64,000 nt of DNA from Pseudarthrobacter phenanthrenivorans. GTDB lineage: Bacteria > Actinomycetota > Actinomycetes > Actinomycetales > Micrococcaceae. Position numbers and translations under genes: made by a program. How positions within the stretch are numbered: position 1 is the stretch's first letter; every line of letters starts with the position of its first letter. The notes under the pieces are model-generated. The model made no database searches. It saw nothing but the letters and a program-made list of their open reading frames with translations, and was not told the DNA's origin. The stretch spans positions 1 through 64,000 of the forward strand of contig NZ_JWTB01000042.1 in the NCBI RefSeq assembly GCF_000813845.1. The letters are read 5' to 3'. Positions 1-64,000 of the stretch are shown here, piece after piece.

Positions 1-75
1 ATGCCCTCGAACGGTTCCTGCACGCCCCGGCATGACAACTGCACCGTCCCGATGCCAACGGCGGCACCCCGGACT

Positions 76-117
76 GGCCGGTGTGCCGCCGTCGCGGGCC
101 GGTGTGCCGCCGTTGCG
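76..117. repeat. 21-bp tandem duplication at left edge
   Basis: Two 21-bp units at 76-96 and 97-117 differ at one position, followed by the first four bases of a third copy. Read on the plus strand in frame 1 they encode the heptapeptide GRCAAVA twice, inside a short open frame that is open to the left edge and ends at 151-153. I cannot tell whether this is the tail of a real gene or non-coding. The rest of bases 1-149 shows nothing I can name. Confidence 0.5.
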
Positions 118-149
118 GGCCTTCTGATTGAGGGGTGGGGTTCGCGCGG

Positions 150-2504
150 CTAGGCGGCCGTTCCTGCCAGCTCCCCTGCAGACTCTTCGGACACCGCTGC
201 CTCACCCTTGTGTGGTTCGAAGCGGACGAACATGGCTTTGAACCCGGGGGTGTTGGACACGCGGGCCACGTTTTCCTTGTGCACCAGTGCGTTGGCCTCG
301 GGGAAGTAGGCGGCGGCGCAGCCCCTGGCCGTGGGGTAGGCCACCAGGCGGAACTTGTCCGCGCGTCGGTCCACACCTTGGAAGGTGCTGATGACGTCCA
401 CCAGTTCCCGGTCCTGGAAGCCGGATTCGGCGAGATCTTCGGGGTGGATCAGGATCACGCGGCGGCCGCCGGAGATGCCGCGGTAGCGGTCGTCCAGGCC
501 GTAATAGGTGGTGTTGTACTGGTCGTGGCTGCGGATGGTCTGCAGCACCAGGTGCCCGGGCGGCGGGGTGAGGTACTCCAGCGGGCTGACGGTGAACCGG
601 CCCCGGCCGATGTCGGTGGCGAAGGATCGGGTGTCGCGCGGCGGGTTCGGCAGCACGAAGCCGTTCTTGGTCCGGACGCGGGTGTTGAAGTCCTCGAAGC
701 CGGGCAGCACGCGGGCAATGTGGTCGCGGATCACGTCGTAGTCCTCGGCCATGGCCCGCCAGTCCACCGAGTGGTCCGGCCCGAACGTCGCCTCGGCCAT
801 CCGGGCCACGATCACGGGCTCGGCGAGCAGGTGCTCCGAGACAGGGGTGAGGCGCCCCTGCGTGGAGTGGACCACGGACATGGAGTCCTCCACGGAGAGG
901 AACTGCGCACCCTTGCGGTGCTTGTCGTCCTTGTCCGTCCGGCCCAGTGTGGGAAGGATCAGCGAAGTGCGGCCATGCACAATGTGCGAGCGGTTGGGCT
1001 TGGTGGAAATATGCACGGTCAGCCCGATCCGCTGCATCCCGGCTTCCAGGGCCTCGGTGTCCGAGCAAGCGAGGGAGAAATTGCCGCCCATGGACACGAA
1101 CACGTCCACCTCGTCGCGCTCGAACGCCTCCATCGACTCCACGGCGTCGTAGCCGTGGTGCCGCGGGGACGTGATCCCGAACTCAGCGTCGATGGCAGAG
1201 AGGAGCTTTTCGCTGGGCTTCTCCCAGATGCCCATGGTCCGGTCGCCCTGGACATTGGAGTGGCCGCGGACGGGGCAGGCACCGGCGCCGGGCTTGCCGA
1301 AGTTGCCCTGGAGCAGCAGGACGTTGACCATTTCCTTGATGGTGTCCACCGAGTGCGGCTGCTGCGTCACGCCCAGCGCCCAGCAGAAAATAGAGGCCTT
1401 CGACGCCACCAGCATCCCGGCGACCTTCTCGATCTGGGCACGGTCCAGGCCGGTGGCCTTTTCCGTCTCGTCCCAGTCCAGGCTGCGGCGGGCTTCACGG
1501 TAGGCGTCGAAGCCGTCCGTCTGCGCGGCGATGAAGGAATGGTCGACGACGGTCCCCGGGTTTTGCTCCTCGGCCTGCAGGAGCAGGTGGCCCAGCGCCT
1601 GGAACAGTGCCAAATCGCCGCCGACCTTGATCTGCAGGTATTCGTCGGCCAAGGGCGTGCCGCCACCCACAACGCCGGAGACCGTCTGCGGGTCCTTGAA
1701 GTTGAACAGGCCGGCCTCGGGCAGCGGGTTCACGGCCACCACCTTGCCGCCCTTATCCTTGCACTCCTTCAGCGCGGAGAGCATGCGGGGGTGGTTGGTG
1801 CCCGGGTTCTGGCCGACGACGAAGATCAGTTCGGCGTCGTGGATGTCATCCAGGGACACCGTGCCCTTGCCAATGCCGATCGTCGGGTTCAGTGCCGAGC
1901 CGGAGGACTCGTGGCACATGTTGGAGCAGTCCGGCAGGTTGTTCGTCCCGATCGACCGGGCGAACAGCTGGTACAGGAATGCCGTTTCATTCGCGGTGCG
2001 CCCGGAGGTGTAGAAGACACAGCGGTCAGGGGTGCTGGCGCGGATATGCTCACCGATCAACTCGAACGCGTCTGCCCAGGAGATCGGCGAGTAGTGCGTC
2101 TCGCCCTCCCGGATGACCACCGGCTCGGACAGCCTGCCCTGGTTGCCCAGCCAATACTCGGTCTTGGTGGAAAGCTCGGCAATGGAATGCTGGGCCCAGA
2201 ACTCGGCTCCCACCGTGCGCAGGGTGTTCTCCTCGGCCACTGCCTTGGCGCCGTTCTCGCAGAACTCAGCCGCCTTGCGCTTCTTGTCCGATTCCGGCCA
2301 CGCACAGCCGGGGCAGTCAAAGCCTCCGCGCTGGTTCAGCCGCAGCAGCGACTGCGCGGTGCGGGCCACCCCGGCCTGCGCCACCGCGCGTTCCAGCACC
2401 ACCATGACCGCCTTGACGCCGGCGGCCTCGGTCTTGGGCTTGTGGACTTCAAGGTTGTCCTCATTAATATCCGCGACAGGGGCGGGCTGCTTACCGAACT
2501 TCAT
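150..2504 (-). CDS. YdeP/FdhF-like molybdopterin oxidoreductase
   Basis: 784-residue protein of the molybdopterin oxidoreductase superfamily, closest in layout to the FdhF-like alpha subunits typified by E. coli YdeP. The N-terminus has only one Cys pair (Cys64 and Cys67 in DCPGCAWPE) instead of the four-Cys Fe-S motif of classic formate dehydrogenases. NMCHESSG carries Cys197-His198, equivalent in place to the Sec/Cys-His pair that ligates and assists Mo in formate dehydrogenase H. The ATG at 2504 follows an AAGGAAG ribosome binding site. It lies downstream of the formaldehyde dehydrogenase genes on the same strand, behind a hairpin, so formate oxidation is a reasonable guess. YdeP-type enzymes are poorly characterised, so the substrate is not certain. 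Confidence 0.85.
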   Translation of the reverse strand: MKFGKQPAPVADINEDNLEVHKPKTEAAGVKAVMVVLERAVAQAGVARTAQSLLRLNQRGGFDCPGCAWPESDKKRKAAEFCENGAKAVAEENTLRTVGAEFWAQHSIAELSTKTEYWLGNQGRLSEPVVIREGETHYSPISWADAFELIGEHIRASTPDRCVFYTSGRTANETAFLYQLFARSIGTNNLPDCSNMCHESSGSALNPTIGIGKGTVSLDDIHDAELIFVVGQNPGTNHPRMLSALKECKDKGGKVVAVNPLPEAGLFNFKDPQTVSGVVGGGTPLADEYLQIKVGGDLALFQALGHLLLQAEEQNPGTVVDHSFIAAQTDGFDAYREARRSLDWDETEKATGLDRAQIEKVAGMLVASKASIFCWALGVTQQPHSVDTIKEMVNVLLLQGNFGKPGAGACPVRGHSNVQGDRTMGIWEKPSEKLLSAIDAEFGITSPRHHGYDAVESMEAFERDEVDVFVSMGGNFSLACSDTEALEAGMQRIGLTVHISTKPNRSHIVHGRTSLILPTLGRTDKDDKHRKGAQFLSVEDSMSVVHSTQGRLTPVSEHLLAEPVIVARMAEATFGPDHSVDWRAMAEDYDVIRDHIARVLPGFEDFNTRVRTKNGFVLPNPPRDTRSFATDIGRGRFTVSPLEYLTPPPGHLVLQTIRSHDQYNTTYYGLDDRYRGISGGRRVILIHPEDLAESGFQDRELVDVISTFQGVDRRADKFRLVAYPTARGCAAAYFPEANALVHKENVARVSNTPGFKAMFVRFEPHKGEAAVSEESAGELAGTAA

Positions 2505-2543
2505 CGTTCCAACTTCCTTACGGGCATGGATTCTTCAATCTGC

Positions 2544-2580
2544 AGGAAAGGCGCGCCAGGGCTTCCCGGCGCGCCTTCCT
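2544..2580 (-). terminator. hairpin between MBL hydrolase and Mo oxidoreductase
   Basis: Inverted repeat with arms of 13-14 bases (2544-2557 and 2568-2580, one bulge) centred on GGCGCGCC and a 10-base loop. It follows the metallo-hydrolase on the minus strand and precedes the oxidoreductase start. There is no clear U tract, so it may attenuate rather than fully stop transcription. Confidence 0.6.
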
Positions 2581-2611
2581 CCGGCACGTCACTCTCTGTA
2601 TATGCCGCTGG

Positions 2612-3232
2612 TTACTGCGCGACCTTCGCCAGGGTTTCCTGTTCCGCGGCGATGGTGGTGTTGTCGCCGTGGCCGGTGCGGACCACGGTCTGGGCCGGGA
2701 GGGTCAGCAGCTTCTCCCGGATGGACGCGAGGATGGTGGGGTAGTCGCTGTAGGACCGGCCGGTGGCTCCCGGGCCGCCGTTGAACAGCGTGTCCCCGGT
2801 GAAGACCGTTCCTTCGCTTTCGAGGTAGAAGCAGGTGGACCCCGGCGAGTGGCCCGGTGTGTGGATGGCCTTCAGCGCTGCCCCGCCCACCTCGAACTCG
2901 TCGCCATCGGAGTGGTACTGGTCCGGTTTGGCGTCGGGGTAGACCTGCTCCCACAGCACCAGGTCCTCGGCGTTCAGGATGATCGGGGCGCCGAGGGCAT
3001 CGGCGACTTCGCGGGCGGCGCCGATGTGGTCGTTGTGCGCGTGGGTGAGCAGGATGGCCTTGACCTTCCGGCTGCGGACCTGGTTGATGATCGCGGCGGC
3101 ATCGTGGGGTGCGTCGATGATGAGGCATTCCTCGTCGTTGCCCACGATCCAGACGTTGTTGTCCACGTCCCAGGTGCCGCCGTCGAGCGAGAACGTGCCC
3201 GAGGTGACCAGGTTCTCGATGGTGACGCTCAT
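2612..3232 (-). CDS. MBL-fold metallo-hydrolase, mycothiol pathway
   Basis: 206-residue metallo-beta-lactamase-fold hydrolase of glyoxalase II type. The metal site motif is THAHNDHIG, giving His64, His66, Asp68 and His69. Its ATG overlaps the stop of the upstream S-(hydroxymethyl)mycothiol dehydrogenase by four bases (ATGA), so the two are translationally coupled. The same pairing occurs in mycobacteria (Rv2259-Rv2260, from memory). The context suggests it hydrolyses S-formylmycothiol to formate and mycothiol, or a related mycothiol thioester. That substrate is inferred from position and fold only. Confidence 0.85.
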
Positions 3233-4335
3233 GCGGCAGACCCTGCCGGCTGGACTTCGACGACGGAACGCAGCACTTTGCCCTCGTGCATCTTGCCGAA
3301 GGCTTCCTCCACCTGGTCGATGCTGATGCGTTCGGAGACGAAGGCGTCCAGGTCCAGGTTGCCCTGCTTGTAGTGCGAGACGAGCATGGGGAAGTCGCGG
3401 GACGGCAGGCAGTCGCCGTACCAGGAGGACTTCAGCGACCCGCCGCGGCCAAAGACGTCCAGCAGCGGCAGTTCAAGTGTCATCTCCGGCGTCGGGACAC
3501 CGACCAGGACCACGCGGCCCGCGAGGTCGCGGGCGTAGAAAGCCTGCTTATACGTTTCAGGGCGGCCGACGGCGTCAATCACCACGTCCGCTCCGTGGCC
3601 TCCGGTGAGGGAGCGGATGGCCTCCACGGCGTCTTCCTGCCGGGAGTTCACGCCGTGGGTGGCGCCGAGGGACGTGGCCATGCCGATCTTGTTGTCGTCG
3701 ATGTCCACGGCGATGATCGTCGTCGCACCGGCCAGCCTGGCGCCGGCGATTGCCGCGATGCCCACACCGCCGCAGCCGATCACTGCCACGGACTCGCCGC
3801 GCTTGACCTCGCCGGTGTTGATCGCGGCGCCAATGCCGGCCATGATGCCGCAGCCCAACAGGCCCACAGCGGCAGCATCAACGTCCGGGTCAACCTTGGT
3901 GCACTGCCCGGCAGCAACCAGGGTCTTCTCGGCGAAGGCACCGATGCCCAGGGCCGGCGAAAGCTCCGTGCCGTCCTCGAGCGTCATCTTCTGCGTGGCG
4001 TTGTGCGTATTGAAGCAGTACTGCGGCTGGCCCTTGGCACACGCCCGGCACTCGCCACAGACCGCACGCCAATTCAGGATCACCCTGTCCCCGGGCGCCA
4101 CGGACGTCACGTCGGGACCAACGGCGCTCACAACACCCGTGGCCTCATGACCCAGCAGGTACGGGAAGTCATCGCCGATGCCGCCCTGCTTGTAATGCAG
4201 GTCCGTGTGGCAGACACCGCAGGTCAGAACGTCCACCAGCGCCTCGCCCGGCCCCGGATCCGGCACCAGGATCGTCTCCAACGACACCGGAGCGTTCTTT
4301 TCCCGGACAACGACAGCTTGAACTTTATGCACCAT
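3229..4335 (-). CDS. mscR: S-(hydroxymethyl)mycothiol dehydrogenase
   Basis: 368-residue zinc-dependent medium-chain alcohol dehydrogenase. Catalytic zinc residues are visible at Cys39 (CGVCH) and His63-Glu64 (GHEATG), and the structural zinc cysteines at Cys93, Cys96, Cys99 and Cys107. The Rossmann motif GCGGVG follows. Mycothiol-dependent enzymes of this type oxidise S-hydroxymethylmycothiol, formed spontaneously from formaldehyde, to S-formylmycothiol with NAD; some also reduce S-nitrosomycothiol. I placed the start at 4335 because AGGAGAGG lies just upstream and family similarity begins there; the frame is open further to 4674 but that part reads as non-coding. The stop overlaps the next gene. 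Confidence 0.9.
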
Positions 4336-4468
4336 GGTTCTTGTGTTCCTCTCCTGGACCTTGGCAGCCCGGTAAGTCGGCGACGTGTGCCAATCTAGCT
4401 GACGCGCCTGGCCGAGGAAGCAGCCCTGGACCCGACTATTCCCGTTCAATTGCGTATTACACAACAGA

Positions 4469-4493
4469 TTGCACATAGCGCTACATAGCAATA
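4469..4493. promoter_or_regulatory. candidate operator upstream of mscR
   Basis: In the AT-richer 320-base gap (4336-4656) between mscR and the plus-strand membrane gene there is a cluster of symmetric words: ATTGC and GCAAT flank a TAGCGCTA palindrome, and ACATAGC occurs twice ten bases apart (4473-4479, 4483-4489). The position fits control of mscR. The regulator is unknown and no clean promoter was recognised. Confidence 0.3.
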
Positions 4494-4656
4494 TGTCAGC
4501 GGCCACACTTCGTGTCAATAGATATATCAGTTGCAGGGCAGTTGGGCGAGGTGTATCCCGTACCCCCAGCAGCGCGCTTCTGCGGGGGGAAGACTGTCCA
4601 GCTCCGTCACCTTGCCCCGTTATGTCCGCAAAAACCAGGGCAGTAGGCTGGATGTC

Positions 4657-4971
4657 ATGTCTTTTGAAGAACATCCCGTCGAGCGGCGGGAAGTGACCGT
4701 CCGGCGCGCCCCCAAGTATGTTCCCTTCCTGATTCTGGGCGGCCTGGTGGGCGTCGTTGCCGCCGCGGTGGTGGCCTATGCTTTGCCGGGCGACGCCACC
4801 TTCGACCCGGGCGCGGTCTTCGGCTTCTTCCTTGTCATGTTCGCCGCCGCCGGCGCCATCCTGGGCGCAGCGCTTGCCCTGGTCCTGGACCGCCGCAGCG
4901 TCAAGCGCCAGGAACGGGCCACCGTTGAGGCCCTCCCCGACTCTGAACCGGACACCGACCCCCAGCCCTAG
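4657..4971 (+). CDS. small two-helix membrane protein
   Basis: 104-residue protein starting [11 protein letters not shown]. Two hydrophobic segments (about residues 21-43 and 55-79) are joined by a short loop, followed by a basic stretch and an acidic, proline-containing C-terminal tail. It looks like an inner-membrane protein with cytoplasmic ends. It sits 57 bases before purF on the same strand, so it may share a transcript. I do not recognise the family. The ATG at 4657 was chosen because the product begins with a plausible hydrophilic segment before helix one; an upstream in-frame start at 4531 would add an unlikely extension. Confidence 0.7.
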
Positions 4972-5028
4972 CTGGTCACAAAGCGGCAGCCGGAAAAGTC
5001 ATAGCGCATGTCGTGAGATAATCGACCA

Positions 5029-6696
5029 GTGGCACGCGGCGATGGAAAACTTTCCCATGATCTTCTCCCCGGCGAAAAAGGCCCGCAGGACGCTTGCGGC
5101 GTCTTCGGCGTCTGGGCCCCAGGCGAAGAAGTAGCAAAACTAACTTATTACGGGCTGTATGCATTGCAGCACCGCGGTCAGGAGTCGGCTGGCATAGCAA
5201 CCAGTGACGGCAAACGGATCAATGTCTATAAGGACATGGGCCTGGTGTCCCAGGTCTTCGACGAGACCACCCTGAACACCCTCACCGGCCATCTGGCCGT
5301 TGGCCACTGCCGCTACTCCACAACCGGAGCCAGCCACTGGGCCAACGCGCAGCCCACCCTCGGCGCGACCGCCACCGGTACGGTTGCCCTGGCACACAAC
5401 GGCAACCTGACCAACACCGCCGAACTCAACGCGATGATCACCGAGCGCAACGGTGGCCAGCTGACCGGTGAAATGAAGCAGGGCAACACCTCGGACACCG
5501 CCCTGGTCACCGCGCTCCTGGAGGGCGAACCAGGCAAGACCCTCGAGGAAACCGCCACCGAACTCCTGCCCAAGATCAAGGGCGGCTTCTGCTTTGTCTT
5601 CATGGATGAAGGCACCCTCTACGCGGCGCGCGACACTTTCGGTATTCGCCCGCTGGTGCTCGGCCGGCTGGAACGCGGCTGGGTTGTCGCCTCCGAGCAG
5701 TCCGCCCTGGCCACCGTCGGCGCCAGCTTCATCCGCGAAATCGAGCCGGGCGAATTCATTGCCATTGACGAGGACGGCGTACGGTCCAAGCGGTTCGCCG
5801 AGCCCACGCCTGCGGGCTGTGTCTTCGAATACGTCTACCTTGCGCGCCCTGACGCCGCCATCGCAGGCCGTTCCGTCTACGAATCCCGCGTGGAGATGGG
5901 CCGCCAGCTGGCCCGGGAGAACACGCAGCAGGCGGACATTGTCATCCCCGTGCCGGAATCCGGGACGCCCGCGGCCGTCGGCTACGCCGAGGAATCCGGC
6001 ATCCCGTTCGCACACGGCTTCGTCAAGAACTCCTATGTGGGCCGCACCTTCATCCAGCCATCGCAGACGCTGCGCCAGCTGGGCATCCGGCTCAAGCTCA
6101 ACGCCCTGGAATCCGTGATCCGCGGCAAGCGGGTTGTGGTGGTGGATGACTCCATCGTCCGCGGCAACACCCAGCGCGCCATCGTCCGGATGCTCCGGGA
6201 GGCCGGGGCCGCCGCCGTGCATGTAAAGATTTCCTCCCCGCCGGTCCAGTGGCCCTGCTTCTACGGCATCGACTTCGCCTCCCGGGCCGAGCTCATTGCC
6301 AACGGCGCCACCATCGAAGAGATCTCCCAGGCCATCGGCGCGGACTCGCTGGCCTACATCTCCGAGGACGGCATGATCGGCGCCACCCGGCAGCCGCGCG
6401 AACGGCTCTGCACCGCCTGCTTCACCGGCAAGTACCCGATCAAACTTCCCGACGCCGACAAGCTGGGCAAGAACCTGCTGGAGCGCACCGACCTCGGCGG
6501 CCTGAAGTCGCCGTCCGCGCTCCCCGGCGAAACGGCCGCCCTGGCAGTTGACGCCACCGAGGACCCCGCAGAGAAGGCCGGCGCCACCGGCTGCGATCCG
6601 GGCCCGGACTCTGAATTCGAGAACCTGCTGACCGAAGCCGACCTCGTGCCCGACGTACACGCCGCCACCAGCGCCGACAAGAAGGACTCCGTATGA
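5029..6696 (+). CDS. purF: amidophosphoribosyltransferase
   Basis: 555-residue PurF, first committed enzyme of purine synthesis: PRPP plus glutamine gives 5-phosphoribosylamine. The GTG-started product has a 22-residue propeptide before the nucleophile Cys23 (ACGVFG), exposed by autoprocessing. The glutaminase motif HRGQESAG follows. The PRPP loop is VVVVDDSIVRGNT. Cysteines in CVFEYVY, PCFYGID and CTACFTGKYP match the 4Fe-4S ligands of the Bacillus-type enzyme. The ribosome binding site is weak. It overlaps purM by four bases. A C-terminal tail of about 60 residues beyond the core is acidic and low in complexity. Confidence 0.97.
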   Translation: MARGDGKLSHDLLPGEKGPQDACGVFGVWAPGEEVAKLTYYGLYALQHRGQESAGIATSDGKRINVYKDMGLVSQVFDETTLNTLTGHLAVGHCRYSTTGASHWANAQPTLGATATGTVALAHNGNLTNTAELNAMITERNGGQLTGEMKQGNTSDTALVTALLEGEPGKTLEETATELLPKIKGGFCFVFMDEGTLYAARDTFGIRPLVLGRLERGWVVASEQSALATVGASFIREIEPGEFIAIDEDGVRSKRFAEPTPAGCVFEYVYLARPDAAIAGRSVYESRVEMGRQLARENTQQADIVIPVPESGTPAAVGYAEESGIPFAHGFVKNSYVGRTFIQPSQTLRQLGIRLKLNALESVIRGKRVVVVDDSIVRGNTQRAIVRMLREAGAAAVHVKISSPPVQWPCFYGIDFASRAELIANGATIEEISQAIGADSLAYISEDGMIGATRQPRERLCTACFTGKYPIKLPDADKLGKNLLERTDLGGLKSPSALPGETAALAVDATEDPAEKAGATGCDPGPDSEFENLLTEADLVPDVHAATSADKKDSV

Positions 6697-7838
6697 CTTC
6701 CGCCAACACCGCCGCAGAGAACTCCGGCATCACCTACGCCTCCGCCGGCGTGGACGTCGAAGCCGGGGACCGCGCCGTCGAGCTCATGAAGGATGCCGTC
6801 AAGGCAACCCACAACTCCTCGGTGATCGGCGGCGTGGGCGGCTTTGCCGGCCTTTACGACGTCTCCCGGCTGCTGACCTACAAGAAGCCGCTGCTGGCGA
6901 CGTCCACCGATGGAGTGGGCACCAAGGTTGCCATTGCCCAGGCCATGGACATCCACGACACCATCGGGTTCGACCTGGTGGGCATGGTGGTGGACGACAT
7001 CGTGGTGGTGGGCGCCGAACCGCTCTTCATGACCGACTACATCGCGTGTGGCAAGGTGGTTCCGGAGCGGATCGCCGGCATTGTCCGTGGCATCGCGTCG
7101 GCCTGCTCGGTGGCCGGCACCGCCCTGGTGGGTGGCGAAACTGCTGAGCACCCGGGCCTGCTGGGCGAACACGAGTACGACGTTGCCGGTGCCGCCACCG
7201 GTGTTGTCGAAGCCGACGCCCTGCTGGGCCCGGACCGCGTCCGCGCCGGAGACGTCGTGATCGGTATGGCTTCCTCCGGGCTGCACTCCAACGGCTACTC
7301 CCTGGTCCGCCGCGTCATCAACCACGCCGGCTGGGCCCTGGACCGCCAGGTCTCCGAGCTGGGCCGCACGCTGGGCGAGGAACTCCTGGAACCCACGCGC
7401 GTCTACGCAGCTGACTGCCTGGACCTGGCCCGGACCTTCCCGGTCAACGCCGGCGCGGCCGTCCACGGCTTCAGCCACGTGACCGGTGGTGGGCTGGCCG
7501 CCAACCTGGCCCGGGTCCTGCCGCAGGGCCTGGTGGCCACGGTGGACCGCGCCACCTGGGAACTGCCCGCCATCTTCAAGCTGGTGTCTGAACTCGGCAA
7601 CGTTCCGCTGGCCGACCTGGAGCGCACGCTGAACCTCGGCGTGGGCATGGTGGCCATCGTGTCCCCCGAGGCGGCGGATGCCGCCGTCGCGCGGCTGAAC
7701 GACCGCGGCCTGCCCTCCTGGGTCATGGGCACCGTCACCCAAGACTCGGATTCCATCCTCAAGTCCGGACCCGACTACGTCCAGGGCGCCAAGGGCGTGG
7801 ACGGCGGCGCAGTCCGGATGGTCAACGCGTACGCCTAA
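6693..7838 (+). CDS. purM: phosphoribosylformylglycinamidine cyclo-ligase
   Basis: 381-residue AIR synthetase, which converts FGAM to aminoimidazole ribotide with ATP. The typical opening YASAGVDVEAGD and the ATP/substrate segment STDGVGTK are present, followed by GGETAEHPG and GMASSGLHSNGYSLVR. It starts at an ATG overlapping the purF stop (ATGA). The N-terminus is roughly ten residues longer than in E. coli, and the C-terminus also has a short extension. A strong hairpin follows the stop. Confidence 0.97.
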   Translation: MTSANTAAENSGITYASAGVDVEAGDRAVELMKDAVKATHNSSVIGGVGGFAGLYDVSRLLTYKKPLLATSTDGVGTKVAIAQAMDIHDTIGFDLVGMVVDDIVVVGAEPLFMTDYIACGKVVPERIAGIVRGIASACSVAGTALVGGETAEHPGLLGEHEYDVAGAATGVVEADALLGPDRVRAGDVVIGMASSGLHSNGYSLVRRVINHAGWALDRQVSELGRTLGEELLEPTRVYAADCLDLARTFPVNAGAAVHGFSHVTGGGLAANLARVLPQGLVATVDRATWELPAIFKLVSELGNVPLADLERTLNLGVGMVAIVSPEAADAAVARLNDRGLPSWVMGTVTQDSDSILKSGPDYVQGAKGVDGGAVRMVNAYA

Positions 7839-7848
7839 TATCCTCCAT

Positions 7849-7904
7849 CGAGTGCTCCGTAGTTGTCGTTTTCACCCCCGATAACGACATCTACGGGGCA
7901 CTCG
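7849..7904. terminator. long near-perfect hairpin after purM
   Basis: Arms of 25 bases (7849-7873 and 7880-7904) differ at only three positions, one of which would still form a G-U pair, around a 6-base loop. It occupies nearly the whole gap between the convergent purM and VOC genes, so it can end transcription from either side. The length, low GC centre and flush fit between genes resemble a repetitive palindromic element rather than a plain terminator. No second copy was seen in this window. Confidence 0.75.
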
Positions 7905-7911
7905 TTGCGTT

Positions 7912-8685
7912 TTAACTGACCTGGATCAGGTTGAGGATTCCGCCCTGCGGGTCCTCGATGGTGGCCAGCGACCCCTCTGACGGGTGCTCGTCAGGCTCCA
8001 CCAGCACCCTGCCGCCTCCTGCCAGCGCGGCCGCGGCCGCCGCGGCAATGTCCGCGGCGCCAAAGTAGACCTGCCAGTCCGCGTCCTCGCCCGCCCCGGC
8101 AGGGATAATGCCGGCCACCTCGCTGCCGTTGATCAGCAGCGTGCTGTAGCTGCCGCCGTCGTCCTGGGGGTACTCAGTGACCTCGTGGCCGAAAAGCTGC
8201 TGGAAGAAGCCGACGGCGGCCTGCGGCTCGGGCGTGAAGAGTTCAGCCCAGGCCAGCGCGCCGGGTTCGTTGTAGAGGTGGCTTCCGAAGTGGCTGCCGG
8301 GCTGCCAGATTCCGGTGGTCCCGCCGCCGGGCGGGGTCAGGAAGCCCAGGACTCCGGTGTCGCCCACCTGCTCCGGGCCGAACTGCACGGTCCCCCCGGA
8401 ATGCCGGGTTTCCTCCAGCACCTCCGCAGCATCCGTAACTGCCAGATAGATGTTCCACGCCGCGGAGGTTCCGGCCTGCAGCTGCAGCGGGCTTTGCGGT
8501 GCGATAGTGGCCACCAGCTGGCCGCCGGCGAAGGCCTGGGCGTAACTGCGGCCGTCCGGGGTGGGAAAATCCTGGTAGGTCCAGCCAAAAAGGGTGCCGT
8601 AAAAATCCTTGGCCGCTGCAACATCGGGGGTCTGCAGATCCGCCCAGCAGGGCTCTCCGCTGGCGTACGTGGTCCTAACAGTCAT
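7912..8685 (-). CDS. two-domain VOC family protein
   Basis: 257-residue protein made of two vicinal-oxygen-chelate (glyoxalase/bleomycin-resistance-like) modules, about residues 8-120 and 130-255. Each module opens with a W-[AE]-[DE]-L motif followed by a FY..LFGW-type segment (PCWADLQTPDVAAAKDFYGTLF and the equivalent GALAWAELFTPEPQAAVGFF, quoted in part). Such proteins are frequent in actinobacteria and mostly of unknown substrate. ATG at 8685. It is convergent with purM and separated from it by the 7849-7904 hairpin. Confidence 0.8.
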   Translation of the reverse strand: MTVRTTYASGEPCWADLQTPDVAAAKDFYGTLFGWTYQDFPTPDGRSYAQAFAGGQLVATIAPQSPLQLQAGTSAAWNIYLAVTDAAEVLEETRHSGGTVQFGPEQVGDTGVLGFLTPPGGGTTGIWQPGSHFGSHLYNEPGALAWAELFTPEPQAAVGFFQQLFGHEVTEYPQDDGGSYSTLLINGSEVAGIIPAGAGEDADWQVYFGAADIAAAAAAALAGGGRVLVEPDEHPSEGSLATIEDPQGGILNLIQVS

Positions 8686-8745
8686 GGGGTTACGTTACCA
8701 ACGGGGCTGAATCCCTGGGGCAACACCTAAAGGAAAACGCCGAAA

Positions 8746-8782
8746 GCCCGCTGCCGGACCGGTATACGGAACGGCAGCGGGC
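8746..8782 (-). terminator. terminator of DUF3073 gene
   Basis: Perfect 11-base arms GCCCGCTGCCG and CGGCAGCGGGC with a 15-base loop. Read on the minus strand it is followed by a T-rich stretch, as in an intrinsic terminator. It lies in the 242-base gap between DUF3073 (upstream on this strand) and the VOC gene. Confidence 0.8.
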
Positions 8783-8927
8783 ACGGCACAGCAAGCGGTC
8801 ACCCGGAAGCGGGTATCACAAAGGAGTTCCGCACGCTTCCTGGATCCGCATCAGCGGTTCCGGAAATCCAGCGGTGTGCGTTGGCGCCATAACAGCCGGG
8901 CCACGGGCCACGGCAGGCTTGCGACAA

Positions 8928-9161
8928 CTAACCGATGCGGCGGGTGTCAACCTCGTCGTCATCGTCATCCAAATCATCCGCGTACTTATCCACATAAGCC
9001 GAATAGTCCGGTTCAACCGGTTCATTCGAATAATGGCTCGTTGAACGACTGCCTGGGCCCGTCAGCTCACGCTGAAGTGCCGAGTAATCAGTGTTCGGGG
9101 AGTAGTACTTAATGTCCCGAGCCTGCTTGGTAGCTTTTGCCTTTTGACGGCCGCGCCCCAT
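8928..9161 (-). CDS. DUF3073 protein
   Basis: 77-residue protein. The N-terminus MGRGRQKAKATKQARDIKY and the Y[SN]P..DY..LQREL motif are diagnostic of DUF3073, a small actinobacterial family of unknown function that commonly sits beside purM. The C-terminal half is strongly acidic (a run of Asp near residues 63-70), giving a basic head and acidic tail. The start at 9161 has an AAAGGGGG ribosome binding site; a longer in-frame start at 9248 lacks one. It is read away from purF-purM and has its own terminator. Confidence 0.85.
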   Translation of the reverse strand: MGRGRQKAKATKQARDIKYYSPNTDYSALQRELTGPGSRSTSHYSNEPVEPDYSAYVDKYADDLDDDDDEVDTRRIG

Positions 9162-9433
9162 GGCGTGACCCCCTTTTGTACTTGGACCGGAGGTGGTCAC
9201 CTTGGCGATCGGTGAGGCCCCGGAATGTTTGGTCAATTTGTCGTACACCTAGATTACATGCTTTCGGCTGGCCCTGCTTGCCGCCCGGCCGCCCAAACCG
9301 CGACGTGGGGTACCATGGCGCACCTCCAACCGCGGGATTCCGGGATTTTTCTTCGGTAGAGTCGTTCAGGAACTGCCGTTTTTATCTGGCCTTTGGCGAG
9401 CCGCGGAACCAAAACCCAGGAGGATGCACACCC

Positions 9434-10165
9434 GTGAACCACCAGGACATCCCGCCGAAACCTGCCTCGCCGCCGCGGACCGGAAGCATTCCGCAGGTCC
9501 CGGCGGGGCATCGCGGACAGGACGCCACCCGCGGCCCGGCCGCCGGCCCTGGCCCGGCCGCCCCTGCGCCCGCTCCTGCCCCGGAATCCGTCACCTGGTC
9601 CCAACCTCCCAGTGATTCAGGACCCGGGAAGCGCGCCAACAGGGGGCCGCTGGGGTGGAAGGCGGTGTTCGTCGTCGTGATCCTGGCCGTCGTGGGCGGG
9701 CTGGCGTGGCTTGCCGTGTGGCTGAATACCTCCCCCGGGACCGATTCGGCGAAGAGTACGGCGCCGGGCGTCCTGCAGACCACCGTCACGCCGCCCGCCA
9801 CCCCCCAGCCGCTCCCCCGCGAAGGGGTTGCCCCGGCGGGGTACGCAGTGGGCGACTGCTTCACGGACTTCGACCCCCAGGGGCTGGCTTCCACGGTGGT
9901 GGCTTGTAACACGGGCCATTCGGCGCAGCTGGTGGCCACCTACCTCTACCCCGATAAGGCCGAATATCCGGGCGCGGAGGCACTCAAGGCCAAGGCGCTG
10001 GAGGTCTGCCAGGCGGCCAAACTTACGGCCGCCGCCAACCAGTTCCAGCTCAACTACCAGCGGAGCTTCCCCAGCAGCACGAGCTGGCAGTCGGGTGACC
10101 GCAGGGTTGACTGCTATGTCACGGCCGACCGCGGCAACGTGATTAACGCAAGCGTGCTGCCCTGA
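9434..10165 (+). CDS. Septum_form domain membrane protein
   Basis: 243-residue protein with a Pro/Ala-rich cytoplasmic N-terminus (residues 1-70), one membrane helix (about 76-97) and an extracytoplasmic domain. That domain has four cysteines in a pattern seen in Septum_form (PF13845) proteins, including GDCFTDFD and VACNTGHSAQL. The GTG at 9434 has an AGGAGG site ten bases upstream. The role is unknown; family members are surface-exposed and linked by name to septum formation. It is divergent from DUF3073 and convergent with clpB. Confidence 0.75.
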   Translation: MNHQDIPPKPASPPRTGSIPQVPAGHRGQDATRGPAAGPGPAAPAPAPAPESVTWSQPPSDSGPGKRANRGPLGWKAVFVVVILAVVGGLAWLAVWLNTSPGTDSAKSTAPGVLQTTVTPPATPQPLPREGVAPAGYAVGDCFTDFDPQGLASTVVACNTGHSAQLVATYLYPDKAEYPGAEALKAKALEVCQAAKLTAAANQFQLNYQRSFPSSTSWQSGDRRVDCYVTADRGNVINASVLP

Positions 10166-10188
10166 CGGTCAACCCGCCAGGGCAGCAC
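10154..10188. terminator. bidirectional terminator between Septum_form gene and clpB
   Basis: Eleven-base perfect arms GTGCTGCCCTG and CAGGGCAGCAC with a 13-base loop. The left arm includes the stop codon of the plus-strand gene. It serves the two convergent genes. Confidence 0.75.
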
Positions 10189-10211
10189 GGCTGCAAGGGA
10201 ACGTCCCGCGG

Positions 10212-12854
10212 CTAGTCCTTCCGCCGCACTGACAGGCCTGAGCTTGGGGTGCCGGTCAGTGTGTCCACGGTGCCCTGGGTGAGTTCGCCGAAGTCCGGCG
10301 CGGTGTCCACCAGGACGATATCGCCGTCGCTGATCTCGCCCGCAAGGATGGCCTTGGCCAGCCGGTCGCCGATCTCGCGCTGCACCAGGCGGCGCAGCGG
10401 CCGGGCACCGTAGGCCGGATCGTAGCCGGACAACGCGAGCCAGGCTCTGGCACCATCGGTGACATCCAGGGTGAGCCGCCGCTCGTGCAGCCGGCGCCCC
10501 AGTTCAGCCACGTGCAGTTCCACGATGTGCGCCAGCTCCTCCACCGTCAGGGCGTCGAACAGCACCACCTCGTCCAGCCGGTTCAGGAACTCCGGCTTGA
10601 AGGATGCGTTGACGGTGGCCATCACGGCGTTGCGCTTGGCCTCGGCGTCCAGCGACTGGTCCACCAGGAACTGGCTGCCCAGGTTGGAGGTCAGCACCAG
10701 GATGACGTTGCGGAAGTCCACGGTGCGGCCCTGCCCGTCGGTGAGGCGGCCGTCGTCGAGCACCTGCAGGAGGATGTCGAACACCTCGGGGTGCGCCTTC
10801 TCCACCTCATCCAGCAGCACCACGGAATACGGACGACGGCGGACGGCCTCGGTCAGCTGGCCGCCTTCCTCATAGCCGACGTATCCCGGAGGCGCACCGA
10901 CCAGCCGGGCGACGCTGTGCTTCTCGCCGTACTCCGACATGTCGATGCGCACCATGGCACGTTCGTCGTCGAACAGGAAGTCCGCCAGGGCCTTGGCCAG
11001 TTCGGTCTTGCCGACGCCGGTGGGGCCCAGGAACAGGAAGGAACCGGTGGGCCGGTTGGGGTCGCTGATGCCGGCCCGGGCGCGCCGGACAGCGTCGGAC
11101 ACCGCGGCCACCGCCTTGGACTGGCCGATCAGCCGCTTGCCCAGTTCCTCCTCCATGTGCAGCAGCTTCTGGCTTTCGCCCTGCAGCATCCGGCCGGCGG
11201 GGATGCCGGTCCAGGCCGAGATCACTTCGGCAATGTCTTCCGCGGTCACTTCCTCGGCCACCATCTGCGCGGACTTGTCCGTCACGGCGGCCTCCGCCTC
11301 GGCGGCGGCGTTCAGCTCGCGCTCCAGGGCCGGGATCTCGCCGTACAGGATCCGGGAAGCGGCCTCCAGGTCGCCCTCGCGCTGGGCCTTGTCGGCGGCG
11401 GAGCGCAGTTCGTCCAGCTTGGCCTTCAGGTCACCCACCCGGTTGAGCCCGGCCTTCTCGGCCTCCCAGCGTGCGTTCAGCGCCGAGAGCTCCTCTTCCT
11501 TATCGGCTTTGTCGGCGCGGAGCGCGGCCAGCCGTTCCACCGAGGCGGCGTCGGTCTCACCCTCCAGCGCAAGTTCCTCCATGGTGAGCCGGTCCACCTG
11601 CCGCCGCAGCTGGTCGATCTCCTCCGGAGCGGAATCGATCTCCATGCGCAGCCGGGACGCGGCTTCATCCACCAGGTCGATGGCCTTGTCCGGAAGCTGG
11701 CGGCCGGAGATGTAGCGGTTGGACAGCGTGGCGGCGGCCACCAGAGCGGAGTCCGCGATGGACACCTTGTGGTGCGCCTCGTAGCGCTCCTTGAGGCCAC
11801 GGAGGATGCCGATGGTGTCCTCCACGCTGGGCTCGCCCACGTAGACCTGCTGGAAGCGGCGTTCCAGCGCGGCGTCCTTTTCGATGTTTTCGCGGTACTC
11901 GTCCAGGGTAGTGGCACCGATCAGCCGCAGCTCGCCGCGGGCCAGCATGGGCTTGAGCATGTTGCCCGCATCCATGGAGGAATCACCGGTGGCACCGGCG
12001 CCCACCACCGTGTGGATCTCGTCGATGAAGGTGACGATCTGGCCCTCTGAGCCCTTGATCTCCTCGAGGACCGCCTTCAGCCGTTCCTCGAATTCGCCGC
12101 GGTACTTCGCGCCGGCCACCATGGAGCCAAGGTCCAGGGAAATGAGGGTCTTGCCACGCAGGCTTTCCGGGACATCGCCTGCCACCATGCGCTGGGCCAG
12201 CCCTTCCACCACGGCCGTCTTGCCCACGCCGGGTTCGCCGATCAGCACCGGGTTGTTCTTGGTGCGCCGGGACAGGACCTGGACCACGCGCCGGATTTCG
12301 GAGTCTCGCCCGATCACGGGGTCCAGCTTGCCGGCGCGGGCCATGGCGGTGAGGTCCGTACCGTACTTTTCGAGGGCCTGGAAGGTGTTTTCGGGATCGG
12401 GGCTGTCCACCTTACGGTCGCCGCGGACTCCCGGGAGGGCCGCGAGGAGCGCCTCGCGGGACGCACCGGCGTCGCGCAGCAGGCGGGCGGCGGCATCATT
12501 GCCGGCCGAGAGGCCCACCAGGAGCACCTCGGTGGACACGAAGCTGTCACCGAGCCGGTCCGCTTCCTCCTTGGCCTGCTGGATGGCCTGGAGGGCGGGC
12601 CGGGAGAGCTGGGCCTGCTGGCTGGAACCGCCGGACGTGGCGGGCAATGCCTTGATGGCGCTGCTGGCCTGGACGCTGACGGAGTCGGGATCGGCGCCGG
12701 CGGCTCGGAGGAGCGCGACGGCGACACCCTCCCGCTGGTCCATCAGCGCCTTCAGGAGGTGGGCGGGCTCCACCTGGGGGTTGCCGGCCGTCGAGGCGTT
12801 CATTGCCGCGGCGGAAAGAGCCTCCTGGCTCTTGGTGGTGAATTTGACGTCCAA
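10212..12854 (-). CDS. clpB: ATP-dependent disaggregase ClpB
   Basis: 880-residue Hsp100 chaperone that extracts polypeptides from aggregates with DnaK. Order: Clp N-domain repeat (1-145), NBD1 with Walker A GEPGVGKT at 206-213, the long coiled-coil middle domain (about 410-530) that marks ClpB rather than ClpA or ClpC, and NBD2 with GPTGVGKT near 610. Translation starts at TTG 12854 after AAAGGAG. A HAIR-type inverted repeat lies 32 bases upstream, predicting repression by HspR. The C-terminus continues about 25 residues past the usual end with a Thr/Ser-rich tail. Confidence 0.97.
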
Positions 12855-12885
12855 AGAGAGCTCCTTTCGGGGGCTGGTTGACTAA

Positions 12886-12906
12886 GTTGAGTCTACTACG
12901 CTCAAC
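12886..12906 (-). promoter_or_regulatory. HAIR-type operator for HspR upstream of clpB
   Basis: Inverted repeat GTTGAGT-N7-GCTCAAC. The HspR box consensus in actinobacteria is CTTGAGT-N7-ACTCAAG, so the spacing is exact and most positions agree. Being just upstream of clpB fits HspR-repressed heat-shock control. The hspR gene is not in this window. Confidence 0.8.
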
Positions 12907-12991
12907 TTTGCACAGCGAGGTCCACTAGCCATGTTTGCCCACGGCGAAACGGGTGTCCAGAGGCAGAGGTCCTGCCGGCAGCCCCGGTGTG

Positions 12992-14068
12992 TCAGGTGGC
13001 GTACACGGACACGGCTGCGGCCTTGACCACGAAGTGCACCGCCATGCCCGGAGCCAGGCCCAGGTCTGCGGAAGCGGCAGGCGTGATGTCCGCGGCCAGG
13101 CTGCCGGCGCGGACGCGGACCTGGTCGCCGTGGGGTTCCAGGTCGGTGATGGTGACGGCGAACGAATTCCGCGGGCTTCCATGGGCGTCGTTGAGGAACA
13201 CGGAAACGGCCGACGGCGGAAACACGGCAACGCCGGCAGCACCCGGCCGGGACGGCTGGACCGGTTCCCCGGAGCCGCCCGCGTCCTCCTCGTGGCCGGC
13301 AATCCTCAGGCCCCCGCTGGCCCGCACCCCGGCGCCGTCCAGGATGCCCGGAATGAAGTTCAGGCCCGCAAGTCCGGCGGCAAAGGAACTCCGGGGGCGC
13401 TCCAGTACGGCCCGGGTAGGGCCGTCCTCGGCGATCCTGCCGTTGTCCAGGATGACCACACGGTCCGCCAGCATCAGGGCGTCCAGGACGTCGTGGGTGA
13501 CGATGACGGCCTGGCGGCCGGCGAGGACCCGCTTAAAGAGCCGCCGGAGCAGGGGCGCGGAATGGATGTCCAGGGCGGCCAGCGGCTCATCGAGCAGGAG
13601 GAGCGCGGGATCGGCGGCGAGCGCGCGGGCAACGGCCACCCGCTGGGCCTGGCCGCCGGACAGTTCGGCAGGCCGGCGGCTGGCGAGTTGTTCTGCTTCC
13701 ACCTCTGCGAGCCAGCGCAGGGCCCGGGCGTTTGCCTCCCGCCGGGGAACGCCGGCACTCCGGGGCCCGAAGGCCACGTTGTCCGCTGCGGTCAGGTGGG
13801 GAAACAGCAGCGGTTCCTGCGCGAGCAGGGCTATGCCGCGCTGGTGGGGAGGTGACCAGCTGCGTTTGCCGTCCCTGAGGTCGAAGAGGGTGCTGCCATT
13901 GAGTGCGGCCACGCCGCTGTCCGGCCGGAGCAGGCCGGCGATGCCGGCCAGCAGTGTCGATTTGCCGGCGCCGTTGGGTCCCATGACAGCCACGGTTTCA
14001 CCAGGCTGGACTGTCAGGGCAACGTCGAAGCCGCGCCCGGCCACGGCTGCCTGGAAGGACAGCGTCAC
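12992..14068 (-). CDS. modC: molybdate ABC transporter ATPase
   Basis: 358-residue ABC ATPase. Walker [10 protein letters not shown], signature [15 protein letters not shown], Walker [13 protein letters not shown] and the switch His (VTHD) are all present, followed by a C-terminal TOBE/Mop-like domain (about residues 270-355) typical of ModC. GTG start at 14068 overlaps the modB stop by four bases (GTGA). It energises molybdate uptake with ModA and ModB. The gene ends 137 bases before clpB, which has its own promoter region. Confidence 0.9.
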
Positions 14069-14907
14069 GGAACGTTCCCTCCTGCCGGCGCCGGCGCCGT
14101 CGTCCGCTGTCCCGCTCCGGCCCGGCCCGCTGCCGGCCGCCGGTAGGCAAGGGCCACCACCGCGGCGGCGACGGCCACCAGGACCAGGGACAGCGCGACG
14201 GCGGCGTCCGGGTCTGTTTCCCGCTGCAGGTAGATCTCCAGCGGGAGGGTCCGGGTCACCCCCTGGAGGCTGCCCGCGAAGGTCAGCGTGGCACCGAATT
14301 CGCCCAGGCTGCGGGCGAAGGAAAGTACGGCACCGGATGCCAGCCCGGGCAGGACGAGCGGCAGCGTGACGCGCCGGAACACGGTGCCCGGCCGGGCTCC
14401 GAGGGTGGCCGCGACGGCCTCGTACCGCGAGCCGGAGGTCCGCAGGGCGCCCTCGAGGCTGCCCACCAGGAACGGCAGCGCCACGAATGTCTGCGCCAGC
14501 ACCACCGCCGTTGTGGAAAAGGCGATGCGCAGCCCCAGCACGTCCAGGGCCTGGCCCAGCAGCCCCTGGCGCCCGAATGTGTAGAGGAGGGCGATGCCGC
14601 CCACCACAGGCGGGAGCACCAGCGGCAGGAGCACCAGCGCGCGCAGCAGGCCCTGCAGGCGGAAGGTGTCCCGGGCAAGCACCAGGGCCAGCGGGACGCC
14701 CAGCACGATGCACAGCGCCGTGCTGGCAGCAGAGGTGCGAAGGCTGAGTCCCAGGGCCGTCAGCGACGGCTCCGAGGTGACCAGTGGGATGAACTGCCCC
14801 CAGTCCACCCTGAGCACCATCGCCATCAGCGGAAGCACGACGACGACGGCGGCCAGGGCAGCCAGCGCACGGACCCAGCCGGGAATGCCGGTATACGCCT
14901 GCCGCAT
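14065..14907 (-). CDS. modB: molybdate ABC transporter permease
   Basis: 280-residue inner-membrane permease with about six helices. The EAA-type loop reads [21 protein letters not shown], the site where the ATPase docks; LPPVVGG and SLGEFGATL are characteristic of ModB/CysT-type permeases. The Ala/Gly/Pro-rich C-terminal tail is cytoplasmic. It is separated by 30 bases from the SRPBCC gene upstream and overlaps modC downstream. Confidence 0.92.
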
Positions 14908-14937
14908 TAACGTGCTACTTCCCGGGGTTTCGTTGGT

Positions 14938-15372
14938 TCAACGGTTTTCCAGTACCTGCTTGAGCCGGGACAGCTGGGCCACCTCGGATTCCATGGTCCG
15001 GGTGACCATCGAGTCCAGGACCCGCATCAGGAGCGGCAGCCTGGCATCCAGGCTGAAGTGCACGGTGGTCCTGCCGGCGTCCTCGGTGAGAGCGTACTCG
15101 CCGGTGGGGCGGGCCGGGCCAGCCACCACTTCGAAGCCCAGCAGGCGGCCGGGCTGGGCTGCCGCGATCCGGTAGTCGCCCTGGATGGGGCGTCCCTTGG
15201 GCCCGGCGAGGGTTTGGCTGTAGATGGCTCCGACTTCGCCGGGAGCGCCCTCCCGCAGGGAAATGGACTTCACCCCGTCACGCCATGCCGGGTTGTTCAG
15301 TCCGTCAGCAAGGAAGTCATAGACCTCGCGGGCAGGCCGGTTGATGATGACACTGTTCTCGGCGTGGGCCAT
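14938..15372 (-). CDS. SRPBCC family protein within the mod operon
   Basis: 144-residue START/Bet v1-like (polyketide cyclase/dehydrase type) protein beginning MAHAENSVIINRPAREVYDF, a typical SRPBCC opening. Such folds bind hydrophobic ligands, but the ligand cannot be read from sequence. ATG 15372 has a GGAGGAAA ribosome binding site. It lies between modA and modB, 121 bases after modA and 30 before modB, on the same strand, so it is presumably co-transcribed with the molybdate genes. That placement is unusual; no known step of molybdate uptake needs such a protein. Confidence 0.85.
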   Translation of the reverse strand: MAHAENSVIINRPAREVYDFLADGLNNPAWRDGVKSISLREGAPGEVGAIYSQTLAGPKGRPIQGDYRIAAAQPGRLLGFEVVAGPARPTGEYALTEDAGRTTVHFSLDARLPLLMRVLDSMVTRTMESEVAQLSRLKQVLENR

Positions 15373-15493
15373 GCGTTTCCTCCGGTGTGCTGAAGCGGTA
15401 AGGGGGCTGGACAAGTTCTGTGGGGACGTACCCGTGATGTACCGCCGGTGCGCGCCTGGCCCCACCCTACTGCCGCGCCTGTCATTCGCGGCA

Positions 15494-16312
15494 CTATTGC
15501 TGGCCGGGCCCGAACCCGGCGGCGGCGAGGACCTTTTGCCCTTCTGGACCGGCGACCAGGTCCAGGAAGGCGCGGGCCGTGGCCTTGTTCCCGCCGTTGG
15601 CAACGGCAGCAATGGCATAGGTGTTGACGGCGGTTCCGGATTCCGGGAACGGGATGCCCGCCACCCGGGTTCCGGCAGAGCTGATGTCCGTGCCGTAGAC
15701 AAGCCCGGCGTCGGCCTCGCCGGAGGCCACCTTGCCCAGGACATCGGTGACCGAGTTTTCCTCGCTGACGGGGTTCAACGCCACACCTGCCGCGTCCGCA
15801 GCCTTGGCCGTGGCAGCCCCGCAGGGGACCTGCCTGGCGCAGGTGACCAGCTTGATGCCGGGCCGGGCGAGGTCCTTCAGCCCTGCGACCCCGGCCGGAT
15901 TGCCAGGCGGCACTGCGATGGCCAGGGTGTTGCTGGCAAAATCCGTCGGCGTCCCATCCACCAGGCCTTCATCCTGCACCTTCTTCATGGTGGCCGCATC
16001 TGCCGAGGCGAAGACATCAGCCGGCGCCCCCTGGCTGATCTGGCTGGCCAGGTCGGAGGAGCCGGCGAAACTTAGCGTGACGGTGGCGCCCGAATGCTCA
16101 GTCTCGAACGTGCGGGCGAGCTCGGTGAAGGTGGCCTTCAGGGAGGCAGCTGCGAAAACGGTGATGGTGCCGTGCGGCGCGGGGCCGGCGCCGGAGTCCG
16201 GTGCGCTGCCGGCCTCCGCGGCGCACCCGCTGAGGGCTGCCGGCAGGAGAAGGGCCACGGCAACCAGGACTGCGAAGATCCTGGGCTTCGGGATGCAAAC
16301 GCGGCGGGTCAT
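15494..16312 (-). CDS. modA: molybdate-binding lipoprotein
   Basis: 272-residue periplasmic-type solute-binding protein. A signal peptide ends in the lipobox LSGC, so it should be anchored as a lipoprotein. The mature part carries the ModA hallmark TVFAAASLKATFTEL and FAGSSDLASQI, then GAPADVFASAD, all of which shape the oxyanion pocket. Its ATG overlaps the stop of the upstream regulator by four bases. It captures molybdate or tungstate for ModBC. Confidence 0.93.
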   Translation of the reverse strand: MTRRVCIPKPRIFAVLVAVALLLPAALSGCAAEAGSAPDSGAGPAPHGTITVFAAASLKATFTELARTFETEHSGATVTLSFAGSSDLASQISQGAPADVFASADAATMKKVQDEGLVDGTPTDFASNTLAIAVPPGNPAGVAGLKDLARPGIKLVTCARQVPCGAATAKAADAAGVALNPVSEENSVTDVLGKVASGEADAGLVYGTDISSAGTRVAGIPFPESGTAVNTYAIAAVANGGNKATARAFLDLVAGPEGQKVLAAAGFGPGQQ

Positions 16313-16719
16313 GCGGCAGCCCGTCCCTTCGGGGATTCGATGATGACCGTTGTTGCCTTGACCACGGCGGTGGCCACCGAGCCCGGTTCGAGGCCCAGTT
16401 CACGTACCGCTTCGCTGCTCATCAGCGAAACAACCCGGAACGGCCCGCACTGCAGTTCCACCTGGGCCATCACCGTGTCCGAGATGACGTTGGTGACCAG
16501 GCCGACGAACCGGTTGCGGGCCGAACTGCTGCCGCTTTTCGGATCATCCGGAAGCTGCGCCAGCTTCTGCGCATGGGCTGCCAGCTCCAACCCGTCCACG
16601 GCGAGCCGTCCGGAGTCGTCACGGAGCGGGGTCAGCGTTCCATGCTCGGTCCAGCGGCGGATCGTGTCATCACTGACACCCAGGAAACGGGCAGCTTCAG
16701 ATACGCGGATAAGGGTCAC
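16309..16719 (-). CDS. HTH-TOBE molybdate-responsive regulator
   Basis: 136-residue protein with an N-terminal MerR/excisionase-type helix-turn-helix (IRVSEAARFLGVSDDTIRRW) and a C-terminal Mop/TOBE domain (about residues 65-130) of the kind that binds molybdate. This is the common actinobacterial replacement for ModE. First gene of a five-gene operon ending in modC. GTG start at 16719 is only six bases after a TATAGT box, so the message is probably leaderless. A palindrome between -35 and -10 suggests self-control by molybdate level. Confidence 0.8.
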   Translation of the reverse strand: MTLIRVSEAARFLGVSDDTIRRWTEHGTLTPLRDDSGRLAVDGLELAAHAQKLAQLPDDPKSGSSSARNRFVGLVTNVISDTVMAQVELQCGPFRVVSLMSSEAVRELGLEPGSVATAVVKATTVIIESPKGRAAA

Positions 16720-16725
16720 GAACTC

Positions 16726-16755
16726 ACTATAGTCCGCAAATGCGGAAGGGTGTCC
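16726..16755 (-). promoter_or_regulatory. mod operon promoter with embedded palindrome
   Basis: On the minus strand: GGACAC (16755-16750), 18-base spacer, TATAGT (16731-16726), six bases, then the GTG start at 16719. The spacer contains the palindrome CCGCATTTGCGG (16734-16745), placed to block RNA polymerase when bound. Leaderless initiation is inferred from the distance. Confidence 0.55.
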
Positions 16756-16835
16756 GGTTTTGCTCCGTAATTGCCAATCGCTGCCTTCCGGCCGGCAGCC
16801 GACTTTCCCGGGGAGGGCGGCACTAGACTCCTTCC

Positions 16836-17705
16836 ATGGCCATCTACATCGACCCGCCGCTGTGGCCTGCACACGGAACCCATTTTTCGCATCTGGTCTC
16901 GGACGCGTCGCTGGAGGAACTGCACCATTTCGCCGCCGCCGCCGGGATTCCGGAGCGGGCGTTCGACGGCGACCATTACGACGTTCCGGAACGCCGCTTC
17001 GACGAACTGGTGGCGGCCGGGGCGGTTTCGGTGGAAGCCCGGGTGCTGGTCCGTAAACTCATCGCCAGCGGACTGCGCATCCCGGCACGCCGGCGCAACA
17101 AGTCGCTGAAAGTCCCGCTCCTGAACCGGTGGGAGGCCGTCATGCCCGGCCACGACGCCCTCTTCCTGGACCTCTTGGACCGGTGGAGCGAACCGCACCG
17201 GCATTACCACGGCAGCACCCACCTCCTCTCCGTCCTGGAGGCACTGGACCTGCTCACCGAACCGGCAGAGGCGCCCCGGACCGTACTGCTGGCGGCCTGG
17301 TTCCATGACGCCGTGTACCGGGGCGCGGCGGGCCGGGATGAAGAGGAGTCCGCTCTGCTTGCCGAACACCGCCTTGCCGGCGCCGGCCTGCCGGAGGACG
17401 AGGTGGCCGAAGTGGCCCGGCTGGTACGCGTCACCTCGGACCACCGGCCGGAAGCGGGCGATGCCGCAGGGGCCCTGCTCTGCGACGCGGACCTTTCCAT
17501 CCTCGGCAGCGGACCGGAGGAATACGCCCGCTATGTAGCCGCCGTGCGGAAAGACTACGCGCACATCGGCGACGCCGACTTCGCAGCCGGACGGGCCGCC
17601 GTCGTGCGGCACCTGCTGGAACTTGACCCGCTCTTCCACCATCCGCGGGCCCGGGACCTGTGGCTGGATGCCGCGCACCGGAACCTGAACGGCGAACTGG
17701 CGTGA
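16836..17705 (+). CDS. DUF4031-HD phosphohydrolase fusion
   Basis: 289-residue two-domain protein. Residues 1-85 match DUF4031 (MAIYIDPPLWPAHGTHFSHL, DHYDVPERR). The rest resembles the COG4339 predicted metal-dependent HD phosphohydrolases: HYHGSTHLL, then the HD pair in AWFHDAVY and CDADLSILG. Substrate is unknown. The next gene starts inside its stop codon, so the two are coupled. It is divergent from the mod operon. The ATG at 16836 has only a weak ribosome binding site. Confidence 0.8.
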   Translation: MAIYIDPPLWPAHGTHFSHLVSDASLEELHHFAAAAGIPERAFDGDHYDVPERRFDELVAAGAVSVEARVLVRKLIASGLRIPARRRNKSLKVPLLNRWEAVMPGHDALFLDLLDRWSEPHRHYHGSTHLLSVLEALDLLTEPAEAPRTVLLAAWFHDAVYRGAAGRDEEESALLAEHRLAGAGLPEDEVAEVARLVRVTSDHRPEAGDAAGALLCDADLSILGSGPEEYARYVAAVRKDYAHIGDADFAAGRAAVVRHLLELDPLFHHPRARDLWLDAAHRNLNGELA

Positions 17706-18511
17706 ACGCCCCAGGCTCCAGCCCACGGCACACCTACTCCGCCAACGCCGCCCACCGGCAGCTCCCCTTCACCATCAGGCTGGACTGGGGCGTGGCCGGC
17801 GCCGGAACCGTGGCCGCGGGTGCCGACCTGGCGGTGGTGGTGGACGTCCTGTCCTTCAGCACCTGCGTCAGCGTGGCACTGGACCGGGGCGCCGAAGTGT
17901 TCCCCTGCAGGTGGCGCGATACCGGCGCGGAGGACTTCGCCGCCCACCACCGGGCGCAACTGGCCGGTCCGCGCGGCGGGGGCGGCTTGAGCCTCTCCCC
18001 CGCCAGCTTCCGGGATGCTGCATCGCTGGGAAGGGTGGTGCTGCCCTCCCCCAACGGGTCCGAACTGTGCCGGGCGCTGGCCGGGGAAGTACCGCTGGTA
18101 GCGGCAGTCTGCCTGCGGAACGCCGCCGCGACGGCCGACTGGGTGGCCGCGAACCTTCCGGAAGACGCGGTAGTAGCCGTGGTTGCCGCCGGTGAGCGCT
18201 GGCCGGACGGCACGCTGCGGCCAGCCGTGGAGGACCACATCGGCGCCGGAGCGTTCATCGCGGGGCTGGTAGCCGCAGGCCGGGGCGGCTACGAGGCCGG
18301 GGACGGCAGGCACGGCTACGCCCCGGAGGCCGTGGCAGCCATGGCTGTGTTCGAGTCCGCCGAACCGCGGCTGCGCGAAATGCTGCAGCAGTCTTCCAGC
18401 GGCCGGGAGCTGGCAGGGGCCGGCTATGCGGAAGACGTGGATATCGCGGCGGAACTGGACCAGAGCGACTCTGTGGCCATCCTGCGGGAGGGTGCCTTCC
18501 GTCCGCTCTGA
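17702..18511 (+). CDS. ComB-like 2-phosphosulfolactate phosphatase family
   Basis: 269-residue member of the ComB family. AVVVDVLSFSTCVSVAL and VLPSPNGSELC match its active-site segments. In methanogens ComB makes sulfolactate for coenzyme M, but actinobacteria have no coenzyme M, so the role here is unknown. Start GTG 17702 overlaps the stop of the DUF4031-HD gene (GTGA), so the two proteins are made together and may act in one pathway. Confidence 0.75.
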   Translation: MNAPGSSPRHTYSANAAHRQLPFTIRLDWGVAGAGTVAAGADLAVVVDVLSFSTCVSVALDRGAEVFPCRWRDTGAEDFAAHHRAQLAGPRGGGGLSLSPASFRDAASLGRVVLPSPNGSELCRALAGEVPLVAAVCLRNAAATADWVAANLPEDAVVAVVAAGERWPDGTLRPAVEDHIGAGAFIAGLVAAGRGGYEAGDGRHGYAPEAVAAMAVFESAEPRLREMLQQSSSGRELAGAGYAEDVDIAAELDQSDSVAILREGAFRPL

Positions 18512-18585
18512 TGGGCCGATGGTCCGCCGGCCAGGTCAGCGGCGGGCGGTTTACGGATGCGGGGACCGGATGCAAAACTGCTCCG

Positions 18586-18969
18586 ATGAGCCTGCGCATC
18601 CAAGCCCTTGCCATCGATTCGACCGACCCCCGCGTTCCCGCGGCCTTTTGGGAACAGGCGCTCGGATGGCGCCGCACCCATGAAGAGGACGACGAGATCG
18701 TGCTGGAGCCGCCGGCAGGCAGCGCCGGGGACGGCGGGCTGCCCGACCTGCTCTTCCTCAGGGTCCCGGAGCAGAAGGAACTCAAGAACCGCCTCCACCT
18801 GGACCTGCGGCCCCAGGACCAGGACGCCGAAGTGGCGCGGCTGGAAGGGCTGGGCGCGCGGCAGATCTCCGTTGGCCAGGGCGCAGCGGCCACCTGGGTG
18901 GTCATGGCGGATCCGGACGGGAACGAGTTCTGCGTGCTGCGCGCCCTGGATCCGGAGGAATCTGCCTAG
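18586..18969 (+). CDS. VOC family protein
   Basis: 127-residue single-domain glyoxalase-like protein: MSLRIQALAIDSTDP, FWEQALGW and a DPDGNEFCVL ending typical of the glyoxalase-like VOC subset. Substrate unknown. The ATG at 18586 begins the family similarity. Its TAG stop shares the palindrome CTAG with the stop of the convergent yccF gene. Confidence 0.8.
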   Translation: MSLRIQALAIDSTDPRVPAAFWEQALGWRRTHEEDDEIVLEPPAGSAGDGGLPDLLFLRVPEQKELKNRLHLDLRPQDQDAEVARLEGLGARQISVGQGAAATWVVMADPDGNEFCVLRALDPEESA

Positions 18970-19382
18970 CGGTAGGTCCTGGCGGGGTAGTTGCTCACGA
19001 ACGGCGTGCTGGTGGGCACGATCTGCTTGCCCAGCGGCATCAGGGAAACCGGGATGAGCTTGAGGTTGGCGATGGCCAAGGGGATACCAATGATGGTCAC
19101 TGCCATGGCGAAGGCCGTGACTACGTGCCCGATGGCGATCCAGATGCCGGCGACCAGCAGCCAGATCACATTTCCCAGCAGGGAGAAGACACCGGTTCCG
19201 CCCGGCTTGTCCACCACCATGCGGCCAAAGGGCCACAGGGTGTAGGCGGCGATACGGAACGAGGCAATGCCCCACGGAATGGTGACGATGAGCAGGCAGC
19301 AGACCACGCCGGCGAGGAAATACCCAAGGGCGAGCCACAAGCCGCCGAAAACCAGCCAAATGACGTTCAGGAGTGTCTTCAT
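18966..19382 (-). CDS. YccF family membrane protein
   Basis: 138-residue inner-membrane protein with two repeats of a YccF (DUF307) motif: residues 1-50 contain LLNVIWLVFGGLWLALGYF and 68-115 contain LLGNVIWLLVAGIWIAIGH. The repeats are followed by PWGIA and PLAIA segments. Function unknown. Start at 19382. Stop overlaps that of the VOC gene by four bases. Confidence 0.85.
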   Translation of the reverse strand: MKTLLNVIWLVFGGLWLALGYFLAGVVCCLLIVTIPWGIASFRIAAYTLWPFGRMVVDKPGGTGVFSLLGNVIWLLVAGIWIAIGHVVTAFAMAVTIIGIPLAIANLKLIPVSLMPLGKQIVPTSTPFVSNYPARTYR

Positions 19383-19473
19383 GCACCCATTCTGCCCCCA
19401 CCCCGGCGGCATATGGGTGGGGGATGTCCCTGATCCTGCCCTGATCCGCGGCGTCCTTGCCGGCGGGTCCGTG

Positions 19474-20085
19474 CTAAACCGTTGCGGCCGCCTTTGCGGC
19501 ATGCACGAACGCCCGGATCTTGGCCGGGTCCTTCACGCCGCGGGAGGCCTCGACACCAGAGGACACGTCCACTCCCCAGGCGTGTGCTGCCGCTGAGGCC
19601 TGGGCCACATTGGCAGCGTCGAGGCCGCCGGCAAGGAGCCAGTCCCTGCCTTTCAGCGCCGGCAGTGCAGCCACGGAAGCGTAGTCCCAGGACTCGCCCG
19701 AGCCGGGCACGGAGGCGTCGATCAGGAGCAGGTCCTCGCCCCAGTCTTCAAACTCATCGGGGCCGGCACCCATGGTGATGGCCCTGACCAGCTTCATGCC
19801 GGCGTCGTGCACTGTTGCCACGTCAGCACGGGACCGGGTGCCATGAAGCTGGATCCACTGCAGGCCGGCCGCCCGGGCGATGGCGAGGGCATCTGCCACG
19901 GGCTCGTCACGGAACACGGCAATGGGGGAAACTCCGGCGGGTACCCCGGACAGCAGGGATGCCACCTGCGACGGCGAGACCACGCGCGGGCTGGCGGTGA
20001 GGACAAACCCGACGGCGTCCGCGCCGGCGTCCACTGCCTCGCGCACCGATTCCGGCGTACTGAGACCACACACTTTGACGAACAT
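19474..20085 (-). CDS. trpF: phosphoribosylanthranilate isomerase
   Basis: 203-residue TIM-barrel enzyme of tryptophan synthesis that isomerises phosphoribosylanthranilate to CdRP. The general base is in VKVCGLS (Cys6), the general acid in LLIDASVPG, and the phosphate site in LAGGLDAANV and GVDVSSGVE. ATG at 20085 follows AAGGAG. It stands alone, away from any trp gene in the window. Many actinobacteria rely on bifunctional PriA for this step, so a separate trpF is noteworthy. Confidence 0.92.
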   Translation of the reverse strand: MFVKVCGLSTPESVREAVDAGADAVGFVLTASPRVVSPSQVASLLSGVPAGVSPIAVFRDEPVADALAIARAAGLQWIQLHGTRSRADVATVHDAGMKLVRAITMGAGPDEFEDWGEDLLLIDASVPGSGESWDYASVAALPALKGRDWLLAGGLDAANVAQASAAAHAWGVDVSSGVEASRGVKDPAKIRAFVHAAKAAATV

Positions 20086-20189
20086 TCCCGGGCTCCTTCA
20101 GGCTGTTTTCGTGTTGACCCCCCGGAGGAGAGTAGCAGGGCCGGGGCGCATCTGCGATGCCGGCCACGGAGGGGAACTAGGCTGGGCTG

Positions 20190-20759
20190 ATGCAGATCAT
20201 CCGCTTCGCTGAGCTCAAGGCCGAACCGTGGCGCAACGGCGGCGGGGTGACCCGTGAAATCGCCCGCCAGGAATCCGAAGACGGCGGCTGGAACTGGCGG
20301 GTGAGCATCGCAGACGTGGCCAAGGCAGGAGACTTTTCCGCCTTCCCCGGCATGGAGCGGGTGCTGACGGTCATCGAAGGTGAACTGCTGGTCCTCACCG
20401 TGGACGGGGCAGAGCACCCGATGGAAAAGTACCGGCCTTTCCGGTTCGATGGCGGTGCGGCCACTATGGCGAAGCTCCCCACCGGCGACATCCGCGACCT
20501 CAACGTCATCACCCGCACGGCCGCGTGCAAGGGCTACACCTCCATCATCGAGCTGTCCAAAAAGCGCGCCCACCCGCTCTTCGAGGGGCAGTTGGGGGTG
20601 CTGCTGCAGGGACAGGCAGTGGCCAGCGAAGGCGGGGCGGAGCCAGTGGAGCTTGGCCGGTATGACGCGGTGGCCGGCTCGGACGGCACCTCTCCCGAGA
20701 TCCTGGGCCGCGGCTTTCTGGCGGTGGTCTCGGTCGATCCAGTCACGGCCGCGGACTGA
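20190..20759 (+). CDS. HutD family protein
   Basis: 189-residue cupin-fold protein of the HutD/Ves family (DUF886). The family signature W(R)NGGGVTREIA is at residues 13-24 and WRVSIADVAKAGDFSAFPG follows. HutD is thought to limit histidine utilisation in Pseudomonas; no hut gene is visible here. It is divergent from trpF with 104 bases between, and its 3' end overlaps the convergent Gfo/Idh gene by 17 bases. Confidence 0.85.
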   Translation: MQIIRFAELKAEPWRNGGGVTREIARQESEDGGWNWRVSIADVAKAGDFSAFPGMERVLTVIEGELLVLTVDGAEHPMEKYRPFRFDGGAATMAKLPTGDIRDLNVITRTAACKGYTSIIELSKKRAHPLFEGQLGVLLQGQAVASEGGAEPVELGRYDAVAGSDGTSPEILGRGFLAVVSVDPVTAAD

Positions 20760-22056
20760 ATTCCTCCACCCGTACCACCGCATCCCTCCTGCGCGCTTCC
20801 TCGGCCGCAAACACCACGGCGTGGCTGACCAGCGACTCTTCCAGCCCCGACACCACCCCCGACCAGTCACCCCGGGCGAGGGCCGTGACCCAGGCCTGCA
20901 CCAGTCCCCTGTCGCCCCCTTCATGCTTTTCACCGGCCAGCCGGGGAGCAGTCGCGGGGACCGAGTGAGCAGTGGTTGTTCCGGTGAGGAAGTCATGGAC
21001 CGAGATGCTGCCCGCCTCGACGGAGATCTCACCGTGGCTGCCGAAGATCCTGGTGCGGCGCGGTCCCGCGGCCGTGAAGGCCGTAGCGGTGAATGAAGCG
21101 GTGGTGCCGTCCTGGTAGTCGATGTTCACCAGCTGGTGGTCCACCACGTCGTTGTCCGCGAAGTAGACGCATCGTCCGTAGGGTCCTGTTGCCAGCGCCT
21201 GCCACAACGATTCCCGGGTTCCGCCGGGATCCACGACGTCGGCAAAGTAGGCCCTCGCCGGATCCGCTGTGATGCCATCCGGCGGCCGGCCTGCTCCATA
21301 GATCCGCAGGGCGGAATAGGGGCAGCGGGGTTCTGCGGGGCAGCCGGTGCAGCGCCCTGAGGCGCCTTCGGGTGCCTCCTCCGGCCGGAAATGCGAGAGC
21401 CTTCCGAAGGAGGACACCCGCACCGGCCGGCTCCCGATGACAAAGGAGAGCCAGTCGACGTCGTGCGTGCACTTGGCCAGCAGGAATGGGCTGGATTCGT
21501 CCTCCCGCCGCCAGTTCCCGCGGACGTAGGAGTGCGCGAAGTGCCAGAACCCGACGGGCTCCAGGTGCTGGACGGAGATGACGCGGCCAATGGCGCCGGC
21601 GGACAGGAGTTGCCGCAGCAGCGCGGTCTGCGGGGTGTAGCGCAGGACGTGGCAGACCGTCGCCGTGATCCCGGATTCGCGCTGCAGCCGCGCCAGTTCC
21701 GCGCAGCCGGCAGCGTCCCCCGCCACCGGCTTCTCCAGGAGGACCGGATAGCCGTGCGCTGCGGCGGCGGCGAACGGCTCCACGTGTTCACGGTCCGGGG
21801 TGGCGATGATGATGCCGTCAGCCGGGAGCCGGGTGTTGAGCATGGCCTGCCAGTCCGCGAACAGCCCTCCGTCCGGGACGCCGAGCTCGGCCGCGAGGCT
21901 TTCGCGCAGCAGCCGGCGCGGCTCCGCGACCCCCACGATGGTGGCCTGGCCGGTGTCAACCGCGAGCCGGGCGTAGGCGGAGCCGCGCGCACCTGCGCCG
22001 GCCACCAGGAGGCGCACGGGTGGCCCGGGGTGGGCAACGGGCGGCGGGGCCTCCAC
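20743..22056 (-). CDS. Gfo/Idh/MocA family oxidoreductase
   Basis: 437-residue NAD(P)-dependent sugar oxidoreductase. Rossmann motif LLVAGAGARGSAYARL near residue 17 and the catalytic-Lys motif EKPVAG (about residue 112). An unusual feature is the cysteine-rich insert CTGCPAEPRCPYSA around residues 235-250, which may hold a metal or a disulphide. GTG start three bases after the upstream GH63 gene. Last gene of the sugar operon, so its substrate is probably the sugar or sugar acid released by that enzyme. Confidence 0.85.
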   Translation of the reverse strand: MEAPPPVAHPGPPVRLLVAGAGARGSAYARLAVDTGQATIVGVAEPRRLLRESLAAELGVPDGGLFADWQAMLNTRLPADGIIIATPDREHVEPFAAAAAHGYPVLLEKPVAGDAAGCAELARLQRESGITATVCHVLRYTPQTALLRQLLSAGAIGRVISVQHLEPVGFWHFAHSYVRGNWRREDESSPFLLAKCTHDVDWLSFVIGSRPVRVSSFGRLSHFRPEEAPEGASGRCTGCPAEPRCPYSALRIYGAGRPPDGITADPARAYFADVVDPGGTRESLWQALATGPYGRCVYFADNDVVDHQLVNIDYQDGTTASFTATAFTAAGPRRTRIFGSHGEISVEAGSISVHDFLTGTTTAHSVPATAPRLAGEKHEGGDRGLVQAWVTALARGDWSGVVSGLEESLVSHAVVFAAEEARRRDAVVRVEEFSPRP

Positions 22057-22059
22057 CGG

Positions 22060-23415
22060 TCAGCCCCCGCCTGGATCGGCGAGCCACTCCAGCGCCACGG
22101 CCGCCGTCCAGGACTGGTCCATGCTGCCCAGCGGCTCGCCGGTGAACGGCTCGTAATACTCCGCGAAGTGGCCTTCCATCAGCTGGGCAAGGGAGGCTTC
22201 CCGCAGCCGCCGGTACCGCATGTCGTCGCCGCGCCTGCGCAGGCATTCCGCCAGGTACCAGTTCATGACGGGCCAGACGGGCCCCCGCCAGTATTGCCGT
22301 GGCCTAAGGCCCCCGTAGGTGGTGGAAGTTGAGGCCGGCAGCGGGAAGGCAAGCCGGGGGTCTCCGGTCCAGTCCGGCCCCTCGAAGATCTCCAGTTGGC
22401 GCCGCAGCAGGGGCCCGTCCGCTGTGGAGATCAACGGAGCGAACCCTGCCATGGTCGGCAGCCCGATCCATTCGCCGGTCAGCACGTCCCGGTCCCGGGC
22501 CAGCCCTGTTCCTTCATCGACGGAGGCATCCACGCCGTCCCGGAACTCCCGGGCCCATTCCCGCAGCCGGGCCGCGTCCCCGCGCAGGCCGATGTGTTCC
22601 GCCAGCACGGCCAGGTCCTCGTTGGCCGCCGCGAAGATGGCGGACATGAATACGTCCTTAACCTGGAAGTCCATCACGTCCGGAAGCCGGGCATCGTCGA
22701 ACCGGACATCGGCCATCTGCTTCACCAGCCAGAGGTACCTGGCGTACTCCTCGTCACTGGGGCGCTGGCTCCGGTCCGTGACCTTCAGCGTGTCCGTCCG
22801 GACGAAGGGCTCCATGTCGCCGGGCCGGACCCTCGAGTAGGGGCCGTCGAACCGGGGCGAGTTGTCCATCCCGGACTCCCAGCCGTGATAGATGGTGAGC
22901 AGCCCGGAGCCGTCGGCGCCGCGGCTGCCGCGGAGCCAGGCGTGCCAGCGGATCCATTGCGGCAACGTGCGCCGGATGAAGTCTTCGGCGAGCCGGGCGT
23001 CCCCGCCGCCGGCCGCCGTCGCACGCTCCACGATGCGGCGCAGCAGCGTGGCATGGACGGGTGGCTGGCAGATACCGCTCGACTGGACCCCTTCGGGGGA
23101 CACCCCGCGGGTGCCCCACCGCTCGACGTCCGGGAAGTAGCCGGGCACATTGGAGAAGACAATGTGCGGAATCATCCCGCTCTTCCACTGCGCCGCGATC
23201 AGGTGGTCCAGTTCCTGCAGGGCCCTTTCCACGCTCATGGTGGACAGGCCGGTGGCCACAAAGGCAGCATCCCAGCTCCACATGTGCGGGTAGAGGTTCG
23301 GTGCTGCGGTGACCATGGTGCCGAGGTCATTCGCGGCCAGGACATCCCTGGCCCGCCGGCCCATGTCCGCCAGGTCGCGGACCGGATAGCGCGTGGCGTC
23401 CGCCCCTGCCGTCAC
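22060..23415 (-). CDS. GH63 glucosylglycerate hydrolase-like enzyme
   Basis: 451-residue (alpha/alpha)6-barrel glycosidase of the MGH1/GH63 type. Length and motifs match mycobacterial glucosylglycerate hydrolase: WSWDAAF (46-52), QWKSGMIPHIVF, SSGICQPPV, WESGMDNSPRFDGPYS with candidate acid Asp184, and EYYEP with candidate base Glu419. Expected reaction: glucosylglycerate to glucose and glycerate; mannosylglycerate or a related glycoside is possible. It lacks a signal peptide, so it acts on imported substrate. GTG start overlaps the ABC ATPase stop (GTGA). Confidence 0.8.
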   Translation of the reverse strand: MTAGADATRYPVRDLADMGRRARDVLAANDLGTMVTAAPNLYPHMWSWDAAFVATGLSTMSVERALQELDHLIAAQWKSGMIPHIVFSNVPGYFPDVERWGTRGVSPEGVQSSGICQPPVHATLLRRIVERATAAGGGDARLAEDFIRRTLPQWIRWHAWLRGSRGADGSGLLTIYHGWESGMDNSPRFDGPYSRVRPGDMEPFVRTDTLKVTDRSQRPSDEEYARYLWLVKQMADVRFDDARLPDVMDFQVKDVFMSAIFAAANEDLAVLAEHIGLRGDAARLREWAREFRDGVDASVDEGTGLARDRDVLTGEWIGLPTMAGFAPLISTADGPLLRRQLEIFEGPDWTGDPRLAFPLPASTSTTYGGLRPRQYWRGPVWPVMNWYLAECLRRRGDDMRYRRLREASLAQLMEGHFAEYYEPFTGEPLGSMDQSWTAAVALEWLADPGGG

Positions 23416-24500
23416 GCCGTCAGCCCCAGTTGGGTTTCCGTATCAAAGAAGCGCAGGGCGCTTTGCTCAAAGAGCAGTCCCACGGTGTCGCCCGCCGACA
23501 CCCGCGCCGTGGAGGGCACCTGGACCTTGACGGCCTGGCCGCCCAGGTCCACGGTCAGCAGCGTGGCGTGCCCGAGCGGCTCCACCACCTCCACGCCCGC
23601 GTCAAGGGTACCCTCCGAGCCGGGCTGCGCAAGGGAAATGTTCTCTGCCCGGATGCCCACCATCACCGGGGCGCCACCCGTCCGCGCCGCTGCCCGGGCA
23701 AGGAATTCCGGTGCCGCGATGCTTTGGCCGCCCACTTCCAGGGCCCCCTGCGGGGTGATGCGTCCGTCCAGGAAGTTCATTGGCGGTGAGCCGATGAAAC
23801 CGCCCACAAAGCGGTCCGCCGGCTCCTCATACACCGTAATTGGATGGCCGAGCTGGGCGATCTGGCCTTTCTTCATCACGGCAACCCGGTCCGAGAGGCT
23901 CATTGCCTCAACCTGGTCGTGGGTGACATAGAGGGTGGTGGAACCGAGCTGCTGGACGATTTTCTTCAGCTCGGCACGGAAGTCCAGGCGCAGGAGGGCG
24001 TCAAGGTTGGACAGGGGCTCGTCCATGAGCAGCACGTCGGCGTCCATGACGATGGCGCGGGCCACGGCAACGCGCTGCCGCTGGCCGCCGGAGAGCTGGG
24101 CGGGATACCGGTCCAGGTAGGGGCTGAGCTGCAGCAGGTCCGCCGCCCAGGCCACCTTCCGTTCGATCTCCTCCCGCGGGAGCTTCTTCATCATCAGCCC
24201 GAACGCGATGTTCGTCCGGACCATGCGGTGCGGGAAGACGGCGTAGGACTGGAACACCATGGAAAGGTTGCGGTCCTGCGGCGGCAGGTAGGTCACGTCC
24301 CTGCCGCCGATGGCGATGCTGCCCTGGTCCGGGAAGTCCAGGCCTGCGACCATGCGGAGCAGGGTTGTCTTTCCGCAGCCGGAGGGCCCCAGCAGCACCA
24401 TGAACTCACCTTCGGCCACCTCCAGCGAAACGTTGTTGGTGGCCAGCTCAGTGCTGCCCGGGTAGGTCTTGTGCAGGCCCTTGATGGAGATGTCAGCCAT
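23412..24500 (-). CDS. sugar ABC transporter ATPase (MalK/UgpC type)
   Basis: 362-residue ATPase starting MADISIKGLHKTYPG. Walker A GPSGCGKTT, signature [15 protein letters not shown], Walker B VLLMDEPLSNLDA, switch VTHDQ, and a C-terminal TOBE regulatory domain (about 240-360), as in the MalK/UgpC group. It would energise the two permeases encoded just upstream. ATG 24500 chosen for the AGAGAGG site; an upstream frame extension to 24545 is unsupported. Confidence 0.9.
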   Translation of the reverse strand: MADISIKGLHKTYPGSTELATNNVSLEVAEGEFMVLLGPSGCGKTTLLRMVAGLDFPDQGSIAIGGRDVTYLPPQDRNLSMVFQSYAVFPHRMVRTNIAFGLMMKKLPREEIERKVAWAADLLQLSPYLDRYPAQLSGGQRQRVAVARAIVMDADVLLMDEPLSNLDALLRLDFRAELKKIVQQLGSTTLYVTHDQVEAMSLSDRVAVMKKGQIAQLGHPITVYEEPADRFVGGFIGSPPMNFLDGRITPQGALEVGGQSIAAPEFLARAAARTGGAPVMVGIRAENISLAQPGSEGTLDAGVEVVEPLGHATLLTVDLGGQAVKVQVPSTARVSAGDTVGLLFEQSALRFFDTETQLGLTA

Positions 24501-24523
24501 GGGACGGCCTCTCTGGGACGCGA

Positions 24524-25411
24524 TCAGCGGATGGTGGAGCCCCACATGTTGGTGAGGTAGCGGCGCATGAAGAAGATGAACACCAGGGCCGGGACCACCA
24601 GCAGGAAACCGCCGGCGAAGCGGTATGCCAATGGTGATTCGGAGAGGGAGCTAAGGACCTGGGCGGGAAGGGTGCGCTGGTTCAGGGTCAGGATCGATGC
24701 GCCCAGGACTTCGTTCCAGGACATGACGAAGGTGAAGATGGAGGCGGCCGCGATGCCGGGTATGGCCATGGGCAGGACCACTTTGACGAAGGCCTGCACG
24801 GGGCTGCAGCCGAAGATCCGCGCCGCCTCCTCCACATCCCGGGGCACGCCCAGGAACACCGAGGCGGTGATCAGGATGGTGGTGGGCAGGGCCAGGGCGG
24901 TGTGGAGCAGGACGACGGCGGGCACGCTGTCATACAGCCCCGTTTGCAGGAAGAGCTGGGCCAGCGGCACGGACAGCACGACGATCGGCAGGGCCCGGGT
25001 GAACAGCAGGAACAGCTGGTAGGGCTCGCGGCCGCGGAAGGCGAAGCGGGCCACCGCGTAGCCTGCGGGAACGCCGATCAGGAGCGACAACACCAGGGTG
25101 AACACGCCCACCTGGACGGAGTTGATGAGGCCGCCCAGGATGCCGGTGGACTGCAGGAACGTCTGCATGGTCTCGGTGGAGAAGTTGTCCGGGATGAAGC
25201 TGAGCGGAAACTTCTGCAGCGATTGCCGGCTGGACATTGCGGCCAGGGCAATCAGGTAGATGGGCACGGCCATGAACAGGGTGATCAGGATGCAGGCCAC
25301 CTGCAGCAGCACCCGGTTGCGGCGCTGCCGCGCAAGGGGCCTGCGGTCCACCCCCGGCTCGGGCCGGGCGGCCCCGGCAGCAGCAGTCCTTGATGTCGTG
25401 GCGTGGCTCAT
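24524..25411 (-). CDS. sugar ABC transporter permease (MalG type)
   Basis: 295-residue inner-membrane permease of the MalG family with six helices. EAA loop: EEAARIFGCSPVQAFVKVVLP. The cytoplasmic N-terminus is Ala/Arg-rich. ATG 25411 overlaps the stop of the partner permease (ATGA), and the ATPase follows 23 bases later. With the neighbouring lipoprotein it imports a small glycoside. Confidence 0.9.
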   Translation of the reverse strand: MSHATTSRTAAAGAARPEPGVDRRPLARQRRNRVLLQVACILITLFMAVPIYLIALAAMSSRQSLQKFPLSFIPDNFSTETMQTFLQSTGILGGLINSVQVGVFTLVLSLLIGVPAGYAVARFAFRGREPYQLFLLFTRALPIVVLSVPLAQLFLQTGLYDSVPAVVLLHTALALPTTILITASVFLGVPRDVEEAARIFGCSPVQAFVKVVLPMAIPGIAAASIFTFVMSWNEVLGASILTLNQRTLPAQVLSSLSESPLAYRFAGGFLLVVPALVFIFFMRRYLTNMWGSTIR

Positions 25412-26325
25412 CGCGCCGCCTCCGTCTGGTCCCTCAGGAGTTTCAGGTAGCCCACGGCGGTCACCATGGACACGGCCATGACCACCAGGGCAAGGGCCGA
25501 GGCCACGTTGGGGTCCTGCAGCCCGGTGTACCACCGGTACGTCTCGCCAACCACCAGCGGGAAGTTCTGGCCCGTGAGGGCGAGTGCCACCGCAAAGGTC
25601 TGGAAGGCCAGGATGGTCCGCAGGATCAGGGCCGTCTGGAGGCTGGGGCGCAGCAGCGGCAAGGTGACGTGCCACAGCCGGTTCCAGAAGCTGGCGCCGA
25701 AAACACCGGCCGCCTCCTCATAGTCCTTCGGGATGGACTGCAGCCCGGCCACGACGATGACGAACACCAGTGAAGTGGCGCGCCAGACTTCTGCGATGAG
25801 CACGGCACCGAACATGGACGGGTAGTTGTCATAGGCCAGCCACGAAACCGGCTGCACGCCAACAGACGCCAGGAGCGAGTTGAGGTAGCCGCGGTCCGTG
25901 AACACGGTCAGCCAGACCAGGCCGGCGGCGAGGTCGCTGACTGCCAGCGGGATGGCCCAGATGTAGAAGTAGGCAGACGCCCCCCGCGGCTTGGCCCGGA
26001 TCAGCAGGGCCATGGCCAGCGCCAGGACGAACTGGATGGGAATCATCACCACGATGAGCAGCAGCGTGTTGCCAACGGAGGACCAGAAGTAGGGGTCCTC
26101 TACCATCCGGGAGAAGTTGGCGGTGGTCAGGCCCTCCGGCCCACCGAAGGCCTGCAGGATGCCGCTGACCATCGGCCAGCCGAAGAGCAGCGTCATGAAC
26201 ACGATCGACGGGGCGATCAGCAGCAGTGCCGCCGGGTTTCCCTTCCGCCTGGGGGCACGGGCTTTGGGGCCGGCAGGGGGAACATGCGGCCTGGCGGCGG
26301 CCGGCGCATCCGGGGCGGCCATCAC
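25408..26325 (-). CDS. sugar ABC transporter permease (MalF type)
   Basis: 305-residue permease of the MalF/UgpA family: Pro-rich basic N-terminus, then about six helices (first AALLLIAPSIVFMTLLFGW). EAA loop: EEAAGVFGASFWNRLWHVTLP. Start is GTG 26325 or the adjacent ATG 26322; both overlap the stop of the solute-binding protein gene, so coupling is tight. Confidence 0.9.
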   Translation of the reverse strand: MMAAPDAPAAARPHVPPAGPKARAPRRKGNPAALLLIAPSIVFMTLLFGWPMVSGILQAFGGPEGLTTANFSRMVEDPYFWSSVGNTLLLIVVMIPIQFVLALAMALLIRAKPRGASAYFYIWAIPLAVSDLAAGLVWLTVFTDRGYLNSLLASVGVQPVSWLAYDNYPSMFGAVLIAEVWRATSLVFVIVVAGLQSIPKDYEEAAGVFGASFWNRLWHVTLPLLRPSLQTALILRTILAFQTFAVALALTGQNFPLVVGETYRWYTGLQDPNVASALALVVMAVSMVTAVGYLKLLRDQTEAAR

Positions 26326-27650
26326 GCGACCTTGCAGGGAGACATCTTGGGGTCAGGTGCCCAGCACGGGACGTTGAGGCTGTCCATGATCTTGGCCAGT
26401 TCCGCACCCTGCCGGTCCAGGGTGGCCTTGACGTCCGAGTTGTTCAGGCAGATTTCCTGGAAGCAGTTCTTGAAGAGCTGGGAGACCTGCGGGTCCTTGT
26501 CACCCAGGCCCACGGGCGGGAGCGCGAGCAGGGCATCGGAGGCTTCCTGCTGCGCCTTGACGGCCTTAGCTTCGAGGGCAACGCCGCCGGGGAGGTCTCC
26601 GCCGATGTCCGTTTTCACCACCGGGAAGAATGAGTTGGACTTCAGCGTCTCAATCTGTGCCTCGGGCTTGGACAGCGCCTTGATGAGGTCGAAGGCCTTG
26701 TCCTTCTCGGGGGAGCCCTTCGGCACCGCCATGCCGCCGACAATCAGGAGATAACCCCTGCCCTTGGGCCCTGAGGGGGCGGGAACCATCTGCCAGTCGT
26801 CCGGTTTGTCCTTGACGGCGTTGATCAGCCGCGCCACGTGGTCCCAGGCCACCAGGACCTCGCCGTTGCCCAGGGGCTCCTGCATGAAGTCGTAGTTGGT
26901 GGAGGCGGGGTTTGTATTGGCCCAGAGCTCGCGCATGTAGGTCCACGCGTTCACGGCATCCGGGTTGCGGAAGGTAGTGATCTGCCCGCCCGTGAAGCTC
27001 GGCAGCAGGAAGCCCTGGTAGAAGCGGTGGTGCAGTCCCTTGGGGCCGGCCGGCAGGCCGAAGACGGGGCGTCCGCTGGCGTCTTTGGCGGCCTTCGCCC
27101 ACGCCAGGTATTGGTCGTAGGTGAGCTTGTTGACGTCCGCTCCGGAGGGAAGCCACTGCAGCGCCTTCTTGTTGATGGCCAGCACGTACGTGGCCTGGAT
27201 CCAGGGGATGTACCGGGGAACGTCGGTGCCCAGTTTGGCCAGTTCGGCCACGTCCTTGGAGTAGCCGGCCGAGGACAGGTCATTCATCAGTGAACTGAGG
27301 TCCTCCAACTGCGAAGCGAAGGGGGCCAGGTCGCCGTGCAGCCCGCCGGCGATCCCCACTTCGACCTTTCCGGCGGCGAGCTGGGACTTCAGGGTGGTGT
27401 TGAAGACGCCCGTGTCGACGGGGTTGTAGGCCACGCTGATGTCCCCCGCGAATTTCTTGAGGGTGGCCTCGTACTTTTGGCGTTCCTCCACCGGTGCGAA
27501 CTGTGTGGAGAGGAAGCTGACCGAGCCCTTCCCGCCGCTTCCGCTGGTGTTGACCCCGCAGGCTGCCAGCACCGGTCCGGCAGCCAGTACCGTCAGGCCC
27601 CCCTTCAGCAACGTTCGCCGGCTCACGTCGTGGTGCGCGGTAACGGACAT
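26322..27650 (-). CDS. Tat-exported sugar-binding lipoprotein
   Basis: 442-residue extracellular solute-binding protein (family 1). The signal sequence has twin arginines (SRRTLLKGG, Arg11-Arg12) and a lipobox LAAC with Cys31, so it is probably exported folded by Tat and lipid-anchored. First gene of the six-gene operon with two permeases, ATPase, GH63 enzyme and oxidoreductase. The predicted ligand is a small glycoside such as glucosylglycerate. Its promoter faces the ROK regulator across a short gap with a perfect palindrome. Confidence 0.88.
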   Translation of the reverse strand: MSVTAHHDVSRRTLLKGGLTVLAAGPVLAACGVNTSGSGGKGSVSFLSTQFAPVEERQKYEATLKKFAGDISVAYNPVDTGVFNTTLKSQLAAGKVEVGIAGGLHGDLAPFASQLEDLSSLMNDLSSAGYSKDVAELAKLGTDVPRYIPWIQATYVLAINKKALQWLPSGADVNKLTYDQYLAWAKAAKDASGRPVFGLPAGPKGLHHRFYQGFLLPSFTGGQITTFRNPDAVNAWTYMRELWANTNPASTNYDFMQEPLGNGEVLVAWDHVARLINAVKDKPDDWQMVPAPSGPKGRGYLLIVGGMAVPKGSPEKDKAFDLIKALSKPEAQIETLKSNSFFPVVKTDIGGDLPGGVALEAKAVKAQQEASDALLALPPVGLGDKDPQVSQLFKNCFQEICLNNSDVKATLDRQGAELAKIMDSLNVPCWAPDPKMSPCKVA

Positions 27651-27691
27651 TAGAGCCTCCTGGGGGTGAGGGCTGCTAGGTTTTTTGTCTG

Positions 27692-27703
27692 ATGATCGAT
27701 CAT
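27692..27703. promoter_or_regulatory. palindromic operator between sugar operon and ROK gene
   Basis: Perfect 12-base palindrome ATGATCGATCAT, the clearest symmetric site in the 127-base divergent gap. It lies 42 bases upstream of the solute-binding protein start and 75 upstream of the ROK start. The likely binder is the ROK regulator itself, inferred from position. Confidence 0.6.
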
Positions 27704-27777
27704 AATTGTGTGGTGCAAATCACGTCAATGACCAGGGCTGCCGGCCGCGCGCCCGCCCTGGAGAGGAAACCGGGCCG

Positions 27778-28959
27778 ATGACGGAGCAGCGGACCTTGAT
27801 GGGTGAGCCAACACCGCAGCCGGCGGGCCCCGCCACCAGCGCCGGGCACCTCCTTCAGTTGCTGCGCTCAAACCCCGCGGGATACAGCCGGGCAGACCTG
27901 CTTGAACTGACGGGAATGGCCCGGTCCACCCTCTACGAGCGGCTCGATGCCCTCTTCGCCGCAGGCCTCGTCTACGAATCCACACCCCTGCGCGGCCAGC
28001 GCGGCCGGCCGCCCCGCTCGCTCCGGTTCGATGACCGGGACAAAGTAGTGGTGTGCCTTGAGATCGGCCACACCCACGCCGGCATCAACCTGCTCGCCCT
28101 CAGCGGGGAGGCGCTGGCCTCCGTCCGCATCCCGGTGGACATCGCCAGCGCCCAGGATGCCGTGGTGGACCACGTGGTCGGCGAGGCGCTGCGGCTGCTC
28201 GACGGCAGGCAGCCGGTGGGAGCGGGAGCAGGGCTGCCCGCCCCCGTGGACCCCCTCCACCGCCTGGGCCTGGAGCGGACCGTCCTTGCCCATTGGGACC
28301 TCCAAAGCCTGCAGGATGCGCTGGAGTCGCGGCTCGATTGCCCCGTCCTGCTGGAAAACGATGCACGGTCCATGGCAGTGGGCGAGGTCCGCGGCCCCAC
28401 GGATTCCATTGTTGCGGTGAAGGTCAGCACGGGAATCGGCTCCGGGATCATTGTCCGGGGTTCGTTGGTGCGCGGCGCGCATGGGGCGGCCGGGGATATC
28501 GGACACGTGCGGATTCCGGAGGCCGCCGGCTGCCGGTGCCGCTGCGGCAGGGACGGCTGCCTGGCAGCAGTGGCTTCGGGCCGCGCGCTGCTGGCTTCCC
28601 CGCAATTCGCGCACTATGGGACGCTGCGCCGGTTCGTCGAGGCTGCGGCCGAAGACCAGGAGGTACGGGACGCCGTCGCCGGGGCAGGAAAGGTGCTGGG
28701 CCGGGCCCTCGCCGCGATGGTGGGAACGCTCAACCCGGGCCGGGTGGCCGTGGGCGGGCTGGTGGGTGTCCTGCCCGGTTTCCTGGCGGCGTGCCGGCAG
28801 CAGATCCTTGCGGATGCCTTTGAACCGTCCCTGGTGGACCTGGAGATCGTTCCCGCGGACAGCCGCAAGGCCACGGCCGTGGGCCTCTGCCGGCTGGTGG
28901 AGGAGAGCCTCTACGCGCCGGAGCGGGTCGAAAGGCTGCTCGCCCAGCGCGGGTGGTGA
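27778..28959 (+). CDS. ROK family transcriptional regulator
   Basis: 393-residue NagC/XylR-type regulator: winged helix at about residues 20-80 (LLRSNPAGYSRADLLELTGM) followed by a ROK sugar-kinase-like domain. The ROK zinc motif is present as CRCRCGRDGC and the ExGH-type segment as GDIGHVRI. It is divergent from the sugar operon and is the obvious candidate to sense the imported sugar. Start ATG 27778 follows GAGAGGA; a start at 27706 would place the N-terminus in the promoter region. Confidence 0.88.
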   Translation: MTEQRTLMGEPTPQPAGPATSAGHLLQLLRSNPAGYSRADLLELTGMARSTLYERLDALFAAGLVYESTPLRGQRGRPPRSLRFDDRDKVVVCLEIGHTHAGINLLALSGEALASVRIPVDIASAQDAVVDHVVGEALRLLDGRQPVGAGAGLPAPVDPLHRLGLERTVLAHWDLQSLQDALESRLDCPVLLENDARSMAVGEVRGPTDSIVAVKVSTGIGSGIIVRGSLVRGAHGAAGDIGHVRIPEAAGCRCRCGRDGCLAAVASGRALLASPQFAHYGTLRRFVEAAAEDQEVRDAVAGAGKVLGRALAAMVGTLNPGRVAVGGLVGVLPGFLAACRQQILADAFEPSLVDLEIVPADSRKATAVGLCRLVEESLYAPERVERLLAQRGW

Positions 28960-29032
28960 GGTTGGGCACCAAGGGTGGCCCGCCGCCGTCGTGCCTTGCT
29001 ACCTTGGAAGCCAAGGCTCCGCACCCGAGCCT

Positions 29033-29073
29033 CCGGACGACGGTTCAGTACCCGGCACGCGACAAGACTGGCC
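29033..29073 (+). promoter_or_regulatory. guanidine-III riboswitch (ykkC-III)
   Basis: The segment has the conserved words of the guanidine-III aptamer in order: CCGGACGA, then AGTACCCGG, then GACAAGACTGG. CCGG (29033-29036) pairs with CCGG (29052-29055), and CAGT (29046-29049) pairs with ACTG (29067-29070) to form the pseudoknot. The AAAGGA ribosome binding site of the first SMR gene follows directly at 29074-29079, so guanidine binding is expected to control translation initiation. A separate small hairpin, CCTTGG-AAG-CCAAGG (29002-29016), precedes it. Confidence 0.9.
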
Positions 29074-29086
29074 AAAGGATCTGGTC

Positions 29087-29410
29087 ATGTCTTGGTTAAT
29101 CCTCATTCTCTCGGGGGCGCTGGAAGCGGTCTGGGCCGCGGCACTGCACCGCGCCTCACAGGCCTCCGGCCGCCGCAGGACCGGGCCGGCGCTCCTCTTC
29201 CTCGCAGCCGTCGCGGCCAGCACCGGTGGGCTTGCCGTCGCCATGCAGACGATCCCCACCGGCACCGCCTACGCCGTATGGGTGGGGGTCGGAGTGGTGC
29301 TCACCTCGACCTACGCAATGGCCAGCAGGGTGGAGCGTCCGACGGCGGTGCGCCTCCTGCTGCTCTCCGGCATCGCCATGTGCGTCGTGGGCCTGAAGGT
29401 GGTGGCCTGA
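29087..29410 (+). CDS. SMR guanidinium exporter subunit A
   Basis: 107-residue four-helix small multidrug resistance protein. The conserved membrane Glu is Glu13 in SGALEAVWA, and GTAYAVWVGVG marks helix 3. The guanidine-III riboswitch directly upstream predicts that it exports guanidinium in exchange for protons (Gdx type) with the partner subunit. ATG 29087 lies eight bases after AAAGGA. The stop overlaps the next start (TGATG). Confidence 0.93.
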   Translation: MSWLILILSGALEAVWAAALHRASQASGRRRTGPALLFLAAVAASTGGLAVAMQTIPTGTAYAVWVGVGVVLTSTYAMASRVERPTAVRLLLLSGIAMCVVGLKVVA

Positions 29411-29772
29411 TGATCAGGCGTTCAGTTCCGTGGCTGGTCCTGCTGGCCTCCGCGGTCCTCGAAGCGGTCTGGGCCACGGCGCTCGGCCTTTCCGACGGCT
29501 TCACCAGGCCGCTGCCCACGCTGGTCTTCGCCGGCACCGCAACCCTGAGCATGCTGGGCCTGGGCATGGCCATCCGGACCATCCCCCTGGGCACGGCCTA
29601 CGCCGTGTGGGTGGGGATCGGCGCGGCGTTGACCGTGGGCTGGGCGATGGCCACCGGCGTGGAGCCGTTCAGCGTCCTGAAGCTGCTGTTCATCGCCGGC
29701 ATCGTGGGCTGCGCGGCGGGCCTGAAGGCGTTGCCGGCAAAGGACCCGGCGCCCGCCCCCAGCAGTGACTAG
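29410..29772 (+). CDS. SMR guanidinium exporter subunit B
   Basis: 120-residue SMR protein, paralogue of its neighbour: LEAVWATALG with Glu18, and GTAYAVWVGIG. Two coupled, non-identical SMR genes usually make an antiparallel heterodimer. The charged N-terminus (MIRRS) and the longer C-terminal tail could set opposite membrane topologies for the two subunits. Regulated with the first gene by the riboswitch. Confidence 0.92.
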   Translation: MIRRSVPWLVLLASAVLEAVWATALGLSDGFTRPLPTLVFAGTATLSMLGLGMAIRTIPLGTAYAVWVGIGAALTVGWAMATGVEPFSVLKLLFIAGIVGCAAGLKALPAKDPAPAPSSD

Positions 29773-29775
29773 GCT

Positions 29776-30408
29776 GTGGACATGGACTCCCCCGAACTTG
29801 CCCAGGCGGTGGACGCGCTGCGGCGCAGGCTGGCTCCCGGTACCCGGACCATCCTTGGCGTTGCCGGCGCGCCCGGGGCCGGGAAGTCCACGCTGGCCGC
29901 CTGGCTCCTGGAACAGTTCAGCCCCGGCACCGCTGTGGTGGTCCCCATGGACGGCTTCCACCTGGGCAACGCCATCATCGAGGGGACTGAGCTGCGGCAA
30001 CGGAAAGGAGCCATCGACACGTTCGACGGCGGCGGCTACCTTTCGCTGCTGCGCCGCCTGGCGCGCCGGGACGAGGCAGTGGTGTACGCCCCGGAATTCC
30101 GGCGCACCCTTGACGAACCGGTGGCCGCCTCGATTGCAGTCCCGGCCGAGGTCCCGCTGGTCATCACCGAAGGCAATTACCTGCTGGTGGACCGGGAGCC
30201 GTGGAAAGAGGTCCGTGCCCAGCTGGACGAGACCTGGTTCATTGAAACCCCGCCGCAGCTCCGGCTGCAGCGCCTGGTGGACCGGCATGTCTCGTTCGGC
30301 ATGGACCAGGACGCCGCCGCAGCCTGGGCCAACGGGCCGGACGAGGCAAATGCCCGGCTGATCCAGGCCACCCGTGCGGCCGCCGGCCGCATCATCCCCT
30401 GGCTGTAG
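29776..30408 (+). CDS. P-loop nucleoside/pantothenate-kinase-like protein
   Basis: 210-residue kinase of the uridine kinase/PanK-like P-loop group: Walker A GAPGAGKST, then PMDGFHLGN and ITEGNYLLVD, where the family binds substrate. Actinobacterial members are annotated only as nucleoside/nucleotide kinase family. GTG 29776 (or ATG 29782) starts three bases after the SMR stop, so it is probably on the riboswitch-controlled message. Any link to guanidine metabolism is unproven. Confidence 0.75.
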   Translation: MDMDSPELAQAVDALRRRLAPGTRTILGVAGAPGAGKSTLAAWLLEQFSPGTAVVVPMDGFHLGNAIIEGTELRQRKGAIDTFDGGGYLSLLRRLARRDEAVVYAPEFRRTLDEPVAASIAVPAEVPLVITEGNYLLVDREPWKEVRAQLDETWFIETPPQLRLQRLVDRHVSFGMDQDAAAAWANGPDEANARLIQATRAAAGRIIPWL

Positions 30409-30469
30409 CCGACCGTCCGGCACAGGCAACCAACGACGCAGTTCATGCACGAAACGACAAGGAGCACCC

Positions 30470-31483
30470 ATGGCACACCTACCCAGTGACCGCGGCAACA
30501 CTGTCCAGCTCGGCGATGGCCTGGCCGTCAGCCCCCTCGGCTTCGGCGGCATGGCGCTGACCCCCGTGTACGGCGACGTCGACCCGGCCGAGGCACTGCG
30601 GACGCTGCACCACGCGGTGGACGCCGGTGTCAGCTTCATCGACACCGCGGACATCTACGGCGGCGGCAGCAACGAGGAACTGATTTCGCAGCTGTTCAAG
30701 GACCGGCGGGACGAGGTCCAGCTGGCCACCAAGTTCGCCCTGGTGGGCACGCCGACCGACGGCTACACGGACATCCGGGGCGACGCGGAGTACGTCCGGC
30801 AGGCCGTGGAACGCAGCCTGCAGCGGCTGGGCACCGACGTGATCGACCTGTACTACATGCACCGCCGTGACGTCCGGGTTCCGATCGAGGAAACGGTGGG
30901 CGCCATGGCGGAACTGGTGAAGCAGGGGAAGGTCAGGCACCTGGGCCTGTCCGAGGTGACGGCACAGGAGCTGCAGGACGCTGCTGCGGTGCACCCGATC
31001 GCCGCCGTCCAAAGTGAGTGGTCCATCTGGAGCCGCGACGTGGAGCGCAACGTGGTCCCGGCCGCCGCCGGCCTCGGCACGGGCTTCGTCCCCTACTCCC
31101 CCCTGGGCCGCGGCTTCCTCACCGGAACGGTGGATACCACGAGCCTGGGCGCCAAGGACTTCCGGCGGAACATCCCCCGCTTCGCCCCGGACGCGGCGGC
31201 CGCCAACCAGGCGGTGGTGGACGCGGTCCGGAACGTGGCGGACCAGCTGGATGCGACGCCCGCGCAGGTGGCTTTGGCATGGTTGCTGGCCCAGGGCGGC
31301 CGGCTCGGCCTGCCGGTCGTCCCGATCCCGGGCACCCGCAAGGCCGCGCGGATCGACGAAAACCTCGGCGCCCTGGCCCTGGACCTCACCCCGGCGCACC
31401 TGGAGGTTCTCGACGCAGCCTCAGACGCCGTCGTCGGCTCCCGTTCCGCGGATCCCACGTGGGTGTCCGAGGGGCGCGAATAG
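30470..31483 (+). CDS. aldo/keto reductase
   Basis: 337-residue NADPH-dependent AKR of the AKR13/YakC-like group. Catalytic Asp and Tyr lie in FIDTADIYGGGSNEE, the Lys in ATKFALVG and the His in YYMHRRD. The cofactor motif PIPGTRKAARIDENLGA is near the C-terminus. ATG 30470 has AAGGAG six bases upstream. Substrate is unknown; such enzymes reduce reactive aldehydes. Followed by an ABM-domain gene on the same strand. Confidence 0.9.
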   Translation: MAHLPSDRGNTVQLGDGLAVSPLGFGGMALTPVYGDVDPAEALRTLHHAVDAGVSFIDTADIYGGGSNEELISQLFKDRRDEVQLATKFALVGTPTDGYTDIRGDAEYVRQAVERSLQRLGTDVIDLYYMHRRDVRVPIEETVGAMAELVKQGKVRHLGLSEVTAQELQDAAAVHPIAAVQSEWSIWSRDVERNVVPAAAGLGTGFVPYSPLGRGFLTGTVDTTSLGAKDFRRNIPRFAPDAAAANQAVVDAVRNVADQLDATPAQVALAWLLAQGGRLGLPVVPIPGTRKAARIDENLGALALDLTPAHLEVLDAASDAVVGSRSADPTWVSEGRE

Positions 31484-31537
31484 CGCGTCACCCTGTAAGC
31501 AGAAACCACGTATTCGACTGCAACTCCAAGGAGCCCC

Positions 31538-31855
31538 ATGACTGCCATCGTGCACTTCGAAGTCCGGATCGACCCCGCGCGCCGGGACGACGCCGCCAAG
31601 TACCTCTCCGAAACCCTCGCCGCCACCCATGCCTGGCCAGGCAACCAAGGCATCGAGGCACTGGTTGACGACGCCGACCCCTGCCACATCCTGGTGGTGG
31701 AAACCTGGGCCACCACCCAGGACCATGACGACTACGCCGCCTGGCGGACAACGCCGGAAGGCAAAAGCGCGCTCCACGAGATCCTGGCCGGGCCGCCAAC
31801 CAAACAGGTCTACTCCAGCTCCCTTCCGCTGGACCTGCAGCCGTCCCTGGGCTGA
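31538..31855 (+). CDS. ABM-domain putative quinol monooxygenase
   Basis: 105-residue dimeric ferredoxin-like protein of the antibiotic biosynthesis monooxygenase superfamily (YgiN-like). Visible motifs are HFEVRIDPARRDDAAKYL, a central LVVETWATTQDHDDY and the WR/HEIL end. Members oxidise quinols or degrade small aromatics without cofactor. ATG 31538 follows AAGGAG. It lies between an aldo/keto reductase and an MBL hydrolase, perhaps as a small detoxification cluster. Confidence 0.8.
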   Translation: MTAIVHFEVRIDPARRDDAAKYLSETLAATHAWPGNQGIEALVDDADPCHILVVETWATTQDHDDYAAWRTTPEGKSALHEILAGPPTKQVYSSSLPLDLQPSLG

Positions 31856-31860
31856 CGATC

Positions 31861-32511
31861 ATGGACTCGCTTCTTTACGACCTGCCGGCCCTGACCATCC
31901 GCAGCATCTCCGTCAGTGCGATGGACAACAACGTGTATCTGCTGACTGCCAAGGAGAGCGGTGCGCAGCTGTTGATCGATGCCGCGGACGACCTGCCCGC
32001 CATCCGGCAACTGCTGGCCGATGGCGCCGGGGACAGCGCCGCACCGGCGCACCTCGCCCTGATCGCCACCACGCACCAGCACTGGGACCATGTGCGGGCG
32101 CTCGGGGAACTGGTGGAAGCAACCGGGGCGCCCACCGCCGCCGGCGCGGACGACGCCGATGCGCTGCCCGTTGCGGTGGACCGGCGGCTTGGGCACGGGG
32201 ACAAGGTGGCCGTGGACGGGTTTGAGCTGGCGGCGGTGCACCTGCGCGGCCATACGCCCGGCTCGATCGCGTTTGTGTACCAGGACCCGGAAGGGCCTGC
32301 GCACATCTTCTCCGGCGACTCGCTTTTCCCGGGCGGCGTGGGCAACACCCAGCAGGAACCGGAACGGTTCGCCCGGCTCCTGTCCGATGTCACGGAGCGG
32401 TTGTTCGACGCCTACCCGGACACCGCCGTCGTCCATCCCGGCCACGGCAAGCCCACTACCCTGGGTGCGGAGCGGCCGCACCTCGGAGAGTGGCGCGCCC
32501 GCGGCTGGTAA
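31861..32511 (+). CDS. MBL-fold metallo-hydrolase
   Basis: 216-residue glyoxalase II-like protein with metal motif TTHQHWDHV (His72, His74, Asp76, His77), later HLRGHTPGS and FSGDSLFPGGVG, and VVHPGHG. The N-terminus ISVSAMDNNVYLL is typical of mycothiol-associated MBL proteins. It starts five bases after the ABM gene and so is co-translated. Substrate unknown; a mycothiol or aldehyde-derived thioester is plausible. Confidence 0.85.
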   Translation: MDSLLYDLPALTIRSISVSAMDNNVYLLTAKESGAQLLIDAADDLPAIRQLLADGAGDSAAPAHLALIATTHQHWDHVRALGELVEATGAPTAAGADDADALPVAVDRRLGHGDKVAVDGFELAAVHLRGHTPGSIAFVYQDPEGPAHIFSGDSLFPGGVGNTQQEPERFARLLSDVTERLFDAYPDTAVVHPGHGKPTTLGAERPHLGEWRARGW

Positions 32512-32526
32512 ATCGCCTTAAACGGC

Positions 32527-32559
32527 TGAGCGGGCCCACCTCAAAGGCGGGCCCGCTCA
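32527..32559. terminator. bidirectional terminator
   Basis: Perfect 11-base arms TGAGCGGGCCC and GGGCCCGCTCA around an 11-base loop, centred between the convergent MBL and DEAD-box genes. Confidence 0.75.
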
Positions 32560-32569
32560 AAAGGCAGTT

Positions 32570-34378
32570 CTAGCGGCCGCGGCGCTCGTTGGACGCCGGG
32601 GCTGATGCGCGGCGCGGGCCGGAGCGGGCCGGGCGGCCTGAGCCGCCGTTGCCGGAAGAGCCGCTGCCCGAACCGTAGGACCCACCGGACGTTCCGCCGG
32701 TGTTGGAGGACCACACGGCGGACGCCGGGCGTCCGCCCGCTGCGGGACGGCCGGTGCCGCCGCGGGGAGCGGCGCTGCGGGTGATCCGGGAATCGCCGCG
32801 GCCCTCTGCTGCACGTCCGTCCGATCCGCGGCCGGCCGATGAGCGGCCACCTGCTGCGGGAACGTCGTTGCGGTGGGTGCCTGCGGTTCCGCGGCCGCGG
32901 GCATTGCGGCGGGCGGCAGCTGCTGCCACGGCGCGGTCCTCGTTCTGCTCAGCCACCCGGTCGAAGGCGGCGCGGGCTTCGGTGCGGCCCTCGAAGGCTG
33001 CAGCCCGGCGCTCGGCACGGGGAACATCGGCGCGGACCGGCTCGGCCGAGACCTTGCCCCGGCCACCGCGGCCGCCACGGCCACCGGCGGACGGCGCAGC
33101 CTGGCGGCGTGCACGCTTGCGTTCGGCGTTGGCGCCCGTGGAGGTGCCCCCGCCCTGCTTCTGGGCCTTGGCTGCCAGCAGCGCGGCGCGGGTCCGCGGG
33201 TCCACCTTCTCGGCGATCTCGCCCACGAGTTCGGCAACGATCGGTGAGCTGGCGGTGACGCGCTCGAAGCTGACGTCCACGCCGGCGGCCTTCATGAGCT
33301 TCTTCACGTCGGTCTGCTGCTCGGGCAGCGTCAGGGTGACCACCGTGCCGTCCGAACCGGCACGGGCGGTGCGGCCGGAGCGGTGCAGGTACGCCTTGTG
33401 CTCGGTGGGCGGGTCCACGTGGATGACCAGTTCGACGTCGTCGACGTGCACGCCGCGGGCGGCCACGTCGGTGGCCACCAGGACGCGGACGTCACCGTTG
33501 GAGAACTCGGCCAGGTTCCGGTCGCGGGCGTTTTGCGACAGGTTGCCGTGCAGGTCCACGGCGGGGATGCCGGCGTCGGTCAGGGTCTTGGCCAGCTTGC
33601 GGGCGTGGTGCTTGGTCCGCATGAAGAGGACCCGGCGGCCGGCGCCGGAGGCGAGCTCCACGATCAGCTGCTTCTTGACGGTCTGGTCGTTGACCACCAG
33701 GACGTGGTGCTCCATGGTGGTCACCGCTGCCTGCGGGTCGTCCACGGAGTGCGTCAACGGGTTGGACAGGTAGCGCTGGACGATCTTGTCCACGCCGTTG
33801 TCCAGGGTTGCCGAGAACAGCAGCCGCTGTCCCTGGCTGGGGGTCATGTCCATGAGCTTCTTGACCACGGGCAGGAAGCCGAGGTCGGCCATGTGGTCTG
33901 CCTCGTCCAGGACGGTGATCTCCACCGCTTCGAGGGTGAGAATGCGCTGGCGGATCAGGTCCTCCAGGCGGCCGGGGCAAGCGATGACGATGTCGACGCC
34001 GGCCCGCAGCGCCTTCTCCTGGCGTGCCTGGGAGATGCCGCCGTAGATCACGGTGGTGTTCAGGCCGGCGGCCTTGGCCAGCGGTTCGATGGTGGCGTTG
34101 ATCTGGGTTGCCAGTTCACGGGTGGGTGCCAGGACCAGGCCCATGGGGCGCCCGGGCTTGCGGAAGTGCTTGGCTTCCCGCTCAGCGAGTCTTGCTACAA
34201 GCGGGATGGCGAAAGCGATGGTTTTACCGGAGCCGGTCCGGCCACGGCCCAGGACGTCACGGCCGGACAGCGTGTCCGGAAGGGTCTTCACCTGGATGGG
34301 GAACGGTTCAACAATCCCCTGGGCTGAAAGGGTGTCTGCAAGGGCCTTGGGAGTACCGAGGGCAGCAAAAGTAGTCAT
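32570..34378 (-). CDS. DEAD-box RNA helicase with RG-rich tail
   Basis: 602-residue RNA helicase. Q-motif GIVEPFPIQ, motif I GRGRTGSGKT, motif II DEAD (VLDEADHMADLG), SAT, and motif VI HRSGRTARAG form the core to about residue 380. The remaining 220 residues are basic and low in complexity: Lys/Arg-rich near 410-440, then Gly/Ser/Arg-rich with RGG-like stretches near the end. This is typical of RhlE/CsdA-like cold-shock or ribosome-assembly helicases. ATG 34378. The 314-base gap upstream (34379-34692) has no gene; it should hold its leader, but I recognise no motif there. Confidence 0.92.
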   Translation of the reverse strand: MTTFAALGTPKALADTLSAQGIVEPFPIQVKTLPDTLSGRDVLGRGRTGSGKTIAFAIPLVARLAEREAKHFRKPGRPMGLVLAPTRELATQINATIEPLAKAAGLNTTVIYGGISQARQEKALRAGVDIVIACPGRLEDLIRQRILTLEAVEITVLDEADHMADLGFLPVVKKLMDMTPSQGQRLLFSATLDNGVDKIVQRYLSNPLTHSVDDPQAAVTTMEHHVLVVNDQTVKKQLIVELASGAGRRVLFMRTKHHARKLAKTLTDAGIPAVDLHGNLSQNARDRNLAEFSNGDVRVLVATDVAARGVHVDDVELVIHVDPPTEHKAYLHRSGRTARAGSDGTVVTLTLPEQQTDVKKLMKAAGVDVSFERVTASSPIVAELVGEIAEKVDPRTRAALLAAKAQKQGGGTSTGANAERKRARRQAAPSAGGRGGRGGRGKVSAEPVRADVPRAERRAAAFEGRTEARAAFDRVAEQNEDRAVAAAAARRNARGRGTAGTHRNDVPAAGGRSSAGRGSDGRAAEGRGDSRITRSAAPRGGTGRPAAGGRPASAVWSSNTGGTSGGSYGSGSGSSGNGGSGRPARSGPRRASAPASNERRGR

Positions 34379-34692
34379 GTAGTTTTTTACGGTCTTTCTG
34401 GCGGTATCCGGGCGGATATCGGCCCCCGATGCCGGTTGGACCAGGGGTTTCGCCGAAGAAAAGTCAGGTGATCAACCGGGCGCTGTAAAAAGGACAGCCG
34501 GCCGGGACCAAATGGAACGCGTTCATCGACGCAGGATGTGCCTCTCACATGAAAAATGCCCACTCCCTGGAAAGGTTCTCCAGATCGGAGCAGGCGGCAT
34601 CACTGCACATCAAGTTCCACCAGTCTAGCATCCCGCCGCCCGGCCACCGTCCGGCCGTTGCCTTCAGGGGCACGGCGGGGCAGTGTTGGAGC

Positions 34693-35466
34693 ATGAGCGA
34701 ACACCCGGAGCAGGGCCAGGAGACGCAGCACAACGAAGCGCACCCGAACCAGGCACACCGGCACCACGGGGACGACGGCGGCGGGGCCCCGGAGCCGGAT
34801 GGCGGCGGCATCAGTCCCGCAACGGTGTGGGACGAGCGGTACCGCAGCAAAACACGGCTCTGGAGCGGGAAACCCAATCCGCAACTGGTCCGCGAAGCCG
34901 GCGGACTCCGACCGGGCAAGGCGCTGGAACTGGGCTGCGGCGAAGGCGCGGACGCCATCTGGCTTGCCCAGCAGGGCTGGTCCGTGACCGCCGTCGACGT
35001 TTCCGCCGTGGCCCTGGAACGGGCGCACTCGCACGAGCTGGCCGAGCTGGCACGCGAAAGCGTGAACGCCTCCAACGGGGACATCCGCAGCCGGATCACC
35101 TGGCAGCAAGCGGACCTGACGCAGTGGCAGCCCGGCGACGCCTACGATTTTGTGACCGCTCAGTTCCTGCATTCGCAGGAACTCGACTGGCGGATCCCGC
35201 TGCGGACCGCTGCCTCGGCCGTCAAGCCCGGCGGCACCCTGCTGGTGGTGGGCCACCACCCGGACCGACTGCCGCCGTGGGGTGCAGACCACCACAACCA
35301 CCGGGACATGTTCTATACGGCCGACGACCTGGTCCGCGAACTCGGCCTGGGCGGGCCGGAGTGGCAGATTGAGGTCCTGACCAGCCGCGAGCGGCCGGTG
35401 ACGGGACCCGAAGGACAGGAAGCGACCATCGCCGACGTCGTGCTGCGCGCCACCCGCCTGCCCTAG
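34693..35466 (+). CDS. class I SAM-dependent methyltransferase
   Basis: 257-residue Rossmann methyltransferase. SAM motif I is ALELGCGEGADAIWLA and the acidic loop VTAVDVSAVAL. The first 40 residues are hydrophilic and His/Gly-rich. The closest general type is the TehB/UbiE-like or thiopurine-like group that methylates small toxic compounds, but the substrate is not evident. ATG 34693 follows TTGGAG. The TAG stop shares CTAG with the convergent MFS gene stop. Confidence 0.82.
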   Translation: MSEHPEQGQETQHNEAHPNQAHRHHGDDGGGAPEPDGGGISPATVWDERYRSKTRLWSGKPNPQLVREAGGLRPGKALELGCGEGADAIWLAQQGWSVTAVDVSAVALERAHSHELAELARESVNASNGDIRSRITWQQADLTQWQPGDAYDFVTAQFLHSQELDWRIPLRTAASAVKPGGTLLVVGHHPDRLPPWGADHHNHRDMFYTADDLVRELGLGGPEWQIEVLTSRERPVTGPEGQEATIADVVLRATRLP

Positions 35467-36863
35467 GTTCCCGGCCGTTCCTTGCCACTGACCCGCGGCG
35501 CAACCGCCGCCGCTGCCACCCCGATGGCCGCGGTGAAGGCGAACACGCCCGCGAAGGACTGGACCGGCGTCGTGAAGGCCGCGAAGACAATTCCCGTGGC
35601 CGCCAGCGAAAGCGCCCCGCCGAGGGAATCCGAAATGGACATGGCAGAGCTGTTGAAGCCCTCGTTCTCTTTGGTGGACAGCGCCAGGGTCATGACGCTC
35701 AGGCGTGGATACAGCAGGCCCATGCCGCCGCCCGCCACCACCCAGCCGGCGATCGCGGCTGCGGCCGGCCAGTGCAGCGCCGTGGTGGCCAGGGCCAGGA
35801 GGATCGCCGCCAGGACCATGAGCGATCCCACCTGGACCGCCACCCGGTGGGACAGCCGGGAGCCAAGCCGGCCCTGCACCGCCGCGGCGCCGGCCCATGC
35901 CAGCGCCCCGCCGGTCAGGGTCAGGCCCGCCAGGGTGGGCGGGAATCCGTAGCGGTCGATCAGCAGGTACGGAAGGTAGACCTCCGCGCCAAAGAATGAT
36001 GCTGCAGCAAAGCCCCGCACCAGGATCACGCTGGGTAGTCCGCGGTGAGCGGCCAGGGTGCCCACGGGGACCAGCGGCCGGACGGCCACCAGCGCCAGGA
36101 CGACGGCGGCGATCGCCAGGAGTGCCGTAGCCGGGGGGAAGGCGGGGATGCTGATGTCGGCGGAGAGGTTCAGCCCCAGCACCGCGAGCGCGGCCAGCAC
36201 CGCCCAGCCCAGCCGACCGAGGTCCCACTGGGTTTGTTCCGGTCGGGGCGCCTCTTCGGCGCTGCTGAGCCCGCGCAGGACGGGCACGATCATCGCCAGG
36301 GCCGGGAGGACCAGGCCCACGACGCCGAGGAACACCCAGTGCCAGCTGAAGACCTGGGCCACGACGCCGGCGGCGAAGGGGCCCACCAGCGACGGGATCA
36401 CCCAGGCGGCCGAGAACGCGGCGAAGATCCTGGCGTGCAGCGTGCCGGGGAAGAATCGGGCCACCAGCACGTAGAGCGCCACGGTGAGCGCGCCGCCGCC
36501 CAGCCCCTGGATCAGGCGGCCGGCCACGAGCATGGGCATGGAAACCGAGGTGCCCGCGATCAGCAGCCCGGCGACGAACAGTGCCACAGAGGCGTACAGC
36601 GGCATGGCAGGCCCGCGCCGGTCTGACCAGTTGCCGGCCCCCACCATGCCGATGACCCCGGTGGCCATCGGGCCGGCGAAGGCCAGGGCGTAGAGGCTTC
36701 CGCCGTTCAGTTCGCGGCTGACCAGGGGCATGATGGTGGTCACGGCGAGGGATTCGAACGCGGACAGGAACACCAGCGCGCAGGTGCCGGTGGTGACCCA
36801 CACGTACGGGGGCCGGAAGATCCCCGAGGCAGCATGGGCGGTGGGCAGCGTGGAGTCCCGCAT
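35463..36863 (-). CDS. MFS transporter
   Basis: 466-residue major facilitator. MFS signature between helices 2 and 3: GAGNWSDRRGPAMPLY; GRLIQGLGGG in helix 4 resembles the drug:H+ antiporter groups. About 12-14 helices. Exported substrate unknown. ATG 36863 starts eight bases after another MFS gene on the same strand; the two may be co-transcribed. Stop shared with the methyltransferase across CTAG. Confidence 0.85.
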   Translation of the reverse strand: MRDSTLPTAHAASGIFRPPYVWVTTGTCALVFLSAFESLAVTTIMPLVSRELNGGSLYALAFAGPMATGVIGMVGAGNWSDRRGPAMPLYASVALFVAGLLIAGTSVSMPMLVAGRLIQGLGGGALTVALYVLVARFFPGTLHARIFAAFSAAWVIPSLVGPFAAGVVAQVFSWHWVFLGVVGLVLPALAMIVPVLRGLSSAEEAPRPEQTQWDLGRLGWAVLAALAVLGLNLSADISIPAFPPATALLAIAAVVLALVAVRPLVPVGTLAAHRGLPSVILVRGFAAASFFGAEVYLPYLLIDRYGFPPTLAGLTLTGGALAWAGAAAVQGRLGSRLSHRVAVQVGSLMVLAAILLALATTALHWPAAAAIAGWVVAGGGMGLLYPRLSVMTLALSTKENEGFNSSAMSISDSLGGALSLAATGIVFAAFTTPVQSFAGVFAFTAAIGVAAAAVAPRVSGKERPGT

Positions 36864-36871
36864 GGCAGCCC

Positions 36872-38215
36872 CTACCCCACGTACCGGTTGCGGCCGGACC
36901 GGTAGCCGAACACGGCCGCGAGCAGCCCCACCACCGTGAACAGGATGCCCGCAGGAACGAAGGACCCGGTGGCCTGGTGCAGCTGCCCCACCATGAGCGT
37001 TCCGGTGGAGCCCACCCCATAGCCAACACCCTGCATCATGCCGGACAGGTGGGCGGCGGTATGCCCGTCGCGGGTGCGGAGCATGATCAGGGTCAGCGCA
37101 CAGGCGGTGAGGCTTCCCTGCCCCAGGCCCAGCAGCCCGGCCCACACCCAGACCAGGTCCAGCGGGCCCAGGATGCTCAGCACGAAACCGCTGCCCGTCA
37201 TCAGCGCAACCACCGTGTTGATGGCGCGCTGGTCCCGGAACCGTGCGGCGAGCGCCGGTGCGAACAGGGACCCCAGCATCTGCAGCACGATGCACACGGC
37301 AACGATCAGGCCGGCCGTCGCCCCGTCAACGCCGCGCTCGCGGAGGATGGGCGCCAGCCAGGCGAAACCGCTGAAGGACATCATGGCCTGCAGCACCATG
37401 AAGATGGTCACCTGCCAGGCCACGGACGAGCGCCACACATTCACCCCGTCCCGGACCGCCTGGTGCCGGACCGTCCCCTGCCGCACGGCGACGGGCAGGA
37501 ACAGCAGAAGCACGACGGCGGCAGGCAGCGCCCAGACCCACAGCGCCTTGGTCCACTCCCCCGTCGCCGTGTAGACGGGGTACGTGAAGCCGGCGCCGAG
37601 GGCCGCAGAGGCGCAAATCGCTGTGGTGTAGAGCCCGCCCATGAGTCCCAGCCGGTGCGGGAAATCGCGCTTGACCAGGCCCGGGAGCAGCACATTGCAG
37701 AGGGCTATCGCGGCGCCGCAGGCCGCGGTGCCCAGCAGGAGGGCGGGCAGGTGGCCTGCGGCTGTGGCCGGCCCCGCGTCCACTGGCCTCAGCAGGAGCC
37801 CGGCCGTCAGCAGTGCCATGGCGCCCAGCAGCACCCGTTCGGCGCCGAAGCGTCGGGCCAGGACAGGGGCGAGCGGGGCGAAGACACCCAGCAAGGTCAC
37901 GGGAACGGTGGTCAGCACCACTACGGACCAGCCCGGCAGGCCAGCCTGGCTGGTCACCTCCGGAAGGACCGCCGAGAGGCTGGAAAAGACGCTGCGGAGG
38001 TTCAGGCCGATCAGGACCAGGCAGACGCCCAGGTAGGCCAGGGCGCGCCGGCTGCCCGTGCGGGTGGGTTCCGCTGCCGGCAGTTCATCGATCTCCGCGT
38101 CCACCAGGGTGCTGAGGTCCACGCGGCTGCTGCCCGTCCGGGTCCCCTCCCCGGCTTCCCCGGAAGCTGCCCTTCGCCGCTGCTCCCTTGCGCCGGCATT
38201 CGTTGCGTCCGTCAT
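36872..38215 (-). CDS. MFS transporter, CynX/NimT type
   Basis: 447-residue MFS protein with a 65-residue charged N-terminus before helix 1 (YLGVCLVLIGLNLRSVFSS). NLRSVFSSLSAVLPEV and the internal segments match the CynX/NimT (cyanate/2-nitroimidazole) family. Substrate not assignable. Start at 38215; the frame continues upstream to 38344 without a better start. It precedes the second MFS gene by eight bases. Confidence 0.85.
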   Translation of the reverse strand: MTDATNAGAREQRRRAASGEAGEGTRTGSSRVDLSTLVDAEIDELPAAEPTRTGSRRALAYLGVCLVLIGLNLRSVFSSLSAVLPEVTSQAGLPGWSVVVLTTVPVTLLGVFAPLAPVLARRFGAERVLLGAMALLTAGLLLRPVDAGPATAAGHLPALLLGTAACGAAIALCNVLLPGLVKRDFPHRLGLMGGLYTTAICASAALGAGFTYPVYTATGEWTKALWVWALPAAVVLLLFLPVAVRQGTVRHQAVRDGVNVWRSSVAWQVTIFMVLQAMMSFSGFAWLAPILRERGVDGATAGLIVAVCIVLQMLGSLFAPALAARFRDQRAINTVVALMTGSGFVLSILGPLDLVWVWAGLLGLGQGSLTACALTLIMLRTRDGHTAAHLSGMMQGVGYGVGSTGTLMVGQLHQATGSFVPAGILFTVVGLLAAVFGYRSGRNRYVG

Positions 38216-38353
38216 CCGCCCATTCTTGCAGGCGTCCGGTCGGGCGCGGGTTTTCCACATACGGACGGCTTGGCCTTCCGGCGCTCCCCGCGGCTTCGTA
38301 CGTTGGAGCCAGTCGCGGCCTGGCCTCTGGCCGCACCAACCCACGGGAGCACC

Positions 38354-38773
38354 ATGGAAACTACACCGCAGCCGGATTCACGCCCCGCACCGCCGGACGG
38401 GACAGGGCCGCCTCCCTTCCACAACGGCCCCGGCCAGCCGCAGGGAGCCCCGGGCCACAAAGGGACGAACAGCCTGGTCCTGGCAATCCTTGCCCCGGTC
38501 AGCATGTTCCTGACCGGGCCGTTCGCCGGGCTGGCCATGCTCCTGACCTATTCGGACAACGGCTACTCCCGCACTCCATGGGTGGCTCCTTTCCTGTTCT
38601 TCAGCCTGCCGCTCCTCTTCGCCTCGCTCGGGCTACGGCTGGCACTCCCCGTGCTGAACCAGTTGCCCCGCGGCTCTGGAAGCCGGTCCGCGGCGGCAGT
38701 TGCCCTGTGCATCTGCGGCGTGGTCTTCGCCCTGGCACTCGGTCCGGCCCTCGACCTCGTCGGCGTATTCTGA
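38354..38773 (+). CDS. small membrane protein
   Basis: 139-residue protein. A Pro/Gly-rich hydrophilic N-terminus (1-35) is followed by three hydrophobic segments (about 42-62, 75-97 and 113-135). No known family recognised. ATG 38354 has GGGAGCACC in front. It lies between the divergent CynX-like gene and trmB. Confidence 0.65.
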   Translation: METTPQPDSRPAPPDGTGPPPFHNGPGQPQGAPGHKGTNSLVLAILAPVSMFLTGPFAGLAMLLTYSDNGYSRTPWVAPFLFFSLPLLFASLGLRLALPVLNQLPRGSGSRSAAAVALCICGVVFALALGPALDLVGVF

Positions 38774-38872
38774 GCGTCTGCCTGCCAGCGTTGCAGACCC
38801 GCAGCACCACGGCGCAGGCGTATTCCGGGCGCCCCGGTCTTCCGCCGTCCCCGCGGCGCTATTCTGGAAGGG

Positions 38873-39796
38873 ATGAGCGAATCCCCCGAAAACCCCCAGC
38901 AGCCGCATGTCCCCAGGCCTGTCACGCCCGGAACCCAGGCCTCCTTTGGCACCTACGGCGGCCGTCCGGTGAGCTTCGTGCGCCGCGGCACCAGGCTCCA
39001 GGGCCGCCGGCAGGCAGCATGGGCCGAGCATGCAGAGCGGTGGGCCATCGATGTTCCGCGGCACGTGGCCAACACCTCGGTCCACCCCGACTACACCTTT
39101 GATGCCGCCGCCGAGTTTGGCCGGGAGGCTCCGCTCATCGTCGAGATCGGGTCGGGACTGGGCGATGCCATCTGCCACGCGGCCGAGCAAAACCCGGACA
39201 CGAACTTCCTCGCCGTGGAGGTGTACACGCCGGGGCTGGCCAACACCATCATCAAGATCAACAGCCGCGGCCTCGAAAACGTGCGGGTGGTGGAGGCCAA
39301 TGCCCCGGAAGTACTGGCCACCATGCTGCCCGAAGGGTCTGTCAGCGAACTGTGGGTCTTCTTCCCGGATCCGTGGCACAAGTCGCGGCACCACAAGCGC
39401 CGCCTCATCCAGCCGGAGTTCAGCCGCCTGGCGGCGCGCGCCCTGAAGCCGGGCGGACTCTTCCGCATCGCCACGGACTGGTCCAACTACGCCGTGCATG
39501 TCCGGGACGTCATGGCCGGCTCCGACGACTTTGAAAACCTTCATACCGGCGAGCGCCGTGGACCCGAAAGCCCGCTGACGCAGGTATGGCAGTCCGGCGT
39601 CGAAACGGTGGTTGGCGGCGCGCCCGTCCGTGAGGGCCGGGCTCCCGTGAGCACCGAACACACCGGCCCCAATGAGGGTGTGGACGAGACCGGCGGTTGG
39701 GCTCCCCGCTTCGAGGGCAGGATCCGGACCAGCTTCGAAGCGAAGGCCCACGAGGCCGGCCGGCTCATTTTCGATCTTTGCTACCGGCGCCGCTAA
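38873..39796 (+). CDS. trmB: tRNA (guanine-N7)-methyltransferase
   Basis: 307-residue TrmB that makes m7G46 in tRNA with SAM. SAM motif VEIGSGLGDAI, then FLAVEVYTPG, the family mark FFPDPWHKSRHHKRRL, and a TSFEAKAHEAGR end corresponding to the usual TKFE..G. A poorly conserved insert of about 40 residues (roughly 225-265, acidic and Pro/Gly-rich) precedes that end. The N-terminal 40 residues also extend beyond the E. coli protein. Confidence 0.93.
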   Translation: MSESPENPQQPHVPRPVTPGTQASFGTYGGRPVSFVRRGTRLQGRRQAAWAEHAERWAIDVPRHVANTSVHPDYTFDAAAEFGREAPLIVEIGSGLGDAICHAAEQNPDTNFLAVEVYTPGLANTIIKINSRGLENVRVVEANAPEVLATMLPEGSVSELWVFFPDPWHKSRHHKRRLIQPEFSRLAARALKPGGLFRIATDWSNYAVHVRDVMAGSDDFENLHTGERRGPESPLTQVWQSGVETVVGGAPVREGRAPVSTEHTGPNEGVDETGGWAPRFEGRIRTSFEAKAHEAGRLIFDLCYRRR

Positions 39797-39870
39797 AGCC
39801 CTGCTGCAGCCCCTGCTGAAGCCCTGGTCAATGCCCGGTCAGGACCGGCCTAAGGGGACGGGGAGCAGGG

Positions 39871-40317
39871 TCAGCCCACGCTGATCGAACCGACGATCCT
39901 CCTGAGCATGTCCAGCCGGGGTTCGGCCTCGGGGTTGAGGTATGGCCAGATGACCACCACGCCGATGAACCGCCCGCTTTCCCACACGCCTACGGTGGCT
40001 GCCACCTTGGCCGGCCCGCCGTCGTCGTCGTATCCCACCACCACGGCATAAGCGTCCTTGCCGGGCAGGTCCAGCCCACCCTCCGCCAGGAGGGTGCCCC
40101 CGCGGTCCTCAAGGTAGAAGCCTGACAGCAGGTGCGCCCAGCCGGTGGCCTGGGGCGCATCCTGTACGGAGGTATCGTCCTTGATCACGGTGACCAGGAC
40201 GCCGCCCGGCAGGCCATACTGCCCGCTGTTGGGTCCGGCCGTGGAATCGTCCAGGACCTGGGTGTGCTCGGGGAAGTCTGCGGTGAAGCCCAGCGGGGAT
40301 TCGATGTGCACTGACAT
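39871..40317 (-). CDS. small LpqN/DcrB-like partner of WXG100 protein
   Basis: 148-residue soluble protein beginning MSVHIESPLGFTADFPEH, without signal peptide. A strand-rich pattern with VVIWPYLNPEAEPRLDMLRRIVGSI at the end resembles the Mog1/PsbP-like fold of LpqN/DcrB relatives, which act as adaptors or chaperones for secreted proteins elsewhere. It begins five bases after the large WXG100-headed gene, so the two are co-expressed. The assignment is tentative; its strongest clue is position. Confidence 0.6.
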   Translation of the reverse strand: MSVHIESPLGFTADFPEHTQVLDDSTAGPNSGQYGLPGGVLVTVIKDDTSVQDAPQATGWAHLLSGFYLEDRGGTLLAEGGLDLPGKDAYAVVVGYDDDGGPAKVAATVGVWESGRFIGVVVIWPYLNPEAEPRLDMLRRIVGSISVG

Positions 40318-40322
40318 TGGTT

Positions 40323-41900
40323 TCAGAGCCTCTCGAGCTTGGTGTCGTTGGGGACTTTATAGTACGTGGACACATTGGTGGTGGCCTGGTTCTCGGTGGA
40401 GACCTTGACCTCGCCCGCCTTGACGTCGAACCCTGCCTCGTTGGTTGCCGTCACCACGGAGTTCACCTGGATGGTGGCCGAGCCGGCCTCGTACAGCCTG
40501 GCCGCATCGCGGGCGGCGCCGGCCTCATTGCCCAGGGCGATGTTGCGCAAATAGCTGTCGATGACCGGGCGGTTTTCCGCGGAGTAGTCCACGTCGATCC
40601 TGACCGTGCCCTGGGTGCCTGCGGTCACGGTGGAGTCGAACTTGGCGGCCTCCGTTTTCACGCCGGAGGTAACGCCCTGGGCCACGGTGCCGTCCATCGA
40701 GACGGACACCGAGTCGATGTTGTTGCCCTTGTCCAGGTTGACCTGCAGGCCGCCCTTGCCGGAGGCTTCGAAGACCCGGCCGTCCAGGTTGAGCTTGCCC
40801 TGGGCGGAGACCTCGCCGCTGGCGGTGGAGGTGCCATCGGTGAGGTTCCGTTCGTAGGCAAGGTCGAGCTTGGCACTGCCGGATGCCGTCCCGGACTCCC
40901 CCGACGCGTCCAGCGAGAAGGTGCCCTTGGCTTTGTCCGTCTGCCCCGAGGAGCCATTGTCCTTGGCCGCCTCGTTGATCGTGTCCAGGATGTACCCGGG
41001 CGGGTTGCCGGCCACGTCCTTGATGTCGCCGATGCTGTCCGGCGGAAGGTCGCGGTACATCTGTTCGCGGGCAGCCATGGCCTCTTCCACACTGGCGAAC
41101 GTGTATTCCCGGGAGACCTCGCCGGTGAGCGTGGCCCCCGCGGTTCCGGTGGTGTCGTTGACGCCCAGGCCCATGTTTCCGTAGACCTTCATGGTGGCCG
41201 AGCCGTCGGCGTTCTCCACCACCTCGGTGCCCACCTCGGCGCCGCCGTGGACCCACGCAACACGTGCCTCGATGGAAGCCTTGCCGGTCTCGGAGTAGAC
41301 CGGGATGTCCGCCCGCGCCAGTTCCTGCAGGTGCTGCTTGGCCAGCTGCTGGGCCGAGGCGGGAATGCCGCCGTCCATCCGCATGAGGTCCTCGGCGAAC
41401 GGGCCGTCGCTGCCTTCACCCTGGATCAGGTAGGCCCGGTCGGCGGCGGACAGGCCGGCCCACCACTTCGACTGCTCTTCCGGGCCGGCGTTGAGCATCC
41501 GGTCCAGCCCGGCTTCAAGTTCCTTCCGGTGTTCGGCTGCCGCCCTGGCGGCCTCGGCCTTTTCCTTGAGCCACTCCCTGGCCTGGGCAGCCAGGGAGGT
41601 GATCCGGTCCCAGGTGCTGCCGCCGGAGCCGGTCCCCGCGGTGGACGCCTTTTCCTGCTCGTCGGCGTGCTTCATCAGGATTTTGGAGTTCTCCCGGAGG
41701 CTGGCCACCACTTTGTCCAGGCTGGGGCGGTGGCTGGCGCTCCACTCCTGCCGGAAACGTTCTCCGTCCCGGCCCTTCCAGGGCGCGGACTGGATCTGGC
41801 TGTGCAGGGACCCGGCGCGGCTGCTCAGCAGCGACGCGGCCTGGTCAGCCGCCTTGGCCAGTGCCCGCAACTGGCTGATGTCGGCGCCGTAAAAAGTCAT
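40323..41900 (-). CDS. large WXG100-headed protein
   Basis: 525-residue protein. Residues 1-95 form a WXG100/ESAT-6-like helical hairpin with W41-x-G43 (SAPWKGRDGERF), the signal for ESX/type VII export. A charged helical linker (100-190) follows, then a 330-residue region rich in Gly, Ser, Thr and Asp with alternating strand patterns, such as repeated A-x-G-x-V/L pairs, suggesting a beta-rich fold. No nuclease, ADP-ribosyltransferase or other toxin motif is visible. ATG 41900 has GGGGGAAA upstream. No EccC, EccD or other ESX component is nearby. Confidence 0.8.
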   Translation of the reverse strand: MTFYGADISQLRALAKAADQAASLLSSRAGSLHSQIQSAPWKGRDGERFRQEWSASHRPSLDKVVASLRENSKILMKHADEQEKASTAGTGSGGSTWDRITSLAAQAREWLKEKAEAARAAAEHRKELEAGLDRMLNAGPEEQSKWWAGLSAADRAYLIQGEGSDGPFAEDLMRMDGGIPASAQQLAKQHLQELARADIPVYSETGKASIEARVAWVHGGAEVGTEVVENADGSATMKVYGNMGLGVNDTTGTAGATLTGEVSREYTFASVEEAMAAREQMYRDLPPDSIGDIKDVAGNPPGYILDTINEAAKDNGSSGQTDKAKGTFSLDASGESGTASGSAKLDLAYERNLTDGTSTASGEVSAQGKLNLDGRVFEASGKGGLQVNLDKGNNIDSVSVSMDGTVAQGVTSGVKTEAAKFDSTVTAGTQGTVRIDVDYSAENRPVIDSYLRNIALGNEAGAARDAARLYEAGSATIQVNSVVTATNEAGFDVKAGEVKVSTENQATTNVSTYYKVPNDTKLERL

Positions 41901-41967
41901 GGTTTCCCCCAGGAAAAGAGTGCGGCAGGTGTAATCGCTGGTCCTTATGGTTACACAGGCGGCCGGA

Positions 41968-41999
41968 CCCGGCGATGGGGATACCTCCCCATCGCCGGG
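41968..41999. promoter_or_regulatory. 13-bp perfect hairpin in divergent gap
   Basis: Arms CCCGGCGATGGGG and CCCCATCGCCGGG are perfect and separated by six bases. It lies in the 186-base gap between the divergent WXG100 gene and the DUF1206 gene, where a terminator is not expected. It could be an operator or a structured leader. Confidence 0.6.
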
Positions 42000-42086
42000 C
42001 CTGTCTGGCCTGCCCGGCCGCTGCAGATCCGGTCCACCGGCAGCGGTACGGCCGCCGGCCTGCCAACTGTTCCCCGGCCCGGCGGC

Positions 42087-42986
42087 GTGGGACGATTGCC
42101 TTGTAAGAAGGGCACGCACAGCAGCGCACCACCGCGCCCGGCCAAAGGAAAGACGATCAAAGAAGAACTGAAACAGGTCGTTGACAAGGCCGAGGACGTC
42201 ACGAATTCACGCGTCCTTGAGGTCCTGGCCCGGTCCGGGTTCGCGGTCAGCGGCATCCTGCACCTCCTGGTGGGCGCCATCGCCATCCGCCTTGCCATGG
42301 GCGGCACCGGCCACGCCGACTTCAGCGGGGCTGTTGCCGAGCTTGCCACCATGGCGATCGGGCCGTTCCTGCTGTGGGGAAGCTTCGCGGCCTGCACCGC
42401 CCTGTCGCTGTGGCAGGCTGGTGACGCGATCTTCGACTTCAACCACCAGCGCACCAAAACCAAAGTCAAGAACAAAGCGAAAGCGGCCCTGCAGGCAATC
42501 GTCTATGCCGTCCTCGCCCTGACCCTGTGGCACTTCGCGATGGGCACGGGCACCGGTGATGACAACCGGAAGGCCACCAGTGACTTCACAGTCTCGATGA
42601 TGGCGGCGCCGGGCGGTGTGGCGCTGCTGGTCGTGATCGGCCTGGCGGTGGCTGTCACGGGCGTGGCCTACGGCATGCGGGGACCGCGGAAAAGCTTCGA
42701 GAAGCAGTTGCGGATGCCGGCTGCCGGTGCGGCCAGGACGGCCGTGGTGTCCCTGGGCGTGGCCGGCTACCTGGCCAAGGGCCTGGTGCTGCTGCTGACC
42801 GGACTGCTGATCGTGATCGCCACCCTCAAGGAGCATCCGGAGGACTCCACCGGGCTGGACGGGGGACTGCGGGCGCTCCGGGACCAGCCCATGGGCCCCT
42901 ATCTGCTGGCCGCGGTGGGGGCCGGCCTGGTCTGCTACGGCGCCTACATGATCATGCGCGCCCGGCTGGCCAAAATGACCAAGTAG
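42087..42986 (+). CDS. DUF1206 membrane protein
   Basis: About 299 residues. Three repeats of a two-helix DUF1206 unit: residues 45-115 (VLARSGFAVSGILHLLVGAIA), 130-200 and 215-295 (VAGYLAKGLVLLLTGLLIV). Each unit begins with an aromatic/Gly R-x-G-[FY]-x2-[KS]G pattern. Function unknown; common in actinobacteria and cyanobacteria. The start is uncertain: GTG 42087 is the first reasonable one, TTG 42096 is close behind, and no good ribosome binding site is seen. Confidence 0.8.
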   Translation: MGRLPCKKGTHSSAPPRPAKGKTIKEELKQVVDKAEDVTNSRVLEVLARSGFAVSGILHLLVGAIAIRLAMGGTGHADFSGAVAELATMAIGPFLLWGSFAACTALSLWQAGDAIFDFNHQRTKTKVKNKAKAALQAIVYAVLALTLWHFAMGTGTGDDNRKATSDFTVSMMAAPGGVALLVVIGLAVAVTGVAYGMRGPRKSFEKQLRMPAAGAARTAVVSLGVAGYLAKGLVLLLTGLLIVIATLKEHPEDSTGLDGGLRALRDQPMGPYLLAAVGAGLVCYGAYMIMRARLAKMTK

Positions 42987-43013
42987 CCGCCTGCGGCGTG
43001 GTTAGGTGGGGGC

Positions 43014-43505
43014 ATGCCCCAGGTACACGCCGAACGCCACATCCGCATCGATCCGGAGACTGCCTTCGCGTTGTCGCAGACCACCGGGACGTTCCGGCTC
43101 AAGTGGGATCCCTTTATTTCCGCCCAGGGCTTCCTCGACGGGGCCACGGCGCCGGGCAAGGGGGTCCGCACCCGCACCAGGTCACGGCTGGGCCTGTCCA
43201 TGGTGAGCCAGTACGTCTCCTACGCGCCGCCCCGCAACGTGGGGATGACCATGGTGGCCGGCCCGTGGTTCTTCACGAATTTTGGCGGCGGCTGGCGGTT
43301 TACCGCTCACGACGGCGGCACCAGGGCAGTGTGGAAGTACACCTTTTCCTGCCGCCCGGCCCTGCTGCGGCCCATCATGGAATGGATCGGCCGCAGGGTG
43401 CTCGGTTACGAGATCGAACGGCGGATCGAGGCCTTCGCCCGCGCGTGCGAGGACGAGTCCCTGGTGGCCGAGGTCAGGGCCCTGCGCCCGGAGGAAGGCC
43501 TTTAG
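43014..43505 (+). CDS. SRPBCC family protein
   Basis: 163-residue polyketide cyclase/START-like protein: HIRIDPETAFALSQ at the start and VWKYTFSCRPALLRPIMEWIG near the end, as in the ligand-binding SRPBCC fold. Ligand unknown. Located 27 bases after the DUF1206 gene. Its TAG stop overlaps the stop of the convergent anti-sigma gene by four bases. Confidence 0.75.
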   Translation: MPQVHAERHIRIDPETAFALSQTTGTFRLKWDPFISAQGFLDGATAPGKGVRTRTRSRLGLSMVSQYVSYAPPRNVGMTMVAGPWFFTNFGGGWRFTAHDGGTRAVWKYTFSCRPALLRPIMEWIGRRVLGYEIERRIEAFARACEDESLVAEVRALRPEEGL

Positions 43506-44158
43506 GGAACGGTGATCACCGCCACCGGACGCTGGGCGCCGTCGCGCAGTTCCACGCTGGAAATGCTGCCCAACTGGATGGGGGTGGCCCCGGTGACCTT
43601 GACCTTGCCGCTGGGGGTGGCCGTCCAGGCGCAGGCCCGGTCTTCGCCGCCGGCCCGGTCGCGGACCCACAGCGAGAGCGTCCCGTCCGCCGGCAGGCTG
43701 CTGCCGCTCACCGCAAGCTCGGTTCCCCAGGTCTTCCGGGCCATGTCGATGTTCACCTGCAATCCTCCCCCGGATGCCACCGAGTAGGTGGCGTCCGGCT
43801 GCGGCGGCCTGGCCAGCAACGGCCCCACCGCCAGGCCTACCGCCAGGCACGCCGCGGCGACGGCGCCTGCCAGCGCTGCCCACCGCCGTCGCAACGTCCG
43901 GCGACGGCGGGCCAGTTCATCGAAGAGCCGCGCCGGGACAGCGGTGCCGGCGTCCGCGCTGCCGCCGGGGACGGAGGCGAGCGCCACGGCGTCAGGAACG
44001 GGGAGGGCATCCAGGAGCATGGGCACCTTCTCCATCAGGGCCAGTTCCTTGCGGCAGGCCGCACAGTCCCGGAGGTGCGCCTCGAAGGCGGCGGCGTCGG
44101 CGGGATCCAGGCCGCCCAGGACGTAGGCGCCCAGCAGGTGGTGCAAGGTGGCGTTCAC
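43502..44158 (-). CDS. anti-sigma factor, RskA-like
   Basis: 218-residue single-pass membrane anti-sigma factor. N-terminal zinc-associated anti-sigma motif His28-x3-Cys32-x2-Cys35 (HLRDCAAC), membrane helix at about 90-110, and an extracytoplasmic RskA-type domain (130-218) ending in VAVITVP. It would hold the neighbouring sigma factor at the membrane until cleaved. GTG start overlaps the sigma stop (GTGA), giving equal expression. Confidence 0.9.
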   Translation of the reverse strand: MNATLHHLLGAYVLGGLDPADAAAFEAHLRDCAACRKELALMEKVPMLLDALPVPDAVALASVPGGSADAGTAVPARLFDELARRRRTLRRRWAALAGAVAAACLAVGLAVGPLLARPPQPDATYSVASGGGLQVNIDMARKTWGTELAVSGSSLPADGTLSLWVRDRAGGEDRACAWTATPSGKVKVTGATPIQLGSISSVELRDGAQRPVAVITVP

Positions 44159-44655
44159 CGTTCCACCCCCATCTCGTCCAGGATGGTCCGCAGTGCCCGG
44201 AGGGCGTAAAAGGCGCGTGATTTGACGGTACCGCTGGGGATGTTGAGCTGGACCGCGGCCTCGTTCACGGTGAACCGGCGGTAGTGCAGGGCAACCAGCA
44301 CGTCACGGTGCTCCTTGCTCAGCCGCAGCAGGGCCTCCTCCATCAGGACCCGGTTGAGCAGTTCGTCAACGCGGCCCATGACCTCCACGGGGTCGGTGGG
44401 GGTGCCTTCCAGCGCCTCGGGCGGACGGCGCGTGCTCCGGCGGTAGTTGTCGATCATGATGTTCCTGGCTGTGCGGTACAGGTAGCTGCGGAAGCTGCCG
44501 TTGATGTCCGGAGCGTGCTGCCAGACGCGGAGCACGGTCTCCTGGACCACGTCCTCCGCGAGCTGCGGATCCCGGGTGGCACTGAGCACGAAACGGCGCA
44601 GGGCGCTGCCGTGTTCACGGTAGATCGCCTCCACCACCTTCTCATCGAGCGGCAT
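44155..44655 (-). CDS. ECF sigma factor (partner of RskA-like anti-sigma)
   Basis: 166-residue extracytoplasmic-function sigma factor: region 2 (residues 10-75, with AEDVVQETVLRVWQHA and YRTARNIMIDNYRR) and region 4 (105-160, with YRRFTVNEAAVQLNIPSGTVKSR). ATG 44655 follows GGGAGGG. A GAACC-N16-CGTG motif sits 23-47 bases upstream, and a matching motif faces the divergent lipoprotein gene, predicting that the sigma factor controls both itself and that gene. Confidence 0.92.
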   Translation of the reverse strand: MPLDEKVVEAIYREHGSALRRFVLSATRDPQLAEDVVQETVLRVWQHAPDINGSFRSYLYRTARNIMIDNYRRSTRRPPEALEGTPTDPVEVMGRVDELLNRVLMEEALLRLSKEHRDVLVALHYRRFTVNEAAVQLNIPSGTVKSRAFYALRALRTILDEMGVER

Positions 44656-44677
44656 CCCACTCCCTCCCGGCTGTTAC

Positions 44678-44702
44678 CACGTCCGGACGCGGCAAACGGT
44701 TC
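44678..44702 (-). promoter_or_regulatory. ECF promoter of the sigma/anti-sigma operon
   Basis: On the minus strand GAACC (44702-44698), a 16-base spacer and CGTG (44681-44678), the usual layout of ECF promoters. It precedes the sigma gene by 22 bases and matches the divergent copy at 44741-44765. Confidence 0.6.
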
Positions 44703-44740
44703 AATCACGCAGGTGCACCTCGGCGGCCGGCTGCTCCTGT

Positions 44741-44765
44741 GAACCATTCTTCACCCGGCAGCGTC
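44741..44765 (+). promoter_or_regulatory. ECF promoter of the lipoprotein gene
   Basis: GAACC (44741-44745), a 16-base spacer and CGTC (44762-44765), 82 bases upstream of the lipoprotein start. Same -35 word and spacing as the sigma gene promoter on the other strand. Confidence 0.6.
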
Positions 44766-44847
44766 GTAGCAGTCAGCACCGCGTGATCCGGCGCGGGCGC
44801 CCGCTGGCAGGAACCAGCCGAACAGTATCCAGCCAAAGGAGCACATC

Positions 44848-45417
44848 ATGAAACACCATGTCGGACCGGGCCTTGCCATCCTGGTCCTGGCGGCAGCCCT
44901 CACCGGCTGCGGCAACAGCACCGGCACAACGCCCGCGGCCAGCAGCCCGGCAGCAGGTGCCACCAGCAGTGCCTCCGGCACCGCTTCGCCGGACGCATCC
45001 TCAGCCAGCCCCTCCGGTGCGTCCGCGTCATCGATGCAGGCCGGCGCCGCCGTCGACCTCAAAACGGCGACCTCGGCGGCAGGCAACATCGTGGTGGACG
45101 CGAAGGGCATGAGCCTGTACTTCTTCACCAAGGACACCAAGGATTCCGGCACCAGTGCCTGCGCGGGGTCCTGCCTGGTCCAGTGGCCGCCGCTGACCAC
45201 CACGTCCGCTACACCCGCGGCGGAGGGCGTGTCCGGCACCCTGGGCACCATCAACACCCCTGACGGCAAGAAGCAGGTGACGTTGAACGGCCTGCCCCTC
45301 TACTACTTCGCAAAGGACACCAAGCCGGGCGACATACTGGGGCAGGGCGTTGGCGGCGTCTGGTACCTGGCCGACCCGTCGGGCGCGATGATCAAGTCAG
45401 CAGGCGCTGCCTACTAG
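44848..45417 (+). CDS. COG4315-type secreted lipoprotein
   Basis: 189-residue lipoprotein: signal peptide with lipobox LTGC, a Ser/Ala/Thr-rich linker (25-65), then two copies of the COG4315 motif, one near residue 80 (VVDAKGMSLYFFTKDTKDSG with Cys-x3-Cys CAGSC) and a second near 150 (LNGLPLYYFAKDTKPGD). Such repeats are found in many exported actinobacterial proteins of unknown role, sometimes linked to redox stress. Preceded by AAAGGAG and an ECF-type promoter. Confidence 0.85.
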   Translation: MKHHVGPGLAILVLAAALTGCGNSTGTTPAASSPAAGATSSASGTASPDASSASPSGASASSMQAGAAVDLKTATSAAGNIVVDAKGMSLYFFTKDTKDSGTSACAGSCLVQWPPLTTTSATPAAEGVSGTLGTINTPDGKKQVTLNGLPLYYFAKDTKPGDILGQGVGGVWYLADPSGAMIKSAGAAY

Positions 45418-45423
45418 CCGGGC

Positions 45424-46185
45424 TTACCTGAGGGGCACGTCCGGAACACTGCCGGGAAGCGGAACTTCCGTGGGTACCGGGACGGGCAGTTTGGGCTCCT
45501 GCTCCAGTCCCTTCCCGATCTCCCCCGGGATGTCCGCCGGCAGTGACGGCTGGGCAGGAACATCCGCCGGTTTCCGGGCGGCCGCACCATTGCCGGGGGC
45601 GGTGCCGGCCGGCGCGGGAACGTTCGACGGCGCCACGGCAGCGGGTGCCGGCGCGGTGGCGGTTGCGGCGGGGGCGGCGTCCGTGCTGGTGGCAGCAGGG
45701 TGCGCGGGCGCCGCCGGCTGGGGTGCAGGCTGTCCCGGCGTGCTGCCGCCGTTCAAGGGATGTCCACTGGAACCGGTGACGAAGGCGGTGACCGCGTGGT
45801 TCAGCTGCGTGAAGGAGTCGCGGATGCCCTGGTCCGAGGCCGCCGCCACGGCACCACCCGCGGCGAGCGATGCGGCCACCGACAAAGTGGTGAGCGTAAT
45901 GCGGCGCCTGGCCCTGCGGCGGGCAGCGAGTTCATCCACCGGCCGGGCTGCGGGAAGGGCGGAAGTTGCCGTGTCCCCGGCGGCCGGAAGCACGGTGGTG
46001 GCCGGGCCGGCGGTTGATGCGCCTGCCATCAGTGCGGCGATATCGGCGGAAGGCTCAGGGGCGTCAGCAGACAGGGAACGCAGGTCAAGCAGGGCGTCGC
46101 GCAGCTGGCCGTCGTCGTCCATCCCTGCCTCCAGCAGGAGCAGGTCAACTGCTGGGTCGTGGCGGGATGCTCCCGTGTCACTCAT
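45424..46185 (-). CDS. membrane-anchored anti-sigma-like protein (RsdA-like)
   Basis: 253 residues. A hydrophilic N-terminal region (1-85) with an acidic start (LLLLEAGMDDDGQLRDALLDL) is followed by a basic stretch and one membrane helix (about 92-112). A long Ala/Pro-rich extracytoplasmic tail ends the protein. There is no zinc motif. The layout and its 8-base overlap with the sigma gene resemble M. tuberculosis RsdA with SigD. The role as anti-sigma is inferred from these two facts. Confidence 0.7.
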   Translation of the reverse strand: MSDTGASRHDPAVDLLLLEAGMDDDGQLRDALLDLRSLSADAPEPSADIAALMAGASTAGPATTVLPAAGDTATSALPAARPVDELAARRRARRRITLTTLSVAASLAAGGAVAAASDQGIRDSFTQLNHAVTAFVTGSSGHPLNGGSTPGQPAPQPAAPAHPAATSTDAAPAATATAPAPAAVAPSNVPAPAGTAPGNGAAARKPADVPAQPSLPADIPGEIGKGLEQEPKLPVPVPTEVPLPGSVPDVPLR

Positions 46186-46756
46186 GGTTTGCCTGGTTTC
46201 TTTTGAGTGTTTGTGCCTTGAGGTTTTGCAGGGCCCGGCGCTGGAGCTGCTTGATGGCTCCGGCGCTCTTGCCCATGATGGCGGCCACCTGGTCGATGGA
46301 CAGGTCCGCCACCACGCGCAGGGCCAGGACTTCCTGGTGTTCCCCGCTGAGCCCTTCCAGCATGGCTGCGGCTCCGCCGGTCAGTTCCGCGGCCTGGTCC
46401 TCGGCGGACGGAGTGGTCCGGCCATCGTGCTGGGGATCGTACGCGGTCAGCTGCGGCCTGCGCTCCAGCCGGCGGTAGTGGTCCACCATGCGGGCGTGGG
46501 CGATGGAGAAGATCAGCGACTTGGCGCCCTGCAGACCGCCTGTCAGGGTACCGATCTTTGGGTAGAAGGCCATGAAGACGTCCTGGGTGACCGCTTCGGG
46601 GTCATCGAGGCCACGTGCCTTGAGGTACCCCTGCACCGGGCCCGCGAAGGTTCGATAGGCAGCAGCGAACAACGCCGCCGGATCGGTTCCGGCTGCGTTC
46701 TCGAATATGTCGATCTCTTCTTGGGCCAAAGTGTCCAGCACCAGCGGCTCCTCCAT
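46178..46756 (-). CDS. ECF sigma factor, SigD-like
   Basis: 192-residue ECF sigma factor. Region 2 at 25-100 (LFAAAYRTFAGPVQGYL, VTQDVFMAFYPKI, SIAHARMVDHYRRLERR) and region 4 at 130-185 (LRVVADLSIDQVAAIMGKSAGAIKQLQRRAL). The KSAGAIKQLQRRAL helix matches the SigD/ShbA-like actinobacterial subset. Upstream lies a 171-base gap with two hairpins belonging to the previous gene. No clear ribosome binding site before ATG 46756. Confidence 0.88.
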   Translation of the reverse strand: MEEPLVLDTLAQEEIDIFENAAGTDPAALFAAAYRTFAGPVQGYLKARGLDDPEAVTQDVFMAFYPKIGTLTGGLQGAKSLIFSIAHARMVDHYRRLERRPQLTAYDPQHDGRTTPSAEDQAAELTGGAAAMLEGLSGEHQEVLALRVVADLSIDQVAAIMGKSAGAIKQLQRRALQNLKAQTLKRNQANHE

Positions 46757-46881
46757 CCCGGGATCCGGCGTACGCCATTGCCCGGTTTCCGGTACGGACT
46801 GTTCAAGTCCCCGTGGTCGTTCGGCTGCCTCTTTGGGGATGGTCAGGGGTGCTGGTCACAGTGCACCCCGCAGGCCTGCCC

Positions 46882-46911
46882 GGACTGCGGCCGCAGCCAC
46901 AGCCGCAGTCC
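46882..46911 (-). terminator. hairpin after the Ala-rich exported protein gene
   Basis: Ten-base perfect arms GGACTGCGGC and GCCGCAGTCC with a 10-base loop, 17 bases past the stop on the minus strand. A second palindrome, GCAGGCCTGC (46870-46879), follows. No T tract. Confidence 0.6.
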
Positions 46912-46927
46912 AGACTAGCCAACTTGC

Positions 46928-47629
46928 CTAGCGGACCGAAACGGACGGTGCGTCCACGGCGTTGCCGCCCACAGCCGGAACCGCGGGAACGGCAGGAACA
47001 GCGTTGTCGCCGTCGACACCCGGGACAGCCGGAACTGCGGGCGCGGCGGGAGCGGACGGGACCTGGGGCTTTTCGACCTCAACGGACGCCGAACCCTTGG
47101 CTTCAGCGGCAGCCTTGGCTGCGGCATCGGCCTTGGCCACGACGTCGGTGCAGTAGCCGTCGATGTTGCCCTCACCGTGGGCAGCGATGGACAGCGAGGA
47201 GAACGCCTTCGAGGAAGCGTCCAGGCCACCGTGGGTGTAGGCGGTGCAGAGGCCCAGTGCCGCGGGGCCGGCGGCGTCAACCGCGGTGTCCGCTGCGGCG
47301 GACGCGGTGGCTCCGGCGGCGACCTTGCCGTCAGATGCAGCGGCGGTACCTGAAGCGGCTGCAGTGGCGTCGGCAGTGGTACCGGCCTTCTCCAGGGCGT
47401 CGCTGACCGCTGCGGTGGCGGTGGGGGCCGGGGTGGCCTGGGCATCGCCTGCTGCTTCGGCTGCCAGCTTGGGGGCCGGTGCGCCGAACACGTCGTGGGC
47501 GGCCTGCTGGGCCTGGGTGGGAAGGACGCCCGAGACGGCGGCAGCGCCGGTTCCCCCGACTGCCAGGGTTCCTGCGGCCAGGACTCCGGCGGCAACCTTG
47601 CTGGTGGCGAGAACAGTGAACACAGACAT
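46928..47629 (-). CDS. Ala-rich exported protein with RsdA/SigD-type module
   Basis: 233-residue protein very rich in Ala, Val, Pro and Gly. A hydrophobic N-terminal segment (residues 8-35, KVAAGVLAAGTLAVGGTGAAA) may be a signal or anchor. One Cys pair (GLCTAYTHGG and DGYCTDVV) in the middle could form a disulphide; the C-terminus repeats P[AV]VPAV. Resembles small surface proteins next to SigD-like sigma genes in this group. ATG 47629 follows GGAGAAG. Confidence 0.7.
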   Translation of the reverse strand: MSVFTVLATSKVAAGVLAAGTLAVGGTGAAAVSGVLPTQAQQAAHDVFGAPAPKLAAEAAGDAQATPAPTATAAVSDALEKAGTTADATAAASGTAAASDGKVAAGATASAAADTAVDAAGPAALGLCTAYTHGGLDASSKAFSSLSIAAHGEGNIDGYCTDVVAKADAAAKAAAEAKGSASVEVEKPQVPSAPAAPAVPAVPGVDGDNAVPAVPAVPAVGGNAVDAPSVSVR

Positions 47630-47663
47630 AGAACTTCTCCAAACCTAGACAACAACATCAGAG

Positions 47664-47684
47664 TGGGCCCGCCGGGCGGACCCA
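47664..47684. promoter_or_regulatory. imperfect palindrome in leader of Ala-rich gene
   Basis: TGGGCCCGCC-G-GGCGGACCCA has 10-base arms with one mismatch. It lies between the putative -10 (47696-47699) and the gene start, so it could form a hairpin in the leader or act as an operator. Confidence 0.4.
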
Positions 47685-47695
47685 TCACGGACTAC

Positions 47696-47721
47696 ATCGC
47701 CTGCGGTTGCGGAAAGGTTAC
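47696..47721 (-). promoter_or_regulatory. SigD-type promoter motif of Ala-rich gene
   Basis: On the minus strand: GTAACC (47721-47716), 16-base spacer, CGAT (47699-47696), then 66 bases to the start codon. From memory this resembles the GTAAC/CGAT pattern of M. tuberculosis SigD, which fits the SigD-like factor next door. Confidence 0.5.
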
Positions 47722-47804
47722 GGACGTCCCGGGAATTCTTTTCCTTCCCCCAAAGGCCCGGCGCCGGGAAGCCAAGAGGCGGCTGCGAAAAGCGGAAGCC
47801 AAAA

Positions 47805-47863
47805 GCCGCGGGAAGGTGCGCAGGCAGCCACCCGCTTCAGCGCCTGCACCACTTTCCCGCGGC
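47805..47863 (-). terminator. terminator of DMP19-like gene
   Basis: Long inverted repeat with 21-22-base arms (47805-47825 and 47842-47863), about 18 paired positions, 16-base loop. On the minus strand it is followed by TTTT (47804-47801). Confidence 0.75.
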
Positions 47864-47881
47864 CTGGTCATGCCGCCGGGA

Positions 47882-48727
47882 CTAGACCCCTGCCAGGTCC
47901 GCGTCCTCGAACTCCACGGCTGCCACGATCTCCTGGCTTTCCGGGTTGATCATGAAGGCTTCGTCGTCCTCCTCGACCATCAGGAAGTCACCCTGGTTTG
48001 TGCTGAAGTGCCATGCGAGCGTCTTCACACCGTGGTGCAGGTAGTTCGGGTCGCCCATGGTGATGCGGACCAGCGTGTGGCCGGCGGTGCTGCACAGCTC
48101 GCGGATCACCACTTCGAAGTCCGGAGCGTCCTCAAGGGCCTCGGCGTCGGCCTGCGCCTGGCGTTCGGCGAGGTCCGGAATACCGGCGGCAAGGCGCTGG
48201 ATGTACGGGCCCACTTCCTCGTCGTCGAGGACCAGCAGGTCGGCCTGCCCCCGCAGCCACGCGGCGTTGAGCGCCGTGATGTTTTCGCGCTCCAGCAGCT
48301 CTTCGAACTCGCCGTCGAGCTCTTCCATCCGGACGACGGCGTCGGGCGTGTCCACCGTGTCGTCCACCGCACCGTCCAGGTAGTGTTCTGCATCTTCCGC
48401 GGACAGGCCGTCGAAGGATGCGGCGGAGCGGTTGAACAGGTCCAGGTGCTCCGCAGCACCCATCGCGGCCATGCCCTCCCGGATCAGCGTGTCCGTCGCG
48501 GTCCGGTCCATCGTCATGAAGGCGTACTGCGCGAAGCCGCCCTCCAGCGCCTGGGCAAGGTAGAAGTCGACGTAGTAGCTGCGGACCGCAACGGGTGACA
48601 TCTCATCGGCATGCAGCAGGGCCGTGTGCATTGCGTCCACTATTCCGACGTTGGCCTGCACCGCCTCCTCATCGCTCGCTTCGATGCTGCTGGTGGTCAG
48701 GACAATGGGCTGGCGGGTGGTGATCAT
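47882..48727 (-). CDS. DMP19-like (DUF4375) protein
   Basis: 281-residue acidic protein. The segment SYYVDFYLAQALEGGFAQYAF (residues 49-69, quoted in part) is the hallmark of the DMP19/DUF4375 family, whose founder is a DNA-mimic protein of Neisseria. The protein is rich in Asp and Glu throughout, which would suit DNA mimicry, but a mimic role is not shown. ATG 48727 follows AAGGAAT. It is divergent from the SNF2 gene. Confidence 0.65.
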   Translation of the reverse strand: MITTRQPIVLTTSSIEASDEEAVQANVGIVDAMHTALLHADEMSPVAVRSYYVDFYLAQALEGGFAQYAFMTMDRTATDTLIREGMAAMGAAEHLDLFNRSAASFDGLSAEDAEHYLDGAVDDTVDTPDAVVRMEELDGEFEELLERENITALNAAWLRGQADLLVLDDEEVGPYIQRLAAGIPDLAERQAQADAEALEDAPDFEVVIRELCSTAGHTLVRITMGDPNYLHHGVKTLAWHFSTNQGDFLMVEEDDEAFMINPESQEIVAAVEFEDADLAGV

Positions 48728-48927
48728 GGCATTCCTTAGTACTGGAGGGGTGCTGCTGCGGACGCTTTCACGCTATGGCCGCCCGGCCACCGGGGCGGGG
48801 AGCAGGAAATGAACGTCAAGCGAAGTTTTCCCGGCCGCCGGAGTGCGCTGAACGTTCCCGGCCGTTCCCCAGGGAAGGCCCCCGGTGGGAAGGTGCCCGG
48901 CGTGGGCCTGCCGCCGGGCGAACTAAG

Positions 48928-51900
48928 ATGGATCAGATAACCACCCACCGGACCCGGCCCCGCCGTGGCCTGCCGAAAGTAGTGCGCCCCATGCCATCCC
49001 AACCGGACGAAAGTGCGGACCTGGCAATACAGACACCCGCCATCAACGACCGCTCCCTGGCGGCCGGGCTGGCGTATGCCATGGCGGGCAGGGTGTCCGG
49101 CATATCGTTCGACGGCGGCACGGGGCTCATGCTGGGGAAGGTCAGGGGCGGTGCGGAGGTTCCCTACTCCACCACGGCCAAGCTGGTCCGCAAAGGGGGC
49201 GGCTGGAGCTGCACCGTGGGCGTGTGCAGCTGCCCGGTCCGGAAGGACTGCAAGCATGTTGCGGCGCTGCTGTTCGCCGCCGAGGACAGCCCCTCCGTCC
49301 GGATGCAGCTGCTGGTGCCGTCCACCTCCACCCAGGTGTCGCGCGCACCCGCGGCGGCCCTCTCCGACTGGGAGCAGGCCCTGAGCCCGCTGATCTCGCA
49401 GCCCGGTGCCGCCGCCGCCGGCGGCGGGATCCCGCTGGCCCTGCAGTTCGAGATCGAAGAGCCGCCCCCGCACTTCTCCTACACCGGCCGCCGGGACCCG
49501 GTCCGCGGAGTGCGGCAGCTCAAGGTCCGGCCCGTCATTATGGGTGCCAAAGGCAAGTGGATCCGCGGCGACGTTTCCTGGAACACCCTGAGCTACCTGG
49601 ATTTCCGCCGGGAATCCAACCAGGCGCACGTCGAATGGCTGCAGGAGTTCCTGGCCGGCCATTCCTCCTCCGCCAGCCGGATGCACAACTCTGCGGGCCT
49701 GTGGCTGAACCTGAACTCGTACGCCGGGAAGAACATGTGGAGCCTGCTGTCCGATGCCCGGAAGATCGGGCTCGCCCTGGTCCACTCGCGCGGCACCGAA
49801 CCGGTCCGGCTCGCGGAGGCCCCTGCCGCCGTCGCGCTTTCCCTGAGCCGTTACGGCACCCCGGTGGAGGACCCCGCCGCACCAGTCGCGGGCGCCGGCA
49901 GCGCCGGGGAGTCCGACGGCGGGCTGGAGCTTGCACCCACCATCACCGTTGAGGGGGAAGAGGTTGATCCGGCGTCGGTGGGCACGATCGGCCGGCCCGC
50001 GCACGGCCTCTTCTTCACCTCCGGCGAAGCGTCGCTGCCGGGCGTCCCGGACCCCAACGGCACCATTACCCTGGCACCGCTGGAGAACGGCCTGAGCCAG
50101 GAGCTGCTGGCGTTTGTCACGGCCGGCAGCACCCTGCACATCCCGGCCAGGGATGAGTCGCGGTTCCTCACCGGCTTCTACCCCAAACTCAAGCAGACAG
50201 CGCGGGTCACGGCGCGGGACGAGTCCGTCGAACTTCCCGAACTTGCCCTCCCCACCCTGTCCCTGTTGGCCAATTACGGCGCGGACCACCGGGTGCGGCT
50301 GCACTGGGAGTGGCACTACAAGACCGGCAAGCTGGTCACGGCCCAGCCGCTGTGGCGCCATCCGGGCGACCACGGCTACCGTGACGACACCGCGGAGGCC
50401 CGCATCCTGGAGGGCGTCGGCCGGCCGTGGGACGTGGTGCCGGCCCTGGGTGAGTCCGCGACCGGCGGCTGGGGCACTCCCCGGCTGGCGGCCTCCACCG
50501 AGCTGACAGGCCTGGACACGCTCGCCTTCACCGAGGAAGTGCTGCCCCGGCTGCAGGAGGCCCCGGACGTGGACGTGGAGACCGTGGGCGACATCGCCGA
50601 CTACCGCGAAGCCGAGGAAGCCCCGGTGGTGTCCATCTCCACCAAGGCCACCGAGCAGCGGGACTGGTTCGACCTGGGCATCCAGATTTCGCTGGAAGGC
50701 CAGCCGGTTTCCTTCGCCGCCGTGTTCTCCGCCCTCGCTGCCGGCCAGACCAGGATGCTGCTGCCCAGCGGCGCCTACTTCTCCCTCGACCTGCCGGAAC
50801 TGCACCAGCTGCGGGCCCTGATCGAGGAAGCCCGGTCGCTGCAGGACAACAAGGACGCACCGCTGCAGATCAGCCGGTTCCAGGCGGGGCTCTGGGACGA
50901 GCTGGCCCAGCTGGGGATCGTGGACGAACAGGCAGCGGCCTGGCGCTCCGCCGTGGGCGGACTGCTGGAGGGCGGCACCGACGGCCTGCCGTTCCCGGCA
51001 TCGCTCAATGCCGAACTGCGCCCGTACCAGCTGGAGGGCTACAACTGGCTCAGCTTCCTCTACAAGCACGGGCTCGGCGGCATCCTCGCCGACGACATGG
51101 GCCTGGGCAAGACCGTCCAGGCACTGGCCCTGATGTGCGCGGCGAAGGAACTGGCGGTTGCGGCCGCTGCCGCGTTGGAGCAGGGCGGTCCGGCCGACGG
51201 CGGAGCTGCCGCCGGCCCTGCGGTCAACGGCGCCGGCCCTGCGGTTGGCAGCAGTGGCCAGCCGGCCGCCGTCGCGCCCTTCCTGGTGGTGGCCCCCACC
51301 AGCGTGGTGGGCAACTGGGCCCTCGAAGCCGCCCGGTTTGCGCCCGGGCTGACCGTGCGGACGGTGGGTGAGACCTTCGCCAAGAGCGGCCAGGATCCGG
51401 CGGAAACCCTGGCGGGCGCGGACGTGGTGATCACCTCCTACGCCCTGTTCCGGATCGACTACGAGTCCTACGCCTCCCGCACCTGGTCAGGGCTGGTGCT
51501 GGATGAGGCGCAGTTCGTGAAGAACCACCAGTCCAAGGCATACCAGTGCGCCCGCAAGTTGCCGGCCGGGTTCAAGCTGGCCATCACGGGCACTCCGCTG
51601 GAGAACAACCTGATGGAGTTCTGGGCGCTGACCTCGATCGTGGCGCCGGGCCTGTTCGCCAGCCCCAAGCGCTTCGCCGAGTATTACCAGAAGCCGGTGG
51701 AGAAGAACGGCGACAAGGGGCAGCTGGAGAAGCTCCGGCGTCGGGTCCGTCCGCTGATGATGCGGCGCACCAAGGACCAGGTGATCAAGGACCTGCCGCC
51801 CAAGCAGGAACAGATCCTGGAAGTGGTGCTGAACCCCCGGCACCAGAAGGTGTACCAGACGCACCTGCAGCGGGAGCGGCAAAAGATCCTGGGACTGATC

Positions 51901-52512
51901 GAGGACGTGAACAAGAACCGGTTCACCATCTTCCAGTCCCTGACCCTGCTGCGGCAGCTCAGCCTGGACGTGTCCCTGGTGGACCCTTCCTTGTCCGCGG
52001 TGCGGTCCTCCAAGCTGGACGTCCTCTTCGAACAGCTCGAAGACCTGGTGGCCGAGGGGCACCGGGCACTGATCTTCAGCCAGTTCACCGGCTTCCTGGG
52101 CAAGGTGCGGGAGCGGCTGGACGAGGAGGAGATCGAGTACTGCTACCTCGACGGCGGCACCCGGAACCGTGCCGACGTGGTCAGCGAATTCAAGAACGGC
52201 AGCGCGCCGGTGTTCCTGATTTCGCTGAAGGCCGGCGGTTTTGGGCTCAACCTCACTGAGGCGGATTACGTGTTCCTGCTGGACCCCTGGTGGAACCCGG
52301 CCTCCGAGGCGCAGGCCGTGGACCGGACGCACCGGATCGGCCAGGCACGGAACGTCATGGTGTACCGGCTGGTGGCCAAGGACACGATCGAGGAGAAGGT
52401 CATGGCGCTGAAGACCCGCAAGTCGCAGCTGTTCGCGGATGTGATGGAGGGCGACGCCCTGGCCGGCGGGGCGATCACCGCGGAGGACCTGGCAGGCCTG
52501 TTCAAGGAATAG
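48928..52512 (+). CDS. SWIM zinc-finger SNF2-family ATPase
   Basis: About 1,194 residues. An N-terminal SWIM zinc finger (C-x-C-x6-C-x-H in CSCPVRKDCKHVAAL, near residue 105) is followed by an unassigned 600-residue region and the Swi2/Snf2 ATPase: ADDMGLGKTVQ (motif I), DEAQ (II), TGTPLENNLMEFW (III), and the helicase C part ending RTHRIGQARNVMVYR. A 30-residue Gly/Ala-rich insert sits after motif I. Bacterial members of this type bind DNA or RNA polymerase complexes. The start is uncertain: ATG 48928 or 48991; neither has a strong ribosome binding site. Confidence 0.88.
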   Translation: MDQITTHRTRPRRGLPKVVRPMPSQPDESADLAIQTPAINDRSLAAGLAYAMAGRVSGISFDGGTGLMLGKVRGGAEVPYSTTAKLVRKGGGWSCTVGVCSCPVRKDCKHVAALLFAAEDSPSVRMQLLVPSTSTQVSRAPAAALSDWEQALSPLISQPGAAAAGGGIPLALQFEIEEPPPHFSYTGRRDPVRGVRQLKVRPVIMGAKGKWIRGDVSWNTLSYLDFRRESNQAHVEWLQEFLAGHSSSASRMHNSAGLWLNLNSYAGKNMWSLLSDARKIGLALVHSRGTEPVRLAEAPAAVALSLSRYGTPVEDPAAPVAGAGSAGESDGGLELAPTITVEGEEVDPASVGTIGRPAHGLFFTSGEASLPGVPDPNGTITLAPLENGLSQELLAFVTAGSTLHIPARDESRFLTGFYPKLKQTARVTARDESVELPELALPTLSLLANYGADHRVRLHWEWHYKTGKLVTAQPLWRHPGDHGYRDDTAEARILEGVGRPWDVVPALGESATGGWGTPRLAASTELTGLDTLAFTEEVLPRLQEAPDVDVETVGDIADYREAEEAPVVSISTKATEQRDWFDLGIQISLEGQPVSFAAVFSALAAGQTRMLLPSGAYFSLDLPELHQLRALIEEARSLQDNKDAPLQISRFQAGLWDELAQLGIVDEQAAAWRSAVGGLLEGGTDGLPFPASLNAELRPYQLEGYNWLSFLYKHGLGGILADDMGLGKTVQALALMCAAKELAVAAAAALEQGGPADGGAAAGPAVNGAGPAVGSSGQPAAVAPFLVVAPTSVVGNWALEAARFAPGLTVRTVGETFAKSGQDPAETLAGADVVITSYALFRIDYESYASRTWSGLVLDEAQFVKNHQSKAYQCARKLPAGFKLAITGTPLENNLMEFWALTSIVAPGLFASPKRFAEYYQKPVEKNGDKGQLEKLRRRVRPLMMRRTKDQVIKDLPPKQEQILEVVLNPRHQKVYQTHLQRERQKILGLIEDVNKNRFTIFQSLTLLRQLSLDVSLVDPSLSAVRSSKLDVLFEQLEDLVAEGHRALIFSQFTGFLGKVRERLDEEEIEYCYLDGGTRNRADVVSEFKNGSAPVFLISLKAGGFGLNLTEADYVFLLDPWWNPASEAQAVDRTHRIGQARNVMVYRLVAKDTIEEKVMALKTRKSQLFADVMEGDALAGGAITAEDLAGLFKE

Positions 52513-52531
52513 CGCGCGCGGATTCGGTTGC

Positions 52532-52607
52532 GGACGCGCATGCTCGGTTTCGACGCGCAGGTTCATTATCGACGCGCAGGTTCATTATCGACGCGCATGT
52601 TCCCTGA
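52532..52607. repeat. 19-bp-period direct repeat array (4 units)
   Basis: Four consecutive 19-base units starting at 52532, 52551, 52570 and 52589. Units 2 and 3 are identical; units 1 and 4 share the GACGCGCA core and diverge in the second half. The core starts at 52533, 52552, 52571 and 52590, exactly 19 apart. An inverted copy of the core, TGCGCGTCGA, lies at 52659-52668. The array sits between the SNF2 gene and the GH43-like gene. Short identical units without unique spacers exclude a CRISPR array. Confidence 0.85.
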
Positions 52608-52688
52608 AGCGGCCCGGATACCCGCAGCGACGGGGAATACGCGCAGCGTGGATGTGTTTGCGCGTCGAGGACCGCACCATATGCTGGA

Positions 52689-52715
52689 CTCCAACGCAAA
52701 CTTACAACGTTGGAG
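52689..52715 (+). promoter_or_regulatory. hairpin over ribosome binding site of GH43-like gene
   Basis: CTCCAACG (52689-52696) pairs with CGTTGGAG (52708-52715) across an 11-base loop. The right arm contains GGAG, the only ribosome binding site before GTG 52722, so folding would hide it. As DNA it could equally be an operator. Confidence 0.55.
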
Positions 52716-52721
52716 AACTCT

Positions 52722-53759
52722 GTGTCGCAGCAGCAGGCAACCCGGCAGACCCTTGTCCCGGCAGAACCGCACCTCCGCCCGGACGCCTTCACCGTGCCCT
52801 ACCGCGACCCCGTATGGGACGGCCCCACGGACCCTGTCCTGGTGGCGGACCACACGAGGGGTGAGTGGGTGCTCTTCTACACCCAGCGCCGCGCCGCCGC
52901 GCCCGGGCTGACAGGGGTCGAATGGGTGCACGGGACCGGCATCGGGGTCGCGAGGTCGTCCGACGGCGGCACCACCTGGCGCTACCAGGGCACGGCAGAG
53001 GGACTCATCCCGCCGGGAACGGAACTGCCGGCAACCCTGTGGGCGCCCGACGTCGTCCGTATTGGCGACCGCTGGATCATGTACCTGACCGTCCTCGGCG
53101 GCCGGCGGACCGATTGGACCGGGACAGCGCAGATCGTCCAGTTCGCAAGCCGGGACCTGGAGAACTGGGAATTCATGGGAGGCATCGACCTCGACTCGCC
53201 CCGGGTGATCGACGCCGCCGTGGCCCGGTGCGGGGACGGGCGGTTCCGGCTCTGGTACAAGGACGAGTCCCGCGGCTCGAACACCTACAGCGCCGTGACG
53301 GACACCCCGGCGGACCCGGCATCGTGGGTCCGTGAGGGCGTCGCGATCCCTGGCCGGCCGCACGAAGGGCCCAAGGTCTTCCGGCTGGGCGGCTGGTACT
53401 GGATGATCGTCGACGAGTGGCGCGGGCAGGCGGTCTACCGCTCTCCCGACGCAACCGGAAACTGGGTCCGGCAGGAGCACCGTGGCGGGCTGGTCCTCAC
53501 GGCGCCGGACGCGTGGGACGGACGCGCCGTCGTCGGACGCCACGCGGACGTGGTGCCCCTTCCCGACGCGGCCGGGCAACCGGCCGGTGAAACGTCCGAC
53601 GGCGGCACGCAGCGTGCGCTGCTGGTGTACTTTACGCACCCGTACTGGGGCGGCGACGACATTGGCACCATGGCGCCGGACCCGCGCACCCGGCTGAGCC
53701 ATGTCCGGGCGGCGGTGCTGGAAGTGCGTGACGGGACCCTGCTCTGCACCGAACACTAA
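52722..53759 (+). CDS. GH43-like five-bladed beta-propeller glycosidase
   Basis: 345-residue protein without signal peptide. Repeated Asp-containing blades typical of GH43/GH32-like propellers: RDPVWDGPTDPVLV with candidate catalytic Asp near the start, ATLWAPDVVRIGDRWIMYLT, VIDAAVARCGDGRFRLWYKDES and HEGPKVFRLGGWYWMIVDEW (each part of a longer blade). Probably an intracellular arabinoside or fructoside hydrolase; the substrate is not assignable. I prefer GTG 52722 because GGAG lies six bases before it; TTG 52710 has no ribosome binding site. Confidence 0.75.
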   Translation: MSQQQATRQTLVPAEPHLRPDAFTVPYRDPVWDGPTDPVLVADHTRGEWVLFYTQRRAAAPGLTGVEWVHGTGIGVARSSDGGTTWRYQGTAEGLIPPGTELPATLWAPDVVRIGDRWIMYLTVLGGRRTDWTGTAQIVQFASRDLENWEFMGGIDLDSPRVIDAAVARCGDGRFRLWYKDESRGSNTYSAVTDTPADPASWVREGVAIPGRPHEGPKVFRLGGWYWMIVDEWRGQAVYRSPDATGNWVRQEHRGGLVLTAPDAWDGRAVVGRHADVVPLPDAAGQPAGETSDGGTQRALLVYFTHPYWGGDDIGTMAPDPRTRLSHVRAAVLEVRDGTLLCTEH

Positions 53760-53801
53760 GCGGCGCTAAAAAACCGGACGCCAACGACGGGGACACGGCG
53801 A

Positions 53802-53861
53802 AGGGCCAAACCCTGGAACTATAAGCCGGCTGCTGCCGGCACCGGTCCAAGGTTTGGCCCT
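53802..53861. terminator. bidirectional terminator with nested hairpin
   Basis: Sixteen-base arms (53802-53817 and 53846-53861) differ at one G-U-compatible position. The 28-base loop holds a second perfect stem, GCCGGC-TGCT-GCCGGC (53825-53840). It lies between the convergent GH43-like and amt genes. Confidence 0.75.
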
Positions 53862-53959
53862 GACTCGTGCACTGGGGCGCGTGCGTTCACGCGGAATGGT
53901 GCACCGGGCGCCGCCCCCAGCAGGCGGGCGCCCGGCAGCTTGTGCTGGATACTGCGGGA

Positions 53960-55252
53960 CTAGACGCGCTGCGGCGAGCCCAGCTCCACCGGATCCTCGT
54001 CCGTCAGGTAGGCCAGTTCGGAGTGCGCTGCGAGGTCGATGCCGCGCATCTCGTCCTCCGGCTTGATGCGGAGGCCGCCCATGGCCTTGTCCAGGACCTT
54101 GGCGAGGACCCAGGTGACGCCGAAGGAGTAGACCAGCACCGTCACGGTGGCCAGGGCCTGTACGCCCAGGAGTTCGAAACCGCCGCCGTAGAACAGGCCG
54201 CTGACCGCGTTGGGTGCGGCGTCCGTGGCGAAGAGGCCGATCAGCAGGGTGCCCAGGATGCCGCCCACGAGGTGGACGCCGACGACGTCGAGCGAGTCAT
54301 CGAAGCCGAGCCGGAACTTCAGTTCGATGGCCAGGGAGCAGACGGCTCCGGCGATCGCGCCGATGGCCACGGCTCCCAGCGGGCTGACGGCGCCACAGGC
54401 CGGGGTGATGGCGACCAGCGCGGAGATCAGGCCGGACGCGGCGCCCATGCTGGTGGCTGCGCCGTGGCGGACCCGCTCCACGAGCGCCCAGGCGAGCAGG
54501 CCGGCGGAGGCGGCGACGGCGGTGTTGAGGAAGACGACCGACGCCGACTGGCCGGCGGAGAGTGCCGAGCCGGCGTTGAAGCCGAACCAGCCCACCCACA
54601 ATAGCCCTGCGCCCACCAGCACCAGCGGCCGGCTGTGCGGCTTGGTGTGTTCCATCTTGGGCCAGCCGGAGCTCTTGCCCAGGACGAGCGCGAGGGCCAG
54701 GGCAGCGGCGCCGGCATTCATGTGCACTGCGGTGCCGCCGGCGAAGTCGATGGCTTTGATGCCGTTGGCGATCCAGCCGCCCACCGTGCTGCCGTCCGCC
54801 GAGTCGAAGGCGAAGACCCAGTGCGCGATGGGGAAGTAGACGATGGTGGCCCAAATGCCCGCGAACAGCATCCAGGCGCCGAACTTCATCCGGCCGGCGG
54901 CAGCACCCGCGACCAGCGCCGTGGTCACACAGGCGAAGAACAGCTGGAACGCGGCAAACAGGATGACCGGGATGGAGGCCGAGTCATCCTTGGCCATCAT
55001 CTGGCCCATGCCGGGGAACTCGGTGACGTCACCGATCAGCCCCAGGCCGCCCACCGAGTTGCCGAAGGCCATTGAATAGCCGAACAGTGCCCACAGGACG
55101 GCCACCAGGCTGGCGCCGCCGAAGCACATCATCATCATGTTCAGGATGCGGCGCGACCCCACCATGCCCCCGTAAAACAGGGCCAGGGCGGGAATCATCA
55201 TGCAGACCAGCGCCGAGCTGGCCAAAATCCAAGCGACATTTCCCGAATCCAT
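53960..55252 (-). CDS. amt: ammonium transporter
   Basis: 430-residue Amt/MEP/Rh channel with eleven expected helices. The N-terminus is MDSGNVAWILASSALVCM and the ALFYGGMVGSRRILNMMM segment is diagnostic; the twin-His pore segments are AGGTAVHMNAG and VHLVGGILGT. It imports ammonium. No glnB (PII) gene follows. ATG 55252 has AAAGGGG. A GlnR-like half-site pair lies about 150 bases upstream. Confidence 0.95.
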   Translation of the reverse strand: MDSGNVAWILASSALVCMMIPALALFYGGMVGSRRILNMMMMCFGGASLVAVLWALFGYSMAFGNSVGGLGLIGDVTEFPGMGQMMAKDDSASIPVILFAAFQLFFACVTTALVAGAAAGRMKFGAWMLFAGIWATIVYFPIAHWVFAFDSADGSTVGGWIANGIKAIDFAGGTAVHMNAGAAALALALVLGKSSGWPKMEHTKPHSRPLVLVGAGLLWVGWFGFNAGSALSAGQSASVVFLNTAVAASAGLLAWALVERVRHGAATSMGAASGLISALVAITPACGAVSPLGAVAIGAIAGAVCSLAIELKFRLGFDDSLDVVGVHLVGGILGTLLIGLFATDAAPNAVSGLFYGGGFELLGVQALATVTVLVYSFGVTWVLAKVLDKAMGGLRIKPEDEMRGIDLAAHSELAYLTDEDPVELGSPQRV

Positions 55253-55397
55253 GGGAAACCCCTTTCGTGATGCGAAGAGAGAACGGTGAGTTGCCGTCAG
55301 AGCCGCTCATGGAGGGACGTGGACGGAGGGGCCACGTTCAGCGGAGGGGCGGCTGTTGCCGTCTGTTTCCAACTGTATGGCGGCTATTTTTAGGTAG

Positions 55398-55413
55398 GTT
55401 TCGGCTGTGTTAA
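55398..55413 (-). promoter_or_regulatory. GlnR-like box upstream of amt
   Basis: On the minus strand TTAAC-ACAGCC-GAAAC, one mismatch from the single actinobacterial GlnR half-site pair gTnAC-n6-GaAAc. The second pair of the usual double site was not found. It is in the 447-base gap (55253-55699) between amt and the Gfo/Idh gene, where nothing else was recognised. Confidence 0.35.
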
Positions 55414-55699
55414 ATGGTGGTTTCAGTCATCCACACGCGAGTTTCAGGCGTCCCGCGGCTCGCAGGAGTTACTGGCGCGTCACGCCAGGCACGCTTTCAG
55501 GGAGCGGACGACGTCGGGAGGCCGGGTTTTCGCGGCACACGCACCAAGGTGGGTCGAAAGCATGCCCGGCGTGACGCCGTCGGCGGCTGCCCGATATCGC
55601 CGGGCCGAAGCGGCGGCTAGGCTGAAAACCACGGAGCGGAAGGTTTCACCGGCCGGTACCCGCCACCGTCCGAACCCCGGGACGAAAGGACGCATCCCT

Positions 55700-56833
55700 T
55701 TGAACAAGCAGCAACCCATCGCCCGGCAGGCACCCACGCCCGGAGAACCCACAGCGCCGGAACTGCGGGTCGGCGTGGTCGGCATCGGCTGGGCCGGCCA
55801 GCAGCACCTGAAGGCCTACCACGGCCTCGAGGGCGTCAGCATTGTGTCCCTGGCCGGAATGGAACAGGAGCTCCGCGACTCCCTGCAGGCCGGCTACTCC
55901 ATTCCCAACGCCTTCGCCGACTGGAAGGACATGCTGGAGCACGGCGGCCTGGACGCCGTCAGCGTGGCTGTGCCCACGTTCCTGCACGCGCCCATCGCCA
56001 TCGCCGCATTGGAACGGGGCATCCACGTCCTCAGCGAAAAGCCCATCGCTCGCAACGCCGCCGAGGGCCAGGCCATGGTGGACGCCGCCCGAGAAGCCGG
56101 CCGCGTCCTGGACGTGGCCTTCAACCACCGCCGCCGCGGCGACATCAAGGCCCTCAAGGAAGTTATTGACCACGGCGGACTGGGCCGGCCCTACTACGCC
56201 AAGGCATCCTGGCTCCGCCGCTCCGGCATCCCCACGCTGGGCAGCTGGTTCACCAATCCGGAGCTTGCCGGCGGCGGGCCGCTGGCAGACATCGGCGTCC
56301 ACGTGCTCGACTTCGCCCTGCACCTCCTCGGCGAACCGAAGGTGGTGGCAGTCTCGGCAGCCACCCATTCCGAGCTCGGCCCGCAAGGCAGGGGCGGCGG
56401 AAGCCGGTTCTCCGCCCAGGCCTCCAGCCACGCCTTTGAAGTGGAGGACTTCGCCTCGGCATTCCTAAGGCTGGAGGACGGTGCCACGCTGCTTGTCGAG
56501 GCGAGCTGGGCGGCTTACCGGGAAACGGACGACCAGCTGGACTTCACGGTGTACGGAACCGACGGCGGTGCCGAACTCAGGGTGCACGGCGCCCCTTTCC
56601 CGCCTGTGGGAAAGCTCCGGGTGTTTACCGACAGGGACGGCGAGTCCGCGGACTACCTGCCCCCTGTCCTGCCGGGCCGCGCCCATGACGCCGTGGTGGA
56701 GGATTTCGTCACCGCAGTCCGTGGCGGGGAGCAGGTCTGGGCCAAACATGATGGGTCCCTGGCCCTCTACCGGGCACAGATTATCGACGCGTGCTACCAG
56801 TCCGCGCTTGAGCAGAGGGAGGTCCGGCTCTGA
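55700..56833 (+). CDS. Gfo/Idh/MocA family oxidoreductase
   Basis: 377-residue NAD(P)-dependent oxidoreductase: Rossmann motif [13 protein letters not shown] (about 24-36) and catalytic Lys in SEKPIARN, with [21 protein letters not shown], a conserved substrate-site helix. Probable sugar or inositol oxidation. TTG 55700 follows AAAGGA ten bases upstream. The next gene, thuA-like, starts on its stop codon (TGATG), a common arrangement in sugar catabolic operons. Confidence 0.88.
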
Positions 56834-57579
56834 TGAACGGCAAACTGAAAATCCTGGTGTGGAACGAGGGCGTCCACGAGGCGAACAACCAGCCGAGGCA
56901 CATCGGTGAGATCTACCCGGACGGCATCCACGGCGCCATCGCCGCGGGCCTTCGGTCCCATTGCCCCGACGCGGAGATTACGACGGCGGTCCTGGCCACG
57001 GACGATGAACACGGCCTGGCCGAGGAGGTGCTCGCGGAGACGGACGTCCTGCTGTGGTGGGGCCATGTGGCGCATGCCGAGGTAAGCGACGCCGTCGTCG
57101 AGCGCGTCCACCGGCACGTGCTGGGCGGGATGGGACTCATCGTGCTCCATTCCGGGCACTTCTCGAAGATCTTCACCAAACTCCTGGGCACCAGCTGCTC
57201 GCTGGCATGGCGGAACGACGGCGAACGCGAACTGGTGTGGACGGTCAAGCCGTCCCATCCCATCGCCGAGGGCGTGGACAGCCCCATCGTCATCCCGGAA
57301 CAGGAAATGTACGGGGAACTGTTCGACATCCCCGACCCGGACGACCTGATCTTCATCAGCTCCTTCGCCGGCGGCGAGGTGTTCCGCTCCGGCGTCACCT
57401 TCACCCGCGGCAAGGGACGCATCTTCTACTTCAGCCCGGGAGACCAGGAATACCCGGTGTACCACCACCCGCAGGTCCAGCGGGTCCTGGCCAACGGCGT
57501 GAAGTGGGCGGCGCAGCCGGACCTGGACCGTTCGGCACCCACCGTGACCAACCCCGCACGGGAGTGGTTCCAGGAGTAA
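56833..57579 (+). CDS. ThuA domain protein
   Basis: 248-residue class-I-glutamine-amidotransferase-like protein of the ThuA (trehalose utilisation) family: [36 protein letters not shown]. ThuA/ThuB in rhizobia act on 3-keto-trehalose-type compounds. The upstream partner is a Gfo/Idh oxidoreductase like ThuB, so this pair may oxidise and process a disaccharide. ATG overlaps the upstream stop. Confidence 0.85.
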
Positions 57580-57739
57580 AAGCGTCATTGACATCGGCTG
57601 CGGGCAAGAGCAGATTGGGATCGTCGCACACGAGGTCCGGCAGGTTCTGGACGGGCACATCCCGCCCTGCCGGGCCATCTCCCGGCGCCGCCCAGCCCGC
57701 CGGATGAACTGAACAACCACTCCTTACCGGGAGCCAGCA

Positions 57740-58114
57740 ATGCCTGCAGTAACGGTCACGAACCTTGAATCCAAATCCTTCAACGACCCCGACGAGAAGC
57801 GCCGCCCGCCCAAGACAGAGGTGGACGTCATCAACATTGGCGGCGCCACCCTGGGCCGGTTCACCTTCGAACCGGGCTGGCGATGGTCCGAAACTGTCAA
57901 AACCGTCGTCCATACCGACAGCTGCCAGAACAACCACCTCGGCTTCTGCACCGCCGGAACCCTTACCGTCCAACTGAACGATGGAACCCGGAAGACCATC
58001 CACGCGGGGGACGCCTACTCCATCCCGGCGGGGCACGATGCCTGGGTGGAAAACGATGAGACGTTCGTTGGCTATGAAGTCATGAGTGCCGCCGAATACG
58101 CCAAGCCCGCGTGA
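57740..58114 (+). CDS. cupin-domain protein
   Basis: 124-residue single cupin: LGRFTFEPGWRWSE, then QNNHLGFCTAGTLTVQLNDG and a DAYSIPAGHDAW motif. The first motif lacks the usual histidine pair (VHTDSCQNNH has His spaced differently), so metal binding is uncertain. ATG 57740 follows GGGAG. The 160 bases before it (57580-57739) show no feature I can name. Strong terminator downstream. Confidence 0.8.
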   Translation: MPAVTVTNLESKSFNDPDEKRRPPKTEVDVINIGGATLGRFTFEPGWRWSETVKTVVHTDSCQNNHLGFCTAGTLTVQLNDGTRKTIHAGDAYSIPAGHDAWVENDETFVGYEVMSAAEYAKPA

Positions 58115-58166
58115 CCACACTGAAGCCGGCGCACGCACAGTAGCCGGCAGCCACAGCAGCCACAGC

Positions 58167-58192
58167 AAAGGGAGGCCCCCGGACCTCCCTTT
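58167..58192 (+). terminator. terminator after cupin gene
   Basis: Arms AAAGGGAGG and CCTCCCTTT with an 8-base loop, 52 bases after the cupin stop, followed by a short T-rich stretch. Confidence 0.8.
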
Positions 58193-58240
58193 CCTGCTGC
58201 CCGGGCCCTACGGTGGAGAAAATACAACGATCGGAGAGCA

Positions 58241-59227
58241 ATGAGAGTCACCGTCATCGGCGGCAGCGGCCACATCGGTTCGTTCCTGGTCCCCCGGCTG
58301 GTCCGCGCCGGCCACGAGGTCACCACCATCAGCCGCGGCACCAGCAGGCCCTACATCGACGCACCTGAATGGCAGCAGGTGCACCAGGTCAGCGCCGACC
58401 GGGAGCGGGAGGACCGTGACGGGACATTCGGGGACCGGGTGGCCGCACTGAAGCCGGACGCCGTGGTGGACCTGGTCTGCTTCACGCTGGAATCGGCAGC
58501 CTCCCTGGTGCAGCGGCTGCGCGGCGAGGTGGGACACCTGCTGCATTGCGGCTCCATCTGGCGGTACGGCCAAAGCCTGAAGCTGCCCATCCGCGAAGGG
58601 TCCGGCTCTGCCGCCGCTCCCTTTGGCGACTACGGCATCGAAAAGAACCGGATCGCGGTGATGCTGCAGGAGGAAACGGCCCGCGGCGGCCTGGCCACCA
58701 CGTCGCTGCACCCAGGCCACATCGTGGGACCGGGATGGCATCCCATCGGTCCGCTGGGAAACCTGGACCCCGTTGTCTGGCACCAGATCTCAGCCGGCCG
58801 GCCCCTCCGGGTTCCCGGCAGCGGCGCCGAGCTGATGCATCACGTCCACGCCGACGACGTCGCCCAGGCGTTCGAGCTGGCCATCTCCCGGCGGGAGGCC
58901 GCCGCCGGGGAGGACTTCAACATTGTGGCCCCCACGGCACTGACCGTGCGCGGCTACGCGGACATCGCCTCCGCCTGGTTCGGGCACGCCGCCGTGCTGG
59001 AAACGGTCAGCTGGGAACGCTTCCGCGAAGACACGTCGAAGGAGTATGCGGAGTCGAGCTGGGGACACCTGTACCGCAGCCAATGCTTCAGCATCGGGAA
59101 GGCCGCATCGGTGCTGGGCTACGCCCCGCGCTACGAGCCCGAGCAGGCCATCTACGAATCCATCCAGTGGCTTGTTGATCATGGGCAACTTCACGTCGCC
59201 CGCCCCCTGGGCGTCCCGGCCGGCTGA
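58241..59227 (+). CDS. NAD-dependent epimerase/dehydratase
   Basis: 328-residue extended short-chain dehydrogenase. Rossmann motif VIGGSGHIGSFL is at the N-terminus and the catalytic YGIEK (Y-x3-K) near residue 130 is preceded by CGSIWRYG. TSLHPGHIVGPGWHPIGPLGN and HHVHADDVAQAF form the substrate pocket. Likely acts on a nucleotide sugar or carbohydrate. ATG 58241 follows a short AGAGCA stretch after the terminator, so it has its own transcript. Confidence 0.82.
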   Translation: MRVTVIGGSGHIGSFLVPRLVRAGHEVTTISRGTSRPYIDAPEWQQVHQVSADREREDRDGTFGDRVAALKPDAVVDLVCFTLESAASLVQRLRGEVGHLLHCGSIWRYGQSLKLPIREGSGSAAAPFGDYGIEKNRIAVMLQEETARGGLATTSLHPGHIVGPGWHPIGPLGNLDPVVWHQISAGRPLRVPGSGAELMHHVHADDVAQAFELAISRREAAAGEDFNIVAPTALTVRGYADIASAWFGHAAVLETVSWERFREDTSKEYAESSWGHLYRSQCFSIGKAASVLGYAPRYEPEQAIYESIQWLVDHGQLHVARPLGVPAG

Positions 59228-59243
59228 AGCAGCGTGCAGCCGG

Positions 59244-59705
59244 CTACGCGGGGAGCCGTCGAAGCCGCGCCACCAGCGTGGCAGCCAGCAGCGCCGTCGC
59301 CAGTTCCAGCGCGATGACCAGCAGCAGCCCGGCACCGTCCGCATGGGCAGCGGACGACGGCGGCCCGCCGGCGTGGGAGTGTCCCGCACCGCGGGAGCCC
59401 AGCAGCAGGAACGCGTGCAGGCCGGCCATCGCGGCGGCGGCACCTGCCACCTGATGCAGCGCCCCCACCCTGCTGGACCGCCAGATATGGACGGCACACG
59501 GGAGGCAGACGGCGGCTGGTACCACCATCAGGACTGCGAACCAGGCGTCGTGGTGGCCGGATGCGGCCAGCCACAGGTGGGCGACGCAGCACAGGGCGGT
59601 GACCACGGCCACCAGCCGCGGATGCAGGACAGGACCCTTGGCACGGGGCCGCCCTGCCGACGTCGTGCTCCCTGCGGTCGCAGGGGCGAGGCTAGTGGCA
59701 GCCAC
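59244..59705 (-). CDS. His-rich membrane protein downstream of amine oxidase
   Basis: 153-residue membrane protein with four hydrophobic segments (about 30-50, 53-75, 84-102 and 125-148). Loop 3 carries a His/Gly cluster, [11 protein letters not shown], suited to metal binding. GTG 59705 overlaps the end of the copper amine oxidase gene by 14 bases, so the pair is co-translated. A role in copper supply is suggested by position only; no family recognised. Confidence 0.65.
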
Positions 59706-61632
59706 CGCTGCCGCCCTCGGTGTGACAGGAGGATTCCTGCTTGTTGGGGTTGGCCGGAACGTCCAGGACGGGGCTCCGGTCGAAGAAGCCCTCGGGGCGG
59801 AGCTTGAAGCCCACGGTGTCTACGGGCATGATGGGCCAGTCTTCCACCCGCGGGAAGTGCGTCAGCCCAAAGGTGTGCCACACCACGAGGTCCTGGCCGT
59901 TGATGTCACGGTCCTGTGCCACGTACGCGGGCAGGCCGGCGCCGCCGGAATGCTGGTTCACGAAGTCGCCGGTGGGGTACTTCTCGTCCTCTGCAAACCG
60001 GGTCACCCAGAGATCCCTGGTGGCGAAGGCGGCCCGTCGGGCGATGGAGGAATCCGGATCCGCCAGAAGCGTGGGCTGGTTCATGGAGTGCAGCTTGTAG
60101 CCCACGGGCTCGCCCAGCCGGTTGCGTGATTCCGGGTTGGAGATGATCCAGGTCCTGCCCGCGTGGGCGTCGGCTTCCCGGACGGCTTCCGATTCCCGGG
60201 CCAGCAGGGTGCGCTTGCGGGAGAAGGCGTTGCCTCGTTCATTGCCGGGCCCCATTGCCTGCCGGACTACGTCCTCTTCCTCCACCCGGTTCGTGAACCC
60301 GTCGATGGCCATGTCCAGCCGGGCGCTGAAAAGGTGCTGGTGGAAGGGCGCGCCCAGGCCCGGGGCGAGCTGGGAGATGTTGTCCGAGCCGCCCTCGGGG
60401 AACGCCGACGTGAAGACGATGCCGGTTGCCTTGGCTTCGAACTCGATGGTGCCGTCAAGGTAGAGGTACCAGTAGAAGCCGTAGTCGTAGTTGCCGATGG
60501 TGGTGAAGAAGGAGATCACCAGGCGGCGGTTGCGGCGGGTGTAGGTGACGCCGCTCCACAGGTCCGAGTGCTTGGAGAGGATGCTCCAGTCCTCCTCGTG
60601 CATGCAGATGCCGTTGCGGATTTCCCGCGGGTTGCCGAACGCGTCGCTGATCACCGGGCTCAGGTACGTGATCTCGCCAAGGCAATCGCACCCGAGCTCC
60701 AGCGAGTTGGCGTACTGGCCCACAAGGTATTCACCGGTGTCGAAGTAGTTCTGCCAGGACCGGATGGGCGAGGGGTCGCCGTAGGGCACCACCATTTCGG
60801 CAATCGATGCCCGGTTGATGATGGGCCGCTTCCGGCCGCCGTCCTGGAAGGCCAGGTTGTGCAGGACCACCCCTTCGCGGACATCGAACCCCACGTCCAC
60901 GCTCCACTTTTCCCACTCCACGTGGTTGCCGCCCGTGACGGTGAAGCTGGGCCCCTCGGGCTGGGTGATGCTGATGGGCTTCTGGGTTGTGCGTACCGGG
61001 CCGGTCAGTTCGGGATCGGTGTAGTTGCCGTGCTCGGCCGGGATGGGCATGGCGCCGAGGTCGATCACCTGGGTGACTTCCTTGCTGACCACATCCACAT
61101 AGGCCACCAGGCCGTCCACCGGATGTGCCCACGCACTGTCCTCCGGGAAGTCCTGGACGAACGCGAGCCCGCGCAGGATGCGGCGTCCCTTCTCCTCCGT
61201 GTACTCGAACACGCCCGCCGACAGCGGGGCAACACGGACCTTTTCGACGGCGAGTCCCCGGTCGGCGAGCGCCTTGAGCCACCGTTCGTCGGTGGCCAGG
61301 AGCGACTCCACCACTTCGAACTCCTCCTCCAGGACCGGCAGTTCGCCGCTGACGGCGGTGTCGAGTTCGACGGCGGACAGCACCTTTCCCTGCGCTGTGG
61401 AGACGGTGATGTCGCGCGGAGCGGCGCCGGAGACGTCGTGGATGAAGACACGGAACCGGCGCTCCGCCTCCTCCGGCTGCGTGCCGCGCGCCGGATCAAG
61501 CAACCCCAGGTAGGCGATGCGGTGCTGCGCGCCCAAGTGCCCTTCCGACTGGAGGATGGAGCGGACAGCCAGGATTTCCTGCGCCGATGCCAGGCAGAAG
61601 GCAGATGCAGTGCGGGTTGGTGCAAGAGTCAT
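59692..61632 (-). CDS. copper-containing primary-amine oxidase (phenylethylamine oxidase type)
   Basis: 646-residue quinoprotein amine oxidase that converts primary amines to aldehydes with O2, releasing H2O2 and ammonia. Residues align by number with the A. globiformis phenylethylamine oxidase: base Asp298 (YFDTGEY), TPQ precursor Tyr382 in NYDYG, copper ligands His431 and His433 (HQH), His592 (LTHFP). The C-terminus ends in an unusual Cys/His cluster, [16 protein letters not shown] 61632 after AAAGG. It is divergent from a TetR gene with a palindrome between. Confidence 0.95.
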
Positions 61633-61671
61633 GGGAGAACCTTTGTCCGGGCCGTTGCCGGCCACTGGGAG

Positions 61672-61699
61672 TTTATTTTCTATAGTTGTAGAGAATAAA
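61672..61699. promoter_or_regulatory. palindromic operator between amine oxidase and TetR
   Basis: Eleven-base arms TTTATTTTCTA and TAGAGAATAAA with one mismatch and a 6-base spacer, 28 bases in all, a size typical of TetR sites. It lies 40 bases upstream of the amine oxidase start and 58 before the regulator. Confidence 0.75.
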
Positions 61700-61756
61700 G
61701 GTCCGTAACATGGCTCACAAGAGCCTGAGCAAAAATATTTCCGGGGAGACGCCGCG

Positions 61757-62362
61757 GTGCCCAAGATAGTTGACCATGACGAGCGCCGCCTGGAACTCGT
61801 GGATGCCACCTGGCGGATCATCGCCCGCCAGGGCCTGGAGAGTGCCACCATGCGTGAAATCGCCATGGAGGCCGGCTTTGCCAACGGTGCCCTGAAGCCC
61901 TACTTCCCCACCAAGGACACGCTGCTCGAATTCGCCTTCAGCCACGTCTTCAACCGGACCAACCAGCGGATCGCCGAGGTCACCGCCGGGAAGACCGGAC
62001 TGGCCGCACTGCGCGCCTTCTGCCTGGAAGTCCTCCCCCTGGATGAGGAGCGCGTCAACGAGGCGCGCATCGTCATTCCGTTCTGGCAAAAGGCAGTCAA
62101 CGATCCCCAGAAGGCGAAAATCCACCAGCAGTCCATGGCGGAATGGATATCGGCAATCCGCCGCTATCTCTCGGAGGCGCGGGACAGTGGGGCCATCGGG
62201 GCCCGCGTCGACGATGCCATCCTGGCCGGCCAGCTCCTCAACATGCTGCTCGGCGCGCAGATCGAGGCCGCACTGGCGCCGGAGGGCAAGGCCGGGGTCG
62301 GGCATGAAGCGCAGCTGGAGGGCTATCTGACCCTGCTGGAAAAAAATCCCGGCGGGAAATGA
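61757..62362 (+). CDS. TetR/BetI-like transcriptional regulator
   Basis: 201-residue TetR-family regulator. Helix-turn-helix near residues 32-52 ([20 protein letters not shown]). C-terminal ligand domain about 60-195 resembles BetI. Divergent from the copper amine oxidase, with a 28-base palindrome in the shared gap, so it most likely represses that gene and itself until an amine or its aldehyde binds. GTG start at 61757 has only a weak GGGGAG site. Confidence 0.88.
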
Positions 62363-62447
62363 GCGCCAAACTCGAAAGTATGCTTACTATTGACTGGTCA
62401 GGTTCTGGCGAATGCCGGAGCGAGCACGAACTGTAAGGAGCATCTCC

Positions 62448-62624
62448 ATGGGTTTGGATGACAAGATCGGCAACGCAGCAGAGAAGCTCGGCGGCAAGGG
62501 CAAGGAAGCTGCCGGAAACGCCACAGGCGATGAAAGCCTGAAGGCTGAAGGCCAGACGGACCAGGCAAAGTCGGACCTCAAGCAGGCCGGCGAGCACGTC
62601 AAGGATGCCTTCAAGAAGGATTAA
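62448..62624 (+). CDS. CsbD family stress protein
   Basis: 58-residue hydrophilic protein: MGLDDKIGNAAEKLGGKGKEA with repeated GK/EAxGN and AEGQTDQAKSDLKQA units, the CsbD family of general stress proteins. High in Lys, Glu, Gly and Ala, probably disordered or helical. ATG 62448 follows AAGGAG. Confidence 0.92.
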   Translation: MGLDDKIGNAAEKLGGKGKEAAGNATGDESLKAEGQTDQAKSDLKQAGEHVKDAFKKD

Positions 62625-62638
62625 TTGGCGCTTGCAAT

Positions 62639-62672
62639 AATGGGTGCAGCTCCTGCGGGAGTTGCACCCATT
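62639..62672. terminator. bidirectional terminator
   Basis: Fifteen-base arms (62639-62653, 62658-62672) with one G-U-compatible difference and a 4-base loop, centred between convergent csbD and DUF1003 genes. Confidence 0.85.
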
Positions 62673-62696
62673 GCTGGTTTAAGGGGAATTCCAGCG

Positions 62697-63134
62697 TCAG
62701 GAGAGTCCGGGCCCGGCGCTGCCGCCCTGCGGGTTGTCCCTGAGGTCGCGCAGTTCCTGCAGCAGCCTCAGCTGCTCGGCATTAATGTTCATGAGCATTT
62801 CGATCTGCGCGGCAGCGCGGACATCCGTCTCGTAGTCATGCTGGGCCATGGCTGAGGCGATGGCGTCCTGTCGCTTCGCCGCAATGAGCAGGATCGCACC
62901 CTGGAGGCCGGCCAGCATGGACAGGAAAAGGTTCAGCAGGATGTAGGGGTAGGGATCCCAGGCCCGGCTGGCCAGGACGAACGAGTTCACCGCCGCCCAC
63001 AGCCCCATGGAACCCACGAAAATGCCCACAAACGGCCAGCTGCCCATGCCGTTCCGCAGGGTATCCGCCGCCCGGTCACCTGCGCTGAGGCCTTCTTTGT
63101 GCCGCCGGTGCCAGTTCATTCTCATCTCCGCCAT
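62697..63134 (-). CDS. DUF1003 membrane protein
   Basis: 145 residues. DUF1003 hallmark: a GSWPFVGIFVGSMGLW first helix, DPYPYILLNLFLSMLAGLQG second helix with the NL.LS core, then KRQDAIASAMAQHDYETD. The C-terminal half is a coiled-coil-like charged helix. Function unknown. Convergent with csbD. Confidence 0.9.
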   Translation of the reverse strand: MAEMRMNWHRRHKEGLSAGDRAADTLRNGMGSWPFVGIFVGSMGLWAAVNSFVLASRAWDPYPYILLNLFLSMLAGLQGAILLIAAKRQDAIASAMAQHDYETDVRAAAQIEMLMNINAEQLRLLQELRDLRDNPQGGSAGPGLS

Positions 63135-63171
63135 GGCCCCAGAATATGTCCTGGCTCCACAGCGGAGGCGG

Positions 63172-63846
63172 CTAATGGATGAGTCCGGATACCAGGTTGA
63201 TGGTGGTGGCCAGCACGATGGCGCCGAGGAGGTAGGACAGGAGCGCCTGCCGCAGGACCGTGGAACGGATCGCCCTGGTTTTCAGGTCGGTGTCCGAGAC
63301 CTGGAACGTCATGCCCACCGTGAACGCCAGATAGGCAAAGTCCGCATAGCTGGGCGGCTCATCCTCATTGAAGTCGACACCGGTACCGCCCTGGTAATAG
63401 ATGGCGGCATACCGCAGGGTGAAGAGCGTGTGCACCAGGAACCAGGACAGGGCGATGCTGCCCAGCGCCATGGCAACGGTCGCATCCTTGGTCAGGCCCT
63501 GGGCGCTGGAGGCATCCAGCAGGATCAGTCCCACCCCGGCAAAGCTGGCCACGGTGGCCGTAAGGACCAGGGCGTCGGAGAACACACGGCCCGGGTCCTC
63601 CCTCCGGGCATGGGCAGCCGTGGCGGCCGGACCAAGGCGGCCGATGACGCTCCACACCCAGACCAGGTAAGTGGCCGAGGAAGCAGCCCAGCCAGCGGCG
63701 GGGGCATACTGCCAGCTGCCCAGCAATCCCACCCCCAGCGCCGCCAGGAGTCCGACGGCGAGCATCACCAGCACCCGCAGGCGGGAGTGGTGCGCCCGGG
63801 AGTTGTAGTTGCGGTGCTGTTCAGCCGTGGCCGGGACGCGGTTCAT
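63172..63846 (-). CDS. DUF1345 membrane protein
   Basis: 224-residue inner-membrane protein with about six helices. The segment NEDEPPSYADFAYLAFTVGMTFQVSDTDL (shown in part by position 155-183) is the DUF1345 signature. Function unknown. The start at 63846 was chosen as the first methionine after the divergent palindrome; an extension to 63999 would run through the promoter region. Confidence 0.88.
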   Translation of the reverse strand: MNRVPATAEQHRNYNSRAHHSRLRVLVMLAVGLLAALGVGLLGSWQYAPAAGWAASSATYLVWVWSVIGRLGPAATAAHARREDPGRVFSDALVLTATVASFAGVGLILLDASSAQGLTKDATVAMALGSIALSWFLVHTLFTLRYAAIYYQGGTGVDFNEDEPPSYADFAYLAFTVGMTFQVSDTDLKTRAIRSTVLRQALLSYLLGAIVLATTINLVSGLIH

Positions 63847-63892
63847 GGCCTGATCATGGCATGGGAGCCTTGGGGCAGGCTGGCAAAGCAAG

Positions 63893-63925
63893 AACTTTAT
63901 TTTCGCCAGCCGTTGAAAATAAGTT
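63893..63925. promoter_or_regulatory. AT-rich palindrome at right-edge divergent gap
   Basis: AACTTTATTTTC (63893-63904) and GAAAATAAGTT (63915-63925) form 11-base arms with one bulged T and a 10-base spacer, in otherwise GC-rich DNA. It lies between divergent DUF1345 and the gene starting at 63981 and looks like an operator. Its half-site TTATTTTC is also in the left arm of the operator at 61672-61682. Confidence 0.5.
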
Positions 63926-63980
63926 CCGGTGCGGTTAATCTGGGTGGACTGTGTCCCACGACACAACCGGGGGAACCGCC

Positions 63981-64000
63981 ATGCTGCAGCCCGTCGCAAG
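63981..64000 (+). CDS. start of a gene cut by the window edge
   Basis: ATG at 63981 preceded by GGGGGAA six bases upstream; only six codons (MLQPVA) are inside the window. No function can be given. Confidence 0.4.

Follow-up and report, generated by a model that had tools for sequence, protein, structure and literature searches.

A guanidine-III riboswitch directly upstream of two SMR genes in Pseudarthrobacter phenanthrenivorans raises two questions: what the two proteins export, and how ligand binding could be passed on to the start codon of the first gene. The locus lies within a stretch of 64,000 nucleotides that was analysed as a whole (the window), and a sequence-only reading had called its positions 29033–29410 a guanidine-III riboswitch directly controlling an SMR exporter. 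The locus very probably consists of a guanidine-responsive ON switch and the Gdx-type exporter pair that it controls, for which we infer the ligand response and the transport. The features are collected in Table 1.

Table 1. Features of the riboswitch and exporter locus, numbered from the first nucleotide of the window.
Feature	Position	Strand	Basis
Guanidine-III riboswitch aptamer (RF01763)	29011..29076	+	cmscan 54.7 bits, E 1.5e-8
P1 hairpin, AGGCUC 29014-29019 with GAGCCU 29027-29032	29014..29032	+	sequence; stems vary across genus
Pseudoknot partners, CCGG 29033-29036 and CCGG 29052-29055	29033..29055	+	complementary in window
P2, GGUUCAG 29042-29048 with CUGGCC 29068-29073	29042..29073	+	cmscan alignment; folds in isolated aptamer
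Alternative (ligand-free) hairpin, 29063-29074 with 29082-29087 and 29089-29094	29063..29094	+	predicted fold
Shine-Dalgarno-like AAAGGA	29074-29079	+	sequence; directly 3' of P2 3' strand
SMR1, 107 aa, Gdx-type subunit, Lys/Arg bias -4, predicted N-out	29087..29410	+	PF00893 57.2 bits
SMR2, 120 aa, Gdx-type subunit, Lys/Arg bias +5, predicted N-in	29410..29772	+	PF00893 58.1 bits
Nucleoside/nucleotide kinase family gene, 3 nt after SMR2	29776..30408	+	NF006743 266 bits

The aptamer and its distribution

The window was searched with cmscan and Rfam 15 at the gathering threshold, which is 36 bits for RF01763. The sole Rfam match above gathering in the 64 kb was Guanidine-III, aligned over the full length of the model (1–67/67), and the 4.33-Mb genome yielded no second RF01763 match; searches of the genome for guanidine-I and guanidine-II riboswitches gave no matches. 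The covariance-model search thereby bore out the call of a guanidine-III riboswitch. The further claim, that every conserved word and both helices are present, also stood: P1, P2, the pseudoknot and the conserved words, including the CGACAAGAC word, were all found; the NC line of the cmscan output marks one non-standard model pair in P1 and another in P2. The ribosome binding site follows P2 at once, as had been described, with the ATG of SMR1 downstream of it at 29087. The interval itself was right in part: it took in the 3' part of the aptamer and SMR1, beginning at the CCGGACG word in mid-aptamer (29033) and ending with SMR1 (29410), and it left P1 and SMR2 outside.

The aptamer resembles the class in all model positions, in P1, P2, pseudoknot and conserved words, and in its site just before an SMR start codon, but its inner P2 pair is A-U rather than C-G, it has a one-base deletion before P2, and it is predicted to pair with the start-codon region. 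The P1 stem varied, with pairing retained, among 13 distinct sequences in 24 same-genus loci, although contiguous P1 pairs numbered only three in L049 and L055 and only four in L047. Counted in the 226 loci placed by regex, with the 14 placed by hand left aside, the inner P2 pair was standard in every case (C-G 169, A-U 55, U-G 2), and the pseudoknot words were complementary in 224 (all except L113 and L197), with compensated changes in nine.

That the match is degenerate or fortuitous, with no working riboswitch behind it, we consider extremely improbable. The two non-standard pairs would agree with such a view, as would the folding of the isolated aptamer without its pseudoknot, which was no better than that of shuffles (z 0.94) in a nested folding that models neither pseudoknot nor ligand; the E value of a full-length alignment, the presence of the riboswitch throughout most of the genus and the covariation of P1 argue against it.

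At E 0.001 or better, RF01763 was present in 98/101 genus, 173/295 family and 175/394 class genomes, the three samples sharing genomes. For comparison of the downstream genes, 240 loci were sampled: the window, 110 family loci (the 30 best by score and 80 chosen among the matches listed, including all same-genus ones listed) and 129 loci from other families of the class (the 29 best by score and 100 chosen among the matches listed, with the duplicate L137 dropped). A single SMR gene lay downstream in 181 loci, an SMR pair in 43 and neither in 16, giving an SMR behind 224/240. The finding is therefore of a widespread and known kind, and the description of the substrate assignment as rare has to be given up. 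Excerpts of earlier papers agree in placing guanidine-III mainly in Actinobacteria, with 237 unique representatives (PMC12186494), in associating it with SMR/SugE genes (PMC7736828, PMC7266159), and in noting ykkC-III beside actinobacterial SMR genes (PMC8492726). The guanidine-III/SMR arrangement in the window is ordinary, one more case of a well-known pattern.

The SMR gene pair

As the sequence-only reading had it, the riboswitch precedes an SMR pair, and both proteins carry Gdx-type residues. The start of SMR2 overlaps the stop of SMR1 as TGATG, and both proteins exceed the PF00893 gathering score of 23.7 bits. The best family model was that for SugE (NCBIfam NF008512), at 65.9 and 56.5 bits; because these scores are far under its cut-off of 126 bits, SMR1 and SMR2 were classed as Gdx-type by their residues and not as SugE equivalogs. 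The binding-site residues E13, W16, S42, Y59 and W62 (Gdx-Clo numbering; we take position 59 to be the Tyr switch of Gdx) were present in both subunits of 43/43 pairs, the window included. Passages of PMC7695847 give W16 as conserved in Gdx and replaced by Gly/Ala in Qac, and E13, S42 and W62 likewise as Gdx residues; a Tyr switch has been described for Gdx (excerpts of PMC9574504). Among the 181 single SMRs, residue 16 was Trp in 170, Met in ten and a gap in one. The ten with Met all come from one family, f24 (L160, L165, L166, L170, L172, L179, L194, L212, L214 and L215).

The best solved relative of both proteins was 6wk5 (62.5 bits for SMR2), which is Gdx-Clo (PMC7695847, in part). Unlike Gdx-Clo, a single dual-topology protein, the window encodes two biased subunits, and loop 1 of SMR1 carries an insertion of three residues, with RRR. 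Named relatives, whose identity to SMR1 reached 88%, put the window near Arthrobacter and Pseudarthrobacter. The Lys/Arg bias, computed by the formula given in the relevant part of PMC9574504 with segment borders of our own choosing, was opposite in 43/43 pairs (between -5 and -1 for first genes, between +2 and +8 for second genes); single SMRs had a mean bias of +1.1 (range 0 to 5). The same source names opposite charge bias as a mark of obligate SMR heterodimers, and the biases of -4 and +5 accordingly predict SMR1 to be N-out and SMR2 N-in. Together with W16 in both subunits, this is what an antiparallel, guanidinium-exporting heterodimer would be expected to show. The genes are adjacent and co-oriented, as in other paired SMRs, but where a review count in PMC9574504 (seen in excerpt) puts paired Gdx at about 20%, pairs were found in 24/24 same-genus loci read.

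Direct control by the riboswitch and export of guanidinium, both asserted in the sequence-only reading, would follow from class knowledge and these residues. It is also conceivable, though unlikely, that guanidine acts as inducer alone and that the substrates of the pair are, or include, other cations such as substituted guanidines or quaternary ammonium compounds: hydrophobic guanidines with a single substituent are likewise transported by Gdx-Clo (passages of PMC7695847), and resistance to quaternary ammonium compounds conferred by plasmid-borne and chromosomal Gdx proteins has been reported (passages of PMC12186494). However, SMR1 and SMR2 each have W16 and the complete set of Gdx residues, and guanidine is the class ligand of the sensor. 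Export of guanidinium is a confident likely function for a gene pair whose family models bear names of multidrug or quaternary ammonium efflux.

In the genome's second SMR pair (contig C13:41956-42587, L002 and L003), residue 16 is Ala, which is Qac-like, and Rfam gave no match above gathering for this pair. Among the 20 listed family genomes without an RF01763 match, 13 had SMRs, and W16 occurred in 5/21 SMRs covering residue 16, with no guanidine riboswitch within their 1.5-kb flanks; the notion that a guanidine-III riboswitch defines Gdx was therefore rejected. The kinase gene lies behind SMR2 in 9/24 same-genus loci (window included) and behind 0/19 other pairs. With only nine such loci among the 24, it was rejected as an operon member and is probably a passenger.

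Predicted base pairing between aptamer and start-codon region

When positions 29005–29125 were folded, the alternative hairpin was predicted, its listed pairs having probabilities between 0.91 and 1.0. Alone, it had a predicted energy of -15.6 kcal/mol (z -3.31), and 1/200 shuffles was equally stable. Because the P2 3' strand and some of the CGACAAGAC word are tied up in it, the hairpin is incompatible with the bound fold. In this predicted fold the start codon has two of its bases paired and the Shine-Dalgarno sequence lies mostly in the loop, so that any masking would be of the AUG.

The RNA family, the genes, their residues and charge bias, the predicted fold and the codon bias come directly from the analysis; for this locus we infer the ligand response, the switching itself, the assembly of the dimer and the substrate, and the order of events would be as follows. 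Without guanidine, the 3' half of the aptamer (CAAGACUGGCCA) would probably pair with the start-codon region (UGGUCAUGUCUUG), so that P2 and the pseudoknot could not form and the AUG would be masked. Guanidinium would stabilise P1, P2 and the pseudoknot, withdrawing the 3' half from the start codon; the freed start codon would allow SMR1 to be translated, and SMR2 too by virtue of the overlap. The two proteins would then enter the membrane with opposite topologies and assemble as a heterodimer, a proton/guanidinium antiporter of the Gdx type. For the start-codon masking step alone, we put the chances at about even.

The hairpin at 29063–29094 might instead be an intrinsic terminator and the switch transcriptional, since a consensus scan flagged 29069–29087 as terminator-like. 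However, shuffles average 0.3 such sites, the start codon lies within the stem, and the sequence downstream (TGTCTTGGTT) has no unbroken T run. For lack of a T run the terminator was rejected, and we regard a transcriptional switch as very improbable.

Folding statistics for the proposed masking were gathered on 207/226 regex-placed loci; 19 were dropped, 15 for having no SMR and four (L067, L101, L226 and L228) because they contained N or had a start outside 5–60 nt. Pairing between the 3' half of the aptamer and the sequence downstream averaged more than 0.3 in 24/24 same-genus leaders, 39/43 pairs and 130/164 singles. The same-genus leaders (n = 24) had a mean pairing of 0.648, compared to 0.348 in shuffles of spacer and codons and 0.472 (sd 0.029) under synonymous recoding, with 0/60 controls as high in either comparison. 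The same was true of the window leader alone (0/60 for shuffles and for synonymous recoding); the excess was not clear in four leaders of the genus (L038, L041, L045 and L048), for which between 20 and 32 of the 60 controls reached as high a value. In the 19 other pairs, total pairing exceeded that of synonymous controls (0.544 vs. 0.453, 0/40 as high) and ATG pairing fell below that of these controls (0.491 vs. 0.574, 40/40 as high). In singles, for which controls were run on 55/164 loci, total pairing was likewise above synonymous controls (0/20 as high) and start-codon pairing was no different from them (13/20 as high). Start-codon masking is in excess only within the window's own genus.

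Codon usage at the start of the pump gene was also biased within the genus. Codon 2 was TCG in 20/21 same-genus serines, compared to 15/152 Ser codons from codon 4 on, although the loci are not independent trials, since same-genus genomes share ancestry, and the Fisher value for this enrichment overstates it. TCG is a non-preferred codon in these genes, where TCC makes up 100/152 later Ser codons, and it is complementary to the CGA of the aptamer word. A further 22/22 non-duplicate Arthrobacter-group records with the riboswitch had TCG at codon 2; the other pairs had it in 1/2 serines, and singles showed no codon-2 enrichment (24/60 vs. 340/1136, Fisher 0.11). Relatives with TCG pair CGACA with UGUCG. 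In the window, codon 2 is TCT and the pairing is in a shifted register, CAAGAC with GUCUUG; by eye, two Demequina records with TCT have the same match. At L269:900-1000 (Pseudarthrobacter sp. AL07), the Shine-Dalgarno sequence, the SMR start and the TCG at codon 2 are retained and no RF01763 match was found at E 1, as if the riboswitch had been lost. Codon 4 of SMR1 (29096–29098) is the leucine codon TTA, which is rare in GC-rich actinobacteria; TTA stands there in 15/24 same-genus loci.

Two readings bear on these data. The switch may work in the usual way, by exposing the Shine-Dalgarno sequence and shielding the RNA from RNase E, the start-codon hairpin being a by-product of the constraints on the aptamer and on Met-Ser-Trp. 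Passages of PMC12186494 describe guanidine-III as just such a translational ON switch, which frees the Shine-Dalgarno sequence and whose pseudoknot protects from RNase E, and outside the genus start-codon pairing did not rise above synonymous controls. Within it, however, synonymous codon choice favours pairing, and TCG is not the serine codon that the genus prefers. We consider the usual switch a possible but somewhat doubtful account. According to the start-codon masking reading, the expression platform of the genus would lie partly inside the transporter coding sequence: the conserved 3' half of the aptamer is complementary to the start codon and to codons 2–3 (Met-Ser-Trp), and selection for switching would maintain the codon choice at the beginning of the pump gene, a proposition that could equally well prove right or wrong. 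The excess pairing and the codon-2 bias of the genus suggest an ON switch of this kind. It offers a compact model of how the guanidine-III class could mask a start codon. Aptamer/start-codon pairing was not found described in the titles, abstract openings and passages searched, which is no proof of its being unpublished; it would be a modest addition to the known riboswitch/exporter pattern.

Riboswitch variants and other downstream genes

All 24 same-genus loci read, including the window, combine the CAG variant of P2 (A-U inner pair) with an SMR pair. Among the family loci read, an SMR pair followed 37/37 CAG/A-U loci and 0/74 others, and three family genomes (G151, G080 and G146) carried both cassettes. 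Outside the family, 16/18 A-U (CAG) loci have a single SMR and four pairs have C-G. The CAG/CUG variant was therefore rejected as a general marker of paired exporters, and because the association breaks down outside the family, we read it as descent of a cassette. The four f24 pairs outside the window's family (L216, L222, L229 and L234) combine C-G in P2 with a swapped pseudoknot pair, GCGG/CCGC, so SMR pairs occur behind other riboswitch variants too. By eye, ten f26 loci (L185, L204, L211, L217, L219, L223, L231, L235, L240 and L241) have the pseudoknot words CCCG/CGGG in place of CCGG/CCGG, a compensated change that supports the pseudoknot.

Several loci have other genes behind the riboswitch. 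In L113, L152, L175 and L218, from three families of the class, guanidine-III lies directly upstream of a membrane protein of 84–93 aa, with no SMR. Those of L113, L175 and L218 belong to NCBIfam NF047864 (CBU_0592 family) and had no Pfam match when scanned; the L152 protein resembles them by eye, and the L134 protein begins alike. No paper pairing the CBU_0592 family name with 'guanidine riboswitch' or 'membrane protein' was found in the literature searched; the NF047864 protein is a possible unrecognised guanidine transporter or partner. Eight f11 loci (L116, L120, L122, L124, L125, L132, L199 and L201) have one kind of enzyme downstream, which in L116, the one scanned, is of the arginase family (PF00491) and hence perhaps a guanidinase. 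In L230 and L236, the riboswitch is followed by a 292-aa protein that has, by eye, the look of a hydrolase of the metallo-beta-lactamase fold.
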